From Taibaiella sp. (lineage in GTDB: Bacteria; Bacteroidota; Bacteroidia; Chitinophagales; Chitinophagaceae), in assembly GCA_019638495.1 (NCBI GenBank), contig JAHBTQ010000002.1, forward strand, positions 806,001 through 870,000: a stretch of 64,000 nucleotides of DNA. Reading direction: 5' to 3'. Made by a program: the position numbers and the translations under genes. The notes beneath the pieces were generated by a model, which was not told the DNA's origin, ran no database searches, and saw only the letters and a program-made list of their open reading frames with translations. This document shows positions 1 through 64,000 of this stretch, one piece after another (positions within the stretch are counted from its first letter, which is position 1; every line of letters starts with the position of its first letter).

Positions 1-2
1 GG

Positions 3-731
3 TTTTATAAGTGCGATGAGTGTGGGCAGTTTCTTAGGGCATACAAGGCTTACAAGAACCAGAAGTATTATTACAAATGCAACACAAAGGGATGCAACTG
101 CAATATGAGGGCTGATACTCTTCACGAACGTTTTGCTCAAACGTTGTCAGAGTACTGCCTTGAATTTGATGAGGCGATGCAGTACCTGATAAAAGAGCAA
201 ATGATTGTGGAATACAATAAGTCGAATGAGCAGAAAGAAGAGAACATTCAGAATATCGAAAAGCAATTAACGGAGGTAGATAAGAAGTTGGAACGCCTAG
301 AAGAACGATATGTTTTGGAGGAAATAACCAAGGATATGTTCGATAAATTCAAGGCGAAATTCGTTGACGAAAAGAAGGATATTGAAAAGGAACGGACAAA
401 ATTTGGGAATAGGGTGTCGAACCTTGATTTATACATAGATACAGCCTTTAGAACATCCTCGAAACTCGCTCCAGAATGGGCTTCCGCTGATTACAACGAC
501 AGACAAGAGCTTCAGTATATGGTCTTTCCAGAAGGAATATACTACAATCGTAAAAAAGACGAGTGTCGAACCCCGAAAGTTAATGTAGCATTCCGCTACT
601 TTGCACGACTGGCAAGGCTTTCAGGGGAAAAAGAAAAGAGGGAACTGCAATTTGAATTGCATGTTCCCTCTTCTGTAGCCTCGTCAGGGCTACAAAACAA
701 CTCCGCATCCTCACTCGTTATTCACCCTTAA
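3..731 (+). CDS. Large serine recombinase, C-terminal part (5' end outside window)
   Basis: The frame is open from base 3. It begins with a recombinase zinc-ribbon: a CDEC pair followed by a second Cys pair (KCNTKGC) about 25 residues later. A long charged coiled coil follows (roughly residues 50-130), as in the C-terminal domain of large serine recombinases of integrative elements. The catalytic N-terminal domain is off the window. The last 14 codons or so are phage DNA, because the attL core (675-688) lies in this frame. Joined to the tRNA side at 52996, the frame would instead continue antisense through the whole tRNA-Arg and stop just beyond it. This suggests an older element integrated at the same tRNA. 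Confidence 0.75.
   Translation, partial: FYKCDECGQFLRAYKAYKNQKYYYKCNTKGCNCNMRADTLHERFAQTLSEYCLEFDEAMQYLIKEQMIVEYNKSNEQKEENIQNIEKQLTEVDKKLERLEERYVLEEITKDMFDKFKAKFVDEKKDIEKERTKFGNRVSNLDLYIDTAFRTSSKLAPEWASADYNDRQELQYMVFPEGIYYNRKKDECRTPKVNVAFRYFARLARLSGEKEKRELQFELHVPSSVASSGLQNNSASSLVIHP
675..688. other. attL core
   Basis: GTAGCCTCGTCAGG is identical to 52996-53009, which is the 3' end of tRNA-Arg read on the plus strand. The identity stops on both sides, so the strand exchange lies within these 14 bases. Sequence to the right is phage and sequence to the left is older. Confidence 0.8.
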
Positions 732-813
732 TTACTCTGAACACCCTACCAGCAAGCACTTTGCTAAAAATGTTCATCGTAGTTACTTCGTAAATAATAC
801 ATACATTTACATG

Positions 814-838
814 AAATCCTGACCAAAATCCTGACCAA
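814..838. repeat. Left copy of 25-bp direct repeat, probable integrase arm site
   Basis: A 25-bp sequence built of two ATCCTGACCAA-like units in tandem is repeated identically at 52927-52951 in the same orientation. It lies 125 bp inside attL, and its last base is the A of the integrase start codon. Position and doubling fit arm-type integrase binding sites. Binding here would also sit on the integrase start. Confidence 0.6.
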
Positions 839-2133
839 TGGCCACACTTCGTTTCACGCCAAAGAAGAAGACAAACGGCACCTGTCACATTATGGCAGTC
901 ATACAGGATGGCCCGTCAGAATACTCACGATACACCGGCTATTCCATACCCGATGCGTCCATAACCGTCAAAGGCAAAAAAGAACTCAAATACTGGAATG
1001 CAAACAGCAGCCGCGTCCGTTCGCTCGATCCAGACGAAACCGCCGAGATAAACAAACTGCTGGCCGACTGGGAAACTGCTTTCAAAGCATACATTTCAGC
1101 CTGCAACATCAACCAGCAACCCATCGACGTCATTAAGTTCCGCGACTCACTCGGCAAGGTAAATCAAACCCTCGTCCAGGTCCGTCACAAAAGCTCACCC
1201 CTTCTCGTTGATATAATAGAGCAATACCTGCAGGCAATAGCAAGCACCCATAAGGACCGCACCTCCAGCAAGTTCACCGTACTCAAAGCCAACATACTCA
1301 AATACCAGGAAGCCCGTGGCACCACCATTCACGTGTCCGACGTCGATCATGACTTTTACATGGACTTCTGCAAATGGTGCATCTCCAGTGAGAACAACTT
1401 CAACCCTACCCTCAATAAAAAGCAGGGCAATATCGTCACGGTCCTCACCTATGCGCAGAAACATTTCAAGCTACCCCTCACAAACCAATACCTGAACATC
1501 CACCGGTGGAAAGAGACCGCAGCAAAGAAATATGCACTCCACCCGGAGGAACTGGCTACCCTCAGGGCATTCACACCCACAAACACATATCACGCCATGG
1601 TGCTAGATGCATTCCTGCTCGCCACTGAAACAGGGCTACGCCATTCCGATATCATACAGCTCAAAGCCGCACACATTAAAACCCGCGTCACCACATCAGG
1701 CACCTTCCAGTACATCGATATCACCGCATTCAAAGGAGACAAAAACACATCCGTACCCGTGTCAAACCTTGCATCACAGGTCATAGAGAAATACTACCAC
1801 CCCACAGACTGTCTGTTTCATTTCGACTATTCGCAGTCCACATCTCGCACCCTCAAATCCATTTTTGAGCACCCCGATGTAAACCTCAATAGGCCCTGCG
1901 AAATTGTTCAGATACAAGGCGTTCAGCGTGTCCGGGAAGTATTACCCCTGCACGACGTCATTTCCTTCCACATGGGCCGCAATACCTACATCACGCGCCT
2001 CCTGGCCGGTGGTGTGCCGGCAGCATATGTCAAAGACAATGCCGCACACTCAGACCTCAAAACCACAGAAGGATACTACAGAGACTCCGATACCTCACGC
2101 TTCCAGGAGACATTACGTATCCTTAACAGCTAG
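838..2133 (+). CDS. int: Tyrosine site-specific recombinase (phage integrase)
   Basis: This 431-residue protein has the Bacteroidota phage integrase layout: an N-terminal arm-binding domain, a SAM-like core-binding domain (about 120-220) and a C-terminal catalytic domain. The first catalytic Arg is in ETGLRHSD (about residue 268). The HxxR pair is HMGR, the following His is in AAHSD, and the nucleophile Tyr is in EGYYR near the C terminus. It would catalyse integration and excision at tRNA-Arg. It is the first gene inside attL and is convergent with the late operon, overlapping the end of the next gene by 11 bases. The ATG abuts the 25-bp repeat, suggesting control by its own binding. Confidence 0.95.
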   Translation: MATLRFTPKKKTNGTCHIMAVIQDGPSEYSRYTGYSIPDASITVKGKKELKYWNANSSRVRSLDPDETAEINKLLADWETAFKAYISACNINQQPIDVIKFRDSLGKVNQTLVQVRHKSSPLLVDIIEQYLQAIASTHKDRTSSKFTVLKANILKYQEARGTTIHVSDVDHDFYMDFCKWCISSENNFNPTLNKKQGNIVTVLTYAQKHFKLPLTNQYLNIHRWKETAAKKYALHPEELATLRAFTPTNTYHAMVLDAFLLATETGLRHSDIIQLKAAHIKTRVTTSGTFQYIDITAFKGDKNTSVPVSNLASQVIEKYYHPTDCLFHFDYSQSTSRTLKSIFEHPDVNLNRPCEIVQIQGVQRVREVLPLHDVISFHMGRNTYITRLLAGGVPAAYVKDNAAHSDLKTTEGYYRDSDTSRFQETLRILNS

Positions 2134-2389
2134 TCGCAGCCACCACATCCATTATCGCATCCACATCATCCTTTGTCAGGTAGTCATAGCTTACAAATGC
2201 ATTCCATCCCGTAGTATAAAGTACAATCTGCCCCTGGAAGTAACCGTTCACATAAACGTAGTACCCACCACCCGCATTACCGGCCGGCGCCACCACCTCC
2301 ACATGCCGTTCCCGGCCATGATCATCAGTATACGTCGTGTCTATCAGGCTACTCACCCCACAATAATACCACACCCACTTTACCGGCAC
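2123..2389 (-). CDS. Hypothetical protein, last gene of the late block
   Basis: 88 codons with aromatic, beta-rich content (GGGYYVYVNGYFQG) and a C-terminal Cys; no family recognised. It lies beyond an intrinsic terminator (2425-2463), so it may be transcribed only by readthrough. Its end overlaps the integrase end by 11 bases on the opposite strand. Confidence 0.5.
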   Translation of the reverse strand: MPVKWVWYYCGVSSLIDTTYTDDHGRERHVEVVAPAGNAGGGYYVYVNGYFQGQIVLYTTGWNAFVSYDYLTKDDVDAIMDVVAATSC

Positions 2390-2424
2390 ACCAAACAGTC
2401 ATAATTTGTGGATATATCCTCCCC

Positions 2425-2463
2425 AAAAAACAAAAGCCAGCCCTAGACAGAGCCGGCCCTTTT
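2425..2463 (-). terminator. Intrinsic terminator after lysis genes
   Basis: On the minus strand a GC-rich hairpin (GCCGGC pairing with GCTGGC, extended by an A4/T4 pair) is followed by TTTTGTTTTTT. It lies directly downstream of the lipoprotein gene at 2486-2782. Confidence 0.7.
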
Positions 2464-2485
2464 ACCCCTGTTGAAACGAAAATCT

Positions 2486-2782
2486 TTAATGATCCAGCAC
2501 CCGGTTTAGCCATCCCTTCAGAAACTTGTCCTGGCTCCGGTTCTTGTTGCATATGCCCACGTAATACCTTATCCGTTCCATCTTGTAGGCCTGCACATAG
2601 TACTTATTGCGCAGACTGTCATAGCGTCTCGTGCATAAGGTGTCAGGCACATATACTGTGTCCATTATCATTACCTTCACCGTATCATGCATCGGTGGCA
2701 CCTCCACTGGCACTATCTTCACCGGTGCCTGGCATGCCATTATCAGGCAAGCCCCTGCAAATGCTGCAATGTATCCTCGCAT
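2486..2782 (-). CDS. Small lipoprotein, candidate outer-membrane spanin
   Basis: 98 residues with a signal sequence and the lipobox LIMAC|Q (mature Cys at about 17), then a Pro-rich stretch and a basic C-terminal half. Its first 40 bases overlap the end of the endolysin gene in another frame. A short lipoprotein overlapping the lysis cassette resembles Rz1-type o-spanins in position and design. No sequence match is claimed, so the spanin role is inference. Confidence 0.6.
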   Translation of the reverse strand: MRGYIAAFAGACLIMACQAPVKIVPVEVPPMHDTVKVMIMDTVYVPDTLCTRRYDSLRNKYYVQAYKMERIRYYVGICNKNRSQDKFLKGWLNRVLDH

Positions 2783-3138
2783 AGTTTCCCAGTTTGTTCT
2801 AACCCAAATATGTTTTGCGCAAACTTTATCGCAGCTTTGTGACTGCTCATCACAGCCGCGTCCGCTATCTGTTCAGCCAGTTCCTGGCTAGCAGCCTTAT
2901 CCAGTTGCAGCTTATTCCAGAACTCCCGCACATAAAATTCATCCACCAATGTATTTAGCTCAGGGATCTTCTCATTATGCTTTCGCTCCTTGCTAAACAC
3001 CACCGGCCACCCTTCCCAGTCCGGATAGTTCTTGTACGTAATGCCGGCATACGTCACCCCGCCGCGATCACCCGCCACGTTTGCATATCCTGCCTCATTT
3101 TTCCGCACCTTCGGTAGCCACAGTTGAACGTCTGCCAT
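2743..3138 (-). CDS. Endolysin, GH108-type muramidase
   Basis: 131 residues. The N-terminal segment NEAGYANVAGDRGGVTYAGI matches the glycosyl hydrolase 108 / N-acetylmuramidase signature (usually E-G-G-Y-x-n-x-x-x-D-x-G-G-x-T-x-x-G-I). The catalytic Glu is at about residue 15; the usual EGG reads EAG here. It has no signal peptide, so it would need a holin to reach the cell wall. Several small membrane-protein genes lie just upstream. It would cut peptidoglycan at the end of the lytic cycle. Confidence 0.8.
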   Translation of the reverse strand: MADVQLWLPKVRKNEAGYANVAGDRGGVTYAGITYKNYPDWEGWPVVFSKERKHNEKIPELNTLVDEFYVREFWNKLQLDKAASQELAEQIADAAVMSSHKAAIKFAQNIFGLEQTGKLCEDTLQHLQGLA

Positions 3139-3144
3139 ATAACA

Positions 3145-3813
3145 CTATTTACCTATCCACTTTAGCGGGTTCATACCCTTACCCATCAGCCCGGCCACAA
3201 AAAATACCAACACCAGCGCCAGCACACTACCCGCACCTATCAGCCAGTTCCTGTACACACCCGTGCGCCCGTTAGCAGCGGCCACCGCCACATCCTTCTC
3301 CGTTTTCGATCGCTCAGCCTTCAGCTTCCACTTGCTAGCCTCATCCATCCACTTCTGTGTTTCCAGTTGCTCACGCTCCAGCTTCCGCTCGTCCTCCTGC
3401 ACTGTCTCCTGCACTATCTTCTGCGTGTCCACCCTCATGTACACCGGCACAGATATCCGTGTCATTTTCGCGTTAGCACCCGCAGCCTTTACTGCACTGT
3501 CGCAATCCACCGTCACATACACCTTTTCGCCCGGCACCTCGCGCACCGGGCCCGGAGTATACACCGTGTTCGTCGTCTTTCGCTCCCTCAGTGGCCACCT
3601 CTTCAGGCTCCAGTCCAGCGGCACCGCATTTAGCTTTTTATTGCGTTCACACTTAGCCGCCAGATGGTCAAATTTCCCCTTCATTTTTTCAGGCGTCATA
3701 CACCCTGCCAGCGCACCTATCGCCAGCATCGCAGCCACCACTATCGCCAGCCACCACAGGCTACTATTATCCGGTGGCCTCACTTCACTTGTCTTTTCCA
3801 TTTCATTTCCCAT
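3145..3813 (-). CDS. Membrane protein with two TM segments around a coiled coil
   Basis: 222 residues. One hydrophobic segment lies at about 18-38 (LWWLAIVVAAMLAIGALAG, followed by Cys) and a second near the C terminus (WLIGAGSVLALVLVFFVAGL). Between them is a charged helical region (about 120-180) likely to coil. An in-frame ATG four codons in (3801) is an alternative start. The position just before the endolysin suggests a lysis role, such as an inner-membrane spanin, but no family was recognised. Confidence 0.65.
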   Translation of the reverse strand: MGNEMEKTSEVRPPDNSSLWWLAIVVAAMLAIGALAGCMTPEKMKGKFDHLAAKCERNKKLNAVPLDWSLKRWPLRERKTTNTVYTPGPVREVPGEKVYVTVDCDSAVKAAGANAKMTRISVPVYMRVDTQKIVQETVQEDERKLEREQLETQKWMDEASKWKLKAERSKTEKDVAVAAANGRTGVYRNWLIGAGSVLALVLVFFVAGLMGKGMNPLKWIGK

Positions 3814-3857
3814 TTTGAGTAAAAAATATTCCCGTTTTCCGTCAAAAAATATTCCGG

Positions 3858-4235
3858 TTAGCCAGCCACTGCACCCTTATCACCGTCCGTTGTGTCACTC
3901 ACTTGTGCGTTCGGGGCAGCAGGCATCTTTCCACCCCTGCCTATAGCCTGCAGTATATCAGGTGTCTTAATAAAGCCCCAAAGCACACCTATAGCTATAA
4001 GAATGTATAGTAGGTGTGTCGTGTTAAAACTCCCGCTCTTCATCGTCTGCCAAAACTCACACAAGCAGATCAGCTCTATCAGGTTATACCCGCTCACCCT
4101 GAAGCTACTCGGAGTACCCTTCTCGCTCAGCGCCTGGCTCAGCCACTTCCACTTCCCAAAAATGAACACCAGCCGCACCACACAGAACAGCCCGAAAATC
4201 ACATGAAACCCATGTACGTTGTGTAACAGTTGCAT
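3858..4235 (-). CDS. Small membrane protein, holin-like
   Basis: From the ATG at 4235 the product has 125 residues with two or three hydrophobic helices (HVIFGLFCVVRLVFIFG, YNLIELICLCEFW, LLYILIAIGVLWGFI) and a short hydrophilic tail. An upstream ATG at 4286 exists, but the extra residues look non-coding. Size, topology and place among lysis genes fit a holin; this is inferred from context only. Confidence 0.6.
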   Translation of the reverse strand: MQLLHNVHGFHVIFGLFCVVRLVFIFGKWKWLSQALSEKGTPSSFRVSGYNLIELICLCEFWQTMKSGSFNTTHLLYILIAIGVLWGFIKTPDILQAIGRGGKMPAAPNAQVSDTTDGDKGAVAG

Positions 4236-4302
4236 AAAATTGTGTTTTAAAAATTCGCACCCTGCGCACCAGTCGAAGATGCGCACCGTACCATACAGGG
4301 TG

Positions 4303-4536
4303 TTAGTCTTTCCATGTGAGTGCCTTTACAGCCCACATCTGTGCTGTTTGTGCCTCCGTGATAGCTACACTTGCAAGCCTCTTCTGTTCAGGGCTGTCCG
4401 AGTTTGCTCGCAGGTCGTTCATCTGGTCTATCAGGCCGGCAAACCCCTGCTTACACTTTCCAACCGCATCATCTCCTGATGGGTTAAATGATAGGCCTAC
4501 TGCCTTTTGTCCGAATGATTGTATTGTATTATCCAT
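4303..4536 (-). CDS. Acb2/Tad1-hairpin-like small protein, candidate anti-defence nucleotide sponge
   Basis: 77 residues. It has an FNPSGDDAV segment, a helix (CKQGFAGLIDQMNDLRA), then a second helix with ASVAITEAQTAQMWAVKAL. I recall this pattern (NPSGD..., then ...S.AIT...TA.MWAVKA.T) from a widespread phage helical-hairpin family grouped with Acb2/Tad1. Proven members of that family bind cyclic nucleotide signals of CBASS and Thoeris defence. Whether this protein binds a nucleotide is not shown by the sequence. It lies in the late block among membrane and lysis genes, where phages often carry accessory genes. Confidence 0.55.
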   Translation of the reverse strand: MDNTIQSFGQKAVGLSFNPSGDDAVGKCKQGFAGLIDQMNDLRANSDSPEQKRLASVAITEAQTAQMWAVKALTWKD

Positions 4537-4564
4537 ATCACTACCGGTCTCCTCACCGGGTTTT

Positions 4565-4807
4565 TTACTTTATATGTAGTTTACTTTTTATCACAGCTAT
4601 GTCCGTCACATGCTGCGCCACCACAGGCTCCATCCGGTCCACAGCCTTCTTATTGCTCTGCACCGTCGAGAAGGTTATTGCCAGCCACCATATACCCGTA
4701 GCCACCGCAGCAGCCATCGTGATAGCACCGCCCCATATAGCCTTCAGTATAGGTGCGTTCGCTGCCTTCACGCGCAATACCAGTTCTTCCTTTTCCTGTT
4801 CGCTCAT
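4565..4807 (-). CDS. Small single-span membrane protein
   Basis: 80 residues: a charged N terminus, one TM segment (about 25-48: IWGGAITMAAAVATGIWWLAIT) and a C-terminal helix. It overlaps the preceding gene by four bases (ATGA type), so the two are probably co-translated. The layout is typical of phage hemolysin-XhlA-like or holin-accessory proteins, but no match is claimed. Confidence 0.65.
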   Translation of the reverse strand: MSEQEKEELVLRVKAANAPILKAIWGGAITMAAAVATGIWWLAITFSTVQSNKKAVDRMEPVVAQHVTDIAVIKSKLHIK

Positions 4808-5115
4808 TTTAACTCGCCAGTTTTAAGATCAAGTACTTTTTCATTCGTGGCCAGCATCGCCACCTGCTCCGTGTCCAGTTCAAACGAAGGGAAGTGCTTC
4901 CCGGTAAACTCCGTGAACACCCCCTCAAACCGCTTCGGGCACAGATACCCGCCTATTATTCTGTCCGCTACAAAAGCCTCACCGTTAGGTGCCTTCTTGC
5001 CCTGCATCTCCACATAGAATGCCGAGTCCACCACGCAGTACCAGCCTTTCATGCCTTCTGCTTTCGCAGCTATGGAGCCTATCACCAGGCACAGGAGAAG
5101 TATCAAGTGTTTCAT
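4804..5115 (-). CDS. Secreted small protein
   Basis: 103 residues with a clear Sec signal peptide (MKHLILLLCLVIGSIAAKA|EG). The mature part has about 84 residues with two Cys that could pair (WYCV..., GYLCP). No family was recognised. It overlaps the next gene by four bases, within the late block of secreted and membrane proteins. Confidence 0.65.
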   Translation of the reverse strand: MKHLILLLCLVIGSIAAKAEGMKGWYCVVDSAFYVEMQGKKAPNGEAFVADRIIGGYLCPKRFEGVFTEFTGKHFPSFELDTEQVAMLATNEKVLDLKTGELK

Positions 5116-5118
5116 ATC

Positions 5119-5886
5119 TTATCGGTTTCCAAAGAACCACATCATCATTGCCCCGTTACCCGTCGCAGCAGGTGCGGTGTACGGTTTCACGTTCATGATT
5201 ATTGCGGCATACTGGTTATTGTTCACACCCGTCCACGTTGGGTTAGTTGCTGCTGCGGTGCCTTGTATATACTGAGCCATACCACCGCTGAAGTGAGCTC
5301 CCGCCAGGTAGTCAGATGCACCGGTAATGATGTACGGACTGCTCACAGTGGGTGGAGAAGCCGCACCCCCGGCACCGGCAGAGTTCACCGCTGTTAGCAC
5401 CATTGAGTTGTTCATGGTGGGTGTTATACTACCGGGCTGCTTCACAAACCCAAACCCGGTCGCGCTACCGTTCGTCTGGTCTACAAACGATGCACCACTC
5501 GTGTCCACATTACCCAGCGTTATGCCGTGGATTGTTGAATAAGCAAAGGCAGCAGTCGTGTATGTTGCCCTCGTTGCAGCCGCCGTGTGCCTCGCCTTAG
5601 CACCCCAGAAGGTTACACGGTAAGTACCATTGCTCACACTCAGCAGGTTGGTGTACGTGTTACCCTGGTCGTCAGTCATGCTACCTATAGTCGCCACAGT
5701 GTAGTCCGTTACAGCAAAGACGATAGCACTCGCATTCAGAGAATTAAATGCGTTCGACTGGTTCGTCAGAGACGCAGTACTGTTGTTATGCGTCGTACTG
5801 TCTATCACATACGTCTGCCCGGTAGCCACATGAGCGGCCACGGAAAAGCACAATACCAACAGTGTCCTACTGAGGAACCGAAACAT
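5119..5886 (-). CDS. Secreted fibre-like or surface protein
   Basis: 255 residues with an N-terminal signal peptide (cleavage near ATGQ|T) and a Ser/Thr/Asn/Gly-rich beta-type mature part. This composition (repeated [25 protein letters not shown]) is common in phage tail-fibre accessory proteins. The start overlaps the end of the long fibre gene by 20 bases. The combination of fibre-type sequence and Sec signal is unusual. Confidence 0.6.
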
Positions 5887-7648
5887 AATATTTATCTAAG
5901 TACTTGTTATATCGTATCACAAACACCAGCGGCCTGCCGGTGACGGTTGTAGATGGTAAAGTGCTGCCGTTTATCCCTGCGAATTTTGTATCGAAAGTCT
6001 GCCCACGGGCTGTGCCGTTATCGCTTACACTAACCAGCACCATCTGTCCATGCTGCCACGTCCCTGTAGGGTTGTTCCACAGCAGCGCTCCTGCCTGTGC
6101 AGTTATCGTTATTTCAATGTTCCGTTTATCTGAACTGTTGATTGTGTAAGAGGTTGTGAAGTTTGTAGTAGCCACCACCTGCCTCGGAGCATCCACATAT
6201 GCTGTCGGAGCAATCTTAAGGCTGCTATCGCTAAAGCTCGGCATCGGTGCCGTAGGGCTACCAGTCAGCGCCGGAGAACCAGCAAACACCAGCGCACCGC
6301 TACCCGTCTCATCAGTCAGTGCACTTGCCAGGTTCGCACTGCTCGGTGTGGCGAGGAATGTACCCACCCCACTACCCATGCCTGTTACATTACCTATCGC
6401 CGGCGTAGGTGTCACCGTACTCGCACCAGTTATCCTGCCATCGGCAGAGATGGTATAAACCCCCACCGCCGCAGCACCTCCGTAGGTCCCTGCAGTCACC
6501 CCACTGTTCGCTATTGTTGGGTTCGGGTAGGTCCCCGTCAGCGAGCCACCAGCACTTCCACCAGGCGCCACACCACTGATCGTTGTGTTTGCTGCCCCGG
6601 TTATTCGGCCATCAGCCGCTACGGTATACACACCCACTGCCGTTGCGCTACCATACGTCCCGGCCGTCACACCACTGTTCGCTATTGTTGGGTTAGGGTA
6701 TGCACCTGTCAATGATCCACCAGCAGACCCCGAAGGAGTAGCCGTCACAGTATAACTACTGCCCAGCGACATTGTGGTGCCGTTCAGTGCTATTGTGCTG
6801 TTAGCCAGCTTGGCATTGCTCACCGCACCGTTAGCTATAGTTGCTGTTGCACTGCCGGGGCCGCTTGCCGTCACATCACCGGTCAATGCCGTTATGTAGT
6901 TGCCCGTCGGTTGTTTACCGTTTATTAATGCAAGATGGGCAGCAGCAGTATCATCCAGTCCAGCCTGTGTAGCAAATCCGCTCACATCAGGTATCAGCCC
7001 TGCTACGCTGTCTATCTTTTCCTTTGTCCTCCATGCCGTGTAATACACGCTGTTGCTATCCGCGATCAGCACATAGTTTCCTAATGCAGTATTCACCGCC
7101 GCAGTCGTCGGGTAAGTAGTATTGTTCGGGCTACCCAGGCTCGTCACCTTGTTAGCCACATTCTCAGGAGTAAAACCCAGCAATGGCTCATACGCAGCCA
7201 GATCCGCCTGTCTTGCCAGAAATGAAGTATCCGCCACCACTGTCCATACACCCGCACCCGTCACCGGGTTAGTACCACTTATCAGCACACCCCTTCCGGC
7301 CACGTATCCTATGCTCGTCACCGTACCGCTCCCCGGCGCACCACCAGCCACCGGCCACAGCGCCACCCAGCATGTGTCACACGTCGTGTCATTGCTGGTA
7401 AACAGCCACAGCGTGTCATTATACCACGCAGCACTCCCCCCGGGCCTGAATTGAGCAGGATCGCACGTCGGGCAGCTTATCAGCCGCTTCACACCCGGAA
7501 AGGCAAACTGCACATCACTCGTAAAGTAGCCACCCGCATGCTCCTTGCTCGTAGCATTACCACGCGCCGGGTACACCTGCTGCCCCCACGTCACCACGCT
7601 CAGCAGCATCACTATCAAAAGCCCTATATACCTCCGTTTCATTGTCAA
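5867..7648 (-). CDS. Long tail-fibre-like protein with signal peptide
   Basis: 593 residues. An N-terminal signal peptide ([20 protein letters not shown]) is followed by a long beta-rich stalk. About residues 305-400 hold two near-identical units of the type [21 protein letters not shown]...VGVYT..DGRITGA. These are typical of phage and Bacteroidota fibre stalks. The C-terminal 100 residues form a separate beta domain. The ATG two codons downstream (7642) is equally possible. It is probably the receptor-binding fibre or a fibre-derived secreted protein. A virion fibre would not normally carry a Sec signal. Confidence 0.75.
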
Positions 7649-7679
7649 ATTATCTAACTATCACATTACATCACACCAT

Positions 7680-7797
7680 CCATCTCCGCTCCCGCTCTAT
7701 CGCTCTCCGCTCTCGATCTCATTTCCCGCTCTCATTTCCCGCTCCCGCTCTATCGCTCTCCGCTCTCATTTTCCCGCTCTCCGCTCTCGATCTGCCG
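7680..7797 (-). repeat. GA-rich hexamer-type dispersed repeat (GAGAGCGGAGAGCG family)
   Basis: On the minus strand this 118-base gap is built of units such as GAGAGCGGAGAGCG and GGAGCGGGAAATGAGAGC. The same text recurs at 9988-10160 (inside a gene), 10436-10490, 14037-14105 (inside the portal gene), 23175-23217, 27888-27935 and 36508-36538. No coding function is needed for the intergenic copies. Confidence 0.75.
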
Positions 7798-8469
7798 TCA
7801 GGCTGTCGTCTGTCCCGGCACATCATACTCTACCGTTTTGCCCGTGTCCTCACCTATCTCCACCACAGTGTGTATAGCCTCCACAGCCACAGTATCCAGC
7901 AGTGGCACCACCTCCCATACCTCCACCTGGAAGAGCAGACTACCACATATGTAGTCCACCGCATTCATCGTCTTCTTCTGCGGGTTCACAAAGAAGTCTA
8001 TCACATTCACCCTCAGTATCCGCACATCGCCTGCAGGCTCAAAGCCCAGCGTGGCATACAGCGGGTTGTCCAGTATTGCACTTATCATCGCCAGCAGCCG
8101 CTCCAGGCTCAGTGCAGCCAGCGTGTCGCCCTCGCTACCCTGTTGGCTCGCAGCACCCGTGTACACATCCACATAATACTGGTATGTACCCACACGCTCA
8201 CCACCATAGTCCTTATTGCTTATGCTACCCTTCGCACAGCTCACCACCACCACCGGAAACTCACTCTCATCCGGAGGCATAAACCGTTCCACCTCCACAG
8301 CCGCCGGCCTCCATTCAGGGTGCCACTTAGTCGGGTCAGTAGGCCACGCAGCCACCCGTAGCTGATACTGGTTATTCAGTTCCACATACAGCACCTCAGC
8401 AATACGGTCCCGGCACAGCTCAAAACGCTGCTCAGGTATCACCGCCGTTATTTGCGCACTCAGTGGCAT
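7798..8469 (-). CDS. Putative neck or tail-terminator protein
   Basis: 223 residues, mixed alpha/beta with no signal or membrane segment. It lies downstream of the capsid, HeH-domain and head-tail joining genes, where the tail terminator or another connector is usually encoded. Features such as the early helix (RFELCRDRIAEVLYVEL) and the repeated strand pattern (FPVVVVSCAKGS, YQYYVDVYTG, SLLFQVEVWEV) fit a tail-terminator fold. This is a position-based inference; no family was recognised. Confidence 0.55.
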   Translation of the reverse strand: MPLSAQITAVIPEQRFELCRDRIAEVLYVELNNQYQLRVAAWPTDPTKWHPEWRPAAVEVERFMPPDESEFPVVVVSCAKGSISNKDYGGERVGTYQYYVDVYTGAASQQGSEGDTLAALSLERLLAMISAILDNPLYATLGFEPAGDVRILRVNVIDFFVNPQKKTMNAVDYICGSLLFQVEVWEVVPLLDTVAVEAIHTVVEIGEDTGKTVEYDVPGQTTA

Positions 8470-8532
8470 GTAGCTAGTATATTCATCAGCACACCGGCCA
8501 TTGTCACATTGCCGAATTGCCGAATTGTCAAT

Positions 8533-8862
8533 TTAATTCCCGATATACTCAAAATTGGTATTCATCCACGTCCGCAGCACCACCATGCTACGCGCACTCT
8601 TCCTGCTGCTATCAGCATAGATATACAGCGAATTTTTTCGTGGAGATATCAGCGGCAGTCTCCCATACGTATACAGTATAGCCAGCGTGCTGTCACCGGT
8701 CGTGTTATACACATAGTGGCTCATCAGGTCACCACGCTTGTAGTTCTGGCCGTTCACAGTCACATAACCGCTGCTTCCATACGCCAGCGTCACACTGTCC
8801 GTCTGTGCCATAGCACCACCACAGATCAGCACCATCATCAAAAGAAAAATCAAACGTTTCAT
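8533..8862 (-). CDS. Secreted small protein
   Basis: The ATG at 8862 gives 109 residues with a strong signal peptide (MKRLIFLLMMVLICGGAMAQ). An upstream start at 8949 would translate the GCCGAATTG-type repeat and is rejected. The mature protein is beta-rich (SSGYVTVNGQNYKRGD, LAILYTYGRLPL). It lies between neck genes, again pairing a Sec signal with a virion-gene neighbourhood. Confidence 0.65.
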   Translation of the reverse strand: MKRLIFLLMMVLICGGAMAQTDSVTLAYGSSGYVTVNGQNYKRGDLMSHYVYNTTGDSTLAILYTYGRLPLISPRKNSLYIYADSSRKSARSMVVLRTWMNTNFEYIGN

Positions 8863-8917
8863 AAAATCTTTTTTATACAACCCGTCGGCATTGTCAAATT
8901 GCCGAATTGTCAAATTG

Positions 8918-9793
8918 TCAAATTGAATAAACCGGCACCGTAGCATCAAACGTCACCACGTTACCCACCTGGAAACCACCATACATGCTGTTGTCAAACG
9001 TTCCCGCAGCATATGGCTCATTCTGTATCGCAGCAGCGTCTATCATAAACGTCGTCAGCGGAGCTATACCCACCACACTCGTCAGGTACGGTATCGTCAG
9101 CGTTGCATACTTCGGTGCCACCTCAGTCCAGTTACCCGGAGTAAACACCACATCCGCATTCTGCGTCGTGCACCTGTATCCCTTCCCGTAGTAGTTCACA
9201 TAGCTGCCCACCAGGTAGGTAGTGCCACTCGTCCACAACCCATATCCATCGTTGTTCAGCGCATACTGCAGCGCTATCACATCACCATTATTCAGCGTCT
9301 GTGTGCTGCCATCAGGCGTCACCACTATCTGCGCAGTTATGCTAGCCTGCTTCCATCCCATTATCACCTTGCCCGGCACACTCGGCAGCTCATAGTAGCC
9401 CAGTATAAACGTTATGTGCCCCACAGTCTCATCAGCACGGCTCTGCCCTTTCTGTATTATGTACGTCAGCTCCTGGCCACCCACATCAGTGCACGTCACC
9501 AGGTGCCCCTTAAACGTTATCAGGTTGCCATTACTGTCCCGCGTCACATATCCCGCGTCTGTCAGCTCAGCCTCACTCACACTGCAGTACACCTTTTTCG
9601 TGTTCGCAGTTATGTAGGTTAGCCCACCACTACCCGGCTCACTCACATCCCATTGCACCTTACTCTGGTAGCCCTTCACCGTCACAGCAGATCCTCCCGG
9701 TGGCTGAAATGTCAGCGGAATAGCAAAGTCACGCGTCGTTATCCGGCGCACGTCCCTTGCCACTCTCGCTGTCATGTCAGTATCAAAAGCCAT
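8918..9793 (-). CDS. Putative head-tail joining protein with chitin-binding-like module
   Basis: 291 residues. The N-terminal about 130 residues lie where lambda encodes FII-type joining proteins and look beta-rich. Around residues 210-245 there is a CBM5/12-like pattern: LWTSGTTYLVGSYVNYYGKG, then YRC and a final NWTEV (W..G..Y..G..V.Y.G..Y.C.....P..W). Such modules bind polysaccharide in secreted chitinases and occur in phage structural proteins. The joining role is inferred from position; the carbohydrate-binding pattern is visible in the sequence. Confidence 0.55.
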   Translation of the reverse strand: MAFDTDMTARVARDVRRITTRDFAIPLTFQPPGGSAVTVKGYQSKVQWDVSEPGSGGLTYITANTKKVYCSVSEAELTDAGYVTRDSNGNLITFKGHLVTCTDVGGQELTYIIQKGQSRADETVGHITFILGYYELPSVPGKVIMGWKQASITAQIVVTPDGSTQTLNNGDVIALQYALNNDGYGLWTSGTTYLVGSYVNYYGKGYRCTTQNADVVFTPGNWTEVAPKYATLTIPYLTSVVGIAPLTTFMIDAAAIQNEPYAAGTFDNSMYGGFQVGNVVTFDATVPVYSI

Positions 9794-9796
9794 ATG

Positions 9797-10309
9797 CTAC
9801 TTTGCGTTGTTCAGCAATTCCAGCAGCTGCACCTTTGTAGCACTCGCCGGGTATTCTATCTGCTTAGCGCTCAGTATTTCCCCCAGCTGCGCCTTCGTCA
9901 TGCTTTCATAGTTCACTTCAGTCTCCTCCGCAGGCAGCTCTTCAGCCTCCGGTTGCTCCTCGCTCTGGTGCTCACCACCATCCGTGATAGCCTCGCTCTC
10001 CGCTCCACGCTCTCCGCTCTCACTTTCCCCTCCGCTCTCCGCTCCACGCTCTCCGCTCTCAGTTTGCTCCACGCTCTCCGCAGCCTGTTCACCAGCGCCC
10101 TCGCTGCCTACTGCCACTGCTTCCTGCTCCTCAGTCTGCACGCTCTCCGCTCCACGCTTCACGCTCTTAGTTTCCTCTATTGCCTGCGTCTGCACCAGGC
10201 CATAGATAGTGTTCGGTTCAAACGCACTTTCATCATGCGTCTCGCCCTTCAGCAATATTTTACCCTTTTTGCCGGTTACCAGCTTCGCTTTGATCTTGTA
10301 CTGCTTCAT
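9797..10309 (-). CDS. Low-complexity linker protein with C-terminal HeH/SAP-like domain
   Basis: 170 residues. A short N-terminal beta domain is followed by an acidic central region (about 55-125) made of repeats such as ESGERGAES. These arise from the GAGAGCGGAGAGCG-type DNA repeat. The last 35 residues (YESMTKAQLGEIL...YPASATKVQLLELL) form a helix-extension-helix motif like those in small phage head genes downstream of the capsid. Its position directly after the capsid matches lambda FI. Repeat invasion appears to have lengthened the linker. Confidence 0.65.
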   Translation of the reverse strand: MKQYKIKAKLVTGKKGKILLKGETHDESAFEPNTIYGLVQTQAIEETKSVKRGAESVQTEEQEAVAVGSEGAGEQAAESVEQTESGERGAESGGESESGERGAESEAITDGGEHQSEEQPEAEELPAEETEVNYESMTKAQLGEILSAKQIEYPASATKVQLLELLNNAK

Positions 10310-10367
10310 AAAAAATGAAATTTTGGTTTAAACATGAGTAAATCCCCTTCTGAGATTTGGGGTATTG

Positions 10368-10399
10368 AAAAAAGCGCCGCGCTTTCCGCCCGGCGCTTT
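10368..10399 (-). terminator. Intrinsic terminator or attenuator after capsid gene
   Basis: AAAGCGCCG pairs with CGGCGCTTT (9 bp) and is followed on the minus strand by TTTTTT. It lies between the capsid gene and the HeH-domain gene, where partial termination would raise capsid relative to downstream products. Confidence 0.75.
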
Positions 10400-10492
10400 C
10401 CCGATTATTATCTATTTATTTTCTGCAAAGCAGGCCGTCGCTCTCGCTCTGGCGTAGCCACCGCTCCCGCTCTGGCGCTGCGCAGCAGCGCA

Positions 10493-11629
10493 CTACTCAC
10501 CCATTACCTTCGCCGTAAACACCTCGTCTACGCAGCGCAGTATCGGCATGCCCACAGCCTTCAGGTTGCCCATCCAGGTCGTGTTCTGCTGATCGGGGAA
10601 GTCATACGCAAAGAATCGGCCGTTGTTTATCTGCTCACCGGCGTTCGTCGTGTTCATCATCTGGTTAGGCAGCTTCGGCACCCATCCGCTACCAAATAGC
10701 TGGCGCTCCTTACGTGGCTTCAGCACTATGTTGTATGGCAGAATGTACGGTGTAGACGTGTTGTCCGTAGCGCTCACAGTCAGCTCACCGGCTATCGTCT
10801 GTATCACACCCGCACGCTGCGCCTCAGTGCTTGCAGTGTAGAATTGGTTGTACACAAAGATGTTCACCAGGTACGGACCCGCACTCACCTGTCCCATAAA
10901 CGTGCTGCCATCATCCTTCAGCTCAGGCATCGTCAGTGCCGTAAGCTCGTTCCACAGCTTCTGTGCACGGCTCAGCACTATAGGGTTCTTCAGGAAGGCA
11001 GAATATGCGCTGCTACCCATCAGGCAGTCAATGCTGTTACCACCTATCTTGCCATACGTGCGCAGGAAGTTACCACCCTGCTCCATCACGGCAAACGGAT
11101 CTACACTCGCATTATCCCAGTAGTTACCCGACCCCAGGTCAATGATAGACTGTTCCCAGCGGTTGAAGTTGATATCGTCCATGTTCGGAGCGCTCACCAC
11201 ACCAGTCTGGTATATCTGCGCAGCCATGTATTCCCAGCGACGCTCTATCATCTCCTCCATTATGGCATACATCTCCATCACCTCATCCAGCAGGTCATCC
11301 ATCGCACTTTCGGCAGGGTTGTTAGTGCCAAAAGCCGGCATGTAACCTATCAGCTGCATGATGTTGAATGCCAGGTGGAAGTAAGGAGGCTGCTCTATCT
11401 TCTGAGTAAAGCCATTACCCTTTATTACCTGTGGGCTCGCACCACGCAGCACAGGGCTCGCCATGCGCTCGCTGAAACGTCGTGTCTGCCACTGCAGATA
11501 GTCCGTGTCACGGTGCACCTGCGCAAAACCACCCGTTAGGTATGTCGTCATCGGTGGCTTTATGCTCAGCGCACCTATAATATCCTGCGTAAAGAGCGCC
11601 CTCGCCTGCGAAACTGGTACCTCTGCCAT
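10493..11629 (-). CDS. Major capsid protein (lambda gpE family)
   Basis: 378 residues, close to the usual length of the lambda E family (about 340). It follows the S49 protease and decoration genes exactly as in lambda (C, D, E). Supporting features are the early segment PPMTTYLTGGF, the central helical region (AMDDLLDEVMEMYAIMEEMIERR cut across 130-155) and the late segment NTTWMGNLKAVGMPILRC. It forms the icosahedral shell. It is followed by an intrinsic terminator, as expected for a highly expressed gene. Confidence 0.85.
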   Translation of the reverse strand: MAEVPVSQARALFTQDIIGALSIKPPMTTYLTGGFAQVHRDTDYLQWQTRRFSERMASPVLRGASPQVIKGNGFTQKIEQPPYFHLAFNIMQLIGYMPAFGTNNPAESAMDDLLDEVMEMYAIMEEMIERRWEYMAAQIYQTGVVSAPNMDDINFNRWEQSIIDLGSGNYWDNASVDPFAVMEQGGNFLRTYGKIGGNSIDCLMGSSAYSAFLKNPIVLSRAQKLWNELTALTMPELKDDGSTFMGQVSAGPYLVNIFVYNQFYTASTEAQRAGVIQTIAGELTVSATDNTSTPYILPYNIVLKPRKERQLFGSGWVPKLPNQMMNTTNAGEQINNGRFFAYDFPDQQNTTWMGNLKAVGMPILRCVDEVFTAKVMGE

Positions 11630-11716
11630 CTCTTCTCAGTTTTATTGTTTTTTTTGTTGTTTTTTCTTCGTCACAGCACACCGGCCATTGCCGAATTGCC
11701 GAATTGTCACATTCCC

Positions 11717-12154
11717 TTACGCGCTCGCCTGCGTATCCAGGTACGTCTGGTCGTTCGCGTTAATGAAGTACACACCGCACTTAGCCAGTATATCACCTAT
11801 CGTGCCCAGGAATGTGCTGTTATCACTGATCGCAGTGTTCAGCGTGTCGCTGCCACCCAGCCCCAGAAACAGGTCATCCAGTTGCACAAAGCCACCACGA
11901 ATGAACGTTACCGTAGCACTGTCGCCATCAGCTATCACCACCTTCTGCGCCAGCACACCCACCGGTATCTGGCTACCATCCGTCGCACTCGATACCTGCG
12001 GATACACATTTGTAGTTGTAGCCTCCACACGGCCCAGCACACGACCCGGTTGCAGGGTCATCGTAGATCCGGTGCTGTTCGTAATTATCGCAGTAGTTGT
12101 CACCGGTGTGCCAAACAGTATTAACTGCGATATGTTATAATTCCTTGTCAGCAT
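11717..12154 (-). CDS. Head decoration protein (lambda gpD-like)
   Basis: 145 residues, beta-rich, with the sequence GSQIPVGVLAQKVVIADGDS that resembles the strand pairing of gpD-type decoration proteins. Its position between protease and capsid matches lambda D. It would bind the expanded capsid and stabilise it. A GCCGAATTG-type repeat occupies the gap to the capsid gene. Confidence 0.75.
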   Translation of the reverse strand: MLTRNYNISQLILFGTPVTTTAIITNSTGSTMTLQPGRVLGRVEATTTNVYPQVSSATDGSQIPVGVLAQKVVIADGDSATVTFIRGGFVQLDDLFLGLGGSDTLNTAISDNSTFLGTIGDILAKCGVYFINANDQTYLDTQASA

Positions 12155-12206
12155 GACTCTGATTTTTTATATTGTTTACTTATTCATTTACACTTACCCG
12201 CATTCA

Positions 12207-12241
12207 CCTCCCTCTCCCACAGGAGAGGGCCGGGGAGAGGT
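12207..12241. repeat. Palindromic dispersed repeat (CCTCTCCC...GGAGAGGGCCGGGGAGAGG family)
   Basis: The unit contains CCCTCTCCC and GGAGAGGGCCGGGGAGAGG and recurs at 27384-27419. Two related, shorter texts lie near 17907-17930 and 21040-21075. The halves can form a hairpin. All copies sit in gene gaps. Confidence 0.75.
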
Positions 12242-12244
12242 CAC

Positions 12245-13585
12245 CTACTTCCAGCCATTACGCTGCGCCAGGCGCTCCACACGCGTCTTTCCGGCCTCAG
12301 TACGCTTCGGCTCCTTCGGCTCCTCAGCACCCTTCTCAGGGTTCTCAGTCGCTACCGCCTCAGTCGCTACCGTCTTGTTAGAACCCTGCATACCCTCCAG
12401 CGTCTTCTGGTTCATGGTCTTCTCCCACATCTCAGCACGGAAAGTCTCAGTGATCGGCTCACCGCTCTTTATCAGCTTCATGGTAGTCTCCATATCCACC
12501 TTGCCATAGGTCAGCGCAGCAGTCACACGCTCGCGCTCCGCAGCCACACCCTCTTTCACTGCCGCCTCATATGCCGCTGGGTGCTGATTCTTCAGCTCCT
12601 GTAAAGTCATACCTTCCATTTTTGCTTCTTTTTTTATGGTCAAAATTGTTTTGCTCTTTTTGTTACCCTTCAGGCCCTCCTCTATCAGGCCCTCCATATC
12701 AGCCATGCCATCCGTCAGCCCATATTCCTGCGCCTTATCAGCCAGGTACGTCTTGCCCGTCAGCACATTCTCCTTATCAGTCTTCAGCCGCTCACCACGG
12801 TTAGCCTTCACAGCACCCGTAAACACATTGTTCATCGGGTCCAGCGTCTGTTGCACCAGCAGTCGGCCATCACCCTTTACAGCCTCGCTGAATTCCTTGT
12901 TTTTGTCCACACTCTCAGTAGCATAGTAGTCACGCACCACTATACCCATATCCTCCTGGTACTTGCTCCGGTCCACCAGGCTACACATAGTACCTATGCT
13001 GCCCGTTATGTCCGTAGCGCTACTCGTAAATATCTCATCACAGCCACTCGCTATCCACATACCCGCACTGCATATCATACCACCATTCAGTGCCACAGTA
13101 CGCTTACCATACACAGCGCTTGCACTACGTATTATGTCAGCAAATGCCTGTGTGCCATCCACGGTACCACCCGGCGTGTCCATGTCCAGCAATATCATGT
13201 TTACGCTCTTAGTCCTTGCCGCTGCTGTCACCAGGCTGCGCATCTTGCCCGTCCCAAACCATCCGCAGAAGTCCGCCTTCATCAGCGCACCCTGCACCGG
13301 TATCACCGCCACCTTAGCACCGTCAAAGCCCTTAAACTCTGCCATCTGCCTCGTGTTCTCCGGTGCCAGCACCACATCCTTACCAAGACTTGAAAAGAAC
13401 TTATGTGTAGCCTTTACTCCCGCAGCATCATCATCCTCATCATCCTCCAGGGCATTTATACCACGCCAGTTCCACGTCATTTCACCACGCTTCACACGCT
13501 CCCACAGTTCCAGCATATGCGCCGCCGCTTGTGGTTCCACCAGCCACGGTTTGTTATAAATTGCTAGTCCTGTCCTGATATCCAT
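12245..13585 (-). CDS. S49-family head maturation protease with C-terminal scaffold (lambda C/Nu3-like)
   Basis: 446 residues. Residues about 90-300 form the SppA/ClpP-type serine protease. The nucleophile Ser173 is in ICSAGMWIAS, the oxyanion Gly pair is in DTPGGTVDG (about 136-144), and a likely Lys base is in SKYQEDMG (about 208). From Met323 (ATG at 12619, preceded by an A-rich stretch) the rest looks like a helical scaffold: MEGMTLQELKN..., then a Glu/Lys-rich tail. In lambda the scaffold Nu3 is translated from an internal start of gene C; the same arrangement is likely here. It cleaves portal and scaffold during head assembly. Confidence 0.85.
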   Translation of the reverse strand: MDIRTGLAIYNKPWLVEPQAAAHMLELWERVKRGEMTWNWRGINALEDDEDDDAAGVKATHKFFSSLGKDVVLAPENTRQMAEFKGFDGAKVAVIPVQGALMKADFCGWFGTGKMRSLVTAAARTKSVNMILLDMDTPGGTVDGTQAFADIIRSASAVYGKRTVALNGGMICSAGMWIASGCDEIFTSSATDITGSIGTMCSLVDRSKYQEDMGIVVRDYYATESVDKNKEFSEAVKGDGRLLVQQTLDPMNNVFTGAVKANRGERLKTDKENVLTGKTYLADKAQEYGLTDGMADMEGLIEEGLKGNKKSKTILTIKKEAKMEGMTLQELKNQHPAAYEAAVKEGVAAERERVTAALTYGKVDMETTMKLIKSGEPITETFRAEMWEKTMNQKTLEGMQGSNKTVATEAVATENPEKGAEEPKEPKRTEAGKTRVERLAQRNGWK

Positions 13586-13647
13586 TGCTACACTATGTCA
13601 CAAAAACTTTACAGATATAAAAGTACCCGCACCCTTTCCCTATGGTT

Positions 13648-13655
13648 TATTTTTG
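13648..13655 (+). promoter_or_regulatory. Candidate -7 promoter box
   Basis: TATTTTTG fits the Bacteroidota -7 consensus TAnnTTTG and lies 37 bases before the ATG of the plus-strand regulator gene. No clear -33 element was seen. Confidence 0.45.
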
Positions 13656-13691
13656 TAAGTAATTTCTAATCTTTTTACAGGTAAATATTTT

Positions 13692-13913
13692 ATGAGAACC
13701 CAGGACACAGCGCAGCAGCAAGAACAGCAGGGAGGGGATGACCTCACCACTATTTACATCACCAACGTAACGCCCTCCATGAAGGAGAAGTTACAAGCCA
13801 TGGCAAAAGAAGAAATGACCACCCTGGCACCAATGGTAAAGAAGATCCTACGACGCGCCATCAAAAACTATGACGCCACAGGAGACTTCTTCCACGCCCT
13901 CCCATCACGCTAA
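13692..13913 (+). CDS. Small ribbon-helix-helix-like regulator on the strand opposite the late operon
   Basis: 73 residues. After a Gln-rich start, the core TIYITNVTPSMKEKLQAMAKE (strand, helix) and the following helix (LAPMVKKILRRAIKNY) match the layout of MetJ/Arc/CopG-type DNA-binding proteins. It is the only gene read on the plus strand between the integrase and the immunity region, and it has its own candidate promoter. It lies between portal and protease genes. It may repress late transcription or act in lysogeny; the target is unknown. Confidence 0.65.
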   Translation: MRTQDTAQQQEQQGGDDLTTIYITNVTPSMKEKLQAMAKEEMTTLAPMVKKILRRAIKNYDATGDFFHALPSR

Positions 13914-13943
13914 AAAACAAACGGCAGGCGTGGGCCTGCCGTT
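13914..13943 (-). terminator. Intrinsic terminator after portal gene
   Basis: A perfect 10-bp hairpin (AACGGCAGGC / GCCTGCCGTT, loop GTGG) is followed on the minus strand by TGTTTTTTAG. It would end transcripts coming from the portal gene and also lies just after the plus-strand regulator, so it may serve both directions. Confidence 0.8.
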
Positions 13944-13990
13944 CTCTATCACCATAATTCTGTGCTCATGCTCACATGGGCATTGCACCC

Positions 13991-15748
13991 CTATTCACCC
14001 TGCTCATCATCACCTTCCTCACGCTCACCGCTCCCTTTCCCGCTCTTATCTTCTCCGCTCTCATCATCGCTCTCCGCTCCACGCTCTCCGCTCTCCGCTC
14101 TCTCAATCCCGTGTTCCTCACAGTACTCCATCTCCTCCTCATACTGCTCTATCGCATTGCGGAAGTCGTTACTGCTATGGCGCTCCATCGCATCCTCCAC
14201 AGTTATCAGCGGCACATTCACACTATCAGCACCCAGCAGCGCACGCGTAGCATCCACCTCCTTCTTCTCATCAATGTTCGGCACCCTGTCACCTATCCAC
14301 TTCGCATTCGTGTATGCCGCCAGCACCCACACATCATTCCGCCTGAATGCCTCCAGGAAGCCCGGAGCCTGCACCCTGTTCATCAGCACACCACATAGCA
14401 TAAACACACTATACACCGTCTGGTATGGCCCCTGTATACGGCTCTCACGCTGCACCTCCAGCGTATGCTCCCAGTCCTTTATTGCCGCACGGCTCGCACT
14501 ATAGTTGCTGCCAAACTTCATCAGCGCCACCTCTATAGGTATGTTCAGCGCCGCAAAGATGATCGCCATATTCGGCTCATAAAAATCCTTAAACGCAGCC
14601 TCCTGAGCCGGTGTGGTAGCATTCACCTTCGCACCCGGTGGCAGGTTTATCGCCTGCCTGCCCGTCGTCGCTGCAAACGTGTCCGCCAACTTCTGTCCCG
14701 CTATATCCACCGGTATATCACTACCCTGCTGCGTAGTCGGCAGCCCAAAGCCCCTCGCCAGGTTACTCTCCAGCGGGTTCGTACCCACACTACCCAGCTC
14801 ATGCTCTATACTAAAGGCAATCTTCGCACGCTCCACAGCACCCTCTACCGTCGCCTCCTTATACATCTCCAGCTGCTTCGTAGTCTCCATGCACACAGCT
14901 ATCAGCGGTATCCCACGAATGTCATCCAGCCGGTACCTTATACCGTAGTACATAAACGCACGCACATTCCCAAACTGGTCCCTCGCAGGTATCCGCTCAT
15001 ACTTCAGCGCATCCGCAGGGCTCGCATACAATCCACTCCCACGATACACATAGTAAGCCACGTGCTCACCCCTGTCGTTAAACTCTATACCATGCCTCAC
15101 CCTGTTACCCGTCTCCGGGTTCCGCATACCCATGCTCGTACCCACACCGCTAAACAGTGGGCTCCGCACATGCGCACCATCCTTCAGGTCTATCTTCGGC
15201 ATCCCGTTCTCTATGTTTATGATCCATAGCACATCACCACCCAGCAGCGCATTCTTCTCAGCCTCCCACATTATCTTCTGCAGGTTCACCATGTTGCTCC
15301 AGCTACACCAGTTGTTCGCAGCATACAGCTTCCACAGCCCCTCCATTTGCTTGCTGAAGACCTGCTTATCTATCCCTATACCCATAGACGCCAGCACATC
15401 CTCATCCGGCTCCGCACGCAGCTTCAGGCCCTTACCCACAGCCCAGGTCACCCACCTGTTTATACCTATCTGCACTATCTCACTCTCTATTAGCAGTTGC
15501 CAGCTACGCATCCGCAGCGCATCATGGTCCAGCGTATACCGGTTTATCGGGCCCATGCCACCGGCACTCTTCTCCCCGTCAAACCATTTCCACACCACCC
15601 TGCTCGCACGCGCATAGCCCCCACCATACGCACCCCAGCCCATAGCCGATGGTACAGGCGTCATACGCGTCTGCTCCCCCGTCTTCACAGGTGGCTCCTC
15701 CTTTTTCTTACCCCGCAGCGCATTCCACGCATCACCCAGTCTGCTCAT
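13991..15748 (-). CDS. Portal protein (lambda gpB family)
   Basis: 585 residues, similar in length to lambda gpB (533). It has family-type segments: the WVTWAVGKGLKLRAEPDED region, the EAEKNALLGGDVLWII strand region, GIPLIAVCMETTKQLEMYKE, and FYEPNMAIIFAALNIPIEVALMKFGSNYSASRAA, broken here into parts. It forms the ring through which DNA enters and leaves. Protease follows and a gpW-like gene precedes it, as in lambda. The last 40 residues are acidic ESGERGAES-type repeats derived from the GAGAGCGGAGAGCG DNA repeat. Confidence 0.88.
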   Translation of the reverse strand: MSRLGDAWNALRGKKKEEPPVKTGEQTRMTPVPSAMGWGAYGGGYARASRVVWKWFDGEKSAGGMGPINRYTLDHDALRMRSWQLLIESEIVQIGINRWVTWAVGKGLKLRAEPDEDVLASMGIGIDKQVFSKQMEGLWKLYAANNWCSWSNMVNLQKIMWEAEKNALLGGDVLWIINIENGMPKIDLKDGAHVRSPLFSGVGTSMGMRNPETGNRVRHGIEFNDRGEHVAYYVYRGSGLYASPADALKYERIPARDQFGNVRAFMYYGIRYRLDDIRGIPLIAVCMETTKQLEMYKEATVEGAVERAKIAFSIEHELGSVGTNPLESNLARGFGLPTTQQGSDIPVDIAGQKLADTFAATTGRQAINLPPGAKVNATTPAQEAAFKDFYEPNMAIIFAALNIPIEVALMKFGSNYSASRAAIKDWEHTLEVQRESRIQGPYQTVYSVFMLCGVLMNRVQAPGFLEAFRRNDVWVLAAYTNAKWIGDRVPNIDEKKEVDATRALLGADSVNVPLITVEDAMERHSSNDFRNAIEQYEEEMEYCEEHGIERAESGERGAESDDESGEDKSGKGSGEREEGDDEQGE

Positions 15749-15792
15749 CTCAAAAGCGTTTAAGTATCATTCCGGCCCAAATTCCCCCATTC

Positions 15793-16122
15793 CTACGGCA
15801 TCACCGGGAAATAATTGGTAAAATTTTTGCTGTCTATCAGCCTCACCACACGGTTATTCATGCCAGGCATCTGCAAATACAGTTGCTGCAGCGCCATCAG
15901 ACCCTTTATGCTCGCCACTATCGCATTCACATCCTTATATATCACACGCGTCTTCGTCTGCCCGTTGTCAAACGAATACTCCTGCATATCACTATTCAGC
16001 GCAGCAGCAGCAGCAGCCTCCAGCAGTGTGTCGATCACACCCTGTATCGCCGCTATCTTCGCTCGCGCAGTCGTGGCCGTCATCACACGCTCCACACAGT
16101 TACTATCAAACCATATTATCAT
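15793..16122 (-). CDS. gpW-like head-tail joining protein
   Basis: 109 residues. An N-terminal helix (RAKIAAIQGVIDTLLEAAAAA) is followed by a short beta hairpin (EYSFDNGQTKTRVIYKDV) and a second helix (VNAIVASIKGLMALQQLYLQ). The helix-hairpin-helix-like order and the position directly before the portal match lambda W. Product length is about 40 residues above W. The role is to seal the portal before tail joining. Confidence 0.65.
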   Translation of the reverse strand: MIIWFDSNCVERVMTATTARAKIAAIQGVIDTLLEAAAAAALNSDMQEYSFDNGQTKTRVIYKDVNAIVASIKGLMALQQLYLQMPGMNNRVVRLIDSKNFTNYFPVMP

Positions 16123-16655
16123 ATCGTCTTTATTTTTTCAGCCTTCGCACTTGTCATAGATGTTGTTACCAGCACCGGAGTATAAGACCCCGGCACTATC
16201 GCATTCAATCCCGTAGCTATCAGGTTCAGGTTATTGTTTATCGCCGTCTGCTGCGCACTCCATGCCGCCTTCAGCTCTGTATACTTCACCAGCCAGTTCA
16301 CATACTCCGCCGGCTCATCACTATCACCCACCAGCACCTCACCATTCGCCCTCAGCCATATGTTAAACACAAAATTTCCGCTAGCATCCGTCGCAAACAG
16401 CCTCACCTCACCCGTTTCAGCCTTCGCCTGCTCCGGTAGACCATTACCATTATAGTAACCCACCACCGCACGCTTACCCATCTGCTCAGTACCCACATAT
16501 ACACCCGTCATTCCCTTCACCGGAGCGCTATCAATGCCAAAAGGTGCAGCCTGTGGCACCTCACGCACATCACCCGGCCCAAACACAGCCACCTTCACCT
16601 TCCGCAGCACACCCTTCGCAGAACTCAGAAAATTCCCTATATAGTTATCAGCCAT
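16119..16655 (-). CDS. Baseplate spike protein (Mu gp45 / P2 gpV-like)
   Basis: 178 residues. The core has an OB-like start (REVPQAAPFGIDSAPVKG), a turn-rich middle (VYVGTEQMGKRAVVGYYNG) and a strand stack (GEVRLFATDASGNFVFNIWL then RANGEVLVG), matching Mu gp45-type spikes. It overlaps the next gene by four bases. The gpP-like hub gene precedes it, matching the Mu order P-45. It would form the membrane-puncturing tip. Confidence 0.75.
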   Translation of the reverse strand: MADNYIGNFLSSAKGVLRKVKVAVFGPGDVREVPQAAPFGIDSAPVKGMTGVYVGTEQMGKRAVVGYYNGNGLPEQAKAETGEVRLFATDASGNFVFNIWLRANGEVLVGDSDEPAEYVNWLVKYTELKAAWSAQQTAINNNLNLIATGLNAIVPGSYTPVLVTTSMTSAKAEKIKTI

Positions 16656-16690
16656 CTCCTCCTATTGTCATGCTGAGCCCCGTCGAAGCA

Positions 16691-17839
16691 TCAGCCATAC
16701 CGCTTCCTCAGTTCATCAAAATTCACCCCCGTCGTGTCAAACACCGATCGCGCCACACCACCAGTATATACCTCCGGCAGCACACACCTCAGCAGCGCAC
16801 TTTCACTATCAGCAGCACCCGCAAAATCCACCGTCTCCACAAAAAATGGAGTCTTTTTATACAAGTAGCACTGCGGAGCTATCACCGTCACCACATCACC
16901 CGTCCTCACTATCCGGTTATTCAGCGTCCACCCCTCCATCGATATCGCCAGCGGCACATGCCGCAGCTCACGCGCCAGCTCCTGTGCAGCCACAGTCTCC
17001 AGGCTCGTCGTCTCACCACTCACCTGCGTCACCCGCTGCGGCCTGTACACAGCACTCCACTCCCGCGTAGTGCTCAGCCTGCCCACCGGCGCATTATAGA
17101 TACTTGCATTATTGTTCACAGCCGCCCTCCAGTCATGCACAAACGGCACATAAGGGTTATACACCGGGTTTGTGTTCTGCGTCATGCCACCCTGCGCCTC
17201 AGCCACTATCTCACTGTGCATCATCTGCCCATTAAACGATAGGTCAAACGTCACACCCGGCCTACCCTGCTCAAAGTCATACACCGGCGCCGTTGTCTTC
17301 GCCTGCGTTATCACTACATTACCATCCTTATCATGCGTCAGCTGCAGGTTCAGCGCCATAGCCATGTGCGTCAGGTATTCAGCACACGTAGCGCCACGGT
17401 TCTTCTCATCCACCGTCACCGCATTATTAGCAGCAGCCGGCATCTCCACACCATTGTTCAGCTTCAGCCCAAACGCGTCACAGATCCTCTTCGCCACAGC
17501 AGCCAGGCTCTCAGTACTCTGCGTTGTGTCCACCACCGCACTATACTTTATATCCCCCAGCACACCACTACGCGTATATCCCGTCACAGGCACCAGCGCA
17601 TTCGTCGCCGCCGTCCTGAAGCTAGGGCTCAGCAGCACACCCGTTATCAGTACCTCACCACTATCACTTATCACCTCAGCCGTGTTATACGCACCCGGCC
17701 TCATGATCTCCCTGTGCACCGGGTCCCATGGGTCAAAATATAGATCAAACGAAAAAGTACTAGCCAGCGAAGCATACACTAAGCTCACACTCAGGTTCAC
17801 CCACTTGTCAAATACCCTACCGTTTACCTTCAATTTCAT
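16691..17839 (-). CDS. Baseplate hub protein (Mu gpP / gp44-like)
   Basis: 382 residues, the usual length of the family. It starts with an MKLKVNGRVFDKWVNLSVS strand pair typical of gpP/gpD hub proteins, has a central segment (VTGYTRSGVLGDI) and a late strand region (ISMEGWTLNNRIVRTGDVVT). It acts in the baseplate centre, holding the spike. Its neighbours gpN-like (before) and gp45-like (after) reproduce Mu N-P-45. Confidence 0.8.
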   Translation of the reverse strand: MKLKVNGRVFDKWVNLSVSLVYASLASTFSFDLYFDPWDPVHREIMRPGAYNTAEVISDSGEVLITGVLLSPSFRTAATNALVPVTGYTRSGVLGDIKYSAVVDTTQSTESLAAVAKRICDAFGLKLNNGVEMPAAANNAVTVDEKNRGATCAEYLTHMAMALNLQLTHDKDGNVVITQAKTTAPVYDFEQGRPGVTFDLSFNGQMMHSEIVAEAQGGMTQNTNPVYNPYVPFVHDWRAAVNNNASIYNAPVGRLSTTREWSAVYRPQRVTQVSGETTSLETVAAQELARELRHVPLAISMEGWTLNNRIVRTGDVVTVIAPQCYLYKKTPFFVETVDFAGAADSESALLRCVLPEVYTGGVARSVFDTTGVNFDELRKRYG

Positions 17840-17924
17840 TTCTTCACTATTTCAAAAACCATGGACATTCACTAATTGTCAAATTGCCGAATTGTCTCAT
17901 TCCCTCCCCTTCAGGGGCCGGGGG

Positions 17925-19190
17925 TTACACATAATACACCACCTTCGTCCCCTTATCCACCTGCAGCAGCGTATTCAGCCCCGCATTATTTTCCTCCATC
18001 AGCCTCGTTATCGTGCTATCATCCGGCAGCAACCCATACAGCTCCTTCGCCAGGCTTATCCAGTTGCTATCCTTCATCACCACTATCGTCCGCTTCTGCT
18101 TCGCCTGCTTTGCCACCTCAAACAAGTAGCTCAGCGTATAGTACACCAGGTTAGTCAGCTCATTCAGCGTCCCCGCATCCGGCACATACACATCCACCTC
18201 ACCACCATTCGGCCCCTGCATCACATCCAGCGCCGCTATATACTGGTTATAGCTTCCCGCCAGTTGCTGTATCACCCGCACCACACCACTACTCCGGTCA
18301 TACGCCGTCCCCGGGTTATACGTCGCCGCCACACACATCGCACCCAGGCACGTACCACCATTCACCTGAAACAGCCTTTTCTGCGTCGGCAGGTCTATCA
18401 GTCCCGCCTGCAGCATCAGGAAGTTAAATTCATTGATCAGGTACGTCATCCTCCGGTCCAGCGTGTCCAGTATCGTCGCCGGCAGGCTCATGAACGACTG
18501 CACGCTAGCTATCGCACGCGCCGTCCTCCCTATCACAGTATCTATCTCATCATTCACCGTGTTGTAGATCCGGTTTATGTTCGCCGCAGCATCATTATAC
18601 TTGTTTATCACCTCACTACCCGCCGTGCTTATCGTCTTTATCGCTTTCTGAAAGCCATTCAGATCATCACCCATATCCTGCACATCCTGCACACTCGGAG
18701 CCGGCACACTATTCACATAGTCCGCAGCATACCCTATATCCAGCCTGCCCTTAGCAGCACTCACCACATCAGCAGCATTCTCCGTCGGTGCCAGGTTGCT
18801 CTCCTCTATCGTCTCCATCACCGGGCCCGTTATCCGCGTCGTGTTCAGTATCTTGTCATTGTTGTCAAAGAACAGCCCATCTATCGGCTGCACCACCAGC
18901 CTCCCATACTTCGGGTGTTGTATCACCCATGGCTTCGGGTTCGCAGCACTCTTCCTGAATTCCGTGGCCGTCCTTATATGCTCCGCCCCCTGGAATATGA
19001 TCTCCAGCCCATACACAGCACCCATCGGCCGGTTACGCCTCACCAGCGTACCACTCACATTCCTGAAGTTGAATTGAGACACATTATAACCCACCAGGTA
19101 GTTAGGGTTCAGCACATTCGGCTTATACACCTTCCCATCACCCGTCGTTATCGAAAAAACCTGCTTATCTAACTCCTGCCACGTTGCCAT
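17925..19190 (-). CDS. Tail/DNA circulation protein (Mu gpN-like) with LysM-like tail
   Basis: 421 residues. The N-terminal 100 residues resemble the DNA-circulation-N family of Mu gpN (FRNVSGTLVRRNRPMG, then HPKYGRLVVQPIDGLFFDN). The C-terminal about 45 residues (SWISLAKELYG... as WISLAKELYGLLPDD, then LNTLLQVDKGTKVVY) resemble a LysM-type module found at the end of several tail baseplate proteins. It sits directly before gpP-like. Likely role: baseplate or tail-tip assembly. Confidence 0.75.
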   Translation of the reverse strand: MATWQELDKQVFSITTGDGKVYKPNVLNPNYLVGYNVSQFNFRNVSGTLVRRNRPMGAVYGLEIIFQGAEHIRTATEFRKSAANPKPWVIQHPKYGRLVVQPIDGLFFDNNDKILNTTRITGPVMETIEESNLAPTENAADVVSAAKGRLDIGYAADYVNSVPAPSVQDVQDMGDDLNGFQKAIKTISTAGSEVINKYNDAAANINRIYNTVNDEIDTVIGRTARAIASVQSFMSLPATILDTLDRRMTYLINEFNFLMLQAGLIDLPTQKRLFQVNGGTCLGAMCVAATYNPGTAYDRSSGVVRVIQQLAGSYNQYIAALDVMQGPNGGEVDVYVPDAGTLNELTNLVYYTLSYLFEVAKQAKQKRTIVVMKDSNWISLAKELYGLLPDDSTITRLMEENNAGLNTLLQVDKGTKVVYYV

Positions 19191-19293
19191 TATAAAACTT
19201 TTGTTACCAGCACCATCACACTATTCACCACCCGTTGCGTCGCACCCTTGTACACCATCACTTCCATCATCAACACACCATATTGCCCAATTG

Positions 19294-20040
19294 TCACATT
19301 GCCGAATTGATTTGTCGCTGCGCCTCCCTGTAAAACATACCCTCCATCTTCTCCGCCGTCCGCTCACTCGCATGCTCCATAAAGTGTGTCGCCTCCACCT
19401 TAGCCTTCCTGCCACCCTGCACATTATAGATCATCTGCGTGCTCACATGAGTGTTGCCACCCACCCTTATCACGCTCAGCACCTTATACAAGTGCCGGTT
19501 CCCGTTCTTAAACTGGTTGCCCAGCACATACCCACCATACGCCTTCGCATACAATGCACTTATGATAAATTTCTCCTTATCACTCTTACCCCTCACGTTC
19601 CCGTTCTTGCTGTCCCATATGCTGTGCTTTATCCGTGCCAGCGTCAGCTCATCACGCACATTGCCACGGCCTGTCCTCGCCCTGTCACTCGCTATGAATG
19701 CACGCTTGTCTATCGCGCCACCATGCTCCTGCTGCTCCAGGTCCTCCGTAGCGTGGCCACTCTCCTTATCACCCGTTCCCGCCACAAAGCCCACAGTACT
19801 CCGCATATGGTCCACCTGGCTACCCGCCGCAAACTCCACCCTGCTACGCGCACGCCAGAAGGTCGGCTTCCGCTTCTCAAACTCCTTATCACTCTCCTCT
19901 ATCATAGTCCGCTGCTTCACATCCAGCGCCGCACTGTTCAGCGTCCGCTTCACAGCCCTTCCCAGGCCACCGCGTATCCGCTCCAGCCGCGCCGTCTGCG
20001 CCACCACCGCATCACTATTGATATCTATATACCTGCTCAC
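19294..20040 (-). CDS. Putative minor tail protein (tail-completion/Z-like)
   Basis: 248 residues. The start GGLGRAVKRTLNSAALDVKQ resembles the helical N termini of phage minor tail or completion proteins. Basic and Gly-rich segments follow (ARTGRGNVRDELTLARIK). It has no signal sequence. It is set between a fibre gene and the gpN-like gene, a place where Mu has no equivalent. The family assignment is tentative. Confidence 0.5.
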   Translation of the reverse strand: MSRYIDINSDAVVAQTARLERIRGGLGRAVKRTLNSAALDVKQRTMIEESDKEFEKRKPTFWRARSRVEFAAGSQVDHMRSTVGFVAGTGDKESGHATEDLEQQEHGGAIDKRAFIASDRARTGRGNVRDELTLARIKHSIWDSKNGNVRGKSDKEKFIISALYAKAYGGYVLGNQFKNGNRHLYKVLSVIRVGGNTHVSTQMIYNVQGGRKAKVEATHFMEHASERTAEKMEGMFYREAQRQINSAM

Positions 20041-20118
20041 CCTTTCCTTTTGTCATCCTGAGCATGTCGAAGGACCTGCTCAATGGAATTTGGAATTTGA
20101 TTTTTGGAATTTGCGACC

Positions 20119-21015
20119 TTATCCAGATATTTCAAACGTCACGTCCACGTTTATGGTATACGTGTTGTCAGCCCATGTACCATACGTCATCTTCAGCTTC
20201 GTCGGAGTCCCATTTATTAGTTGCCCCACAGCAAACCCCCAGCCCGTACCATCGTTCGCCGTCGCACACGGCAGCACCGCATTATTGTTCACCGCCGTCT
20301 TCGTCCCCAGAAAATCCAGCGTTATATCCAGCGTGCCACCACCAGATCCGGTTATCGTCACAGTAGACATTCTCAGTTGCATCGTCACCGTCCGGCCACG
20401 CAGCAGGTACCGCTTATAGTTCCACGTACCCACAGTCACCGTGCCACCACCAGACAGGCTCACCGTCGGTGTCGTCATGTCCACCCATGCATTAAAGTAG
20501 GTTACGGTAGAGAAGTCAAAATCACCACTACCACTCGCACCACACACAGCACGCATCACCCGCAGCCCGGTCTCCGTCGTTACATTATCATCTATAATGT
20601 TCACCACCGGCACCAGGCCCGGCCCACACGCCGGGCCCGTAATATTATCATAGTAGTATATCTCACCATTATACCATATCCACCCCGGAGTGTAGGCATC
20701 CTGCGCACCACTCACCACATACTTCTTCGTGGCATCATAGTCATACCCGCTCAGGCTCCGGAATATCACCTGCGCATACGCATTCATAAACACCTCCAGT
20801 GCCCTCAGCAGCTGGTAGCCATTCGTCGCATTGTCCGGTAGGTTGTTAGGCGTCACCCCCGCCAGGTTCATCACCTTCTGAAAGAATTGCCAGATATCAT
20901 CCAGGCTCTTCCGGTCCACCAGCGTACCACCAGGCACATCCGTCACATCACCAAATGGGTACGCCACACTCGCCGGGTCCGTACCACCATTAAAATCACT
21001 AATCTCGTATGCCAT
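20119..21015 (-). CDS. Tail fibre-like protein
   Basis: 298 residues. The N-terminal domain (SVAYPFGDVTDVPGGTLVDR, then LDDIWQFFQKVM) resembles a baseplate-attached fibre base, and the C-terminal half is beta-rich with Gly/Thr turns. It lies directly downstream of gp48-like, where Mu-type phages encode the fibre. Unlike the other fibre-like genes here it has no signal peptide, so it is the best candidate for a conventional virion fibre. Confidence 0.65.
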   Translation of the reverse strand: MAYEISDFNGGTDPASVAYPFGDVTDVPGGTLVDRKSLDDIWQFFQKVMNLAGVTPNNLPDNATNGYQLLRALEVFMNAYAQVIFRSLSGYDYDATKKYVVSGAQDAYTPGWIWYNGEIYYYDNITGPACGPGLVPVVNIIDDNVTTETGLRVMRAVCGASGSGDFDFSTVTYFNAWVDMTTPTVSLSGGGTVTVGTWNYKRYLLRGRTVTMQLRMSTVTITGSGGGTLDITLDFLGTKTAVNNNAVLPCATANDGTGWGFAVGQLINGTPTKLKMTYGTWADNTYTINVDVTFEISG

Positions 21016-21071
21016 ACTTCACATTTTATTACTAATTACCCCTTCTAAAAAGCCCCTTTAGGGGTTTGGGG

Positions 21072-21842
21072 TTACGTATACACCACAAACATTATCCCAG
21101 TCATATGCGCAGGCTTCAGCCTCAGTATCATCTGCCTGAATTCATTCCTCCGCACTGCCGGCACATCAGCAAAATCCGTTATAGTTGCACCCGCTATATA
21201 AAACGTTCCCCGCCACTGATCACCAAAGAATCCCACATACGCATCATCCTCCTCATCCACGTGGTTCTGCACAATGCTTATATTATTCGTCGCCCATGTC
21301 TGTCCCAGCTCCGTCGTCCCCAGCTCAAACGCACCCAGCAGCGCCGGCATCACACTCAGTCCCAGTATCTCCTCCGGAGTCTTCGTCACAGCACCCGGCA
21401 TAAAGATGTTCTCATACACATACACATCAAATCCCGCATTCCGCAATTGCTCCTGCAGGTATTCCGCAGCCTGCCGTGGCCTGTTCGTCCCCGGGTAGTT
21501 ATACTTTGTGCGTATCATCGCCTTCCGCTGATCCGTCGTCGGTGTGTCCGCACTCGTCGGCCCATACACCGTCAGCCCCAGCCTACGCTCCCAGTCACGG
21601 CAATCGTTGTTATTCACATCCGCAGTCCCATCCGTAAAGTTTGGGTTATCAGCCAGCATGCTGTCCAGCGTACTCACCACATCATTATACGTCCGCTCTC
21701 CCGTGCCCACCAGGTTACTACCGGTCCCGCTCAGGCTCTTCTCCAGTTTGTCAAAGTAGCCACCCGCAGGAATGTTAAAAGCCCTCCCGTTCGGCATCAG
21801 TTGCCGCATCAACGCCCGTATCTTACTCCCTACATAGCTCAT
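21072..21842 (-). CDS. Baseplate wedge/tail protein (Mu gp48, DUF2313-like)
   Basis: The ATG at 21842 gives 256 residues beginning MSYVGSKIRALMRQLMPNGR, close to the DUF2313 start in which a long helix leads to a LPPGRA-like turn (here MPNGRAFNI). The earlier ATG at 21869 adds nine residues and seems less likely. The later segment DCRDWERRLGLTVYG and the following PTTDQRKAMIRTKY region are also family-like. It follows the baseplate J gene, as 48 follows 47 in Mu. Confidence 0.8.
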   Translation of the reverse strand: MSYVGSKIRALMRQLMPNGRAFNIPAGGYFDKLEKSLSGTGSNLVGTGERTYNDVVSTLDSMLADNPNFTDGTADVNNNDCRDWERRLGLTVYGPTSADTPTTDQRKAMIRTKYNYPGTNRPRQAAEYLQEQLRNAGFDVYVYENIFMPGAVTKTPEEILGLSVMPALLGAFELGTTELGQTWATNNISIVQNHVDEEDDAYVGFFGDQWRGTFYIAGATITDFADVPAVRRNEFRQMILRLKPAHMTGIMFVVYT

Positions 21843-21869
21843 ATCCTGTTTGTCACCCCTCCACAGCAT

Positions 21870-21916
21870 CCGGGCATTGTCACATTGCCGAATTGCCGAA
21901 TTGCCGAATTGTCACA
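21870..21916 (-). repeat. Tandem 9-mer dispersed repeat (GCCGAATTG / TCACATTG family)
   Basis: The gap holds ATTGTCACATTG followed by three GCCGAATTG units and a TCACATT end. Related modular copies are at about 8505-8532, 8888-8917, 11683-11713, 17873-17902, 19282-19310, 24050-24080, 32325-32361 and 36594-36633. All lie in gene gaps and all read in the same orientation. Confidence 0.8.
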
Positions 21917-23146
21917 TTAACTAAACACCACCGCATCCTCCCTCAAAAACGGTATCACACCCAGGTCAAATGTCGCAGCACTCATAGTACTGCCATTTAC
22001 CGTCATCGTCACACCCGTAAACACTGCCCCCGGCACCGCCTTCATCGCTATCACCACCACCACATACTTATCAGGGCTCGCCGGGCTACCACTGCTCGCC
22101 GGCAGTCCCACACTTATTGTATCATTCTGGTCCTCCGCAGCATCACAGCCCGGTATGTATGGCCTTATATTCTGCACAGCCTGCACCAGCGCATTTGTTA
22201 TCACTGTCCTGTCAGCCGTGCTAATACCCGTGCTACCCGTAAACGTTATCGTCACCTGGTGCACCGTCACAGCTATTGCCCCCACATTCAGCGGCCCCAG
22301 CACGACGCCCATTGGCTTTCTGGCTATTCCCGTATCGGGGTCATTCAGCAGCGCAGCAGTTACATTATCCAGTATTGTGCTCGTCGGCACACCATAGTAC
22401 GGTGGCCCCACACTGTCAGCCACTACAGCCTCCACATACACATCCACCTGCCACACACCACCAGGAGAAGTGTAAGGGTATATCTGCTTCACACCCTGCA
22501 CCTCGCGGCCCCATATCCTGTAGTCAGGCGTCGCGCCACCCTGTGGTGCCAGGCGCACATGCACACCTATAGCATCCCTGTATTCCTCTATCGTCTCACC
22601 ATCCAGCGGGTCCACACTTATGGCCGTCACTGTCGCCGCCTGGTCCACATTCAGCAGTGGCTTCGTGCATGTCAGCGTGTTGCCCACCATCAGCGCAGCC
22701 ACCGTGCCACCAGTCAGCGCACGCAGCGTTATCACATCATCAGTACCCGTCAGCGTGTAGTCATTGTCCAGCATGTACAGGTAGTTTGGGCTCAGGCTGT
22801 CCGCATCACTTAGGTATGTGGTCCTCGCCTTTATCACCGCACCGGCCACGCCGCTCACCGCACACGTATACTGCCCCTCCGTCGGTGGGTATGGGTCCCT
22901 GTCCAGGAAGCTCCTCCCAAATCGCTCCAGCGTACCACCCACACTCTCCGGATCAGCCGTATCATACCAGATATTCTTCTGCACGTTCGCCAGCACCAGG
23001 TATAGGTTCTTCTGGTAGCCGGCCCAGCTACCCGCTATCGCACGCAGCAGGCTACGCCCCCACAATGGCAGGCTACCGCCAAATTGCACCTGCATCGATG
23101 TCACCACACCGTTATACAAATCCACCAAAGTCTGTATCCCTACCAT
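21917..23146 (-). CDS. Baseplate J protein (Mu gp47-like)
   Basis: 409 residues, near the family length. Recognisable segments are the N-terminal helix (WGRSLLRAIAGSWAGYQKN), the central GETIEEYRDAIGVHVRLAPQ with GGATPDYRIWGREVQGVKQ (the classic GGt..dy..wal.v.GV), and the late AITVHQVTITF strand. It forms the periphery of the contractile-tail baseplate. It precedes gp48-like as in Mu, but the whole 46-47-48 set comes before N-P-45. Confidence 0.88.
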   Translation of the reverse strand: MVGIQTLVDLYNGVVTSMQVQFGGSLPLWGRSLLRAIAGSWAGYQKNLYLVLANVQKNIWYDTADPESVGGTLERFGRSFLDRDPYPPTEGQYTCAVSGVAGAVIKARTTYLSDADSLSPNYLYMLDNDYTLTGTDDVITLRALTGGTVAALMVGNTLTCTKPLLNVDQAATVTAISVDPLDGETIEEYRDAIGVHVRLAPQGGATPDYRIWGREVQGVKQIYPYTSPGGVWQVDVYVEAVVADSVGPPYYGVPTSTILDNVTAALLNDPDTGIARKPMGVVLGPLNVGAIAVTVHQVTITFTGSTGISTADRTVITNALVQAVQNIRPYIPGCDAAEDQNDTISVGLPASSGSPASPDKYVVVVIAMKAVPGAVFTGVTMTVNGSTMSAATFDLGVIPFLREDAVVFS

Positions 23147-23217
23147 CTCTATCTCTTATTTACTGGCACTCACACTCGCTCTCCGCTCTCGCTCCCGCTC
23201 TGGCGAAGCCTTCGCTC

Positions 23218-24024
23218 TTAATTTTGTCTCCACCAATACGCACCATCACTTATCAGCAGGTACCACGTTTCATCATTTATTGCAGTTATCGTCGTGCCAT
23301 CCGCCGTCTTCGGGCTGTTCGCAGAAAAGCTCCACGTGAAACCGGTCGTATTTCTATTATGGATGTGGATAAACTTACCCGCCCTTCCCACAGGCGTCGG
23401 CAGCTTCAGTGCAGCATCAGCCGCAGCATCAGGCAATATCACCAGCGTACCACTATAAGGTGGCGCCACCACAGTATAGCCCGTATCATCAGCCGTCTGC
23501 ACCGTGTATGGTATATCACTCCTCAGGCTCAGCACACCACTCCCATCCGGCAGCGTGTCGCTCTGTCCGGTACTCGGTGCAGCATACAGGTTTTGATTAT
23601 ACCCGTTCACATACCAGTAGTGATATGGGTATCCCGTCAGCCCCACCGACAATGGCGCCACAATACCGGCACCATAGCTCAATGATGTATCATACACGCG
23701 CAATTGCCCATATCCCAGGTGAGTAATATTCTTTGTCGGTGCACCACTCCACCGGCCATAGATAAACTGGCTCGTATACACATTACCATTGCTCAGCACC
23801 TGCTGAATTGTCGGAGCACCCACATAAGTAGCCACCTGCGCACTCGATACCCGGTAGTCAGTAAATACACCACTACCATTGTCCTGCGTAGCTATAAAGT
23901 ATGTGCCACTCGTTATGCTCGGAGCAGTCGGTATATCCTTCAGCTTCTTCTGTCCCCAGCTCGGCAGGCTCACACCCATCACAGCCCACACCAGCACCAG
24001 CACTATCCACCTCATTCCTTTCAT
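23218..24024 (-). CDS. Secreted tail-fibre-like protein
   Basis: 268 residues with a signal peptide (MRWIVLVLVWAVMGVSLPSW|GQ; an alternative start three codons in is at 24015). The mature beta-rich protein ends in a domain (NTTGFTWSFSANSPKTADG, then INDETWYLLISDGAYWW) seen in phage fibre and Bacteroidota surface proteins. It is inserted between gp46-like and baseplate J genes, within an otherwise standard tail order. Confidence 0.65.
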   Translation of the reverse strand: MKGMRWIVLVLVWAVMGVSLPSWGQKKLKDIPTAPSITSGTYFIATQDNGSGVFTDYRVSSAQVATYVGAPTIQQVLSNGNVYTSQFIYGRWSGAPTKNITHLGYGQLRVYDTSLSYGAGIVAPLSVGLTGYPYHYWYVNGYNQNLYAAPSTGQSDTLPDGSGVLSLRSDIPYTVQTADDTGYTVVAPPYSGTLVILPDAAADAALKLPTPVGRAGKFIHIHNRNTTGFTWSFSANSPKTADGTTITAINDETWYLLISDGAYWWRQN

Positions 24025-24084
24025 CGTTTTTATTTTTTACAGTTCACGAACATTGCCGAATTGTCACATTGTCACATTGCCGAA

Positions 24085-24564
24085 TTAGTAACTATAGCCT
24101 TCACCGTCCTCGTCTACATACACATCACTACCATCCTCCGTCACATACAACCCATCACCCGGCACCACACCCAGCGTGTTATCAGGTCGGCTATATGTGT
24201 AGGAGTATAGCACCCCGTTAAACACCACATCCAGCCTTATCCTGTTCACACCCGTTATCGTCACCGTTATCGTCATTTTACTCCCCGGCACATGCTCCAG
24301 CAGAAATGCCAGGTCATCATTTGCAGCCTCCTCTATCGCTAGCCTTCCCGTGCTGTTCAGCGCCACCGTCCGGCACACCCTTTCCGTCCTTCCCGTATAC
24401 TGCAGGCTCGCATCACCACCTATCAGCCCATTCAGGTACCATTCATCCCCACCAAAGAGCGCCAGGTATATCATATTGTCATACAGCCCTGCACCCACCA
24501 GATCATGGTTCCGGTACACCAGCTCTCCGCCGTCAAAAGCCTCTATGATCAATACATCATTCAC
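24085..24564 (-). CDS. Mu gp46-like baseplate protein
   Basis: 159 residues. The early pattern NMIYLALFGGDEWYLNG followed by a segment ending in LEHVPGSKMTITVTI resembles the GP46 family (a v..sL.tdrra...d, then a W-G-D region, then long beta strands). It precedes baseplate J in order, as 46 precedes 47 in Mu, with a secreted fibre-like gene between them. The acidic C-terminal tail (about 130-159) is unusual. Confidence 0.65.
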   Translation of the reverse strand: MNDVLIIEAFDGGELVYRNHDLVGAGLYDNMIYLALFGGDEWYLNGLIGGDASLQYTGRTERVCRTVALNSTGRLAIEEAANDDLAFLLEHVPGSKMTITVTITGVNRIRLDVVFNGVLYSYTYSRPDNTLGVVPGDGLYVTEDGSDVYVDEDGEGYSY

Positions 24565-24599
24565 CCCTTACCCTATTAACCTATTAACCCTTTACCCAA

Positions 24600-26651
24600 T
24601 TACCCAACAGCAGTTTTACCTCCCCAGCTACCCCACTCTCCCGTAAAAGTGTTGATCGTCTTTATTTTCACAGCCATCGCACTCGTTCCCTTCGCCGTCA
24701 CATCCATGCCACTACCGTTGTTAATGTTTATGTCCAGCTTCTCCGGCCGTCCATTCCCACCACCACCATATTTCATCGCATTAAAGTCCACCTGCGTCTT
24801 CATGATGCTGCTATGCCTGTCACCCAGGCTATCCACACCCTTCGGCATCAGGCTGTCTATAGTAAGCATCGGCAAGCTATATTGCATAGTACTGTCCCGT
24901 TTTTTCTTAGAAAGAAGCTCATATATAGGCAGATCACTCATCATGAATCCAGCCGCAGCAGCACTATCAATTTGTGAATCACTAAATCCCCTGCTTTTTA
25001 AAAAATTTATTTCTGGCGTAGGTCGGTTATTATCACCAAAGGTTAAATATGACAATGATGCTTTCCCGCGTTCAATTTCCTTCTGCAAAGGTGTTTTTTT
25101 ATTCCACTCCTCACTTTTGTTCCACGCTTCCCAAATTGCAAAAAGCGGTGCAAGTTGTAATACCGTTTGTGCCGCAGCTAATCCCAACGCCTTTATAGAA
25201 AAAGTCGCACCAGCAGCATACCCCGGAACAGCCGCCATACTTATGTTCAGCAGCCCACCCTGCAGCGCCAGCGCACCCGTTTGCGCCGCAGCATACCCCA
25301 TCACAAAATTCCACGCCACCATAGCGCCACGCGCCACCATCATTACCTTACCCAGCCCGGCTATCCCAAACGAAACCGCAGAAATACCCAGCGCCAGCAC
25401 ACCAGCAGCCGTCGCACCCTTCAGTATTATGCCTGTCAGCGTCTTATGCTCTTTCGCAAATTTTGTTACGGGCTTGATGACAGATGTAAACAGCCCCAAC
25501 ACACTGTTTAATGCTGGCAATAGGGTGTTACCCAACTCTATTCCTAATGCCCTCACATTGTTTTTAAGCATTTGGTATTGCGCGGCAGCAGTGGCGTTCT
25601 TCTTCGCCGCTTCCGCAGCCAGGCTCGTACCCTCCTTAAATGCCTTGTTCGATATCTGGCGCAGTTCCGCCAGCCTTTTCTCATCACCCAGTATGTTCAG
25701 CACCGCCTTCTCATACGTATCAGCTATGCCCAGGCTCTTCAGCAGCGTTTCCTGCTGCTGCGGCCCCATACCACCTATCGCCTTCTCAAATTTTTGTGCA
25801 AACGTCACCGGGTCCAGGCTCAGCAGCCGCTCAGCCTCCGCAGTCGTCAGCTTCATCTGTGCCGCAAATGCCGGCAGGCTCTTCGCAGCATCACTCAGAA
25901 AAGCCACAAAAGCCGTTCCGCCACGCTCACTGTTCACACCCTGCTCCTCCAGCAGCGCAGCCAGTGCTGCAGCATCCGTTATTGCAGGCCGCATCACATC
26001 CGGCGCAGCACCCATTCTCAGCAGGAAGTCATTTATGTTCTGGCTAGTGGCCTTACCCACCGCACCCAGCTCATTGATCACGCTACCCGCCCGGGTAATG
26101 CTCTCACTTATGTTCAGCTTCCGGGTGTCCTTAAACAGGTTGTTCAGCTTACCTACACTCGTTATCGCCTCCTCTACACCACCGCCATAGTCCTTACCCA
26201 GCGCTATGTTAAACTGGTCAGCAGCCTTCGTAAAAGCCACCAGCTCCTCCTTCGCTATCCCCAGTTGTCCACCTATCTCACCTATCTGCAGCAGGTCATC
26301 AATGCTGCTCCGCGTCTTCGTCGATACCGCCAGTATATCCTCACCAAATCGCTCCAGCTCAGCACCCGCCAGCCCCGTTGTCTTCGCTATGTCGGCCAGG
26401 CTGTCCTCAAAGCTCACAGCCTCCCTCACCGCCAGCCCTATCGGAGTCATTATAGCCAGCCCCAGCGCACCCGTGGTCTTGCCCACCTCCAGCGCCTTGC
26501 TGCTCGTCCGGGTAAATGAGCGCTCCATCCTCGCCAGCGTGCTGTCACTCACCGTGCCCAGCCGCGCAGTAGCCGCAGTCATCTTGTTCACCGTAGCGGT
26601 GTACAGATCCTTTGCGGTAAATATGCTCGGTATGATGTTTGGCTTACTCAT
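24600..26651 (-). CDS. Tail tape measure protein (TP901-type core)
   Basis: The ATG at 26651 (coupled ATGA with the preceding frame-shifted gene) gives 683 residues. The N-terminal core (about 60-350) carries TP901/PhageMin_Tail features: SFEDSLADIAKTTGL, LAVSTKTRSSIDDLLQIGE, GKATSQNINDFLLRMG. Hydrophobic segments lie at about 395-480. Length would set a rather short tail. A low-GC patch (about 24885-25170) differs in base use from the rest of the gene, suggesting a mosaic exchange. Confidence 0.88.
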   Translation of the reverse strand: MSKPNIIPSIFTAKDLYTATVNKMTAATARLGTVSDSTLARMERSFTRTSSKALEVGKTTGALGLAIMTPIGLAVREAVSFEDSLADIAKTTGLAGAELERFGEDILAVSTKTRSSIDDLLQIGEIGGQLGIAKEELVAFTKAADQFNIALGKDYGGGVEEAITSVGKLNNLFKDTRKLNISESITRAGSVINELGAVGKATSQNINDFLLRMGAAPDVMRPAITDAAALAALLEEQGVNSERGGTAFVAFLSDAAKSLPAFAAQMKLTTAEAERLLSLDPVTFAQKFEKAIGGMGPQQQETLLKSLGIADTYEKAVLNILGDEKRLAELRQISNKAFKEGTSLAAEAAKKNATAAAQYQMLKNNVRALGIELGNTLLPALNSVLGLFTSVIKPVTKFAKEHKTLTGIILKGATAAGVLALGISAVSFGIAGLGKVMMVARGAMVAWNFVMGYAAAQTGALALQGGLLNISMAAVPGYAAGATFSIKALGLAAAQTVLQLAPLFAIWEAWNKSEEWNKKTPLQKEIERGKASLSYLTFGDNNRPTPEINFLKSRGFSDSQIDSAAAAGFMMSDLPIYELLSKKKRDSTMQYSLPMLTIDSLMPKGVDSLGDRHSSIMKTQVDFNAMKYGGGGNGRPEKLDININNGSGMDVTAKGTSAMAVKIKTINTFTGEWGSWGGKTAVG

Positions 26652-27345
26652 TTCTTCCACCCCTCTCGGGCCTTCCTCAGTGATTCCTCCATATACCGCT
26701 GCTCTTCTACTATATCCTGGTAGTGCAGCAGCAGTCCATGGTGGTCTTTATCATCCAAAAAAAGCCGATCTACTACGATCGGCTCCCATCCCTTTTTCAT
26801 TAGTACAGTACGCACTATGTTACGTATCGCATTACTATTCAGTACAGTGCCGTTACTTAGAGTATAAAAAAAACCCCCACACTCGCCAGTATTGCGCCAT
26901 CCTCACTGTCCAGCTTACCTATCACACCCGCAGGCTGGCCCGTCAGTGCAGCACCTATACCATTCGTTATACCCTCCTCTGCAGCCTCAGCCCTGGATAG
27001 GTCCTCCATCCTCAGCCGTGGCTTATACGTCAGCTTTTCCGCAAACACGCCACCCTTATCATTCAGTATTGGGAATTCCAGTTTGTGCGTTATCACCTTC
27101 GTGTCCGGGTCAATGGTTATGATACTATACATCACCGCCTCCACCAGCTTCATAATGTTGCGCACATTGTTCATACGCACACTCGGCTTCACACGCTTAT
27201 AGTCCAGCCACGCTACCACCTCCTCACGCGCAGTCTCCAGTGGCACCAGCATCTTATACAGACCCGTTTTCACAGCATCTTCTCCTGGCTGCTGCTCGCC
27301 GCCATTCTGCTGCTGCTCTGTCACATTTTCGTTCAGATTTTCCAT
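26648..27345 (-). CDS. Tail assembly chaperone long form made by -1 frameshift (E-E' fusion)
   Basis: The short frame (26857-27345) stops four codons after a run of eight T. If the ribosome slips back one base on the T run, reading continues for 72 codons (YTLSNGTVLNSNAIRN...REGWKK) to a TGA that overlaps the tape measure ATG. The fused product would have about 232 residues. The arrangement between tube and tape measure genes is the standard one for P2 E/E', lambda G/GT and Mu 41 equivalents. The extension has no ATG of its own near its beginning. Confidence 0.75.
26757..26784 (-). terminator. Terminator-like hairpin inside the frameshift extension
   Basis: AGCCGATC pairs perfectly with GATCGGCT across a 6-base loop and is followed on the minus strand by seven T. 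It lies about 80 bases after the slip site, within codons of the extension and upstream of the tape measure start. It may be an attenuator that lowers tape measure transcript. Confidence 0.5.
26857..27345 (-). CDS. Tail assembly chaperone, short form
   Basis: 162 residues with a Gln/Glu-rich start and a central region (AREEVVAWLDYKRVKPSVRM) typical of tail chaperones that act on the tape measure. A gp41/E-type role is inferred mainly from position between tube and tape measure genes and from the slippery T run at its end. The short form should be made in excess of the fused form. Confidence 0.7.
   Translation of the reverse strand: MENLNENVTEQQQNGGEQQPGEDAVKTGLYKMLVPLETAREEVVAWLDYKRVKPSVRMNNVRNIMKLVEAVMYSIITIDPDTKVITHKLEFPILNDKGGVFAEKLTYKPRLRMEDLSRAEAAEEGITNGIGAALTGQPAGVIGKLDSEDGAILASVGVFFIL
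26866..26873 (-). promoter_or_regulatory. -1 ribosomal frameshift slip site
   Basis: On the minus strand GGGGGTTTTTTTTATA has the zero-frame codons GTT TTT TTT, so the T run offers T TTT TTT for tandem slippage. The zero-frame stop follows three codons later. Confidence 0.65.
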
Positions 27346-27383
27346 TTTCAGTTTCGTTTCAGGTAAAAAAATATTTTACGTTA

Positions 27384-27419
27384 CACCTCCCTCTCCCTGG
27401 GAGAGGGCCGGGGAGAGGT
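27384..27419. repeat. Palindromic dispersed repeat, second copy
   Basis: The copy contains CCCTCTCCCTGGGAGAGGG followed by CCGGGGAGAGG, nearly the same as 12207-12241. It occupies the gap between the tail tube and chaperone genes. Confidence 0.75.
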
Positions 27420-27426
27420 CGTTTTT

Positions 27427-27843
27427 TTACGATATCTTCTGCAGTACACCACCACCCGCCAGCTTAATAGAGAACGTGCTGCTCTTACCATCACCTATAG
27501 GGTTACCCACAGGCTTACCGTTTCCGGCATATACCACCCCGTTAATGCTGGTTATGGTAAAGTCCGTAGTCTCCACCACGCCAGCGCATGCCACCATAGC
27601 TTCCAGCTCCATGCGGTTACTTTCCAGCATACTCCACGCAACATTGTCGGTCTCAAAGCTCCAGCGTGTGTTGGTCATGGTATCTATCATGTTGCCGCCG
27701 CTGTCCACTCCGTCATCAGCATCCTCACTGCGATAACCGCCCAGGTTATACTGGCTGCTGCAGCCGCTCTTAAACAGCAATCGGCCAGACCCTAACACAG
27801 GGTTATTCCACGTTATCTCCCGTACATCGCCTCCACTTGGCAT
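27427..27843 (-). CDS. Tail tube protein (Mu gpM-like)
   Basis: 138 residues, close to the length of contractile-tail tube proteins. The sequence is rich in strands and turns (GRLLFKSGCSSQYNLGGYRS, then TNTRWSFETDNVAWSMLES) and is placed directly after the sheath gene, as M follows L in Mu. It would form the inner tube through which DNA passes. Confidence 0.75.
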   Translation of the reverse strand: MPSGGDVREITWNNPVLGSGRLLFKSGCSSQYNLGGYRSEDADDGVDSGGNMIDTMTNTRWSFETDNVAWSMLESNRMELEAMVACAGVVETTDFTITSINGVVYAGNGKPVGNPIGDGKSSTFSIKLAGGGVLQKIS

Positions 27844-27887
27844 AACACAATATTTTTAAGTTTATCAATTCTTATTTTCACTTGTCA

Positions 27888-27939
27888 CCGCTCCACGCTC
27901 TATCGCTCTCCGCTCTGGCGAAGCCAACGCTCTCCCGCT
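27888..27939 (-). repeat. GA-rich hexamer-type dispersed repeat, intergenic copy
   Basis: On the minus strand the gap between sheath and tube genes reads GGGAGAGCGTTGGCTTCGCC, then AGAGCGGAGAGCGATAGAGC. It belongs to the same family as 7680-7797; the GCTTCGCCAGAGCGG portion also occurs at 23190-23217. Confidence 0.7.
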
Positions 27940-29457
27940 CTAGCTGGCAAACCCAGCCTGCACCTGCGTGCTCACTATCCTCACCACACCGCTGCGTTTA
28001 TAGCTGAAGAAGATGTTAAACCTGTTCGGGTTATCCGTAGGTATCTCCACCCTCGCGCTCTGTATCGTAAACTTCGCATCAGTTATCAGCCCCTTCTTCT
28101 CCTGGCCCGTTGCCCATTTAGCAATAGCAGCCTTCACGTCCTTCGGCTTCACCACCTTCTGTGCCGTCACCTGCGCATTGTCAGCAGCAATCTGCTTATT
28201 GCGGATCACCTGGTCCTGCAGTAAGTACCAGCTAAACTTGTTGTTCATGTCCACCAGCACATCACGCACCCAGCGGAAGCTCGGAGGCACCTCACCATCC
28301 GGATGGTAGGTCGTCACAAAGTCCTGCACCTGGTATGCACCATCCACTATCAGCACAGTGCTCATGCCCTTCTTCACCACAGCATCGCGCACAGCCCAGC
28401 TCGCAGTCGCCGGTATGTCACCATCCGCTGGCAGCGGCATGTCAGGGTAGCTTTGTCCCTGGCAGTCAATATTTGGCGTGTCCTGCGCCGTCACAGCCTC
28501 CAGCACCACCATGTTAGATGCCGCCTCCAGCGGCAGACCCAGGCTCATCGGTGCCGGTGCCACAGCTAACGTCATCTGCGCCTTCTGCGCCTCCGTTACC
28601 GTCGTGTCACTGCTGCTCGTCGTCGTGTCCACAGTGCTGCCGCTCACCACTATAGCAGGCTTCATCACTATTCCCGCCCATTGGCCCGTCTTCGCATTTG
28701 CATTGCCGTTCCAGTTCGTAAACGATGTGATCACACTTGATACCAGGCCGTAAGTATTCACTATTAGAGTGTTCCACGTGTCACCCAGCGCCGTCAGGCC
28801 AGCAGCCACGCTCGGCGTACCGCTGCCTGCCGTAACCTCAGCCACAGCATAGCTCATACCACCCGTGTTACCGTTGGTCAGCACACGTATGTCTATATCT
28901 TGGCTCGTCAGTCCGCTCCATTTCGCAGTTGCAGTCACCTCACCGGCAGTGTTCTCAGCAGTCACAGGGCATTCCAGCACAGCGCTTATAGCAGCCACTA
29001 TCTTAGCAGCCACAGCCGTCGCTGTATCACCACTTACCACGTTTATGTCATAGTTCCCCGTTGCCTTTCCTCTTCGTCCGCATATCAGCAACGTGTGCGT
29101 CACATTTGCAGTCGCTGTGCCGGTCACAGTTATTGTCTGCACATTGGCAGCAGCGCCACTAGCAGCCAGTTGCGGCACAAACCATACCGGTATACCCGCT
29201 ATCCTGTTGCCATCAGGGCCAAAGATGATATCAGCAGCCGCCTGCAGCGGACTTCCCCAGCCAAACAGTGTACCCGCCTCCTGCACAGTAGTTACCTGCA
29301 CTGGCGTCACCGGAGTACTCTGGTTGTCATCATTCATCTCGCCAAACACAGCTATCCGCATCGGCAGATTGCCCGTATCCTCCGAAAAATTAGCAGCCTC
29401 TACACTGTAGCCTACTACCCTCGAAACCGCACCCGCACTCACCGCATATCCTGACAT
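27940..29457 (-). CDS. Contractile tail sheath protein (Mu gpL-like)
   Basis: 505 residues, matching Mu gpL (495). Typical features are the early RIAVFGEMNDDNQS segment, the mid TWNTLIVNTYG and ASNMVVLEAVTAQDTPN regions (the latter like Mu's pA.Rpl.TL.L.G in position), and the C-terminal domain with NPNRFNIFFSYKRSGVVRI. This gene establishes the phage as a myovirus. It is the first structural gene after the terminase and is separated from it by a terminator and a large repeat. Confidence 0.88.
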   Translation of the reverse strand: MSGYAVSAGAVSRVVGYSVEAANFSEDTGNLPMRIAVFGEMNDDNQSTPVTPVQVTTVQEAGTLFGWGSPLQAAADIIFGPDGNRIAGIPVWFVPQLAASGAAANVQTITVTGTATANVTHTLLICGRRGKATGNYDINVVSGDTATAVAAKIVAAISAVLECPVTAENTAGEVTATAKWSGLTSQDIDIRVLTNGNTGGMSYAVAEVTAGSGTPSVAAGLTALGDTWNTLIVNTYGLVSSVITSFTNWNGNANAKTGQWAGIVMKPAIVVSGSTVDTTTSSSDTTVTEAQKAQMTLAVAPAPMSLGLPLEAASNMVVLEAVTAQDTPNIDCQGQSYPDMPLPADGDIPATASWAVRDAVVKKGMSTVLIVDGAYQVQDFVTTYHPDGEVPPSFRWVRDVLVDMNNKFSWYLLQDQVIRNKQIAADNAQVTAQKVVKPKDVKAAIAKWATGQEKKGLITDAKFTIQSARVEIPTDNPNRFNIFFSYKRSGVVRIVSTQVQAGFAS

Positions 29458-29546
29458 AAAAAACTATTTATTTGTTACACTTTACGCTCTAACAAATTTG
29501 CACCCCTCCACATCCCACACACCCCGTTTCCCACCTTTTTACCAAC

Positions 29547-29570
29547 AAAAAACCCGCAAAATCTTGCAGG
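29547..29570 (-). terminator. Intrinsic terminator after terminase
   Basis: CCCGCAA and TTGCAGG pair with one mismatch, followed on the minus strand by TTTTTT. About 45 bases around it are nearly identical to the terminator at 33035-33058, so the two are copies. Confidence 0.65.
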
Positions 29571-29649
29571 TTCACAACTCACGGAAACTACCCTCCTTTT
29601 TTTTAAGCTCTAGGCATTGTCACCCTGGAGGCGGTCAAAAGGCGACAAT

Positions 29650-29860
29650 ACACCGGCGAAGAGGATTCCCGCAGCCACATAGCGCCCGCACTCCCGGCAT
29701 GGTCCGGGATGCGGCCCGTGCAGCATAGCATTCCCCCACAGTTCAGCGTCGGGCTAACCCTTTGTCCCGCGGAGCGATAGGACAAAGGGCGGCGCTTTCT
29801 TTTGGTACTTTTCTTTTCGCTGTAGAAAAGAAAAGTACGAGCGGATGAGCCACAGCCCAC
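29650..29860. repeat. About 200-bp structured dispersed repeat, copy A
   Basis: Three copies (also 32052-32250 and 34639-34840) share the same order: a GGCGAAGAGGATTCC start, a GC hairpin, CATTCCCCCACAGT, a CCCTTTGTCC/GGACAAAGGG stem, GGCGCTTTCTTTTG, and a 14-bp perfect stem GTACTTTTCTTTTC / GAAAAGAAAAGTAC. Together with the terminator it fills the 414-base gap between terminase and sheath genes. Short minus-strand frames crossing it are not counted as genes. Confidence 0.85.
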
Positions 29861-29871
29861 GGACAAATCTT

Positions 29872-31971
29872 TTACCATTTAAAGAATTCACGAACGTGAC
29901 TCACATACATCCCCCACGTATAATCCTTCAGGTCCTTATAGTTCCTCCGCATCCGCTCCAGCCATATATCCTTCAGTGCCAGGTTATACACCGCACAGTC
30001 CAGCTGGTGGTTCTGGCTATTCACCTGCACCTTCTCCCATATCGCCTTCGCTGTCCCCCTCGGAGACGATACTATCACGCGCTGCTCACTCTCAAAATGG
30101 CTATAGAAGTTATCCCAGTCATACAGCGCCACCAGCTCATGCCGCTCATCATCCGCCGGCCACCACCGCCACTTACCCGGCTGCGGAAAGTTCAGAAAGC
30201 CCTCCGGCTGCGCCTCCCCATCTATCCAGTTCAGTTGCGTGTCCTTATACAGCTTATCCTTCAGCATACCCACCTCCAGTATCCATAGGTCCTCCGTATC
30301 ACTACGCTCCTTCGCACGCTTTATCAACGCCACATCCCTCAGCTCTATGAAGTACTGCTCATCCGCCCGCCCCTTTACACCATGCACAAAACCCGGCGCC
30401 TTGTTATGCATCCGGTCCAGAAAAGAGTATACCAGGTTATTATACGTCTTACCCGTATCCACCCCCGCTATCATTATACCCATCGGTGGCCGCTCATACT
30501 TGTCACCATCAGCCTTGTCCACCGGGAATTTCGTATTCAGAAAAGCCTCAAACTCGTCGAAGATCCTGTACTTACCCACGCTCTCATACGTCCACTTCAG
30601 CCGGTCCCGCTTCTCATAGTCCCTCGGCCTTATGATCGCCGGTATAAACGTACCTATGCTGCCATGGCACACATTATACCGTGCACCATTCTCAGCCCAC
30701 GCCCATACCTGGAAGTCCAGCCTCCCGTCCTCCACCTTACCATTCAGGTCAGCAGCACACGTCACCAGCACTATCCGGCCATTACCATCCTTCAGGCTCT
30801 GCCGCTCCGGTATTATCCCTATATCATACGGCCGCTTGTTCCGCTGCAGCGCACCCGCCTTCGGACTCACATTCGCTGGCTGGTAGCTCTCACCCAGCGT
30901 CAGGTTCATAAACGTCTGGTGCAGCTTCTCATCCCTCGGCTGGCCCGGTGGGTTCGCCTCCAGGAACTCCTTTACCGCATCACCCCAGTCATTCATGCCC
31001 GGCATCGCATACAAGCTGTGCATGTGAAAAGATATCAGCCCCGGTATCTTCGCCTTCTTCACCATCGGTATCCACATACCACGCGCATTCCACTCCAGCT
31101 TACCTCGCTCGTCAAACGTATCACCACACATCTGGCACCGGTATCGCGCACTACCCTCCACATACACACCATCCTCATCCAGCTCCCACGTCATGCCCGC
31201 CTTCTCATCCGTCCCCTCCAACTTGCACTCCCATTTCAGCACTATCAGCCCACCGCAGCATGGGCACGGAATGTGCCACCTGCGCTGGTCACCCTTCAGA
31301 AACAGCTCCTCTATAATGCTCAGGTTCGTTATCGTCGGAGTGCTCACCCACAGTATCTTCTTGCTCCGGCCAAAGCTCTTCGCACGCGCCCTGATCAGTG
31401 CCACAGTACTACCGTCGCCCTCGCTGCCCATCTTCGCAGCGTCCACGTCATCCACCAGTATAAACTGCCAGTCCCTTTGCCTTAAAAGTTTGTGATTAGT
31501 TGCACTACCCGCTATCAGGCTCCCTCCGGGAAATTCCTTGCTCTTCAGCGTATCACCCGTGCGCATGTTACGCTTTTGCAGGCCCTGCTTTCTTATCAGC
31601 GGCCGCAGGCCACTATTATCTATAGCGCTGTCCAGTCGGTTCATCGCCTCCTCACTCAGGTCACTGTGTCCCGTCAGGTAGCCCATTTTGCACGGATGCT
31701 CACTTATCCGGTACGCTATCGCAGGCTCTATGATACCCTTTGTCTTTCCCCACTGCGCACTCGCCATTATCACCACCTCCTGCGCCGGGTTATACACATC
31801 CAGGCAGTCCAGTATCTCCGGGCTATATGGGCTCCCCTTATAGCTCAGCGGACCCTGAAACTTACCATCACGGATTATCATGTGCTCCTGCGCCCACACA
31901 CTCGGGCTCACATCACTCAGCCTGTGCAGCCCAAAGTCCAGTATATCCTCCAGCCTCTCCTCCAGCGTCAT
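29872..31971 (-). CDS. Terminase large subunit (lambda gpA family)
   Basis: 699 residues. Walker A-like SAQWGKTK (about 71-78), Walker B ILVDDVDAA (about 171) and the motif WVSTPT (C-motif region) form the ATPase. A CPCCGG...CQMCG zinc site lies between ATPase and nuclease domains, as in gpA. The nuclease-like part has VTCAADLNG (about 405) and GVDTGKT (about 503). It packages DNA into the prohead. It is isolated from other head genes: the next genes are tail genes, whereas in lambda A is followed directly by W and B. Confidence 0.92.
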   Translation of the reverse strand: MTLEERLEDILDFGLHRLSDVSPSVWAQEHMIIRDGKFQGPLSYKGSPYSPEILDCLDVYNPAQEVVIMASAQWGKTKGIIEPAIAYRISEHPCKMGYLTGHSDLSEEAMNRLDSAIDNSGLRPLIRKQGLQKRNMRTGDTLKSKEFPGGSLIAGSATNHKLLRQRDWQFILVDDVDAAKMGSEGDGSTVALIRARAKSFGRSKKILWVSTPTITNLSIIEELFLKGDQRRWHIPCPCCGGLIVLKWECKLEGTDEKAGMTWELDEDGVYVEGSARYRCQMCGDTFDERGKLEWNARGMWIPMVKKAKIPGLISFHMHSLYAMPGMNDWGDAVKEFLEANPPGQPRDEKLHQTFMNLTLGESYQPANVSPKAGALQRNKRPYDIGIIPERQSLKDGNGRIVLVTCAADLNGKVEDGRLDFQVWAWAENGARYNVCHGSIGTFIPAIIRPRDYEKRDRLKWTYESVGKYRIFDEFEAFLNTKFPVDKADGDKYERPPMGIMIAGVDTGKTYNNLVYSFLDRMHNKAPGFVHGVKGRADEQYFIELRDVALIKRAKERSDTEDLWILEVGMLKDKLYKDTQLNWIDGEAQPEGFLNFPQPGKWRWWPADDERHELVALYDWDNFYSHFESEQRVIVSSPRGTAKAIWEKVQVNSQNHQLDCAVYNLALKDIWLERMRRNYKDLKDYTWGMYVSHVREFFKW

Positions 31972-32051
31972 ATCACACAGTCTTTAACACCATACACACC
32001 CACTATTCATTTTTCCCACTGTTAAATAACTTCCCGCAGCGCTCATTACAT

Positions 32052-32250
32052 GCCGGCGAAGAGGATTCCCCCTGCCAAATAGCGCCCGCACGCTTTGCTG
32101 CGGCCCCGTGCCCTAAAGCATTCCCCCACAGTCCAGCGTAGAGCTATCCCTTTGTCCCGCGGAGCGATAGGACAAAGGGCGGCGCTTTCTTTTGGTACTT
32201 TTCTTTTCGCTGCTGAAAAGAAAAGTACGAGCGGATGGGCCACAGCCCAC
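32052..32250. repeat. About 200-bp structured dispersed repeat, copy B
   Basis: Same arrangement as copy A. Its first hairpin differs in sequence (GCACG...CGTGC), and the loop of the 3' stem reads GCTGCT. With a GCCGAATTG-type repeat (32325-32361) and a small hairpin near 32272-32297 it fills the 390-base gap upstream of the terminase gene; no gene was seen in that gap. Confidence 0.85.
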
Positions 32251-32324
32251 ATTACCTCACGTTCCTAACCAAAAGAAGCCGCCCCCTGGCAGCTTCTCAA
32301 AATTCCCGTTAACAGCACATGGAC

Positions 32325-32361
32325 CATTGGCACATTGCCGAATTGCCGAATTGGCACATTG
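32325..32361 (-). repeat. Tandem 9-mer dispersed repeat copy
   Basis: CATTGGCACATTG, two GCCGAATT units, GGCACATTGTCAG. It belongs to the family described at 21870-21916 and ends directly at the stop codon of the secreted protein gene. Confidence 0.75.
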
Positions 32362-32952
32362 TCAGTACCCGCTCGGCTTAAAGTTGTAATACGACTGTAT
32401 CACAGCACTATCACTCGATCCGCATACCACCTTCAGCCGCCCATACCGTTGATACAAAGTAAAATTGAACGTGCATGTGCTCGCCGTGCTGCTGCTTGTT
32501 GGCGCCACAGTTGCAGTAGTAGTTCCCGGAACCTGCGTCCAGCTATTAGCCAGTCCTGTCGGGCTCTGCTCAGGCGTTATCAATACACTCGGAGTCGCCA
32601 CTGTACTATATCGCCACACACTCGCCGTGTACGATATCGTACCACTATTAGGCACACCCTGGCTATACGGCTGATAATAAGGCGTGGAACTTGAATTCTT
32701 TGCCAGCACACGCGCACTATCATAGTTTCTACCCCACGATGCAATGCTGAAGTACTTTGTCGTGTTCAGCACACTATCCTTCAGCACACACGCATCCAGC
32801 GTAGTCGCATTCACCCGGCCATAGTAGCCGTTCGATGTGTTCCACAATTGTCCCGCCCTGTCAGCCAGCACATACGGCTGCGCACCTACGGGAGGAGAAA
32901 AGAAAACCGCCGCCATACTCAGCAGCACCGTAAAGATCAGATACCTCTTCAT
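32362..32952 (-). CDS. Secreted protein upstream of terminase
   Basis: 196 residues with a signal peptide (cleavage near PPVGAQ|P). The mature part is Ser/Thr/Tyr-rich and beta-type (SSSTASTCTFNFTLYQRYGR), like the secreted fibre-type proteins further down. No family was recognised. It lies between the early genes and the terminase, flanked by copies of the large repeat, so it may be an accessory surface protein. Confidence 0.6.
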   Translation of the reverse strand: MKRYLIFTVLLSMAAVFFSPPVGAQPYVLADRAGQLWNTSNGYYGRVNATTLDACVLKDSVLNTTKYFSIASWGRNYDSARVLAKNSSSTPYYQPYSQGVPNSGTISYTASVWRYSTVATPSVLITPEQSPTGLANSWTQVPGTTTATVAPTSSSTASTCTFNFTLYQRYGRLKVVCGSSDSAVIQSYYNFKPSGY

Positions 32953-33034
32953 GTTCTTTTAGCTTTAGACTCTTAGAACACAAACCTACCCCCACCACCT
33001 GCACACTCACTATCTTTCCCACCTTTTTACCAAC

Positions 33035-33058
33035 AAAAAACCCGCAAAATCTTGCGGG
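33035..33058 (-). terminator. Intrinsic terminator at end of early block
   Basis: Perfect stem CCCGCAA / TTGCGGG with loop AATC, followed on the minus strand by TTTTTTG. It lies 60 bases after the stop at 33117, separating early genes from the secreted protein and terminase genes. Confidence 0.85.
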
Positions 33059-33116
33059 TCAAATTTTGTCATGCTGAGGCACGAAGCATCTAAGGATGTT
33101 ACCGAGGTTTTACACA

Positions 33117-33761
33117 TCATATCCCCTTTCCCGCATTCGTCCTTACAGTATACAGATTTATAGGACCATTGATGCTATTACAAATACCCATATTAATAAT
33201 ATCCGTGCTCTCAACGTCCAGACTTCTACTCCAATACAATATTCCCTGGTTCACCATTTCGGAAAACGCTTTTACAAACCGCTCCTTCTCGTATTGTTGC
33301 TGCGCATTACATTCCGCCAATTCCTCCAGAAACTCCTCACTCACACGCTCCACCTGTAATGACGCAGGAACAACTTTCACTTCATCCACATAAAACACCC
33401 TATCCACCGTTCGCTTCACCTCCACCCGCTCCGCCATCGGATTCCTAATCGGAAATTTTAAAGGATCTACATTTGCCCAAAGCATATCCGCCATTTTCTT
33501 ACCAGTCATCGTACCACCAGTAGGGCTACCCATTATCCCCGCCAGCAAACCCTCATCCGGCGCCAGTATCCGCCGCTCATTCACTTCCACTATACTGTTT
33601 TCGTAGTATAACACCTCCTCGCCATCCATCCAGCATGCTTCAGAATGATCCCCATGCGGTACAATCCATTCCCTTATCACCCACTTAGGCTCAATCGGGT
33701 GATATGAACGTGCACACACCTTCACCCAGTAATACCCTGGCTCCCTTTTCGTTTCACTCAT
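33117..33761 (-). CDS. Hypothetical protein, paralogue of the upstream neighbour
   Basis: 214 residues. The first 14 residues MSETKREPGYYWVK are identical to those of the gene at 33786-34154, and both have a conserved N.RIL.P.E segment about 60 residues in. The N-terminal domain is a small phage 'YYWVK' type domain of unknown function. The C-terminal half (about 110-214) is helical and unrelated to the neighbour. Last gene before the early-block terminator. Confidence 0.65.
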   Translation of the reverse strand: MSETKREPGYYWVKVCARSYHPIEPKWVIREWIVPHGDHSEACWMDGEEVLYYENSIVEVNERRILAPDEGLLAGIMGSPTGGTMTGKKMADMLWANVDPLKFPIRNPMAERVEVKRTVDRVFYVDEVKVVPASLQVERVSEEFLEELAECNAQQQYEKERFVKAFSEMVNQGILYWSRSLDVESTDIINMGICNSINGPINLYTVRTNAGKGI

Positions 33762-33785
33762 AAAATAAAGTTTTATTATTACACA

Positions 33786-34154
33786 TTACTCCCCCTCACT
33801 CGCATACCTATCCGCACCATCCCACGTCGGTGCATCAAAACCCGCCTTTACCTCAATTGCCACAATCCTCGCTTCACCTTTCCGCTTAATAGTCAGCTCG
33901 TTTTTGTCACCGTCATAAGAAAACGACTCCCTCTTATCAATGCTATCCCTTACCGCATCCAGCACATGGTACTGTTCCTCACCCGGCCGCAGTATCCGTG
34001 TTTCGTTAATTTCAGAGAAATAATAATCTCCAACTAAAAGCACTCTATATTCGTCAAACAATCTCCATTCTCCGTCCTTAAACTCCAAGGCTCTTTCATA
34101 TCCTTCAATTGTCTTCACCCAGTAATACCCCGGCTCCCTTTTCGTTTCACTCAT
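33786..34154 (-). CDS. Hypothetical protein, paralogue of the downstream neighbour
   Basis: 122 residues. It shares MSETKREPGYYWVK and the ETRILRPGEE-type segment with the next gene. The middle has many aromatic and acidic residues (EWRLFDEYRVLLVGDYYFSE), suggesting a small beta domain. No function recognised. The pair probably arose by duplication of the N-terminal domain. Confidence 0.65.
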   Translation of the reverse strand: MSETKREPGYYWVKTIEGYERALEFKDGEWRLFDEYRVLLVGDYYFSEINETRILRPGEEQYHVLDAVRDSIDKRESFSYDGDKNELTIKRKGEARIVAIEVKAGFDAPTWDGADRYASEGE

Positions 34155-34160
34155 AACAGT

Positions 34161-34496
34161 TTAATTTAGTGTAAAATCATCCTCATCAAGCTCTAAAACA
34201 GGAAGATTGTCCCCCTCAATAGGTATTATTATCTTAATGATAATTTCATCTCCGCACTCTTCGTCCTTTTGATTCTGCAAATTTTCAGGAAGAAACCTTC
34301 TACGGTTACAATCACACGCAAAATTGCCCTCACTCCACCAGTATTTGCTCGGGTCATTGTCTCTGGTCCAAATGTATTGACTTCCTTCGCTGTCCTCCGG
34401 ATCTTCATACACAAAAGATATCCCACGAAACGTCCCCTCTATCCTGCATCGTGTCACAATTCGCTCGTTCTCCGTACCAACATCAATTACCTTCAC
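34161..34496 (-). CDS. Hypothetical protein with WSEGNFACDCNR motif
   Basis: 111 residues starting with GTG at 34496, which overlaps the stop of the small membrane gene (GTGA). The segment YWWSEGNFACDCNRRRF recurs, as far as I recall, in many small phage proteins of unknown role (W.EGN.sCDCNR). The paired Cys and Arg look like a binding site, but the ligand is unknown. Confidence 0.65.
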   Translation of the reverse strand: MKVIDVGTENERIVTRCRIEGTFRGISFVYEDPEDSEGSQYIWTRDNDPSKYWWSEGNFACDCNRRRFLPENLQNQKDEECGDEIIIKIIIPIEGDNLPVLELDEDDFTLN

Positions 34497-34618
34497 TTCT
34501 TACAGGATATAAAATACAAAATTAAAATAATTATCACACTCACCGCCGATATCAGCAGTTGCCGCAGGTATCGCTCCCGCGCCCATTCATCCCATCCCCA
34601 GTCCCTTCTGTCTTTCAT
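34493..34618 (-). CDS. Tiny membrane protein (41 residues)
   Basis: A short gene: a charged start (MKDRRDWGWDEWARERYLRQ) leads into one hydrophobic helix (LLISAVSVIIILILYFIS), ending CKK. The stop overlaps the GTG start of the next gene, so the two are translationally coupled. No function known. Confidence 0.6.
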   Translation of the reverse strand: MKDRRDWGWDEWARERYLRQLLISAVSVIIILILYFISCKK

Positions 34619-34638
34619 GCAAAAGTAAAGTTACAACA

Positions 34639-34840
34639 CACCGGCGAAGAGGATTCCTACAGCCCCATTAGCGCCCGCACTCCCGGCACGGTCCGGGATG
34701 CGGCCCGTGCAGCATAGCATTCCCCCACAGTTCAGCGTCGGGCTATCCCTTTGGCCTGCGGAGCATTTGGCCAAAGGGCGGCGCTTTCTTTTGGTACTTT
34801 TCTTTTCGCTGTAGAAAAGAAAAGTACGAGCGGATGGGCC
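34639..34840. repeat. About 200-bp structured dispersed repeat, copy C
   Basis: Same arrangement as copies A and B, but the middle stem reads CCCTTTGGCC / GGCCAAAGGG instead of CCCTTTGTCC / GGACAAAGGG. That is a paired change that keeps the stem. It occupies the gap between 34618 and 34855. Confidence 0.85.
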
Positions 34841-34854
34841 AAAGATCACAGTCA

Positions 34855-35037
34855 TCAAACATTAGTCAACACATTATACGCCAAAAGAATCTGGTAATTG
34901 TAGGAATGGCAAGAACCAGTCATACCAATTGACTCTGGCCTGAAAACAATTACCGGCCGCGTATCTCTCCTCCTTCTCTGCCACTCATCAAAATACCGCC
35001 TCACCGCATCCGCATAATCAAACTCACCTTTTCGCAT
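34855..35037 (-). CDS. Small hypothetical protein
   Basis: 60 residues, basic (YFDEWQRRRRDTRPVIVFRP). Its start overlaps the end of the DUF3820-like gene by 14 bases in another frame, suggesting co-expression. No family recognised. Confidence 0.5.
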   Translation of the reverse strand: MRKGEFDYADAVRRYFDEWQRRRRDTRPVIVFRPESIGMTGSCHSYNYQILLAYNVLTNV

Positions 35038-35257
35038 CTCTCTCTATTTTATCCAGGTTCCTCGCTATATAATTCGCCACACTCTTATTACTACACCCCT
35101 CGCCACGCAGCCACAGCAAGTACTCCGCCGGCACATCCTTCATCCTCACACCCTTGTGCTTCCCAAACGGCATCAGATCATCATCCTCCAGGTACTTCCA
35201 TCCCCTCGGCTTCAGGTCCGGCAATTCCCTCCTACTATCCTGTTCCTCCCACGGCAT
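35024..35257 (-). CDS. DUF3820-like protein
   Basis: 77 residues. The core DDDLMPFGKHKGVRMKDVPA followed by EYLLWLRGEG fits the DUF3820 pattern (D..MPFGK.KG..l.dvP..YL.Wl). This domain is often found beside or fused to 3'-5' exonucleases. It lies one gene after a predicted RuvC-like nuclease, in keeping with a DNA-processing setting. Its own function is unproven. Confidence 0.75.
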   Translation of the reverse strand: MPWEEQDSRRELPDLKPRGWKYLEDDDLMPFGKHKGVRMKDVPAEYLLWLRGEGCSNKSVANYIARNLDKIERDAKR

Positions 35258-35260
35258 ACC

Positions 35261-35620
35261 CTATCGAAACATTTGCATAAAATTCCGTGCCGCAGCCTTC
35301 TGGTTAGCCTGCTCACTATAAAACACCTTCCTTTCCGCCTCCGTATCCCGTAGCACACGCAGCATATTCAGCACCGCAGCCGATCGCTTACACCTTAGCG
35401 CAGCCTCCATCTCATGCTGCCGGTAGTCCTCACCCAGAGCCCCGAATATTGGCGCCGCAGACGCAGCAAAGCTCGCCCGGTCCGCAGTCACCCTTTCCGT
35501 TTCCTCCAGCAGATCTATGTCCTGCACCATCTCCGCCATAAAACCGAATAGCAGCTCTATCCGCTGAGCCAGCAGCGCCACACGCTCCTCCTTACTCATT
35601 ATGTTTTTCACATTACCCAT
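35261..35620 (-). CDS. Hypothetical helical protein
   Basis: 119 residues, almost all helical, with RVALLAQRIELLFGFMAEMV and a basic C-terminal helix (EQANQKAAARNFMQMF). An in-frame ATG at 35599 is an alternative start. It sits between the RuvC-like and DUF3820-like genes with gaps of a few bases. No family recognised. Confidence 0.6.
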   Translation of the reverse strand: MGNVKNIMSKEERVALLAQRIELLFGFMAEMVQDIDLLEETERVTADRASFAASAAPIFGALGEDYRQHEMEAALRCKRSAAVLNMLRVLRDTEAERKVFYSEQANQKAAARNFMQMFR

Positions 35621-35634
35621 AACACAGTTTCATT

Positions 35635-36207
35635 TTACATTTTATACACCAGCATAGCCGCATCCCTCCCATGTACAGAAGTGATTCCCGTATACCCGGT
35701 AGTTCTCAAAAATTGTTCCTTGCTTAGTTTGGTGGCCCCCTTCACCGGGTGCACCATTTCGTATGGTATACCGTTCTCCTGCAGGTGGCTCTCCCACACA
35801 CTTGCATCCCGCTTCACAGATCCTGCGCCCTGCTGCCGTCTGGTGGCTGTGTCCTTCCCCTCGCCAAACCATTTCCGCTGCCGCGCATCCTCCACCCGCA
35901 CCGTCACGCGGTGGCCGGCTATCTTGTACTGCTTACATATCTCCATCGCCCGGGTGATTGTCGTGGTCGTTATCCAGTCAAACTTTCCCTTAGTGCTATT
36001 CCAGATAGCCAGTCCGGTCTTTACCCCACTATCCACCCCTATGAAGATGGTGCACGTGTCCTGGTTCCATCCGGTAAAGAATCGCCCGGTGTCCACCGGC
36101 TCATGTTCCTTCACCTTGGTACTGTCCTGCTTGCCATGGTCCATCACGCGCACCCTACCCGTCGCCTGCAGCCTTGCTATGTCCGCTTCTGTAAATCTTT
36201 TTCCCAT
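35635..36207 (-). CDS. RuvC-like Holliday-junction resolvase
   Basis: 190 residues. The RNase H-type fold is marked by FIGVDSGVKTGLAIWN (first Asp about 58), VTVRVEDARQRKW (Glu/Asp about 105-106), a Lys/Arg-rich loop (GAGSVKRDASVWESHL) and the C-terminal SVHGRDAAMLVY (final Asp). These acidic residues match the metal-binding set of RuvC and its phage relatives. It would cut branched DNA before packaging or during recombination. Confidence 0.8.
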   Translation of the reverse strand: MGKRFTEADIARLQATGRVRVMDHGKQDSTKVKEHEPVDTGRFFTGWNQDTCTIFIGVDSGVKTGLAIWNSTKGKFDWITTTTITRAMEICKQYKIAGHRVTVRVEDARQRKWFGEGKDTATRRQQGAGSVKRDASVWESHLQENGIPYEMVHPVKGATKLSKEQFLRTTGYTGITSVHGRDAAMLVYKM

Positions 36208-36248
36208 TCTCCTTTCTTGTCACCGTGAGTCCGCCGAACGGCACTTAC

Positions 36249-36473
36249 TCAATTCCATCCGGTATCGCCCTTACCATGGCCCCGCTGAACAATATTGGTA
36301 TCTGCTTTTTCATACCTAGTTTTATATTTGAAATTTCGCTTTAACTTACTCTTACCCTCCTCCCATCGCTCCACCAGCTCATCATCACTATAGTTCGGCA
36401 GTCGCTTCCGCAGCACATCACCCACAGTGCCACCCTCATCCATCAATCTCCTCACCCTTTCCTCCAACGTCAT
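36249..36473 (-). CDS. Small hypothetical protein
   Basis: 74 residues, basic, starting MTLEERVRRLMDEGG. The beginning resembles the start of the terminase product (MTLEERLEDIL) only in the first six residues. Its ATG overlaps the stop of the preceding 41-residue frame (ATGA). No family recognised. Confidence 0.5.
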   Translation of the reverse strand: MTLEERVRRLMDEGGTVGDVLRKRLPNYSDDELVERWEEGKSKLKRNFKYKTRYEKADTNIVQRGHGKGDTGWN

Positions 36474-36595
36474 ACATTTCCGATTGTCATCCTGAGCCCC
36501 GCCGAAGGACGCTCCCCGCTCCCTTTCTCGCTCTCACCTATGCCTCCTTCCTCCATCACACGCCTCACGTGGTTCACATACTCGCTCCGCGTCAT
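36470..36595 (-). CDS. Tiny hypothetical protein (41 residues), tail derived from repeats
   Basis: Start MTRSEYVNHVRRVMEEGG, then ESEKGSGERPSAGLRMTIG. The last part is encoded by two dispersed repeats: a GA-rich unit and a copy of the GTCATCCTGAGC...CGAAGGA repeat (36485-36510). The stop overlaps the next start. It may be real but shortened or extended by repeat insertion. Confidence 0.4.
   Translation of the reverse strand: MTRSEYVNHVRRVMEEGGIGESEKGSGERPSAGLRMTIGNV
36485..36510. repeat. Dispersed TGTCATCCTGAGC...CGAAGGA repeat
   Basis: Reads TGTCATCCTGAGC, CCCGC, CGAAGGA. Variants lie at 16666-16690, 20051-20074, 33067-33089, 37617-37637 (inside the methyltransferase end) and 51397-51418. 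Similar text is, to my knowledge, common in Bacteroidota chromosomes. Confidence 0.75.
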
Positions 36596-36644
36596 TGCCG
36601 AATTATCACATTGTCAATTTGCCGAATTATCATCTCACTCTCAC

Positions 36645-37385
36645 CTACGCTGCCTTCCTTTGTCTGTTCGCCACCCGCTTACCCTCCAGGTATGCCATAG
36701 ACACTCTCCTTTCAAACCGTCTCCATGGCCTCGCTCCCTTCAGGTCTATCGGCCTCTCATCATAGGCCATCACCAGCTCATATCCCTCCTTTACCTGTTC
36801 ATAAATACCCACATCATATTTCAACCTTTCCAGCGCATTAATGATTGTTGTGTGATCATATCGGTGCCCCCACAGCTCACCCGCACGCCGGTAACTGCTA
36901 CCCCAGCTCATCATCAATTTCCACACTATCCAGCGCACATACTTCACCTCAAAGTATTTTCCCGGAGCCCTCAGATTCTCCTCCGTCACCCCAAAGAATG
37001 CACACAGCCTCTCCGTCACCACCTTTAGGTCACCAGCCGCTATCCGTTTGTTCACCCCCATAGCGCTCAATGCCAGCTTCCCATTTTCCCGCCGAGCCGC
37101 ACGTTGCGCCTCCACCTTACGCTCATACTCCATCCGCTCCCTGCATTTGAAGTTGCAGTACTTTTTGCCAGATGCAGTCACCACAAACTCCACCCCACAG
37201 CACAGGCACTTACGCATTACCACCACCTTCCGCTTCACTACCGGCACATACCCATCCTTTCTCAATGCGTTAGAACATGCCCTGCTACAGCATCGCTGTT
37301 TTACAAAGTTTGTCTTAAACTCCCGGCCACATTCCCGCCACGCACACACACTAGCCTCCCGCCTTTGCCACTTACGCTTCATCAC
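36645..37385 (-). CDS. Zinc-finger protein with DnaA domain IV-like DNA-binding part
   Basis: 246 residues. Two N-terminal Cys clusters (CAWRECGREF with CCSRAC; then CLCCGVEF with YCNFKC) form MYM/FCS-like zinc fingers. The centre (about 125-190) runs VTERLCAFFGVTEENLRAPG, then VKYVRWIVWKLMM and GHRYDHTTIINALERLK. The last part matches the DnaA C-terminal signature (gRDHsTVl.A...i), here YDHTTIINA. No AAA+ domain is present. A role in marking the phage origin or loading replication proteins is inferred. Confidence 0.7.
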   Translation of the reverse strand: MMKRKWQRREASVCAWRECGREFKTNFVKQRCCSRACSNALRKDGYVPVVKRKVVVMRKCLCCGVEFVVTASGKKYCNFKCRERMEYERKVEAQRAARRENGKLALSAMGVNKRIAAGDLKVVTERLCAFFGVTEENLRAPGKYFEVKYVRWIVWKLMMSWGSSYRRAGELWGHRYDHTTIINALERLKYDVGIYEQVKEGYELVMAYDERPIDLKGARPWRRFERRVSMAYLEGKRVANRQRKAA

Positions 37386-37586
37386 TCAGTTTTCCTTCAG
37401 TTCATGAATATCCTTTACCCGCATACAAGCAATATCCCGCAGCCTCCTCAGCGCATCATGAGCACGCACCGCCTGGTCCTTACCCATCACCTTAAAGTCC
37501 CCTGCTACTATCGCCTCCTTCACCTCCTCATACAGCGCCCCTATCTCATCTATCTGCCCCTCAAACTCCCTTTCCTGCGTCGTCAT
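37386..37586 (-). CDS. Small helical hypothetical protein
   Basis: 66 residues, fully helical and charged (EIGALYEEVKEAIVAGDFKV). It follows the methyltransferase gene by two bases and is followed directly by the zinc-finger protein. No family recognised. Confidence 0.6.
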   Translation of the reverse strand: MTTQEREFEGQIDEIGALYEEVKEAIVAGDFKVMGKDQAVRAHDALRRLRDIACMRVKDIHELKEN

Positions 37587-37587
37587 G

Positions 37588-39615
37588 TCACGCTACTTTT
37601 TGAAAATGAATATCGTCTTGAGCCCCGTCGAAGGACCACCCCTTGTTAACCATTGCTATCGCCCAGCACTTCACCACCACCGGCACCACGCTGTTACCTA
37701 TAAACTTCTTCTGGTCCTGTTGGCTCCCCTCCAGTTTGAAAGCATTTGGAAAACCCTGAATCCTCAGCAGCTCCACCACCTTCAGCATACGCATCTTTAT
37801 GTCCACAATGTGATACAGCACCATAAACTCCTTGATCTTCCGCATGCACGCACTGTCATGCTCGTCGATACGCACCGCTATATCACCCTCCTCGCTCACC
37901 ACCACATACAGTGGCGCCTTGTCCTGCCGGGCCACTATTACAGGGCATGGAGCGTCAGCGCTCGTACTATGCCCTCCATGGCTCGGGTTCACTATGTATT
38001 GATACTTCCTGTTTGCCGTTATCGTGTTCAGAGGTTCCTCCACGCTGCTCGGTGCGTTATCATAATTGGTGTTCATGATAAACGGCTCCGCAGTCACAAG
38101 GTTTGTCTTAGGTATAGTTGTCAGACTGCCACACGGAGAATCCACAGAGTTTACAAATGGTTCTCTGCTGAAGTCCCTCATGATGAAATGTTCAGCCTGC
38201 ACCACTGCCAGCCTATCAGCAACCGTTACGGTAGGTGCCGGCGCATCTGTGCCAGAGTTTACACCATTCCCGTTATAGCAGGTGATAAAGTTTGCACTCA
38301 CTACGTCCTGGTTACCGCCCGTACCCGTTATAGTCCGTGCCGGTCCATCTATGTCTACCACACGCCCTTCTGGTTTACCGCTATTGCGCTGAGCTATAAA
38401 CTGTGCGCTCACAACACTCTGGTTGGCACTAGTAGTAATTGTTCCCGCTGGACCGGTTACCGGTATGTTCTTACCATCTGGCTTCCCGCTGAAGTGCTTG
38501 CTAATAAAAGTTACACCCAGCCTGTTTTGAGCAGCTACCACCGGGCACGGCTCGTCAACACTTGGTGGATGGTGCACACCCTTCCGGCTTGTACTGTTAT
38601 ACTTTAGTAGAAATGCTTCCTTTCCACCGGCCACATACTTCACCAGTCCCGCATAGATCCGCTCCAGCGTCTTTTCGCTCAGTGGCTTCTCCCGGTCAAA
38701 AATGCTCTTCCCCTCATCCTTCAGATCCAGCACATCCTTCACAGCCTTCCATGGTTTCAGTTCCTTCATATCAAAGAAGGAAGCCTGCTGCATTTCTCCT
38801 TTCTTACTACTTACGACTTTTGACTTACGACTTTTAGCGTGCGTAGGCTCCGGCCAGTGTATCGTCAGCCCATGCTTCGCAAAGCATCCAAATAGCCTGT
38901 TCCTGCTGGTGTATGCCCCAAAGTCCGCACTGTTCAGCTCCCTCCACTCATTGTGGTAACCCAGGCCGTCCACCTCATTGCACCACGCCATAAAGTCCGT
39001 ACCATTCCGCCTGCTCATCGGCTTCCCATTCTCGTCCAGTGGTCCCCAGCTCATAAACTCCACCACGTTCTCTATCTGTATGTAGTCCGGCCGCAGCAGT
39101 TGTATGTAGCTATCACCATCCACGTACTCACCAGTCGCCGCATCCCAGTGCATATACAAGCTATGCGCCAGCGTCCTGCTATCCGCATCCCGTGGCTGGC
39201 CACCCTTCGCCTTGCTAAAGTTGGTACACTCCAGGCTCGCCCACAGCACCACCTTAGCTTCCGGATATAGCATCCGGTAGTGATCCAGTAGCTTCACCAG
39301 GCATTGCAGGTCCAGCGTCCTTATGTCCTCCTCAAAGTGTGCTATGTGCGGGTAGTTTGCCCAGTGGCTCTTTATGGCCAGGTAGTCATGATTCACGCAT
39401 GCTATCACTAGAGCCTCACCATTAGTCATTTCAAAGCCAGTGCTGGTACCACCCGCCCCGCAGAAGAGATCCACCACCAGGAGCTTCGGTGCCCGTTCAC
39501 GTGGAACAATCCCCGCTATCACATCATCAATGTTATGTGGCCCCACACAAAACTGGCTCACCTCATCCCGGCTTATCTTCTTCAGCCGCTTCGTTTTCAA
39601 CTTGCATACACTCAT
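37588..39615 (-). CDS. DNA (cytosine-5) methyltransferase with seven repeat modules in the target region
   Basis: 675 residues. Motif I is DLFCGAGGTSTGFE (49-62); the catalytic Cys130 lies in SLECTNFSKAKGG, where the usual PPC reads LEC. Motif VI is IENV (181-184), motif VIII SRNRLFG (237-243) and motif X FIGNSVVPVV (about 640). Between VIII and X, residues about 335-575 hold seven imperfect modules of about 30-37 residues with a shared V..P..TIT or equivalent core. The last codons (WSFDGAQDD) come from a dispersed repeat. It probably protects phage DNA from host restriction. Confidence 0.88.
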   Translation of the reverse strand: MSVCKLKTKRLKKISRDEVSQFCVGPHNIDDVIAGIVPRERAPKLLVVDLFCGAGGTSTGFEMTNGEALVIACVNHDYLAIKSHWANYPHIAHFEEDIRTLDLQCLVKLLDHYRMLYPEAKVVLWASLECTNFSKAKGGQPRDADSRTLAHSLYMHWDAATGEYVDGDSYIQLLRPDYIQIENVVEFMSWGPLDENGKPMSRRNGTDFMAWCNEVDGLGYHNEWRELNSADFGAYTSRNRLFGCFAKHGLTIHWPEPTHAKSRKSKVVSSKKGEMQQASFFDMKELKPWKAVKDVLDLKDEGKSIFDREKPLSEKTLERIYAGLVKYVAGGKEAFLLKYNSTSRKGVHHPPSVDEPCPVVAAQNRLGVTFISKHFSGKPDGKNIPVTGPAGTITTSANQSVVSAQFIAQRNSGKPEGRVVDIDGPARTITGTGGNQDVVSANFITCYNGNGVNSGTDAPAPTVTVADRLAVVQAEHFIMRDFSREPFVNSVDSPCGSLTTIPKTNLVTAEPFIMNTNYDNAPSSVEEPLNTITANRKYQYIVNPSHGGHSTSADAPCPVIVARQDKAPLYVVVSEEGDIAVRIDEHDSACMRKIKEFMVLYHIVDIKMRMLKVVELLRIQGFPNAFKLEGSQQDQKKFIGNSVVPVVVKCWAIAMVNKGWSFDGAQDDIHFQKVA

Positions 39616-39893
39616 GCGTCCTTATATTTTTCCTTTACAGATAAATGCCCATTGTTACTATACTCAGCCACCGGCCTCCGGATCTTTCGCTGGTCACTAC
39701 CGGTATCCTGTATAAACCCACTACCAGCACCGCCATGCTTGTCAATAAAATCCGTCTCAGCCTTAGCAGAATTAATGATCACTTGCCCCAGCTCAGCCAC
39801 TGCCTTCGCCTGCGGCACATCAATCTTCCCCTTCTTTAGCAATTCTATTGCGTCAAACAAGCTCTCACGCAAATCAGTTATCGTCCGTCCCAT
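39612..39893 (-). CDS. Small conserved phage protein
   Basis: 93 residues. The helical N-terminal part (TDLRESLFDAIELLKKGKID, then AKAVAELGQVIINSAKAETD) resembles a small protein common near replication and nuclease genes of Bacteroidota phages. Function unknown. It overlaps the HNH gene by 20 bases and the methyltransferase start by four. Confidence 0.65.
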   Translation of the reverse strand: MGRTITDLRESLFDAIELLKKGKIDVPQAKAVAELGQVIINSAKAETDFIDKHGGAGSGFIQDTGSDQRKIRRPVAEYSNNGHLSVKEKYKDA

Positions 39894-40539
39894 TTTTTGT
39901 TCTCTTGTTTATTTGCCTTCTCAGCACCCCCATCAATTGCACGCTCTTTTGCACCTCCGGAGGGTAATTGTGAACCGTATTCCTGGCCATATTCTCCACC
40001 CTGTTTATCAGCTCCCAGTTATCCGGGTTCACATCAAGCGTGTCAGTACCCTTACACACTAGTATCAATCCATCAGGTATTTTGCCATACCTTTTCTCCC
40101 ATTCTACTCGGTGGAGCGGCCTCCATTCAGCCAGCCCTATCCTCACAAACTTGTATTTCCTGCCACACTTGTCCGCTCTTATACTCACATCACCATCTCC
40201 CCTCGTATTGTGTGGCAGTTGTCCGCTCTTAAATTGCGTCTTTCTCACCCGTTCCATTGCATCCTCACCCATCCACTCTGCCATGCTCCGCCCCTTATTA
40301 ACAGGCACATTCCCCTTTTCATATCGGTGACACCTGCCACCCTCCTGTAGGTTTTTGATTGTTTTTTGCTGCATCACAGCAATGTGCTCAGCTATCTTCT
40401 TCAGTCCCATTTTGTTAGCCTGCTGGTATGTAGGCCCCACCTCCCTGCCAACCCGTGCTGCAGTCACCTCAGTAGCTTCATAAGGATAAAACTCCCGCAA
40501 TAACCTCTGCTCCTCGTCACTCCACCTCTTCCCCGCCAT
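39874..40539 (-). CDS. HNH endonuclease with SANT/Myb-like N-terminal domain
   Basis: 221 residues. The N-terminal about 50 residues (RWSDEEQRLLREFYP...) form a SANT/Myb-like DNA-binding helix set. The HNH core is LHRVEWEKRYGKIPDGLILV followed by DVNPDNWELI (His in LHR, Asn in NPDNWELI). This architecture is typical of free-standing phage homing-type nucleases. It overlaps both neighbours slightly, so it looks settled in the operon rather than a recent insertion. Confidence 0.8.
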   Translation of the reverse strand: MAGKRWSDEEQRLLREFYPYEATEVTAARVGREVGPTYQQANKMGLKKIAEHIAVMQQKTIKNLQEGGRCHRYEKGNVPVNKGRSMAEWMGEDAMERVRKTQFKSGQLPHNTRGDGDVSIRADKCGRKYKFVRIGLAEWRPLHRVEWEKRYGKIPDGLILVCKGTDTLDVNPDNWELINRVENMARNTVHNYPPEVQKSVQLMGVLRRQINKRTKNGTDDN

Positions 40540-40717
40540 TTGTCTCCACTACTTTCATCTTCAGCTCAGGTTGCATCAGGCATCCCTCATTCTTTTCCAC
40601 CAGCTTTATCAGCTTCATACCTGTCTTCAGGGCCTGCCTGTTGCTACCAGCGTCCATATACTTCTTGTACATATCCACCAGGTACTCCAGTTGCTCTATG
40701 AAATGCTTGTTCACCAT
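40517..40717 (-). CDS. Small hypothetical protein
   Basis: 66 residues with a helical core (FIEQLEYLVDMYKKYMDAG) and an acidic tail. Its end overlaps the HNH start by 23 bases. No family recognised. Confidence 0.55.
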   Translation of the reverse strand: MVNKHFIEQLEYLVDMYKKYMDAGSNRQALKTGMKLIKLVEKNEGCLMQPELKMKVVETNGGEEVE

Positions 40718-40723
40718 GGTTCC

Positions 40724-41350
40724 CTACTTTTCCCCCTTTCCCTTAGTTTCACTAAACTGGTCCACGATAGTTTTTATGCCCTTCTTCGCATCATCCACCG
40801 CATTCGCCACGCTCAGGTTTATCATTTTCACCATTTGCCCCCGCAGCAGCGCACCATCCGCCGGGCTCAGGTTATACTTAAATATCATCTCCTCCACCAG
40901 CCGCTCTATCCCCTGCCTGAATTGGTGCGTTATATCCTTAGAGTATTGCAGAAACAGCATCTTTACCACATCCGTAGGTATCACACTCCCCTCAGCCTTG
41001 TCCGCCTTTATTGTTACGTATCGCTCCTGCTGCTTCTTTATCGCAATGTCCAGCAGTTGCTCCTGCACATCCAGTTGTGCCCGGCTCACCACAGCAGATG
41101 CTTCATTCTTCCGCTCCTCCCGGGTCCCCGGCCTGGTTACCGCCACCGGTACCCCATCACCCACCGGCGCCACACGTTCCCTGTCAGAGATAAACCGTGC
41201 GTTTACAGGATCGTTGTCATCAAAAAACTCCTCGCCACCCTTATTGGTCACCACCAGCTTGCCACGCTTCACCCAGTTACCTATGTCCCCGCTCCTGTTT
41301 GCCGGCACATGGCACCTCACCATCAGTTCTTTCCTCGTCAGCAGCCCCAT
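40724..41350 (-). CDS. DNA-binding protein with Nu1-like N terminus (candidate small terminase)
   Basis: 208 residues. The start LLTRKELMVRCHVPANRSGD leading to IGNWVKRGKLVV looks like a winged helix of the Nu1/MerR-like type (helix, then W..RGKL). The rest is helical (VQEQLLDIAIKKQQE), which would suit oligomerisation. A small terminase has not otherwise been found, so this is the best candidate, although it lies 9 kb upstream of the large subunit. It could also be a replication DNA-binding protein. Confidence 0.45.
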   Translation of the reverse strand: MGLLTRKELMVRCHVPANRSGDIGNWVKRGKLVVTNKGGEEFFDDNDPVNARFISDRERVAPVGDGVPVAVTRPGTREERKNEASAVVSRAQLDVQEQLLDIAIKKQQERYVTIKADKAEGSVIPTDVVKMLFLQYSKDITHQFRQGIERLVEEMIFKYNLSPADGALLRGQMVKMINLSVANAVDDAKKGIKTIVDQFSETKGKGEK

Positions 41351-41368
41351 CCCTATATATAACCAGTC

Positions 41369-41770
41369 CTACTTTTTACCACGCTTGCTCCTGTAGCTAC
41401 CCAGCGCCAGGCCCTTATTCACTTTTGCCTCCACAAGAGTGATACCACGTTTCCTATACTCCACCATTTCTGTCTTGTCCGTTTTCTCCTTCCTTGCCTT
41501 TATCATCATCAGGTAATACAGGTCACGGCTAGGTACTGTTTTCACGTGTGCCACCGGTGCATACAGCTCATTGTACATCTTCTCAGCTACCACCACCTCC
41601 TCCGGAGAAAACAGCCCGGTTAAGAACAGTGGGTGTTTCATCACGTCTTCATGCGTCATCTCCTTCTCAGAGCTCACCACCACTACCTCTGTCGTCTCCT
41701 CGTACAATCGCAGCGCCCTACCCACAGAACCCGCACCAATCATACCAATTTGCAATTTTTTATCATCCAT
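41369..41770 (-). CDS. Hypothetical protein
   Basis: From the ATG at 41770 the product has 133 residues: a Gly-rich start (LQIGMIGAGSVGRALRLYEE), a helical middle (EEVVVAEKMYNELYA) and a basic tail (YRKRGITLVEAKVNKG). The upstream ATG at 41803 would read through a repeat-bearing region and is less likely. No family recognised. Confidence 0.55.
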   Translation of the reverse strand: MDDKKLQIGMIGAGSVGRALRLYEETTEVVVVSSEKEMTHEDVMKHPLFLTGLFSPEEVVVAEKMYNELYAPVAHVKTVPSRDLYYLMMIKARKEKTDKTEMVEYRKRGITLVEAKVNKGLALGSYRSKRGKK

Positions 41771-41938
41771 TTTCCCACTTTTTACGACACCAAAAAACGA
41801 CACTCACCCCTCCCCACGACAATTCCACGACAAACCCGAAAATCAGAGTGCGCACATAAAAGGACGCGGCATTTCATATTTTGCATGCTATGGTGGATTT
41901 TTCCACAGTACCTTTCCATTTTTTGGAATTTTCCAATT
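41771..41938. promoter_or_regulatory. Gene gap with short repeats and palindromes, possible origin or operator
   Basis: Within 168 bases there are four ACGACA copies (41784, 41797, 41816, 41827), the palindrome-like TGGATTTTTCCA and TTGGAATTTTCCAA, and an AT-rich stretch. It is the largest gap in the replication gene block, next to predicted replication proteins. Confidence 0.35.
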
Positions 41939-42883
41939 TTAGGATTTAATTCCACTATATGAATCATATTCCGCAATGCGGAAGATATGCCTTACACCAT
42001 ACATACTCAACGCTTCAAAAAACTCCAAATACACTGTCTTCCTCATCAATGTAACAAGCGCCATCCACTCATCCTTCGGCATGTACCCGGTGTCTTTATA
42101 CTCATCATAGACTTTCACCAAAGCCATCCTTTCATACCGCTCGCTGACACTCTTAGCTTTGTAGTAGCTTTTAGCGTACCTCATCCTCTCTAACACAGCC
42201 CTGTGAAACATCTCGTACCAGCCACTTCTGGTCCACTCAGCTGCGCCTATTCGCTTCAGATATCTCCATACAGGCATATACACAAACACAAACTCACTCA
42301 TACCTTGCAGCCACATCTCGTAGTGGCCTTGTATCATCGCCTGTAGGTCTTTCTCTTCCAGTTCCATCGGCTGCACCACAACCTTCTGCTCAGCAGCAGC
42401 TTCCTTTATTTGAGCCCCATAGCGCCTATACAGCGTCCGCTTGTACCCCATGTATGCATTCAGCACACATCCCAAATACTCCGCGTTCAGCTCCCGGTTA
42501 TAGTGCTTGTATACCTCCCCGTACTCTCCCTGGTGATTCAGGTAAAATGCATGCTTCACCTCGTTCATCGTCAGCTCTCTGTATCGCTCACTGGTGACTA
42601 GAAACATCTTCAACACCTCCACCTGCACCTTAAGCAACTCACCCTCATGCAGCAGCGCACCCGTCAACACCTTTACCACCTTCAGCGCATCAATCAGCGC
42701 ATTATGCATCTCGTCATCACTCAACCACTTGAGCTTCGGTGAACTCAGTTCGTTCACCACTACCAGGCGCTCCCCCACGCTTAAGCCCGTCAAGGTCGCC
42801 AATCGTTCCGCCCCTGGTCCCAGTCTTGCCAGCATTGCCTGCTGTCTGTCCATTGCCTGCACTACCATTCCTCGCTGTTCCAT
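41939..42883 (-). CDS. Hypothetical replication-block protein
   Basis: 314 residues, largely helical. The N-terminal region (VGERLVVVNELSSPKLKWLS) and the central NEVKHAFYLNHQGEYGEVY followed by HYNRELNAEYLGCVLNAY look like a conserved fold. I associate similar text with Bacteroidota phage replication regions but cannot name a family. Its first 167 bases overlap the end of the upstream gene in another frame. A later start would shorten the conserved-looking part. Confidence 0.65.
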   Translation of the reverse strand: MEQRGMVVQAMDRQQAMLARLGPGAERLATLTGLSVGERLVVVNELSSPKLKWLSDDEMHNALIDALKVVKVLTGALLHEGELLKVQVEVLKMFLVTSERYRELTMNEVKHAFYLNHQGEYGEVYKHYNRELNAEYLGCVLNAYMGYKRTLYRRYGAQIKEAAAEQKVVVQPMELEEKDLQAMIQGHYEMWLQGMSEFVFVYMPVWRYLKRIGAAEWTRSGWYEMFHRAVLERMRYAKSYYKAKSVSERYERMALVKVYDEYKDTGYMPKDEWMALVTLMRKTVYLEFFEALSMYGVRHIFRIAEYDSYSGIKS

Positions 42884-43670
42884 CCTTCAATTCGTTGTTT
42901 AGATAGAAATTTTTATAACGTTGCCCTATTGAATACCGGATGATCTCAATCCCCACACGCTCATCACCCTTAGCCAGTCTCCACAGGTGTTCCATCGCAC
43001 CGTTCTCCGCAATTACCGCCCGGTATCCCTGCCCATGCTGAGCGGCCAGATAATCCTTCCAGTCTCCCCACCACTTCGCAAACTCCTCGCTATCCCACGG
43101 CAGCGTCAATCCATGAATCTCGCCCCTCTCCTGCTCCTCTTCCCCCTGCACCCCCATCTCCTCATTCTCACCCTCTCCATTCCTATTCCATTCCATTCCA
43201 GTATTTGCTACACTATTAGCTTCAGTATTTGCTTCTACTTTTGCTTTAGCAAATTTTTTAGCATGCGCTTCCTGATTTGCTTTAGCTAATCTCTTAGCCT
43301 CCGCACCTTTTTTGCCTGTATCGCTTCTACTTACGCTTATCTTCGCATCACGTATCATGCGCTTCTGCATCATCCTATCCCCCTCAATTTTCACCACTCC
43401 CTCATTCACTAACTCCTCCAAACCTCGCGCTATCTCATCCACGCTCCACGGCAAATTCCTTGCTAAACGCACAGCAAAATTTTGCACAGGCTTATTACTT
43501 TGCTTATCCTTTTGCTTAAGCAAAATCACACCATACTCCTCGCTCTTCTTCATCAGGCAGATCAGCCATATGTATACACCAGTAGCATGAGGGCTGCATT
43601 CGGCCAGCTTCTCATCACTCATCCAGTCATCCACAAACAAAGGCAGGTACGGTAAATCTCTCAATGCCAT
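42717..43670 (-). CDS. Replication initiator-like protein (DUF1376/DnaD-type winged helix)
   Basis: From the ATG at 43670 the product has 317 residues starting MALRDLPYLPLFVDDWMSD. This matches the N-terminal winged-helix of phage replication proteins (y.p.fv.Dwl.de.l..l....gaY..Ll). A Lys/Ala/Glu-rich linker (about 115-160) and a C-terminal domain with FAKWWGDWKDYLAAQHG follow. A GTG at 43718 would add 16 residues. It probably binds the origin and helps load a helicase. Low-complexity C-terminal codons overlap the next gene. Confidence 0.65.
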   Translation of the reverse strand: MALRDLPYLPLFVDDWMSDEKLAECSPHATGVYIWLICLMKKSEEYGVILLKQKDKQSNKPVQNFAVRLARNLPWSVDEIARGLEELVNEGVVKIEGDRMMQKRMIRDAKISVSRSDTGKKGAEAKRLAKANQEAHAKKFAKAKVEANTEANSVANTGMEWNRNGEGENEEMGVQGEEEQERGEIHGLTLPWDSEEFAKWWGDWKDYLAAQHGQGYRAVIAENGAMEHLWRLAKGDERVGIEIIRYSIGQRYKNFYLNNELKDGTARNGSAGNGQTAGNAGKTGTRGGTIGDLDGLKRGGAPGSGERTEFTEAQVVE

Positions 43671-43722
43671 AAAAAGAAGTAAACTATTTTCGTTGTCAAC
43701 AATTGGTAAAACACTCACACCA

Positions 43723-45630
43723 CTACCTCTTCCTCCTCAGCACACTCACACGCTCATCAACCTTCACCCTCCTCGCATTCGCCTTCTCGTTTATAGCAGC
43801 CATTTCAGCCTTTATCTCAGCCTCCTTATACAGCAGGCCCACCTTCATCCCATACGCCCTCGGAAGGCTATTGTCAGCCCTTCCATTCGCCGGGTATAAC
43901 TTATCCACAAGCAACAACCTGAATAGCAAGTTTCGCTCATCATGACCCAGGTTGCCAAACCTGCCTATCAACCTCACATGATCCCGCTCACCACCCAGCA
44001 CATGCTCCATATAGTACCGCTGTTTCTCATATCTCAGGCTCTCAAACATTGCCACATACAGCGCCTTCATCTCCACACCCTCCACCATACCCGTGTGCAT
44101 CAGCACCTGGTATCCATTATCGCTTATCAGCTCTCTCACCTTATTCCACACCTTCTCACCATCCAGCTCACGATTCCTCGCCTCACGTGCCAGCAGTTCC
44201 TGTATCTCCTCCTCCTTGCTTTTATCCGTTCCCGGCATCTCCACATCAGCATCCACTATCACCGGCACCATCTCACCACGCTCACTACCAGTCACCATAT
44301 ATCCCGTCCGCACCTTACCAGCCTCATACGCCTCCTCTATCTCCTTACGCTTCGCCTCCTGGTCCTTGCAATACGTATCATACTCATTCCGCGCAGCCAG
44401 CAACTCAGCATCATACGCACGCTCCATCTCCGCAAACTCCTCCTTCACCTCCTTCTCAAAACCCTTCCTGTCCTTCTCCCAGTCCTTATACTCACGCTTC
44501 CTGTGCTCCAGGTAGCTATTATAGTCCGGCTTCTCCTCATACACATTCTCCTCCTTCCACGCATCCCATGCCAGCGTCACAGGCATCTTAGCCACCCTCA
44601 CCTGTTGCACATCCACCACACGCGCACCAGCCTCATTCACCACACGCGCATTCGCCTCATCAGCCTTGTCCCTGCTCACCCGGCCCACAAACACCACATC
44701 CTCACGCGTCACCATCTCCTGCACACCCCTCGCAAACGCACGATCACTCTTCAGCTTATAACAAGCCGGCATACTACACATCGGATCACCATCCGTAAAC
44801 AAAGCCAGCGTATTCGCACTATTGCTCTGGCACGCATTACAGCTACCCACCTCCGGCAGCAGATCCGCATCACCCAGGTCCCACCTCACATTAGCCAGAC
44901 TCGCCTGCGCACGCTCAGCCACCCATTGCATATTCATCAGTCGCCATCCCTCACGCGTCCTCCAGTCAGCCGGCACATATTGGCTACATATCTCCTGCTG
45001 CATGCTATGTCCCAGCCTTGCCAGCTCCACAGCATCCTTCATACTACACTTACCCTCATAAAACACCTCCCTCAGCAACCCATGCAGGTTAGCCAGCACC
45101 AGCCGCACACTCACATACTTTGCATCCTTACCCACCTTCAAGCATATGTCCGCAAACGGCACATTAGCCTTCATCATTCGCCAGTAAGCCAATGCCTCAT
45201 CCATCGGGTGTGGGTTCTCCCGCTGCAGGTTCTCCGTTATCTGAATCTCCAGCGCCTCCTCATCCGTCATCTCCCTCACCACACAAGGCACCGTTTTCAG
45301 CCCCGCAGCAGCAGCAGCACGCCACCTGCGCTCCCCAAACACTATCACATACCCATCACCCCTCGGCCTCACCAGTATAGCACTGATCACACCATGCACC
45401 CGCACACTCTCCGTCAGCTCCTCTATGCCCTCCTTCGTCACAAAGCTCCTCGGCTGGCTCGCATCCTTGCTTATCCGGCCAATCTCTATCTCCTGCACCA
45501 CACCCCTCATGTCCACCACCGGAGGCACAGATCCCTTCCCCCGTTTCACACCCTCCATATTCGGCACAGGCACCTTATGCTTCTTTTCAGCACCCACCTT
45601 ACCCGTAGCAGCACTCTTACTCTTCGCCAT
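43723..45630 (-). CDS. ParB-like nuclease/CTPase-fold protein
   Basis: 635 residues. Residues about 47-220 carry the ParB core: EIGRISKDASQPRS, then ELTESVRVHGVISAILVRP, the GERRWRAAAAAG motif, EALEIQITENLQRENPHPMD, and an HTH (GKDAKYVSVRLVLANLHG). A Cys cluster follows (CNACQ...CSMPAC, about 260-290), then a long charged coiled coil. No ParA partner is near. Phage proteins of this type are often long and may act in replication or transcription rather than partition. Confidence 0.82.
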   Translation of the reverse strand: MAKSKSAATGKVGAEKKHKVPVPNMEGVKRGKGSVPPVVDMRGVVQEIEIGRISKDASQPRSFVTKEGIEELTESVRVHGVISAILVRPRGDGYVIVFGERRWRAAAAAGLKTVPCVVREMTDEEALEIQITENLQRENPHPMDEALAYWRMMKANVPFADICLKVGKDAKYVSVRLVLANLHGLLREVFYEGKCSMKDAVELARLGHSMQQEICSQYVPADWRTREGWRLMNMQWVAERAQASLANVRWDLGDADLLPEVGSCNACQSNSANTLALFTDGDPMCSMPACYKLKSDRAFARGVQEMVTREDVVFVGRVSRDKADEANARVVNEAGARVVDVQQVRVAKMPVTLAWDAWKEENVYEEKPDYNSYLEHRKREYKDWEKDRKGFEKEVKEEFAEMERAYDAELLAARNEYDTYCKDQEAKRKEIEEAYEAGKVRTGYMVTGSERGEMVPVIVDADVEMPGTDKSKEEEIQELLAREARNRELDGEKVWNKVRELISDNGYQVLMHTGMVEGVEMKALYVAMFESLRYEKQRYYMEHVLGGERDHVRLIGRFGNLGHDERNLLFRLLLVDKLYPANGRADNSLPRAYGMKVGLLYKEAEIKAEMAAINEKANARRVKVDERVSVLRRKR

Positions 45631-45727
45631 CGTTCCAACTATTTTTGAAAAAGAAAAAAAAACTATGTCACCACCACCACACCACTACTCACCGTCCCTT
45701 GCGTCGCACCCTTGTACGTTCCGGGCA

Positions 45728-46384
45728 CTATTTCACATCATCCAGGTTGATTAACTGCATGTTTCCGTTGTACTCGCTGTATTCATGTAACATTGGCATC
45801 ATCAATACCATCACATCACCTATATATAGCACATGCTTACCATTCGTATTCGCCAATACCCACCTCATATTCTGTCCCGCAGCCACTGCAAGCCGTGCCA
45901 CATTCTCCAGCATGTTCGGAGAAAATATACTCTCCTTCACCTTTACCAACCATGATTTATCATCAGCCCCGTCACTGTCCCTGGGAGTAGGAATAAGCAC
46001 ACCCAAAAACTCGTCGTTACCGTCCCCACCACATTCCTTACAGGTCCTTTTATTGCCATTTTCGGTGTGCAAATCACCATACCCCTCACAATAGTTACAG
46101 GAAGTATACATCTTTTCGTGTGGCAGTATTAGCAGCTCATCCAGTAGCTTCTTCGCGTCCGTCACAAACAGTAGATTGTCCTTGTCATGTTCCGGTATTA
46201 CTGCCTTATAGGCCGGGAACTTCACGCTTTCCATATCTGGCCAATCCTTTCTATAGAACATAGCCAGTGGAGCGCAAACAACTAAGTTTGAATTTGTAGC
46301 CACCACCATATCACCATCCAATACCGGTTCAGCCATACATCGCCGGCTACTATCAGTAAAGTACCCTATTACGTTATCCAACAT
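45728..46384 (-). CDS. Protein with DnaJ-type zinc ribbon
   Basis: 218 residues. In the middle (about 93-120) CNYCEGYG and CKECGGDG form a DnaJ-like four-Cys zinc ribbon. The flanking parts are alpha/beta (VVCAPLAMFYRKDWPDME, then RLAVAAGQNMRWVLANTNG). Overall function is unknown; the zinc module suggests a nucleic-acid or chaperone partner. The tRNA-like gene lies just upstream. Confidence 0.65.
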   Translation of the reverse strand: MLDNVIGYFTDSSRRCMAEPVLDGDMVVATNSNLVVCAPLAMFYRKDWPDMESVKFPAYKAVIPEHDKDNLLFVTDAKKLLDELLILPHEKMYTSCNYCEGYGDLHTENGNKRTCKECGGDGNDEFLGVLIPTPRDSDGADDKSWLVKVKESIFSPNMLENVARLAVAAGQNMRWVLANTNGKHVLYIGDVMVLMMPMLHEYSEYNGNMQLINLDDVK

Positions 46385-46410
46385 CGCTACTATTTTTAAA
46401 CACTCACTAG

Positions 46411-46541
46411 CAACCAGGTCAGGACTCGAACCTGAATAACAGAAGGGTGTATAATTTCAACACTTCGGCCATCAATCTGTTATATGAGGGTGCATTTGTA
46501 TCAGCCCCGTGCACTGCGTCTACCAATTCCGCCACCTGGTT
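46411..46541 (-). tRNA. tRNA-like RNA of about 130 nt, class II-like with enlarged loops
   Basis: The minus strand starts AACCAGG and ends CCTGGTT, a perfect 7-bp acceptor. It has a Leu-type D arm (GGCGGAATTGGTAGACGC), a GTGCA/TGCAC stem with a 15-nt loop where the anticodon arm should be, an extra arm ATAACAGA/TCTGTTAT capped by 32 nt, and a normal T arm (TCAGG TTCGAGT CCTGA). It is about 45 nt longer than tRNA-Leu. No standard anticodon loop is visible. It may be a degenerate fusion of two tRNAs or a specialised RNA. Confidence 0.5.
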
Positions 46542-46549
46542 ATTCACTC

Positions 46550-46930
46550 TTAAAAAGGCAGATCATCCGGATACCCCGCCTCATTCAGCTCCTGCGCCTT
46601 AAAATTGTCCCTTTGCACATCCGGTGCCGGGCCACCCGCAGCCAATACCTTCCGCAGCCTCAGCACATTCAGGTTCACCCACCAGATCACCTTACCCTCC
46701 TTCTCATGCTTAGCCCCCTTCACGGCAAACTCCACATCCAGCACATCACCCGGCGCCACACCGTCCAGCAGCTCCATTTTGTCCTGCACAGCCTGCATCT
46801 TCAGCGGATTGCTATAGAATTGTCCCGCATACTCCTCACCACACTCTATCACCACCTCACGCTTCTTAAACTTCTCAGTCACCACCGGCTCAAACACCGC
46901 CAGAACAGCACCCCTCACCTTCACACCCAT
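46550..46930 (-). CDS. SSB-like OB-fold protein (DUF3127-like)
   Basis: 126 residues. It starts with a strand set (VKVRGAVLAVFEPVVTEKFK, then KREVVIECGEEYAG) like DUF3127, an OB-type family of Bacteroidota and their phages. It ends in the acidic/hydrophobic tail YPDDLPF, which mimics the C-terminal tip by which SSB binds partner proteins. It probably coats single-stranded DNA during phage replication. Confidence 0.75.
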   Translation of the reverse strand: MGVKVRGAVLAVFEPVVTEKFKKREVVIECGEEYAGQFYSNPLKMQAVQDKMELLDGVAPGDVLDVEFAVKGAKHEKEGKVIWWVNLNVLRLRKVLAAGGPAPDVQRDNFKAQELNEAGYPDDLPF

Positions 46931-46948
46931 AACAATCTTGTATTTTGG

Positions 46949-46966
46949 TCCCGATAGCTATCGGGA
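46949..46966. repeat. 18-bp perfect palindrome
   Basis: TCCCGATAGCTATCGGGA lies in the gap between the SSB-like gene and its upstream neighbour, followed by GGAATTTGGAATTTC-type text also found at 20085-20115, 50341-50365 and 50455-50482. It may be a dispersed palindrome rather than a regulator. Confidence 0.55.
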
Positions 46967-47086
46967 TGGAATTTGGAATTTCAAAAAAAAGGTGTGTTTT
47001 CGGTAAGACTACCCCGTGCCTATGTCAACGCTATCACAAACCCGCACAGTCACACCCACCGGCTCTTTTACAGCCCCTTCTCGAGC

Positions 47087-47827
47087 CTACTGGTGAATGA
47101 TCACAAAACCCTCCACGCTCTTCAGCTCAGCATCAAAAATGCCATCTATCTTCGCCGCCAGCACATCATTCAGCCCCACACTCTCCAGCCAAAAGACGAT
47201 CTTATTATCCCTCACCTCAAAGCATATCTCCACCTCTATCTTCTCAGCAGGGAAGCCCTTATACACCGGCACATTCAGCACAAACGTGCTCACAAAGTCC
47301 GGAGCATGCACCTGCACCATGTCCTGGTTGTTTCGGTTACCCCTGTTGTCACTGCTCTGCTGCATCTCAGCCTGCGTCTGCATCCTCACCTGCATCAGGC
47401 TCGCCATCACCGCGTTATAGGTTACCTGGTTGTCAAACAGGTTCCGGCTAAACTTTAGCTCCTTCAATAGTCCCTTCCGGTCATAAAACACCTCCTCGTT
47501 TATGCCAAACTTCAGCAGCTCCTTACTCTTCTCCAGTTTCGCAGTCACAGTCGTTTTCGCATAGTTGTCCGGGTCCAGGTCCAGCACTATCGTCATTGCA
47601 TCCTTGTTCACCACCACCACAGCTTTGCTCTTATCCGGCACCTGTATACCCTGTGCAGACTCGCTGCGCACCTTCATATACTGCGCCACAGCATGTATGT
47701 CGCCGGTCAGCGCTATGCTCTTCGCCTCCTTCAGTTTCAATGGCTCTACAGCCACTCCCTGCCTCAGGGTAAACTCCGTAACACCCTCCGGCACTACGAT
47801 CCTTACATTTTCATTTCCTGTTTGCAT
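47087..47827 (-). CDS. Hypothetical early protein (possibly DUF2303-like)
   Basis: 246 residues. An N-terminal beta part (AKSIALTGDIHAVAQYMKVR) is followed by a Gln/Asn-rich linker (about 150-170) and a C-terminal strand-rich part (FVSTFVLNVPVYKGFPAEKI, then CFEVRDNKIVFWLESVG). The C-terminal pattern resembles the YfdQ/DUF2303 family of prophages, but I am not sure. It lies in the early block between the SSB-like gene and a coiled-coil gene. Confidence 0.55.
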   Translation of the reverse strand: MQTGNENVRIVVPEGVTEFTLRQGVAVEPLKLKEAKSIALTGDIHAVAQYMKVRSESAQGIQVPDKSKAVVVVNKDAMTIVLDLDPDNYAKTTVTAKLEKSKELLKFGINEEVFYDRKGLLKELKFSRNLFDNQVTYNAVMASLMQVRMQTQAEMQQSSDNRGNRNNQDMVQVHAPDFVSTFVLNVPVYKGFPAEKIEVEICFEVRDNKIVFWLESVGLNDVLAAKIDGIFDAELKSVEGFVIIHQ

Positions 47828-47870
47828 TACTTGTTTGTTGATTTGTTATTAAAAGAATTGCTTCACACAC

Positions 47871-48326
47871 CTATTCACCACCCGTACCCGTTTTCGACTT
47901 AAAACCACCCGTAGGGATAAACAGTTTACTCTGTCCGCTTTTCTCGTCCGGGCGCATCCTGCGGTTATCCACCTCCACACCGTCCTCGTTATAGGTGTAT
48001 ACCCGGCCCTCCACCACATCATGCAGGTCATACAGCTTGCCGCGCTGCTCCTTCTGTCCGCTCCTCACCTCCGCCTGCAGCTTCCTCGTGTCCGCCAGTA
48101 ATGGCTTCACGATCGCCTTGTGCTCCTCCTTCTTCTTCGCAAACTCCTCCTCAGCAGCATCCACCTTTATCAGGTTATCCACTATCATCTCCCGCTTTGC
48201 CGACTTCTCCTCCTCCGTCAGCTTCAGGAAGTACGTCTCACCATCACGCACAGTGTGCGCATTGTCCAGTAGCGCCTGTATACGCTCCACCCGGTTTAAC
48301 CCCGGCATAAACACATTCTCTGCCAT
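47871..48326 (-). CDS. Early coiled-coil protein
   Basis: 151 residues. The centre (about 35-95) is a charged coiled coil (TEEEKSAKREMIVDNLIKVD, then EEEFAKKKEEHKAIVKPLLA). A short beta part with VVEGRVYTYNEDG follows and a basic Gly-rich tail. No family recognised; size and place suggest a recombination or replication accessory. Confidence 0.6.
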   Translation of the reverse strand: MAENVFMPGLNRVERIQALLDNAHTVRDGETYFLKLTEEEKSAKREMIVDNLIKVDAAEEEFAKKKEEHKAIVKPLLADTRKLQAEVRSGQKEQRGKLYDLHDVVEGRVYTYNEDGVEVDNRRMRPDEKSGQSKLFIPTGGFKSKTGTGGE

Positions 48327-48358
48327 TACCTATATTTGATTGTTGTGAAAAAAACTAC

Positions 48359-49842
48359 CTAAAACGTTACCAGGCTCCTAAACCGCTCATATCCGTAAGC
48401 ATTACTCTTTTGCAGTAAAGGCAGCAACATATCAGCACGCATCTCCTTTACCTCGGCCAGTCCATTACTTTCCAGCCACATTGCGCAGCCAGCCTTACAT
48501 GCACCGGTTATAGCCCTGTAATGCTCTATAGATACTATAGTATCTGCATGTATCGGTTCCTTCTTCATTCTGTCCGCCATCATCTTATAGCGCACATCCT
48601 CCATGGCCCCTTTCAATTCCTCACCATGAGCATAGAATTCACCCATCTGCGCTATATAGAAGTAACGCTCCTTGTTCACGCTCTTAGCATGGTATATCGT
48701 AGCCGTCACTCCATCAGAAGTATTTTCTTTTCTGCTAAGTATCTCACAGAATATACCGTCTACCAGAGCATGCTCCTTGCCATCCTTTTTCCAGAAGTAG
48801 TTTTTGTTGATCCTCAGTTCTGGAACCTGGGCACCTATGTATGTGCTTTCAGACCTCAGGTCAAGGGACCCGCCGACCGTAGGGTTAAAGCCCTCAGGTA
48901 TTGAAGTCAGCGAACTCAGGTCAAGGGACCCGCCGACCGTAGGGTTAAAGCCCTCAGGTATTGAAGTCAGCGAACTCAGGTCAAGGGACCCGCCGACCGT
49001 AGGGTTAAAGCCCTCAGGTATTGAAGTCAGCGAACTCAGGTCAAGGGACCCGCCGACCGTAGGGTTAAAGCCCTCAGGTATTGAAGTCAGCGAACTCAGG
49101 TCAAGGGACCCGCCGACCGTAGGGTTAAAGCCCTCAGGTATTGAAGTCAGCGAACTCAGGTAAAGGGACCCGCCGACCGTAGGGTTAAAGCCCTCAGGTA
49201 TTGAAGTCAGCGAACTCAGGTCAAGGGACCCGCCGACCGTAGGGTTAAAGCCCTCAGGTATTGAAGTCAGCGAACTCAGGTCAAAGGGACCCGCCGACCG
49301 TAGGGTTAAAGCCCTCAGGTATTGAAGTCAGCGAACTCAGGTAAAGGGACCCGCCGACCGTAGGGTTAAAGCCCTCAGGCATTGAGAATCCAGCGAACTC
49401 AGGTAGGGACCCGCCGACCGTGAGTTAAAGCCTCAGGTATTGAAGTCAGCGAACTCAGGTAAAGGGACCCGCCGACCGTAGGGTTAAAGCCCTCAGGTAT
49501 TGAAGTCAGCGAACTCAGGTCAAGGGACCCGCCGACCGTAGGGTTAAAGCCCTCAGGTATTGAAGTCAGCGAACTCAGGTAAAGGGACCCGCCGACCGTA
49601 GGGTTAAAGCCCTCAGGTATTGAAGTCAGCGAACTCAGGTAAAGGGACCCGCCGACCGTAGGGTTAAAGCCCTCAGGTATTGAAGTCAGCGAACTCAGGT
49701 AAAGGGACCCGCCGACCGTAGGGTTAAAGCCCTCAGGTATTGAAGTCAGCGAACTCAGGTAAAGGGACCCGCCGACTTTTTCAGCACCGGAAAACTGAGC
49801 CTCAGTAATGCCGGATCTTTTTAAAAATTTTTGCTTATCCAT
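48359..49842 (-). pseudogene. Repeat protein of 20-residue GGSLYLSSL units with C-terminal domain, frame broken
   Basis: The N-terminal start MDKQKFLKRSGITEAQFSGA (49842) runs into tandem units GGSLYLSSLTSIPEGFNPTV. These are LRR-like solenoid repeats known in phage proteins of this phylum. A unit with several indels near 49381-49439 causes a stop at 49399. An extra base near 49284 shifts frame again. From about 49280 the original frame resumes and continues without a break into a C-terminal domain (YFWKKDGKEHALVDGIFCE, then YRAITGACKAGCAMWLESNG) ending at 48359. An intact gene would encode about 490 residues. The breaks could be real or assembly errors in the repeat. Confidence 0.75.
48853..49777 (-). 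repeat. 60-bp tandem repeat array, 16 units
   Basis: Sixteen units of 60 bases are almost identical; the main variation is TCAAGGG versus TAAAGGG, which switches LDLSS to LYLSS. One unit (49381-49439) is 58 bases with several small changes and one (near 49284) has 61 bases. Units abut with no spacers, and they encode the solenoid of the repeat protein. Confidence 0.92.
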
Positions 49843-49999
49843 TGTTATTAGTTTTCGTCTCATACACCAGTATCCTCCGCTTCAGCTCCACCAGTTCCCG
49901 CTCATCCTTCTCGCTCAGTCCCCTCATTTGCTGTTTGTTCACCAGCAGCACCACCGTCGCCATTGCCTTGCTATACTCATTGTGGCTATAAAATGTCAT
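49835..49999 (-). CDS. Small helical protein (54 residues)
   Basis: ATG at 49999 after GGAGGGGAG, a strong ribosome site for this genome. The product (MTFYSHNEYSKAMATVVLLV, then a charged helix) overlaps the start of the repeat protein by eight bases (ATGGATAA). No family recognised. Confidence 0.6.
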   Translation of the reverse strand: MTFYSHNEYSKAMATVVLLVNKQQMRGLSEKDERELVELKRRILVYETKTNNNG

Positions 50000-50019
50000 C
50001 ACGCTCCCCTCCATCCGCT

Positions 50020-50337
50020 CTATATCTTATTAGGTATCCGCTCTATGTCCACCGTCTTATACCAGTTATCCTTACCCCTTCTCGTTGCCTTCACACCATT
50101 GCTGCTCAGCACACCATTCAGCGCCTGCACGCTGCTCACCCGGTATCCCTTTTCCTTCAGTCGCTTCTGCACCACACGCGTCGGCATCTCATCATGCACC
50201 GGGCTCAGCTGCGTCTCATCACGCCTCACTATCAGGCCCTCCTCCACCAGCACCTCGCGCAGCCAGTTCTTCACCTCCTGCTCACCCGCCAGCACCAGCA
50301 TCGATCCCGCCTTCACGTCCGTCATAGCACCCATCAC
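50020..50337 (-). CDS. Small DNA-binding-like hypothetical protein
   Basis: 105 residues. The middle (VKNWLREVLVEEGLIVRRDE) is helical, and the C-terminal part (PTRVVQKRLKEKGYRVSSVQ, then GVKATRRGKDNWYKTV) looks like a winged helix. No family recognised. Separated from neighbours by short gaps holding GGAATTTG-type text. Confidence 0.5.
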   Translation of the reverse strand: MMGAMTDVKAGSMLVLAGEQEVKNWLREVLVEEGLIVRRDETQLSPVHDEMPTRVVQKRLKEKGYRVSSVQALNGVLSSNGVKATRRGKDNWYKTVDIERIPNKI

Positions 50338-50349
50338 TTTTGGAATTTG

Positions 50350-50739
50350 TTATTTGGAATTTGGTACCCGGTATTTCTTCATTATCTCTTCCTGCTTATT
50401 CTTCAGCTGCAGGCCCAGGCTCGCCACCCATCCCGTCACCTGCGCCTCACAACTTGGAATTTGGGTTTTGGATTTTGGATTTTCCCCGTGCAATAGCTGA
50501 AAGTTCCTCACCATGTCCACACACCGGTAGCAATCAGCCAGGTCCCTACACCTGTCTATAGACGCTCTTATGTCGTTAGCACTCCGCTCTATCATCGCCT
50601 GCCGTGCAGCCAGCTCCTTTGGCATCGGGTCCAGCAGATCTGGCAAATCCGGAAAAATGTGCTCATCCATCCAGTCACTCGCCCTGCACAATGCAGCCCA
50701 TATAGCTTGTCTTGTCGGAAAAGAAAAGTTGAAGGTCAT
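50350..50739 (-). CDS. Hypothetical early protein
   Basis: The ATG at 50739 gives 129 residues beginning MTFNFSFPTRQAIWAALCRA. A longer frame to 50829 would overlap the small membrane gene and is less likely. Helical with several Cys (RCRDLADCYRCVDMVRNFQL). The segment GENPKSKTQIPS is encoded by a GGATTTTGG-type repeat, so part of the coding region may be repeat-derived. No family recognised. Confidence 0.55.
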   Translation of the reverse strand: MTFNFSFPTRQAIWAALCRASDWMDEHIFPDLPDLLDPMPKELAARQAMIERSANDIRASIDRCRDLADCYRCVDMVRNFQLLHGENPKSKTQIPSCEAQVTGWVASLGLQLKNKQEEIMKKYRVPNSK

Positions 50740-50750
50740 ATCATCAACAG

Positions 50751-50846
50751 TTAGTAAGAAAAAATCAATTTCAGCCAGTACACAGCCATCACTATCACCC
50801 CCACCACCAGCGGCACATACGCACCCCATCCCGCCGGCACAGCCAT
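50751..50846 (-). CDS. Tiny membrane protein (31 residues)
   Basis: ATG at 50846 overlaps the TAA of the previous gene (TAATG). The product is MAVPAGWGAYVPLVVGVIVM followed by AVYWLKLIFSY, one TM helix. A longer upstream frame to 50960 looks non-coding. Function unknown. Confidence 0.5.
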   Translation of the reverse strand: MAVPAGWGAYVPLVVGVIVMAVYWLKLIFSY

Positions 50847-51016
50847 TACCCGGCGTGCGTCATCATCCATAGCGCCATCATAGCCACGGTCAGCAGCGCC
50901 GCCACCGCCCACGTACCCGAATTTTCTGTGCGCCTCCTTTCGTTCTCTGCTCTTAGCCATCTCAGTGTGTCCTGGTTCACCTTGTAGTGCTCTACAGCAC
51001 CCGCATTGTTTTTCAT
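50846..51016 (-). CDS. Tiny membrane-anchored protein (56 residues)
   Basis: ATG at 51016 overlaps the stop of the upstream gene (ATGA). A charged N-terminal helix (KVNQDTLRWLRAENERRRTE) leads into one TM helix (WAVAALLTVAMMALWMM). It forms a coupled series with the genes on either side. Confidence 0.6.
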   Translation of the reverse strand: MKNNAGAVEHYKVNQDTLRWLRAENERRRTENSGTWAVAALLTVAMMALWMMTHAG

Positions 51017-51141
51017 GGTATCTGTTTGTATAGTCCTAAACTCTTTACGAAAATCATAGCTATCGTTGCCCCCGTCACAAAGCTCAGTATGCCCACCAGC
51101 CACATCCATGCTCCTTCCGTCCTCCTGTCCCTCGTGCTCAT
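51013..51141 (-). CDS. Tiny membrane protein (42 residues)
   Basis: Charged start MSTRDRRTEGAWMW, TM helix (LVGILSFVTGATIAMIFV) and a short tail. The stop overlaps the next ATG. A different longer frame in this region was rejected because this one fits the chain of stop-start overlaps and has a clear TM helix. Confidence 0.55.
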   Translation of the reverse strand: MSTRDRRTEGAWMWLVGILSFVTGATIAMIFVKSLGLYKQIP

Positions 51142-51143
51142 CA

Positions 51144-51296
51144 CTAGTATTTTATCACACCCAGGCCATACATAGCCGCCATCATACCCAGTATACCGCT
51201 CATCAGCCCCACACCTACACCTATCACAAATGACGTCAGGTCCATTCCCTCACCCGCATTACGGTTAGCCCTCCTGTTCAGTTTACCGCTGGTCAT
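51144..51296 (-). CDS. Tiny membrane protein (50 residues)
   Basis: A basic N terminus (MTSGKLNRRANRNAGEG) is followed by one Gly-rich TM helix (FVIGVGVGLMSGILGMMAAM). It starts the set of very small membrane proteins in the first early operon and ends two bases before the next ATG. Confidence 0.6.
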   Translation of the reverse strand: MTSGKLNRRANRNAGEGMDLTSFVIGVGVGLMSGILGMMAAMYGLGVIKY

Positions 51297-51426
51297 TTTC
51301 TGTTAAAGATTTTATATAAACGATATTTCACTTTGCTTTTGGCACGATATGTGAATAGCATCCTATCACATGAAACACACACTACTTTTATCCTATTGTC
51401 ATGGTGAGCCTGTCGAACCACACACA

Positions 51427-51705
51427 CTACGCAGCATCAATTTTCACTCCCGTGGGTTCCGCTGGCGGCATCACCGCCGCCAGCAGTTTCCCCACATTCT
51501 CACTGTTGCCGCGCTTCAGCTCCATTATCCTCCTGTACGTGCTCTCAGCCAGCCCGGCAGCATCCGCCGCCTCCACATCGCTGCCAAATCCCTTCGCCCA
51601 CTTCTTTATCTCCTGCACCTGGTACTTTGTCAGCAACTTCCTCTTCCTAAACTTCTCCGGAACCACTCCCACACCCGTATTCACCATTTTTTCCGTAGTT
51701 TGCAT
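51427..51705 (-). CDS. Small HTH protein, first early gene (Cro/Cox-like position)
   Basis: 92 residues. The segment LTKYQVQEIKKWAKGFGSDV followed by EAADAAGLAESTYRRIMELK has a helix-turn-helix. It is divergent from the lipoprotein-repressor pair and lies where lambdoid phages encode Cro. It may repress the lysogenic promoter or act on early genes; the target sites are not proven. Confidence 0.65.
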   Translation of the reverse strand: MQTTEKMVNTGVGVVPEKFRKRKLLTKYQVQEIKKWAKGFGSDVEAADAAGLAESTYRRIMELKRGNSENVGKLLAAVMPPAEPTGVKIDAA

Positions 51706-51761
51706 TTTGTCGCGCTTTTATGCCTTTTTCGTGGCGTTTTCGCTATTGTGATGTAAAGGTA

Positions 51762-51803
51762 TGGAAACATAGTTGACTTTTGGAAACTTTTGGGATACTT
51801 TTT
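51762..51803. promoter_or_regulatory. Immunity operator and promoter region
   Basis: TGGAAAC occurs at 51762-51768 and 51781-51787 (19 bases apart). The second lies in TTTTGGAAACTT (51778-51789). For the plus strand, GTTG (51773-51776) and TACTTTTT (51796-51803) are spaced by 19, as in Bacteroidota promoters, so the operator sits between the boxes. The reverse complement of TTTTGGAAACTT is at 52343-52354. Confidence 0.5.
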
Positions 51804-51834
51804 TTAAATATTATTTATCATAACTCACAATTGT

Positions 51835-52335
51835 ATGAAGTACACTCTTTTAATTATTGTGCCGTTAATTCTTATTGCTTCTTGCAAACAGAAAAAAGTT
51901 GACAAAAAGGACCTTTCTAACTTAAACCTGAAGGAGAAAGTTCACTCGCTAAATGAGCCATTTGTTTTTAATGGATTTATGGTCACTGTTACTGCGAAAG
52001 AATTAATAAAGCCCAACAACTACACCTATTATTCATCTTGGATGAGAAGAGGTTGCAACTATCTGAAAGTGACGCTGCAGGCAAAGAACATTACACACGC
52101 ACCGGCAGTGGTAGGAGGCCCTTTAATGACAATGTCCAACCAACAAGGAGCATTTCTTTACAACGGTGTAGAACTGACCGGGAATAGCCACAGTTTAAGG
52201 GATGAAATAAATCCATTGGTAACCGAGTCATCAGAAATATTTTATGAATTGCCGTCAGATGTGCAAGGCAACTTTTTTATGTTCTTTCTAGATGATTCTA
52301 CAAAGCATACATTAGACCTAGGCCAGAACTATTAA
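51835..52335 (+). CDS. Prophage lipoprotein (DUF4352-like beta-sandwich)
   Basis: 166 residues with a signal peptide and lipobox LIASC|K. The mature part resembles DUF4352-type extracellular proteins: an early strand (VFNGFMVTVTAKELIK), YLKVTLQAKNITHAPA (the y..v.v...N.s..p pattern) and a late strand set. It is in an apparent two-gene unit with the repressor, so it is likely expressed in the lysogen. Base use is richer in A and T than in the late genes. A superinfection-exclusion or fitness role is inferred. Confidence 0.7.
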   Translation: MKYTLLIIVPLILIASCKQKKVDKKDLSNLNLKEKVHSLNEPFVFNGFMVTVTAKELIKPNNYTYYSSWMRRGCNYLKVTLQAKNITHAPAVVGGPLMTMSNQQGAFLYNGVELTGNSHSLRDEINPLVTESSEIFYELPSDVQGNFFMFFLDDSTKHTLDLGQNY

Positions 52336-52342
52336 GTAAACA

Positions 52343-52354
52343 AAGTTTCCAAAA
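52343..52354. promoter_or_regulatory. Operator-like inverted copy at repressor start
   Basis: AAGTTTCCAAAA is the exact reverse complement of TTTTGGAAACTT at 51778-51789. It ends on the A of the repressor ATG, so a protein bound here could block the repressor's translation start region or a local promoter. Confidence 0.5.
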
Positions 52355-52887
52355 TGGCTCAACCACTACTACTAACGATCTTCGACGAATTGCTATACCG
52401 CAAAAAAGTGACCAGTCAATCAGATATGGCCACCAAACTCGATGTAACAAAGGGGTACATAAGCAAACTATTAAAGTCCGGTGACACACTTCCACCATCT
52501 GTTCGCATCAAACTGGAAAAGGAATTCGGGATATCAGAAGAGTACCTTTCCTCCAACGGCACCCAGGGCACCATCTTCCCGGAAAAAGCACCCGTAAGAG
52601 AATACAATATGCAAGACCCTGTTCCACAATTCGTTAACGAACCACTTAACGAACCCGCCACAAACTTTGGCACGAAAAGTGCATCAGGTAGTGCTCACCA
52701 AAACGATATACGTACTATGGAAAATCAAATGCTCATCCAGCTCGCAGCCTCCCAGCAGCAAACCATCTCCAGCCTTCAGGAAGGCAACCGGGAGCTACAG
52801 CAGGCCCTTCTGGACTTCCTCAAAAAAATGTCCACCCCCAGCATCAACTACAAGAAACCCAAACAACACACCACCACCGGTAAATAA
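52354..52887 (+). CDS. XRE-type phage repressor (CI-like)
   Basis: 177 residues. N-terminal HTH (about 10-50: SQSDMATKLDVTKGYISKLL, like the XRE family), a linker, and a C-terminal helix (QQTISSLQEGNRELQQALLD) likely to dimerise or oligomerise. No peptidase residues for SOS self-cleavage are visible, so induction may be different from lambda. The gene lies by the right attachment site and ends at a strong terminator. Confidence 0.75.
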   Translation: MAQPLLLTIFDELLYRKKVTSQSDMATKLDVTKGYISKLLKSGDTLPPSVRIKLEKEFGISEEYLSSNGTQGTIFPEKAPVREYNMQDPVPQFVNEPLNEPATNFGTKSASGSAHQNDIRTMENQMLIQLAASQQQTISSLQEGNRELQQALLDFLKKMSTPSINYKKPKQHTTTGK

Positions 52888-52918
52888 AAAAAGGCTGCAC
52901 CCCGCGCAGCCTTTTTCT
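52886..52918 (+). terminator. Intrinsic terminator after repressor
   Basis: AAAAAGGCTGC pairs with GCAGCCTTTTT (11 bp) around loop ACCCCGC, with a T-rich run after it. It starts at the repressor stop codon. Confidence 0.9.
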
Positions 52919-52926
52919 TTCGCATC

Positions 52927-52951
52927 AAATCCTGACCAAAATCCTGACCAA
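52927..52951. repeat. Right copy of 25-bp direct repeat, probable integrase arm site
   Basis: Identical to 814-838 and in the same orientation. It lies 45 bp inside attR. It has the same two tandem ATCCTGACCAA-like units. Confidence 0.6.
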
Positions 52952-52995
52952 AATATGAACAACCCATATTTCACAGGTCTTCCAGCCCGTTTAAA

Positions 52996-53009
52996 GTAGC
53001 CTCGTCAGG
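52996..53009. other. attR core (within tRNA-Arg 3' end)
   Basis: GTAGCCTCGTCAGG, identical to 675-688. It covers the 3' acceptor strand and the last T-stem bases of the tRNA, so the tRNA stays intact on this side. Confidence 0.85.
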
Positions 53010-53068
53010 AATCGAACCTGAATCTGGAGCTTCGGAAACTCTTATACTATCCATTGTACTACGAGGCC
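52997..53068 (-). tRNA. tRNA-Arg (CCG)
   Basis: On the minus strand the acceptor GGCCTCG pairs with CGAGGCT (one G-U). The anticodon loop is TTCCGAA with anticodon CCG, and the T arm is TCAGG TTCGATT CCTGA. CCA is not encoded. It is the chromosomal target of the prophage and probably of an earlier element. Confidence 0.92.
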
Positions 53069-53116
53069 GCTACAGGGCGCAAAAGTAAAGGATAAACCAA
53101 TACACTGACAACAAAA

Positions 53117-53737
53117 TCAACGGTAGTCTTCCACCGTAAGGCGCTCCTGGCAGAAATAGTATTCGCGAGGGTCATTTGAGGCAACTACTACCAATCTGCC
53201 AGCCGCATATGTGTCCATCCAACTGCGATATTGGCCTACCCCAGCCTCATCGAGGTTTGCACACGGCTCATCCAGAAGTAATACGGGCGTATCGGAAAAA
53301 ATAGCCTGGATCAACTTTACCCGCTGCTTCATACCCGACGAATAATCATAGATCGGCTTTTTTGCAGCAGCCTGCAACCCAGCTATTTCAATTAGCTTTT
53401 GCGTTGAAAGACCTCGTAGAGGCGACTTAAAAGAGAAATGAAAATCAAGGAATTCGGTGAGCGTATATTCTTCAACTATTTCCTGACCCGGCGCGCAAAA
53501 ACTTATGTTCCTAAAAACCTCTGCTGCGTCAATCTCCTTGCCACCTTCTGCTTTGAAACTTACGTTTCCGATTGACGGAGACTGCATGCCGGCGATGATC
53601 CTCAGTAGAGTCGACTTGCCGCTGCCATTTGCTCCCAGCAGCGCATAGGCTCCAGGCGAAGTGAATATATAGTCCAGCCCCTTAAAAACCGTATGCCGCT
53701 GAAAACGCTTGCCAACGCCGTGCAGGGAAATCTCCAT
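53117..53737 (-). CDS. ABC transporter ATP-binding protein
   Basis: From the ATG at 53737 the product has 206 residues. Walker A is GANGSGKST (about 36-44), signature YSSGMKQRVK (about 135), Walker B PVLLLDEPCANLDEAG (about 155) and the switch region VVVASNDP, with Asn in place of the usual His. It is short for an ABC ATPase, like CcmA-type subunits. The partner permease is not in the window. This is the first chromosomal gene beyond the tRNA. Confidence 0.88.
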   Translation of the reverse strand: MEISLHGVGKRFQRHTVFKGLDYIFTSPGAYALLGANGSGKSTLLRIIAGMQSPSIGNVSFKAEGGKEIDAAEVFRNISFCAPGQEIVEEYTLTEFLDFHFSFKSPLRGLSTQKLIEIAGLQAAAKKPIYDYSSGMKQRVKLIQAIFSDTPVLLLDEPCANLDEAGVGQYRSWMDTYAAGRLVVVASNDPREYYFCQERLTVEDYR

Positions 53738-53802
53738 TACGCTCAAAAGTAGGTTGAAATTGTGTAGATTATTTCAAATCACGTATATTTCAGCTTTATC
53801 GC

Positions 53803-54243
53803 ATGAATAAGCTTCTTAACTCGTTTACCTCATTTACACGTTCAGAGCGTGTGGGGCTACTTGTATTGGCTTTTCTTCTTGTGATATTGCTCGTAGTCCG
53901 CACAACTATGAGTCTTTGGGTGCACCCCATTCAAGATAAGGCGAAAGAAGAACGCCTGGTAAGAGCGTGGGAGCAGTACAAGAAGGATCATAGTGTAGCC
54001 GAAGGGGAAATTGTCCCATCCTACCCCGATAGTCTTGACCTCAATACTGCTGACTCAGAAGCACTAGTATCGCTGAAAGGGATTGGTCCCGTAACTGCGC
54101 ATAACATCATTAGCCGGAGGAAAGAAAAGGGCCCATTCACCAATTTCGATCAGTTACGCGAAACAGGATCATTTCCTGAAGCGGTATTTACCGCGCTGAA
54201 AACGAAATTGTTTATCGACACATCTCGATTAACCCGAAACTAA
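53803..54243 (+). CDS. Helix-hairpin-helix DNA-binding protein (ComEA-like)
   Basis: 146 residues. One N-terminal TM helix (GLLVLAFLLVILLVV), then a C-terminal HhH domain: LDLNTADSEALVSLKGIGPV followed by KEKGPFTNFDQLRETG. This is the ComEA/T2SK-type fold of membrane-anchored DNA-binding proteins. It is convergent with hisS, overlapping its end by four bases. Confidence 0.85.
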   Translation: MNKLLNSFTSFTRSERVGLLVLAFLLVILLVVRTTMSLWVHPIQDKAKEERLVRAWEQYKKDHSVAEGEIVPSYPDSLDLNTADSEALVSLKGIGPVTAHNIISRRKEKGPFTNFDQLRETGSFPEAVFTALKTKLFIDTSRLTRN

Positions 54244-55631
54244 TTCTCCGAAAGCATACTAACGGCTGATGCCACATCAATTAATTGCTGCACTCCGGTC
54301 ATAAAGTTCTTTAGGCCTACTTTACCCGCTGCGCGCTCATCGTCGCCCGGCAGCATCACAAACTCAAATCCCCTCTTGTTGGCATACTTCATTTGCTTGT
54401 CAAATTTCGCTGCCTCAGGATATATCTCTGCAGCTACACCTTGCTCGCGTAATTGACGAAGAATACCAAGGCCATACTTTTCGTTTTCACCGCCAAAGTT
54501 CACGATCATTACCCTCGCTCCGGTGGCCAACTGTGCAGGAAAGGCATTGAGTTCTTCAAGCACATCATAAATACGGTCTATGCCAAACGAAATGCCTACA
54601 CCGGAAAGCCCCTTGAGACCGAATAATCCCGTGAGATCATCATATCTACCGCCACCACCTATACTCCCCATTTTCACATCTGGGTGACTGCACACTACCT
54701 CCACAATCACGCCCGTATAATAGTTTAAGCCGCGAGCAAGGCTAATATCGACGCTTATATTTGCAGCATCACCACCTCTTACGCCCTCGTAATATGCCAG
54801 GGTATCTCTCAGTTCCTTTATACCTGCCATCCCGATTTCGCTGTTTGCCATCAGTCGCTCATAGGCATCCAGCTTTTCAGAATTTGTACCATTCTCCATG
54901 ATCGCCATTTCCAACTGGCCGATAGCTTTTGCGTCTATACCGCGCTGTTCCAGCTCAGCGGTAACACCGGTCCAGCCTATCTTGTCCAGCTTATCGAGCG
55001 CAACAGTGATCTCCATCATCTTCTCAGGGTAACCACACATTACAGCCAGTCCTTGTAGCAGCTTTCGGCTATTTATCTTTATCACAACCGGCAAACCAAG
55101 TCTCTGAAAGGCAAGGTCATAGATACCCAAAAGCTCTGCTTCGTTCAGCAGAGAAGTGCTACCAACTACGTCTGCATCGCACTGCCAAAATTCGCGATAC
55201 CGGCCCTTTTGAGGACGGTCAGCCCGCCATACAGGCTGCATCTGGTAACGACGAAACGGAAATGCTAATTCATTCTGATGCATAACTACATACCTCGCAA
55301 ACGGAATAGTAAGGTCGTACCTCAATGCACGTTCCGTAACTACAGGAGATGTATATGCCCTGTCCAGCATTGTTTGCCACTCGGCATTCAGCTTGTCTTT
55401 GTCCTTTTCATTTTTTTCGTGCAGCCCATTGTTCAATACCTTGAATATCAGGCGATCACCCTCTTCACCGTACTTACCGGTTAAGGTTACCAGGTTTTCC
55501 ATTGCCGGCGTCTCCAGCGGCTGAAATCCATACAGCTCAAAAATTGTCCGCAACACGCCAAAAATGTACTGGCGTTTGCGCACTACCTCGGGTGAAAAAT
55601 CACGTGTTCCTTGTGGTATAGATGGTTTCAT
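54240..55631 (-). CDS. hisS: Histidyl-tRNA synthetase
   Basis: 463 residues, a class II synthetase of usual length. Motif 2 region: RADRPQKGRYREFWQCDADV. His-A loop region: LARGLNYYTG. Motif 3: GGGGRYDDLTGLFG and GVGISFGIDRIYDVL. A C-terminal anticodon-binding domain (about 365-455) follows. It charges tRNA-His. It lies 11 bases downstream of the phosphatase gene, so they may be co-transcribed. Confidence 0.97.
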   Translation of the reverse strand: MKPSIPQGTRDFSPEVVRKRQYIFGVLRTIFELYGFQPLETPAMENLVTLTGKYGEEGDRLIFKVLNNGLHEKNEKDKDKLNAEWQTMLDRAYTSPVVTERALRYDLTIPFARYVVMHQNELAFPFRRYQMQPVWRADRPQKGRYREFWQCDADVVGSTSLLNEAELLGIYDLAFQRLGLPVVIKINSRKLLQGLAVMCGYPEKMMEITVALDKLDKIGWTGVTAELEQRGIDAKAIGQLEMAIMENGTNSEKLDAYERLMANSEIGMAGIKELRDTLAYYEGVRGGDAANISVDISLARGLNYYTGVIVEVVCSHPDVKMGSIGGGGRYDDLTGLFGLKGLSGVGISFGIDRIYDVLEELNAFPAQLATGARVMIVNFGGENEKYGLGILRQLREQGVAAEIYPEAAKFDKQMKYANKRGFEFVMLPGDDERAAGKVGLKNFMTGVQQLIDVASAVSMLSEN

Positions 55632-55642
55632 TAATAGTTTGG

Positions 55643-56104
55643 TTATTTGTTGCCGTATTTACTCAAAATCTTTTCGCAGGTTGCATTTATCATGTCATAG
55701 ACCGGCTCGTAGCCATCCTCGTTACCGTACCAGGGGTCAGGTACAGAGGCATTAGCACCGGGCTCCAGCTCGTTCAGAAAATAGTCTACTTTTCTCATAT
55801 CTGCATGGCCACCACCAATACGATTTATTTCCAGGTATACATCCCCGGCCATTGCATATATTTTGTCATAGCTCTCAAAGTCTGAGGCAACAAATTTTCG
55901 CGCGCGCTGGTCTGAAATATCAATTCCATTGGCCTTGCAAATGGCCTGTGAGTGCCTGTGAGGCGCCTCGCCTGTATGGTAAGAATTAGTTCCTGCCGAA
56001 TCAATTATCCAGTCAAGTCCGGCTGCATTCGCCTTATGTTGCATTACTCCTTCCGCTATCGGTGACCGGCATATATTTCCCAGGCACACCATCAAAATTC
56101 GCAT
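55643..56104 (-). CDS. Low-molecular-weight protein-tyrosine phosphatase
   Basis: 153 residues. The P-loop CLGNICRSPIAEGVM (catalytic Cys7, Arg13) and the acid loop VPDPWYGNEDG (Asp about 119) are intact. It would remove phosphate from tyrosine residues or related phosphate esters. A divergent YrdC-family gene starts 84 bases upstream. Confidence 0.93.
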   Translation of the reverse strand: MRILMVCLGNICRSPIAEGVMQHKANAAGLDWIIDSAGTNSYHTGEAPHRHSQAICKANGIDISDQRARKFVASDFESYDKIYAMAGDVYLEINRIGGGHADMRKVDYFLNELEPGANASVPDPWYGNEDGYEPVYDMINATCEKILSKYGNK

Positions 56105-56187
56105 GGCGCAAAGCTAATGGGTTTTTAGGCTCGTTGCATGTTCCGGGTCGGTTGTGGTCATGCGCCTTTATTATTGTAACTTTATGT

Positions 56188-56805
56188 ATGCTTCTGGAGA
56201 TTCACCCGGACAATCCTCAACCAAGACATATAAACACGGTAGTAGAAACATTGCGCAAAGGCGGTGTGATCATCTACCCTACTGACACCATCTACGGGCT
56301 CGGCTGCGACATTTATAATACAGCAGCGGTTGAGCGCATTGCCCGTATCAAGAAGATTGATCCTAAGAAAGCACAGTTCTCTTTTATCTGCGCCGACCTT
56401 AGTCACCTTAGCGACTACGCACAAAGTGTCCCAACGCCCATTTTCCGGCTGCTAAAAGCTGCACTGCCCGGGCCATACACTTTTATACTGGGTGCCAGCC
56501 GGCAGGTGCCCAAGCTGCTGAAGACAAAGAAAGACACTGTAGGTATCCGTGTGCCGGACAATAAGATATGTATGGACATTGTAAGGGAATTAGGGCACCC
56601 TTTGATGAGCGCTTCATTACCTATGGACGGAGATGTAGAGTACTTTACAGATCCAGAGGTGATGTACGAGGAGTTTGGCAAACTAGTAGACATAGTAATA
56701 GATGGCGGCCCGGGTCACCTGCTGGCATCCACGGTCATTGATTGCACCGGAGGCGCCGCCGAGCTGATACGCGAAGGTGCAGGGCCCTGGGAGCATTTGC
56801 TTTAA
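56188..56805 (+). CDS. Sua5/YciO/YrdC-family L-threonylcarbamoyladenylate synthase
   Basis: The ATG at 56188 gives 205 residues. An earlier in-frame start at 56062 would overlap the divergent phosphatase gene and is rejected. Family motifs are GGVIIYPTDTIYGLGCD (about 26-42), KKDTVGIRVPDN, and the SLPMDGD/STVIDCTGG region. It makes the threonylcarbamoyl-AMP used for t6A37 modification of tRNAs, or is a close paralogue. Confidence 0.88.
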   Translation: MLLEIHPDNPQPRHINTVVETLRKGGVIIYPTDTIYGLGCDIYNTAAVERIARIKKIDPKKAQFSFICADLSHLSDYAQSVPTPIFRLLKAALPGPYTFILGASRQVPKLLKTKKDTVGIRVPDNKICMDIVRELGHPLMSASLPMDGDVEYFTDPEVMYEEFGKLVDIVIDGGPGHLLASTVIDCTGGAAELIREGAGPWEHLL

Positions 56806-56847
56806 GGCCCACTCTCAATTCGTATTTTTGCAGCAAACCAAATACAC

Positions 56848-57696
56848 ATGATAGCATATTTAGGTACCGGACTTCTCGGCTCAGGATTTGTAAGAGCGTT
56901 ATTGACTAAGGGAAATGAAGTAAATACCTGGAACAGGACATTTCCGAAAGCAGTAGCATTGGAGCAGTACGGCGCAAAAGCTTACGCCGATGTGAAAGAA
57001 GCCATAGCCGGCGCGGAGCGTATTCATCTTACGCTCAAGGACGATGCAAGTGTAGATGAAGTACTGGCAAATGCTGCTGAAGCTATAGCTGTCGGCACGT
57101 TTATCATAGACCACACTACAACATCTGTAGCAGGCGCTAAAAGCCGCACAAAATACTGGGGCGAAAAAGGGATCAACTATAGTCATGCTCCGGTCTTTAT
57201 GGGGCCGATAAACTCGCTGGAGAGTACAGGTTATATGCTAGTCTCCGGCAACCAGTCTATTATCAATACCATACTTCCGTGGATAGAACCTATGACCGGA
57301 AAAGTGATCAACTTTGGGGAAGAAACAGGTCGTGCAGCGGGAATGAAACTAGCCGGGAATCACTTCCTTATTGGTTTTACTGCAACAATATCAGATACAT
57401 TGGGCCTTATGAAGGCAATGGACATCCCGGCGGAAAACCTGGCCTCTTTGTTCGACCAATGGAATCCTGGTTCTATGCTGCCCGGAAGATTGAAAAGAAT
57501 GATGGCAGGTAAATTTGACGAGCCATCATGGGAACTCGCAATGTCCAGGAAAGACGCAGGACTGATGCTGCGAGAAGCTGAAATTGCCGGAAAACAACTG
57601 GTTGTGTTACCTTCCATTGCCGCCGAGATGGATAAGTGGATTGACAACGGACACGCAAATAGCGACTGGACAGTAATTGCGAAAGACAATCTTTAA
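56848..57696 (+). CDS. NAD(P)-dependent 3-hydroxyisobutyrate dehydrogenase-like enzyme
   Basis: 282 residues. A Rossmann start (AYLGTGLLGSGFVRALL) and the second half typical of beta-hydroxyacid dehydrogenases: the segment SHAPVFMGPINSLESTGYML where the family has the substrate motif, and a Lys in GMKLAGNHFLIG (about residue 170) matching the catalytic Lys. The substrate is unknown; the glyoxylate reductase/GLYR branch is possible. It abuts the convergent Fur-family gene. Confidence 0.85.
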   Translation: MIAYLGTGLLGSGFVRALLTKGNEVNTWNRTFPKAVALEQYGAKAYADVKEAIAGAERIHLTLKDDASVDEVLANAAEAIAVGTFIIDHTTTSVAGAKSRTKYWGEKGINYSHAPVFMGPINSLESTGYMLVSGNQSIINTILPWIEPMTGKVINFGEETGRAAGMKLAGNHFLIGFTATISDTLGLMKAMDIPAENLASLFDQWNPGSMLPGRLKRMMAGKFDEPSWELAMSRKDAGLMLREAEIAGKQLVVLPSIAAEMDKWIDNGHANSDWTVIAKDNL

Positions 57697-58104
57697 CTAA
57701 GAGCAATTTTTACATAAACCATGAACCAGCATGTTAATGCCGGTTATGGTAAATCCATCCGGTAACTTGATGACTGGTGTATGAGTATGCTCCAGGCAGA
57801 ATACCTTCTGGCAACGTGTGCAGTTGAAATGCACGTGCTCCTCAGTATGCGCAGTATCAGGGCAGTCGTGACGGCAAACTGCAAAGCGTGTTACCCCATC
57901 GGGACCTACTACTCTGTGGACAATACCTAATTCCTCGAAGTCCTTTAGCGCACGGTACAATGTAATTCTGTCTACTTTACCAAACGTCGACTCAAGGTCA
58001 CTCTGCGAAAGTGCTTCATCCGTACCAGAAAGCTGCTGCAGTACCTTGGTGCGCACAGGTGTCACTTTCAGCCCCTTTTCACGTATGGTACTTGCTACAT
58101 TCAT
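57697..58104 (-). CDS. Fur-family metal-responsive repressor
   Basis: From the ATG at 58104 the product has 135 residues. Winged helix: VTPVRTKVLQQL, then DRITLYRALKDFEELGIVHR. Zinc-site residues: HFNCTRCQKVFCLEHTHTP and the final CKNC. It is most like Zur/Fur of Bacteroidota. Two GCAAC-N3-GTTGC palindromes lie between it and the divergent MerC-like gene, so it probably controls both. Confidence 0.88.
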   Translation of the reverse strand: MNVASTIREKGLKVTPVRTKVLQQLSGTDEALSQSDLESTFGKVDRITLYRALKDFEELGIVHRVVGPDGVTRFAVCRHDCPDTAHTEEHVHFNCTRCQKVFCLEHTHTPVIKLPDGFTITGINMLVHGLCKNCS

Positions 58105-58130
58105 TGCTTTGCAAATATAGACCATTAAAC

Positions 58131-58179
58131 GCAACGTTGTTGCATTTAGCAAAATAGACTACATTTGCAACATTGTTGC
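58131..58179. promoter_or_regulatory. Two Fur/Zur-type operators in a divergent promoter
   Basis: GCAACGTTGTTGC (58131-58143) and GCAACATTGTTGC (58167-58179) are near-identical 13-bp palindromes, each within a longer AAACGCAAC...GTTGCATTT-type repeat. They lie symmetrically between the two divergent genes. Confidence 0.7.
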
Positions 58180-58188
58180 GTTTATAGT

Positions 58189-58599
58189 TTGGCACATTCA
58201 CATAAATATACGGCCGGGGCAGACAAGGTTGGCATTATTAGTGCTATCGTTTGTGCCATACATTGTATGATCGTGCCACTCTTATTCTTATTTACCTATT
58301 CCTTTCGGCAGGCACACAGTCGCGACGCACATGGTTTGTTGCCAACTTGGTGGGAATCACTTGACTATTTGTTCCTGGCAATCGGGTTTTATGCTGTTTA
58401 TCACGCATCACAGCACGCTGCACGCAGATCAGTAAAAATTGCTCTCTGGATGTTTTGGCTCTTCCTTGGCACGTCGGTGATATTTCAGGAAAAATTACAT
58501 TGGCTATCCTATGTTGCCTCAATTGGACTCATAGTCACACATTTCCTCAATATCAGGCTACACACTCGGACAAAAAGGAAGAATCATTATCACAATTAG
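58189..58599 (+). CDS. MerC-like inner membrane protein
   Basis: The TTG at 58189 gives 136 residues; the first ATG would remove the metal motif, and an earlier TTG (58165) lies on the operator. Four TM helices are likely; the first carries CAIHC (Cys-x-x-x-Cys), the metal site of MerC-family proteins, and a His-rich C terminus ends the protein. It is divergent from the Fur-family regulator and may move a metal, perhaps zinc. Confidence 0.72.
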   Translation: MAHSHKYTAGADKVGIISAIVCAIHCMIVPLLFLFTYSFRQAHSRDAHGLLPTWWESLDYLFLAIGFYAVYHASQHAARRSVKIALWMFWLFLGTSVIFQEKLHWLSYVASIGLIVTHFLNIRLHTRTKRKNHYHN

Positions 58600-58770
58600 C
58601 ATTCTGTCGTTAATGAAGGGTTAATGAAAAATGATTCATTTGACGTTAATTACCCTAATATGGCGCCTTTTGTTCAATATTTTGTGAAAAAAGGTGAATA
58701 TTTATTGCGATTTTACATTATACAAATATATAGTTTGAAAAAACCCCTTAAATAACTTCACAATATCCAT

Positions 58771-58778
58771 TACTTTTG
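58771..58778 (+). promoter_or_regulatory. Candidate -7 promoter box
   Basis: TACTTTTG fits TAnnTTTG and lies 27 bases before the start of the dehydrogenase gene. No good -33 box was found. The 205-base gap also holds AT-rich text. Confidence 0.5.
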
Positions 58779-58804
58779 TCAGTGTATTTTATCCCATATT
58801 TTAA

Positions 58805-60136
58805 ATGCAGACAATACTGGTTGCCGGAGCAGGGAAATCATCGATTTACTTGATTGAGTACTTGCTGGAAAATGCCTCGAGGAACAAATGGAAGGTGATA
58901 GTAGCCGATGGTGATGCCAAAGTGTTAGAAAAATGGACCGACCGACATTCCTTACTTGAAACTGTAGTTATCGATATAACCCGGGCGGCCGACCGCGAAC
59001 CACTGGTTAAGAAGGCTGACATCGTATTGTCGTTATTGCCCCCGCAGCTACATATTTTGCTCGCTCAAGACTGCCTGAAAAATAAAAAGAACCTCATTAC
59101 GTCATCCTATGCGTCGGTAGAGATGAAGGCTATGGATGCCGATGTAAAGGAAGCGGGCCTTATGTTTATGTGCGAAATGGGCCTTGACCCCGGCATCGAT
59201 CATATGACCGCGGCCAAGATTATACATAGTGTGCATAAAGTGGCGGGAAGGATCACTGCATTTCGCTCCTATTGTGGCGGCCTGGTAGCTCCGGAAAGCG
59301 ACGATAATCCCTGGCATTACAAATTCAGTTGGAACCCACGTAACGTTGTGACTGCAGGTATGGGTGGAGCTCGCTATCTTCATAATGGGAAGGTAACGGA
59401 GATACCTTATGAAAAAATGTTCGAACAGAACAAAAAGATCAAAATTCCAGGTCTCAATGCCCTTGCCTACTATCCCAACAGGGATTCCCTTAGCTACCTG
59501 CAAACATATGGCGTAGAAGATATCCGAACTTTTGTCAGGGCTACGCTCCGTTATCCTGCGTTTAGCCGTGGCTGGGACGCAATTGTAAAACTTGGGCTCA
59601 CTGCTCAGGACGACAGCATTGACACAACTAAATTGACATACGCTGCGTGGTTGAAAACAAAGTCAAACTGCAAAGCAAAAACTGAAATAGAAGCGTTTGT
59701 AGCTGAGAAACTGGGCCTTGACGCCGGTGGAAAAGAAATGAACATGCTTCAATGGTTAGGGCTATTTTCCAATGACCTTATACCAAATACAGGAACAGTT
59801 TCATCGGCCGATATCCTGCTTGGCCTGCTGTCACAAAAGTGGCAAATGGGTCCGAAAGACAAGGACATGGTGGTAATGCACCACGAAATTGAGTACGAAC
59901 ATAAGGGAAAGGATATTACCCTGAAAAGCTCGATGGTGATTACGGGTGAGGGCGGCGATCACACTGCAATGGCACGTACCGTGGGCATGCCAATGGCGAT
60001 CCTTGCTGGCCTGGTCTTAACCAACAAGGTGAAAACACCTATAGGAGTAGTTATTCCCGTGATGCAATCCGTGTACAAACCTGTATTACGCGAACTGGAA
60101 CATGCTGGTATAGCGTTTACTGACGAGGTAGAATAG
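58805..60136 (+). CDS. Saccharopine dehydrogenase-like protein
   Basis: 443 residues. A Rossmann start (ILVAGAGKSSIYLIEYL) and the segment FMCEMGLDPGIDHMTAAKII, which matches the LYS9-type saccharopine reductases. The C-terminal domain carries the catalytic cleft features of the family (TKLTYAAWLKTKSN region). It would act on the C6-backbone lysine intermediate saccharopine or a related compound; the pathway is not visible here. Confidence 0.88.
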   Translation: MQTILVAGAGKSSIYLIEYLLENASRNKWKVIVADGDAKVLEKWTDRHSLLETVVIDITRAADREPLVKKADIVLSLLPPQLHILLAQDCLKNKKNLITSSYASVEMKAMDADVKEAGLMFMCEMGLDPGIDHMTAAKIIHSVHKVAGRITAFRSYCGGLVAPESDDNPWHYKFSWNPRNVVTAGMGGARYLHNGKVTEIPYEKMFEQNKKIKIPGLNALAYYPNRDSLSYLQTYGVEDIRTFVRATLRYPAFSRGWDAIVKLGLTAQDDSIDTTKLTYAAWLKTKSNCKAKTEIEAFVAEKLGLDAGGKEMNMLQWLGLFSNDLIPNTGTVSSADILLGLLSQKWQMGPKDKDMVVMHHEIEYEHKGKDITLKSSMVITGEGGDHTAMARTVGMPMAILAGLVLTNKVKTPIGVVIPVMQSVYKPVLRELEHAGIAFTDEVE

Positions 60137-60320
60137 CATCAAGTTAAACGGTCACGAACTGCGGACCGGTAGTGGCGGCAATAGGCATATTAGCTCAGGC
60201 TATTTGTTTATTCGGTGGAGAATGCTCACTTTTGGTGCGCCTGAAATTCAATATGGACGGGCATTTGCGTGAAAGGGGTGATAGCTAAATTCATCTACTT
60301 TTTGCGCCAAGTATAACCCA

Positions 60321-61619
60321 ATGAATAAGCTTATTCTATCGCTATTTTGCCTGGTCCCCTACTTGCTATCAGCGCAGGAGCGACTTACTTTACAAGACGC
60401 TATTTACCGTACACTCAAGAAAAACTATGACATAGCCGTAAACGGAGTTGCCGTGCAGCAGGCAGAGCGGAACAACACCTATGGCAATGCAGGTTTCTCC
60501 CCCACAATAAACGCAATAGCCGCAGCCACACAAACGCACAACAACGTGCGAAGTGACCTTGCTAATGGTACTCAGCAAAATAATCCAAACGCAGTAAATA
60601 CCAGCATAAATCCTGCGCTCGCAGTGAGTTGGACATTATTTGACGGAGGACGAATGTTCATCATCAAAAAGCAACTCAACGAACTGGAAGCATTGACGAA
60701 GCTTCAGCTAAGAAGCCAGATGCAAACCATGGTCTCGCGGACTATACAGGTATATGCGCAGGTGGCACTGCAGCAAAAGCAGCTCGCCGCAGTGGACACC
60801 GCTCTGCACCTGGCGCGAACCCGAATAGTCCTCACTGAGACCAAGTATAAAACAGGAGCCGGGGCTAAGGTCGATTACCTACAGGCAATGGTAGATTACA
60901 ACGCACGTCGGGCAGACTCGCTCAGCTACCTGTCTACCTTCGCTTCAGCCTGCGATTCGCTGTCCGTGCTCATGGGCGAGAATACCGATGTTCTCTATCA
61001 TGTAGACGACAGTCTTCCGGTAAACACACTACTTGCTCGCACAAACCCGGAGGCCCTCCGGGACATTAACCTCTCGCTGGCCACCTTCCGGCACAACGCA
61101 CACATATCTAAACTCAACGCAGATGCAGCAAAGACATATGCGTTACCCACCGTTTGGGTAAACGGAGGGCTTACCTATTCCAGGAACACCAGTGCAACAG
61201 GTTTTGCGCTCTTTAGTCGCACATATGGTGGTAACGGAACACTGAATGTTTCAATACCTGTCTTTCAGGGTGGCAACATCCGGCGACAGGCCAATGTCGC
61301 ATCGTTGCAGGCAATGAGAGACGAGCTACTCTACGAAAAGCAAAATACCATAATTGGCCGGCAGTACCGGACTACCTGGCGGAATTACTCACTTGCGGTT
61401 GCAGCGCATAAACTGGCCGTTGAAGACCTGAAATTTGCCCGCGAAAACCTTGACGTTCAGCTAGCGCGGTTCCGCATAGGAGTGGGCACAACTCTTGAAT
61501 CCCGAGAGGCAGAAAACTCCTTTGTGCAATCATTGATCCGACTTTACACAGCAGAATTCAATGTGAAGGTGAATGAAACTCAGGTGCTGGAACTTGAAAA
61601 CAAATTGCTTTCTGAATAG
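60321..61619 (+). CDS. TolC-family outer membrane efflux protein
   Basis: 432 residues. Signal peptide (MNKLILSLFCLVPYLLSAQ), then two repeats of long helices and a beta strand pair: LTLQDAIYRTLKKNYDIAVN and TLFDGGRM; ISKLNADAAKTYALP and GTLNVSIPVFQGGNIRRQAN. It forms the trimeric outer-membrane duct of an efflux or secretion machine. No inner membrane partner is in the window. Confidence 0.92.
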   Translation: MNKLILSLFCLVPYLLSAQERLTLQDAIYRTLKKNYDIAVNGVAVQQAERNNTYGNAGFSPTINAIAAATQTHNNVRSDLANGTQQNNPNAVNTSINPALAVSWTLFDGGRMFIIKKQLNELEALTKLQLRSQMQTMVSRTIQVYAQVALQQKQLAAVDTALHLARTRIVLTETKYKTGAGAKVDYLQAMVDYNARRADSLSYLSTFASACDSLSVLMGENTDVLYHVDDSLPVNTLLARTNPEALRDINLSLATFRHNAHISKLNADAAKTYALPTVWVNGGLTYSRNTSATGFALFSRTYGGNGTLNVSIPVFQGGNIRRQANVASLQAMRDELLYEKQNTIIGRQYRTTWRNYSLAVAAHKLAVEDLKFARENLDVQLARFRIGVGTTLESREAENSFVQSLIRLYTAEFNVKVNETQVLELENKLLSE

Positions 61620-61680
61620 GCATTTATGGTTTGTACCGCCATATCTTTTCGTTACTTTAGTGCTTTAACCTTACAACGAA

Positions 61681-62226
61681 ATGAGTGCACAATTAGGTAC
61701 AGGCTCGCGGGTGGAACACCCCCACTTTGGAAAAGGTGTCATAGTAGATTATTCCACCGAGTCCTACATCATATGGTTCAAATCACAGCAGGGCACCCGG
61801 GCCATTAGCAAAGACTACGATGAATTGAAAGTTCTGCAAGCCACAGAACCAGACGGCGCCAGCGACAAAATTACAATTGCAGATATAGAACAGGCCCTTA
61901 ACAACATCCTGGACCAGCGTCTACACGACACTCAAATGGTGCCAATAGCGGCCCGATGGAAGCGTGGAACAATGGAACTAAAACCCGGCGACACTACCCT
62001 TCAGTCTAAGGAAGTGCCTATAGAAACGTTTTTCCACAAAATTGTGATGGTACGAGACCGATTGCGTGTAATGGAGCAAAAGATCAATGCACACAAGGTG
62101 ATGACTGATGACGAAAAGGTAGAGCTGCAACAGTATATCACTGCGATCTATGGTTCTCTTACTACGTTCAACGTTTTGTTTAAAGAGACACATCACCAAT
62201 TCAAAGGTGCAGCAGGTAAAGACTAA
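61681..62226 (+). CDS. Conserved hypothetical protein with SH3/Tudor-like start
   Basis: 181 residues. The N-terminal 45 residues (GSRVEHPHFGKGVIVDYSTE) resemble the small beta barrel found at the start of UvrD/PcrA C-terminal or CarD-like domains (V.H..FG.G.V). The rest is helical (ITIADIEQALNNILDQRLHD, then VELQQYITAIYGSLTTFNVL). I regard it as a conserved Bacteroidota protein of unknown role. Confidence 0.75.
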   Translation: MSAQLGTGSRVEHPHFGKGVIVDYSTESYIIWFKSQQGTRAISKDYDELKVLQATEPDGASDKITIADIEQALNNILDQRLHDTQMVPIAARWKRGTMELKPGDTTLQSKEVPIETFFHKIVMVRDRLRVMEQKINAHKVMTDDEKVELQQYITAIYGSLTTFNVLFKETHHQFKGAAGKD

Positions 62227-62284
62227 AATCATTTAAAAACCACGCGCGTACAAACTAAATTAGTTACTCATCCAACTCTGCTAC

Positions 62285-63655
62285 ATGAAGTCCACTTTTA
62301 TCCTGGCAATTGCCCTTGCTACAACATCGCTTTGTTATGGGCAGAACGACTCCATAATGTTTCGAAACATTTCGGATGAGATAATGCTACACGGCACATG
62401 TTACGAAAACCTCCGCGTACTGTGTAAAACTGTAGGTCATCGACTATCCGGTACTCCGGCGGCTGCAAAAGCCGTGGCATGGGGTGAAAAAGCGATGATA
62501 GAAGCTGGTGCCGATAACGTATGGCTGCAACCGGTAAACGTACCAAAATGGACAAGGGGAAAAGAATCGCTTCAACTGAAGCTAAACGGAAAGTATAAAA
62601 AGGTGCCGGCCCTTTCCCTGGGTAATAGTGAGGGCACAAACGGGAAACCGCTCGAGCGGGAAATAGTTGCAGTAAACGACTATGACGAATATGCTGCATT
62701 GCCCGATAAATATGTTGCCGGGAAAATTGTCTTCTTCAATTATCGGTTTCGGCAGGACTTCATAAATAGCTTTGACGGTTACGGAAACGCTGTAAAATAT
62801 CGCTGGAATAGCCCCAATATCGCCGCAAAACGAGGTGCAGCAGGCGTTATCATAAGGTCCATGTCTACTGGCGAAGATGACTTCCCGCACACAGGCAGCA
62901 TGCACTATGACAGCTCGGTAAAAAAGTTGCCGGAAATGGCAATAGGGAACAAGACAGCAGACGCACTTGCCGCTGCCTGTAAAAAAGGACGGGTTACGGC
63001 CATCATCACGTCTGGATGCCATATGGAAGAAGACCTCGTTCCATCCTTCAATGTGATCGGTGAGATAAAGGGGACAGAGGAACCGGAGCGCATTATTACG
63101 GTGGGTGGACACCTTGATTCCTGGGATGTGGGTGAAGGCGCGCATGACGACGGTGCCGGCTGCGCCCAGTCCATTGAGGTGCTTAGAGCGTTCAAAGCAT
63201 TAGGCTACCGTCCCCGATACACTATCAGAGCCGTACTGTTCATGAACGAAGAGAACGGAAACAAAGGAGGGTGGGCCTACCTGGACTCTGCAAAGGCAAA
63301 CCACGAAAAGCATATTCTTGCTATGGAAAGCGATGCAGGCGGGTTCTCACCACGTGGCATTGGCCTGGAAATGCCCGAAGTGTGCAAGAGACACATACGC
63401 AAATATGCGCACCTCTTCCTGCCTTATAACGTTTACGATTTCGAAAAAGAAGAAGGGGGTGTAGACATTTCACCACTTCATATCAAAGGAGACGTTCCGG
63501 CCGCCGGCTTGATACCAGATTCGCAACGCTATTTCGATTATCATCATACTGCCAATGATGTTTTCGAGCAGGTAAACCATAGAGAGCTAAAACTTGGAGC
63601 AGTTACCATGGCACAGTTCATATACCTCATATGTCAGCACGGATTACCGAAATAA
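62285..63655 (+). CDS. M28-family metallopeptidase (carboxypeptidase Q-like)
   Basis: 456 residues with a signal peptide (cleavage near LCYG|Q). A PA-like insert is at about 120-240. Zinc ligands: His in GGHLDSWDVG (about 280), Asp in GAHDDGAG, Glu pair in FMNEENGNKGG, Asp in MESDAGGF and the final His in YHHTANDVFE. It would cut N-terminal or dipeptide substrates in the periplasm or outside. The set of ligands is complete, so it is probably active. Confidence 0.92.
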   Translation: MKSTFILAIALATTSLCYGQNDSIMFRNISDEIMLHGTCYENLRVLCKTVGHRLSGTPAAAKAVAWGEKAMIEAGADNVWLQPVNVPKWTRGKESLQLKLNGKYKKVPALSLGNSEGTNGKPLEREIVAVNDYDEYAALPDKYVAGKIVFFNYRFRQDFINSFDGYGNAVKYRWNSPNIAAKRGAAGVIIRSMSTGEDDFPHTGSMHYDSSVKKLPEMAIGNKTADALAAACKKGRVTAIITSGCHMEEDLVPSFNVIGEIKGTEEPERIITVGGHLDSWDVGEGAHDDGAGCAQSIEVLRAFKALGYRPRYTIRAVLFMNEENGNKGGWAYLDSAKANHEKHILAMESDAGGFSPRGIGLEMPEVCKRHIRKYAHLFLPYNVYDFEKEEGGVDISPLHIKGDVPAAGLIPDSQRYFDYHHTANDVFEQVNHRELKLGAVTMAQFIYLICQHGLPK

Positions 63656-63658
63656 GCA

Positions 63659-64000
63659 TCAGCTATGATGCTCAGGTAGCAGGAAAGTAAACTTTGAACC
63701 TTTTCCCGGTTCACTTTCTGCATAGATCGTGCCATGGTGATATTCCAGTATTTTCTTGCAGATAGCCAGACCTATACCTGACCCCGGATATTCCGACTTA
63801 CCATGGAGACGCTGAAATACCTGGAATATACGCATCGCATATTCATTCTCGAATCCGATACCATTATCCGACACTACGATCTTGTGATAACCTTTGGCCG
63901 GAGACAGATTGAATTTCTGCAACTCTCCCTCAGCAGGCATAGTTACCTCGATCTTTATTATGGGAGGCGTTCCGGCTTTCTGAAACTTTATTGCATTACT
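63659..64000 (-). CDS. Sensor histidine kinase, C-terminal ATPase part (5' end outside window)
   Basis: The frame is open to the window edge. The N box begins SNAIKFQKAG; the G1 box is VSDNGIGFENEYA, the F box region IFQVFQRLHGKSEYPGSGIG (G2 included), and the end reads GSKFTFLLP. The HisKA part and sensor are off the window. It is convergent with the M28 gene (3 bases apart). Confidence 0.9.
   Translation of the reverse strand, partial: SNAIKFQKAGTPPIIKIEVTMPAEGELQKFNLSPAKGYHKIVVSDNGIGFENEYAMRIFQVFQRLHGKSEYPGSGIGLAICKKILEYHHGTIYAESEPGKGSKFTFLLPEHHS

Follow-up and report, generated by a model that had tools for sequence, protein, structure and literature searches.

A predicted -1 frameshift at a T8 run in the putative tail assembly chaperone gene of a contractile-tailed Taibaiella prophage

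Results

The putative chaperone locus and its reading frames

The DNA that we analyzed (the window) is a stretch of 64,000 nucleotides from Taibaiella sp. (assembly GCA_019638495.1, contig JAHBTQ010000002.1, positions 806,001 to 870,000), which harbors a prophage with a contractile tail. All genes of the region considered here lie on the minus strand, and matches to PHROG profiles give their order as sheath, tube, chaperone gene, and tape measure. The tail sheath protein of the contractile tail is encoded at 27940-29457 (phrog_165, E=6.8e-82), the tail tube protein, whose gene is upstream of the chaperone gene, at 27427-27843 (phrog_4699, E=4e-21), and the tail tape measure protein at 24600-26651 (phrog_25337, E=1.2e-51; PF10145). 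Other prophage genes with PHROG matches include terminase, baseplate wedge/J, hub, portal, and further baseplate genes. The chaperone gene thus sits between the major tail (tube) gene and the tape measure gene, and the first-pass annotation, which had likened this placement to that of E/E' and G/GT from the letters and open frames alone, is borne out by the profile matches.

The 0-frame of the chaperone gene encodes a short form of 162 aa (27345-26857, minus strand), which starts at the ATG at 27345 and stops at the TAA at 26859-26857. Its 3' end reads GTG GGG GTT TTT TTT ATA CTC TAA. Within it, a T8 run (26873-26866, minus strand; phase GTT TTT TTT) contains the slippery heptamer T TTT TTT at 26872-26866. 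The -1 frame opens at TAT (26866), reads TAT ACT CTA AGT and onwards, and provides an extension of 72 codons (26866-26648, minus strand; YTLSNG...REGWKK) that closes at the TGA at 26650-26648. This stop codon overlaps the ATG of the tape measure gene (26651-26649) as ATGA. The predicted product across the slip junction contains the peptide SVGVFFYTLSNG. The earlier annotation had the position and length of the 72-codon frame, and its overlap with the tape measure start, right, and erred in placing the end of the short frame four codons after GTT TTT TTT; the TAA is the third codon past the last TTT, with two sense codons between them.

The T8 at 26873-26866 is the only coding-strand T8 within a gene, the two others being located between open reading frames. 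It starts within a GTT codon, which accounts for ~7% of the valine codons of the prophage, yet is used at the slip site. A second T run (T7) is found inside the extension at 26757-26763 on the minus strand (CGG CTT TTT TTG GAT in the extension frame).

Open-frame length in the prophage

The -1 frame of ten sense-strand genes of this prophage contains 8.2% stops, and runs of at least 72 open codons begin at 0.2% of its positions. Antisense frames, on the other hand, are kept open by composition for hundreds of codons (up to 666 aa), so that open length alone is weak evidence in this genome. The first-pass annotation had argued that nothing else explains an open frame of such length; the argument from length alone is weak, and the frame itself stands on the 0.2% chance in the sense direction together with the comparison of homologues described below. 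Judged from sequence, it is this comparative evidence that is decisive for the extension being real.

Very long frames, the longest of 666 aa, stay open opposite prophage genes at 17172-19172 on the plus strand and in many other places in the window. They look like composition artefacts, and they can mislead gene calling that relies on length. Elsewhere in the window, an open reading frame at 49399-49863 on the minus strand contains near-perfect repeats of GGSLYLSSLTSIPEGFNPTV.

Homologues and protein families

In profile searches, the short protein matches phrog_4648 (E=5.8e-4); searched by itself, the extension matches phrog_5697 (E=3.9e-5). Both families are listed as ‘unknown function’. 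Each family is matched in the expected half by 27 of 27 aligned members, comprising the window gene and 26 homologues. The two families most likely represent the halves of a single frameshifted tail chaperone, which provides a likely function for both. The window protein has no match in Pfam, including PF10109 (Phage_TAC_7; E, 41, 14), which is weakly matched by four of the 27 members (best E=0.0054), and hence it should not be filed in PF10109.

Relatives were drawn from IMG/VR contigs and a phage collection, some of them via divergent phage queries. No relative of the short protein was found in 199 related genomes or, by profile search, in 395 genomes of the phylum; neither the short protein nor, by profile, the extension has a relative in the genome contig collection; and the phage collection queried with the window protein yielded no relative. 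Matches to phrog_5697 in other genomes are weak. A search for SusD was negative, and the apparent link to phages of Bacteroidota comes by way of the kin.

In total, 36 loci were assembled, of which 29 are tabulated and seven are additional; they take in the window and three phage isolates, and a few are nearly identical to one another (such as L002/L003 and L004/L005). In 36 of 36 loci, the end of the short frame comes soon past the T run, and the extension follows in a shifted frame. Many of the contigs were fetched via the extension, so that having one is not independent evidence in those cases. Thirteen contigs were fetched through the short protein alone (L002-L005, L010, L011, L068-L073, and L076), and every contig or phage hit that we inspected after reaching it in this way has the extension. 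Homologues lacking it, which the first-pass annotation had named as the observation that would speak against a frameshift, were thus not encountered in any of the 36 loci. In 28 of the 29 tabulated loci, the next open reading frame is the size of a tape measure gene (593-712 codons); L018 has none by the same test.

The extension is well conserved, with alignment columns D38, D41, G44, W48, and Y49 invariant or nearly so. Both parts of the gene have dN well below dS in adequately diverged pairs, such as L041/L043 and L042/L047; the closest pairs (L002/L003 and L004/L005) have too few changes for the comparison.

Conservation of the slip site and alternative explanations

The window gene belongs to clade A of the tree, where its nearest kin is L012 (support 98/95). 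Sites in this clade take the forms NTT TTT TTT (T8), NTT TTT TTC (T7), TAT TTT TTG (T6), and ACG TTT TTT TTG (T8), with T8 the most frequent run length; L048 has a weaker site, ATC TTT TTC. Across the homologues, the T run stays in one codon phase. Silent Ts are retained at the site, and the product of the codon frequencies is ~10^-12.6, a figure that overstates the conservation since it ignores kinship. The alignment of relatives that had been proposed as a check of the original annotation therefore finds both T run and extension conserved in the 35 related loci.

How the two frames come to be joined has to be weighed against several alternatives. RNA polymerase might itself slip at the T8, adding a U or dropping two, so that a fraction of the mRNAs would carry the fused frame. 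The T8 of the window is long enough for this, and its sequence fits polymerase and ribosomal slippage alike. However, relatives keep the same arrangement with T7C, T7 plus A, T6G, and T5-T6, which are too short for efficient polymerase slippage, and they keep the codon phase of the run, as tRNA slippage requires. Runs of varied length and third base in an unvarying phase fit tandem tRNA-Phe slippage rather than polymerase slippage, and we consider the transcriptional route unlikely.

We give even less credence to two other possibilities. If the extension were a separate small gene, translated alone from an internal start codon, the tabulated region of the window would offer an ATG at codon 22 and a GTG at codon 17; but such start codons are not conserved, L010 has none anywhere in the extension frame, L041, L046, L050, and L055 have no start before codon 34-52 of the extension, and an internal start would truncate the conserved part of the domain. 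We rejected an internal start on the lack of conservation of these codons, and regard it as highly improbable. The same holds for the idea that the open frame arose by chance, or that a single gene was split by a recent frameshift mutation or a sequencing error. Spurious long open reading frames are common on the antisense strand of this genome, but the sense -1 frame affords such a length at only the 0.2% of positions given above, on which count chance was rejected; sequencing error was rejected because the same split recurs at one place in 36 loci, with the extension columns conserved. No relative among the 36 loci reads through both parts in a single frame without a slip site.

RNA structure and predicted folds

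There is no unusual downstream structure at the window site (z=+0.6 over 50 nt and +0.2 over 101 nt), and scoring of the homologous loci by z did not find a stimulatory RNA structure conserved across the family; single loci (L015, L018, L043, and L048) reach z of -3 or below, and most others do not. Like the site of the P2 E/E' family, that of the window fits a -1 slip on T TTT TTN that does without a hairpin. With regard to upstream stimulation, Shine-Dalgarno sequences are seldom used in Flavobacterium johnsoniae, and shifting at prfB is poor (PMC12421855), from which it seems unlikely that an upstream Shine-Dalgarno sequence would be stimulatory there.

Structures were predicted from an alignment without public phage rows. 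The AlphaFold2 model of the short form has a pLDDT of 89, and its best three matches in a BFVD fold search (E 1e-6 to 5e-5) are viral proteins without a name. Those named as tape measure or tail assembly chaperones have weaker E-values (E 0.015 and 0.033, probability 1.00). In sequence, as the Pfam results above show, the likeness to named chaperones is weak. A PDB fold search with the short-form model gave no match, and sequence-profile searches found no PDB relative. The extension is modelled as helices (pLDDT 86), and its fold search gave no significant match.

Discussion

Comparison with known tail assembly chaperones

With its predicted slip, the window gene adds a well-conserved case to a type of phage tail-assembly frameshift that is best known from P2. 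The closest known system is P2 E/E+E' (Peduovirus), in which the gene likewise lies between the tube and tape measure genes of a contractile tail and undergoes a -1 shift. The slip occurs on T TTT TTG and does not have a downstream hairpin (PMC3091744, citing Christie 2002 and Xu 2004); this site, which can be seen in the P2 sequence, compares with T TTT TTT in the window. The first-pass annotation was correct that the poly-T slip sequence differs from that of lambda, although poly-T slippage is neither new nor unusual for contractile-tail phages, given its use by P2. The short form is much longer here (162 aa vs. 91 aa in P2) and the host groups differ. An hhalign comparison places P2 E' against the extension profile at HWPPSEL (E=3e-4, probability 40%), which is suggestive of shared descent; for the 0-frame part, the match of P2 E to the short form (E=0.029, probability 2%) is not strong enough to prove it.

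Phage Mu has the same order of sheath, tube, chaperone with a shifted extension (gp41 / Mu_56), and tape measure. In contrast to the -1 shift predicted at T8 in the window, the Mu shift is -2 (verified, according to a note in its record) and occurs without a T run. Mu gp41 aligns weakly (E=0.013), and the Mu extension does not align with that of the window. In lambda G/GT, a short form and a rare -1 extended form are made ahead of the tape measure gene; the part shared by the two forms binds the tape measure protein, and tube subunits bind to the extension (PMC5009743). Lambda has a different slip site and a non-contractile tail, and lambda G has no detectable sequence similarity to, and no alignment with, the window protein.

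The position of the gene, the homology of each half to a conserved family, and the conservation of site and extension fit a frameshifted tail assembly chaperone. We therefore favor, with a probability of roughly 0.93 on the sequence evidence, the explanation that the prophage makes two products of its tail assembly chaperone gene from one start by means of a -1 slip. The gene would work like a P2-type chaperone: most ribosomes would stop at the TAA to give the 162-aa short form, and a minority would slip by -1, with two Phe-tRNAs in the P and A sites on T TTT TTT, and translate 72 more codons to make a 232-aa form. If lambda G/GT and P2 E/E' are a guide, the part common to both forms may coat or bind the tape measure protein, while recruiting or binding tube subunits may fall to the extension, with the ratio of short to long form presumably set by the efficiency of the slip. 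The sequences show the reading frames, the slip site and its conservation, and the family homology of the two halves; we infer that slippage occurs, that it is ribosomal, and that its efficiency and the chaperone action of the products are of this kind.

Flavobacterium and Cellulophaga phages

In the cultivated Flavobacterium phages FCOV-F56 and FL-1 and Cellulophaga phage phi38:2, homologues of both the short frame and the extension occupy the corresponding position, with shorter T runs (T5-T6), and FL-1 needs a -2/+1 rather than a -1 shift. The P2-type poly-T site is thereby extended to Flavobacterium and Cellulophaga phages and their kin, and the family includes lytic Flavobacterium columnare phages, in whose records the chaperone goes unannotated.

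These phages are of the type found in clade B, in which 0-frame ends such as GTT TTT TCA TAR are followed by the extension in the -1 frame in L069 and L070, and in the -2/+1 frame in L071, L072, L042, and L047; FL-1 (L030; ATT TTT TCA TAG) and L018 (GTT TTT TTA TAG) also need -2/+1. The required shift thus differs between loci that are closely related and whose T runs (T6 in the -1 relatives) are nearly identical. Six independent -2/+1 records make sequencing error unlikely. On the tree, three label changes are needed and neither shift group forms one clade in any bootstrap tree. The direction of the shift appears to have changed more than once; the strongly supported branches taken alone are compatible with a single origin. 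In 19 of 27 loci, TAG closes the 0-frame, as opposed to a TAG share of 16% among the other open reading frames of these loci (binomial P ~6e-10, with kinship left uncorrected). On balance, we lean towards a reading in which the T5-T7 run of the flavophage branch serves either a -1 or a -2/+1 shift, with an evolutionarily labile direction and a 0-frame stop biased to TAG; small indels past the site would flip the frame that is needed, and a hairpin would not be consistently present. The mixture of -1 and -2/+1 relatives would form a natural series of this lability, and offers a direct test of what sets the direction of a shift.

The records of FCOV-F56, FL-1, and phi38:2 describe the products of this region as hypothetical proteins only. 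In those of phi38:2 and phiSM, the two halves are given as two hypothetical proteins, and in those of FL-1 and FCOV-F56 the extension is left unannotated. In a weak hint that the products may act in tail assembly and be left out of the virion, several neighbors in the phi38:2 record are labelled as structural proteins, while the two genes of the chaperone region are not.
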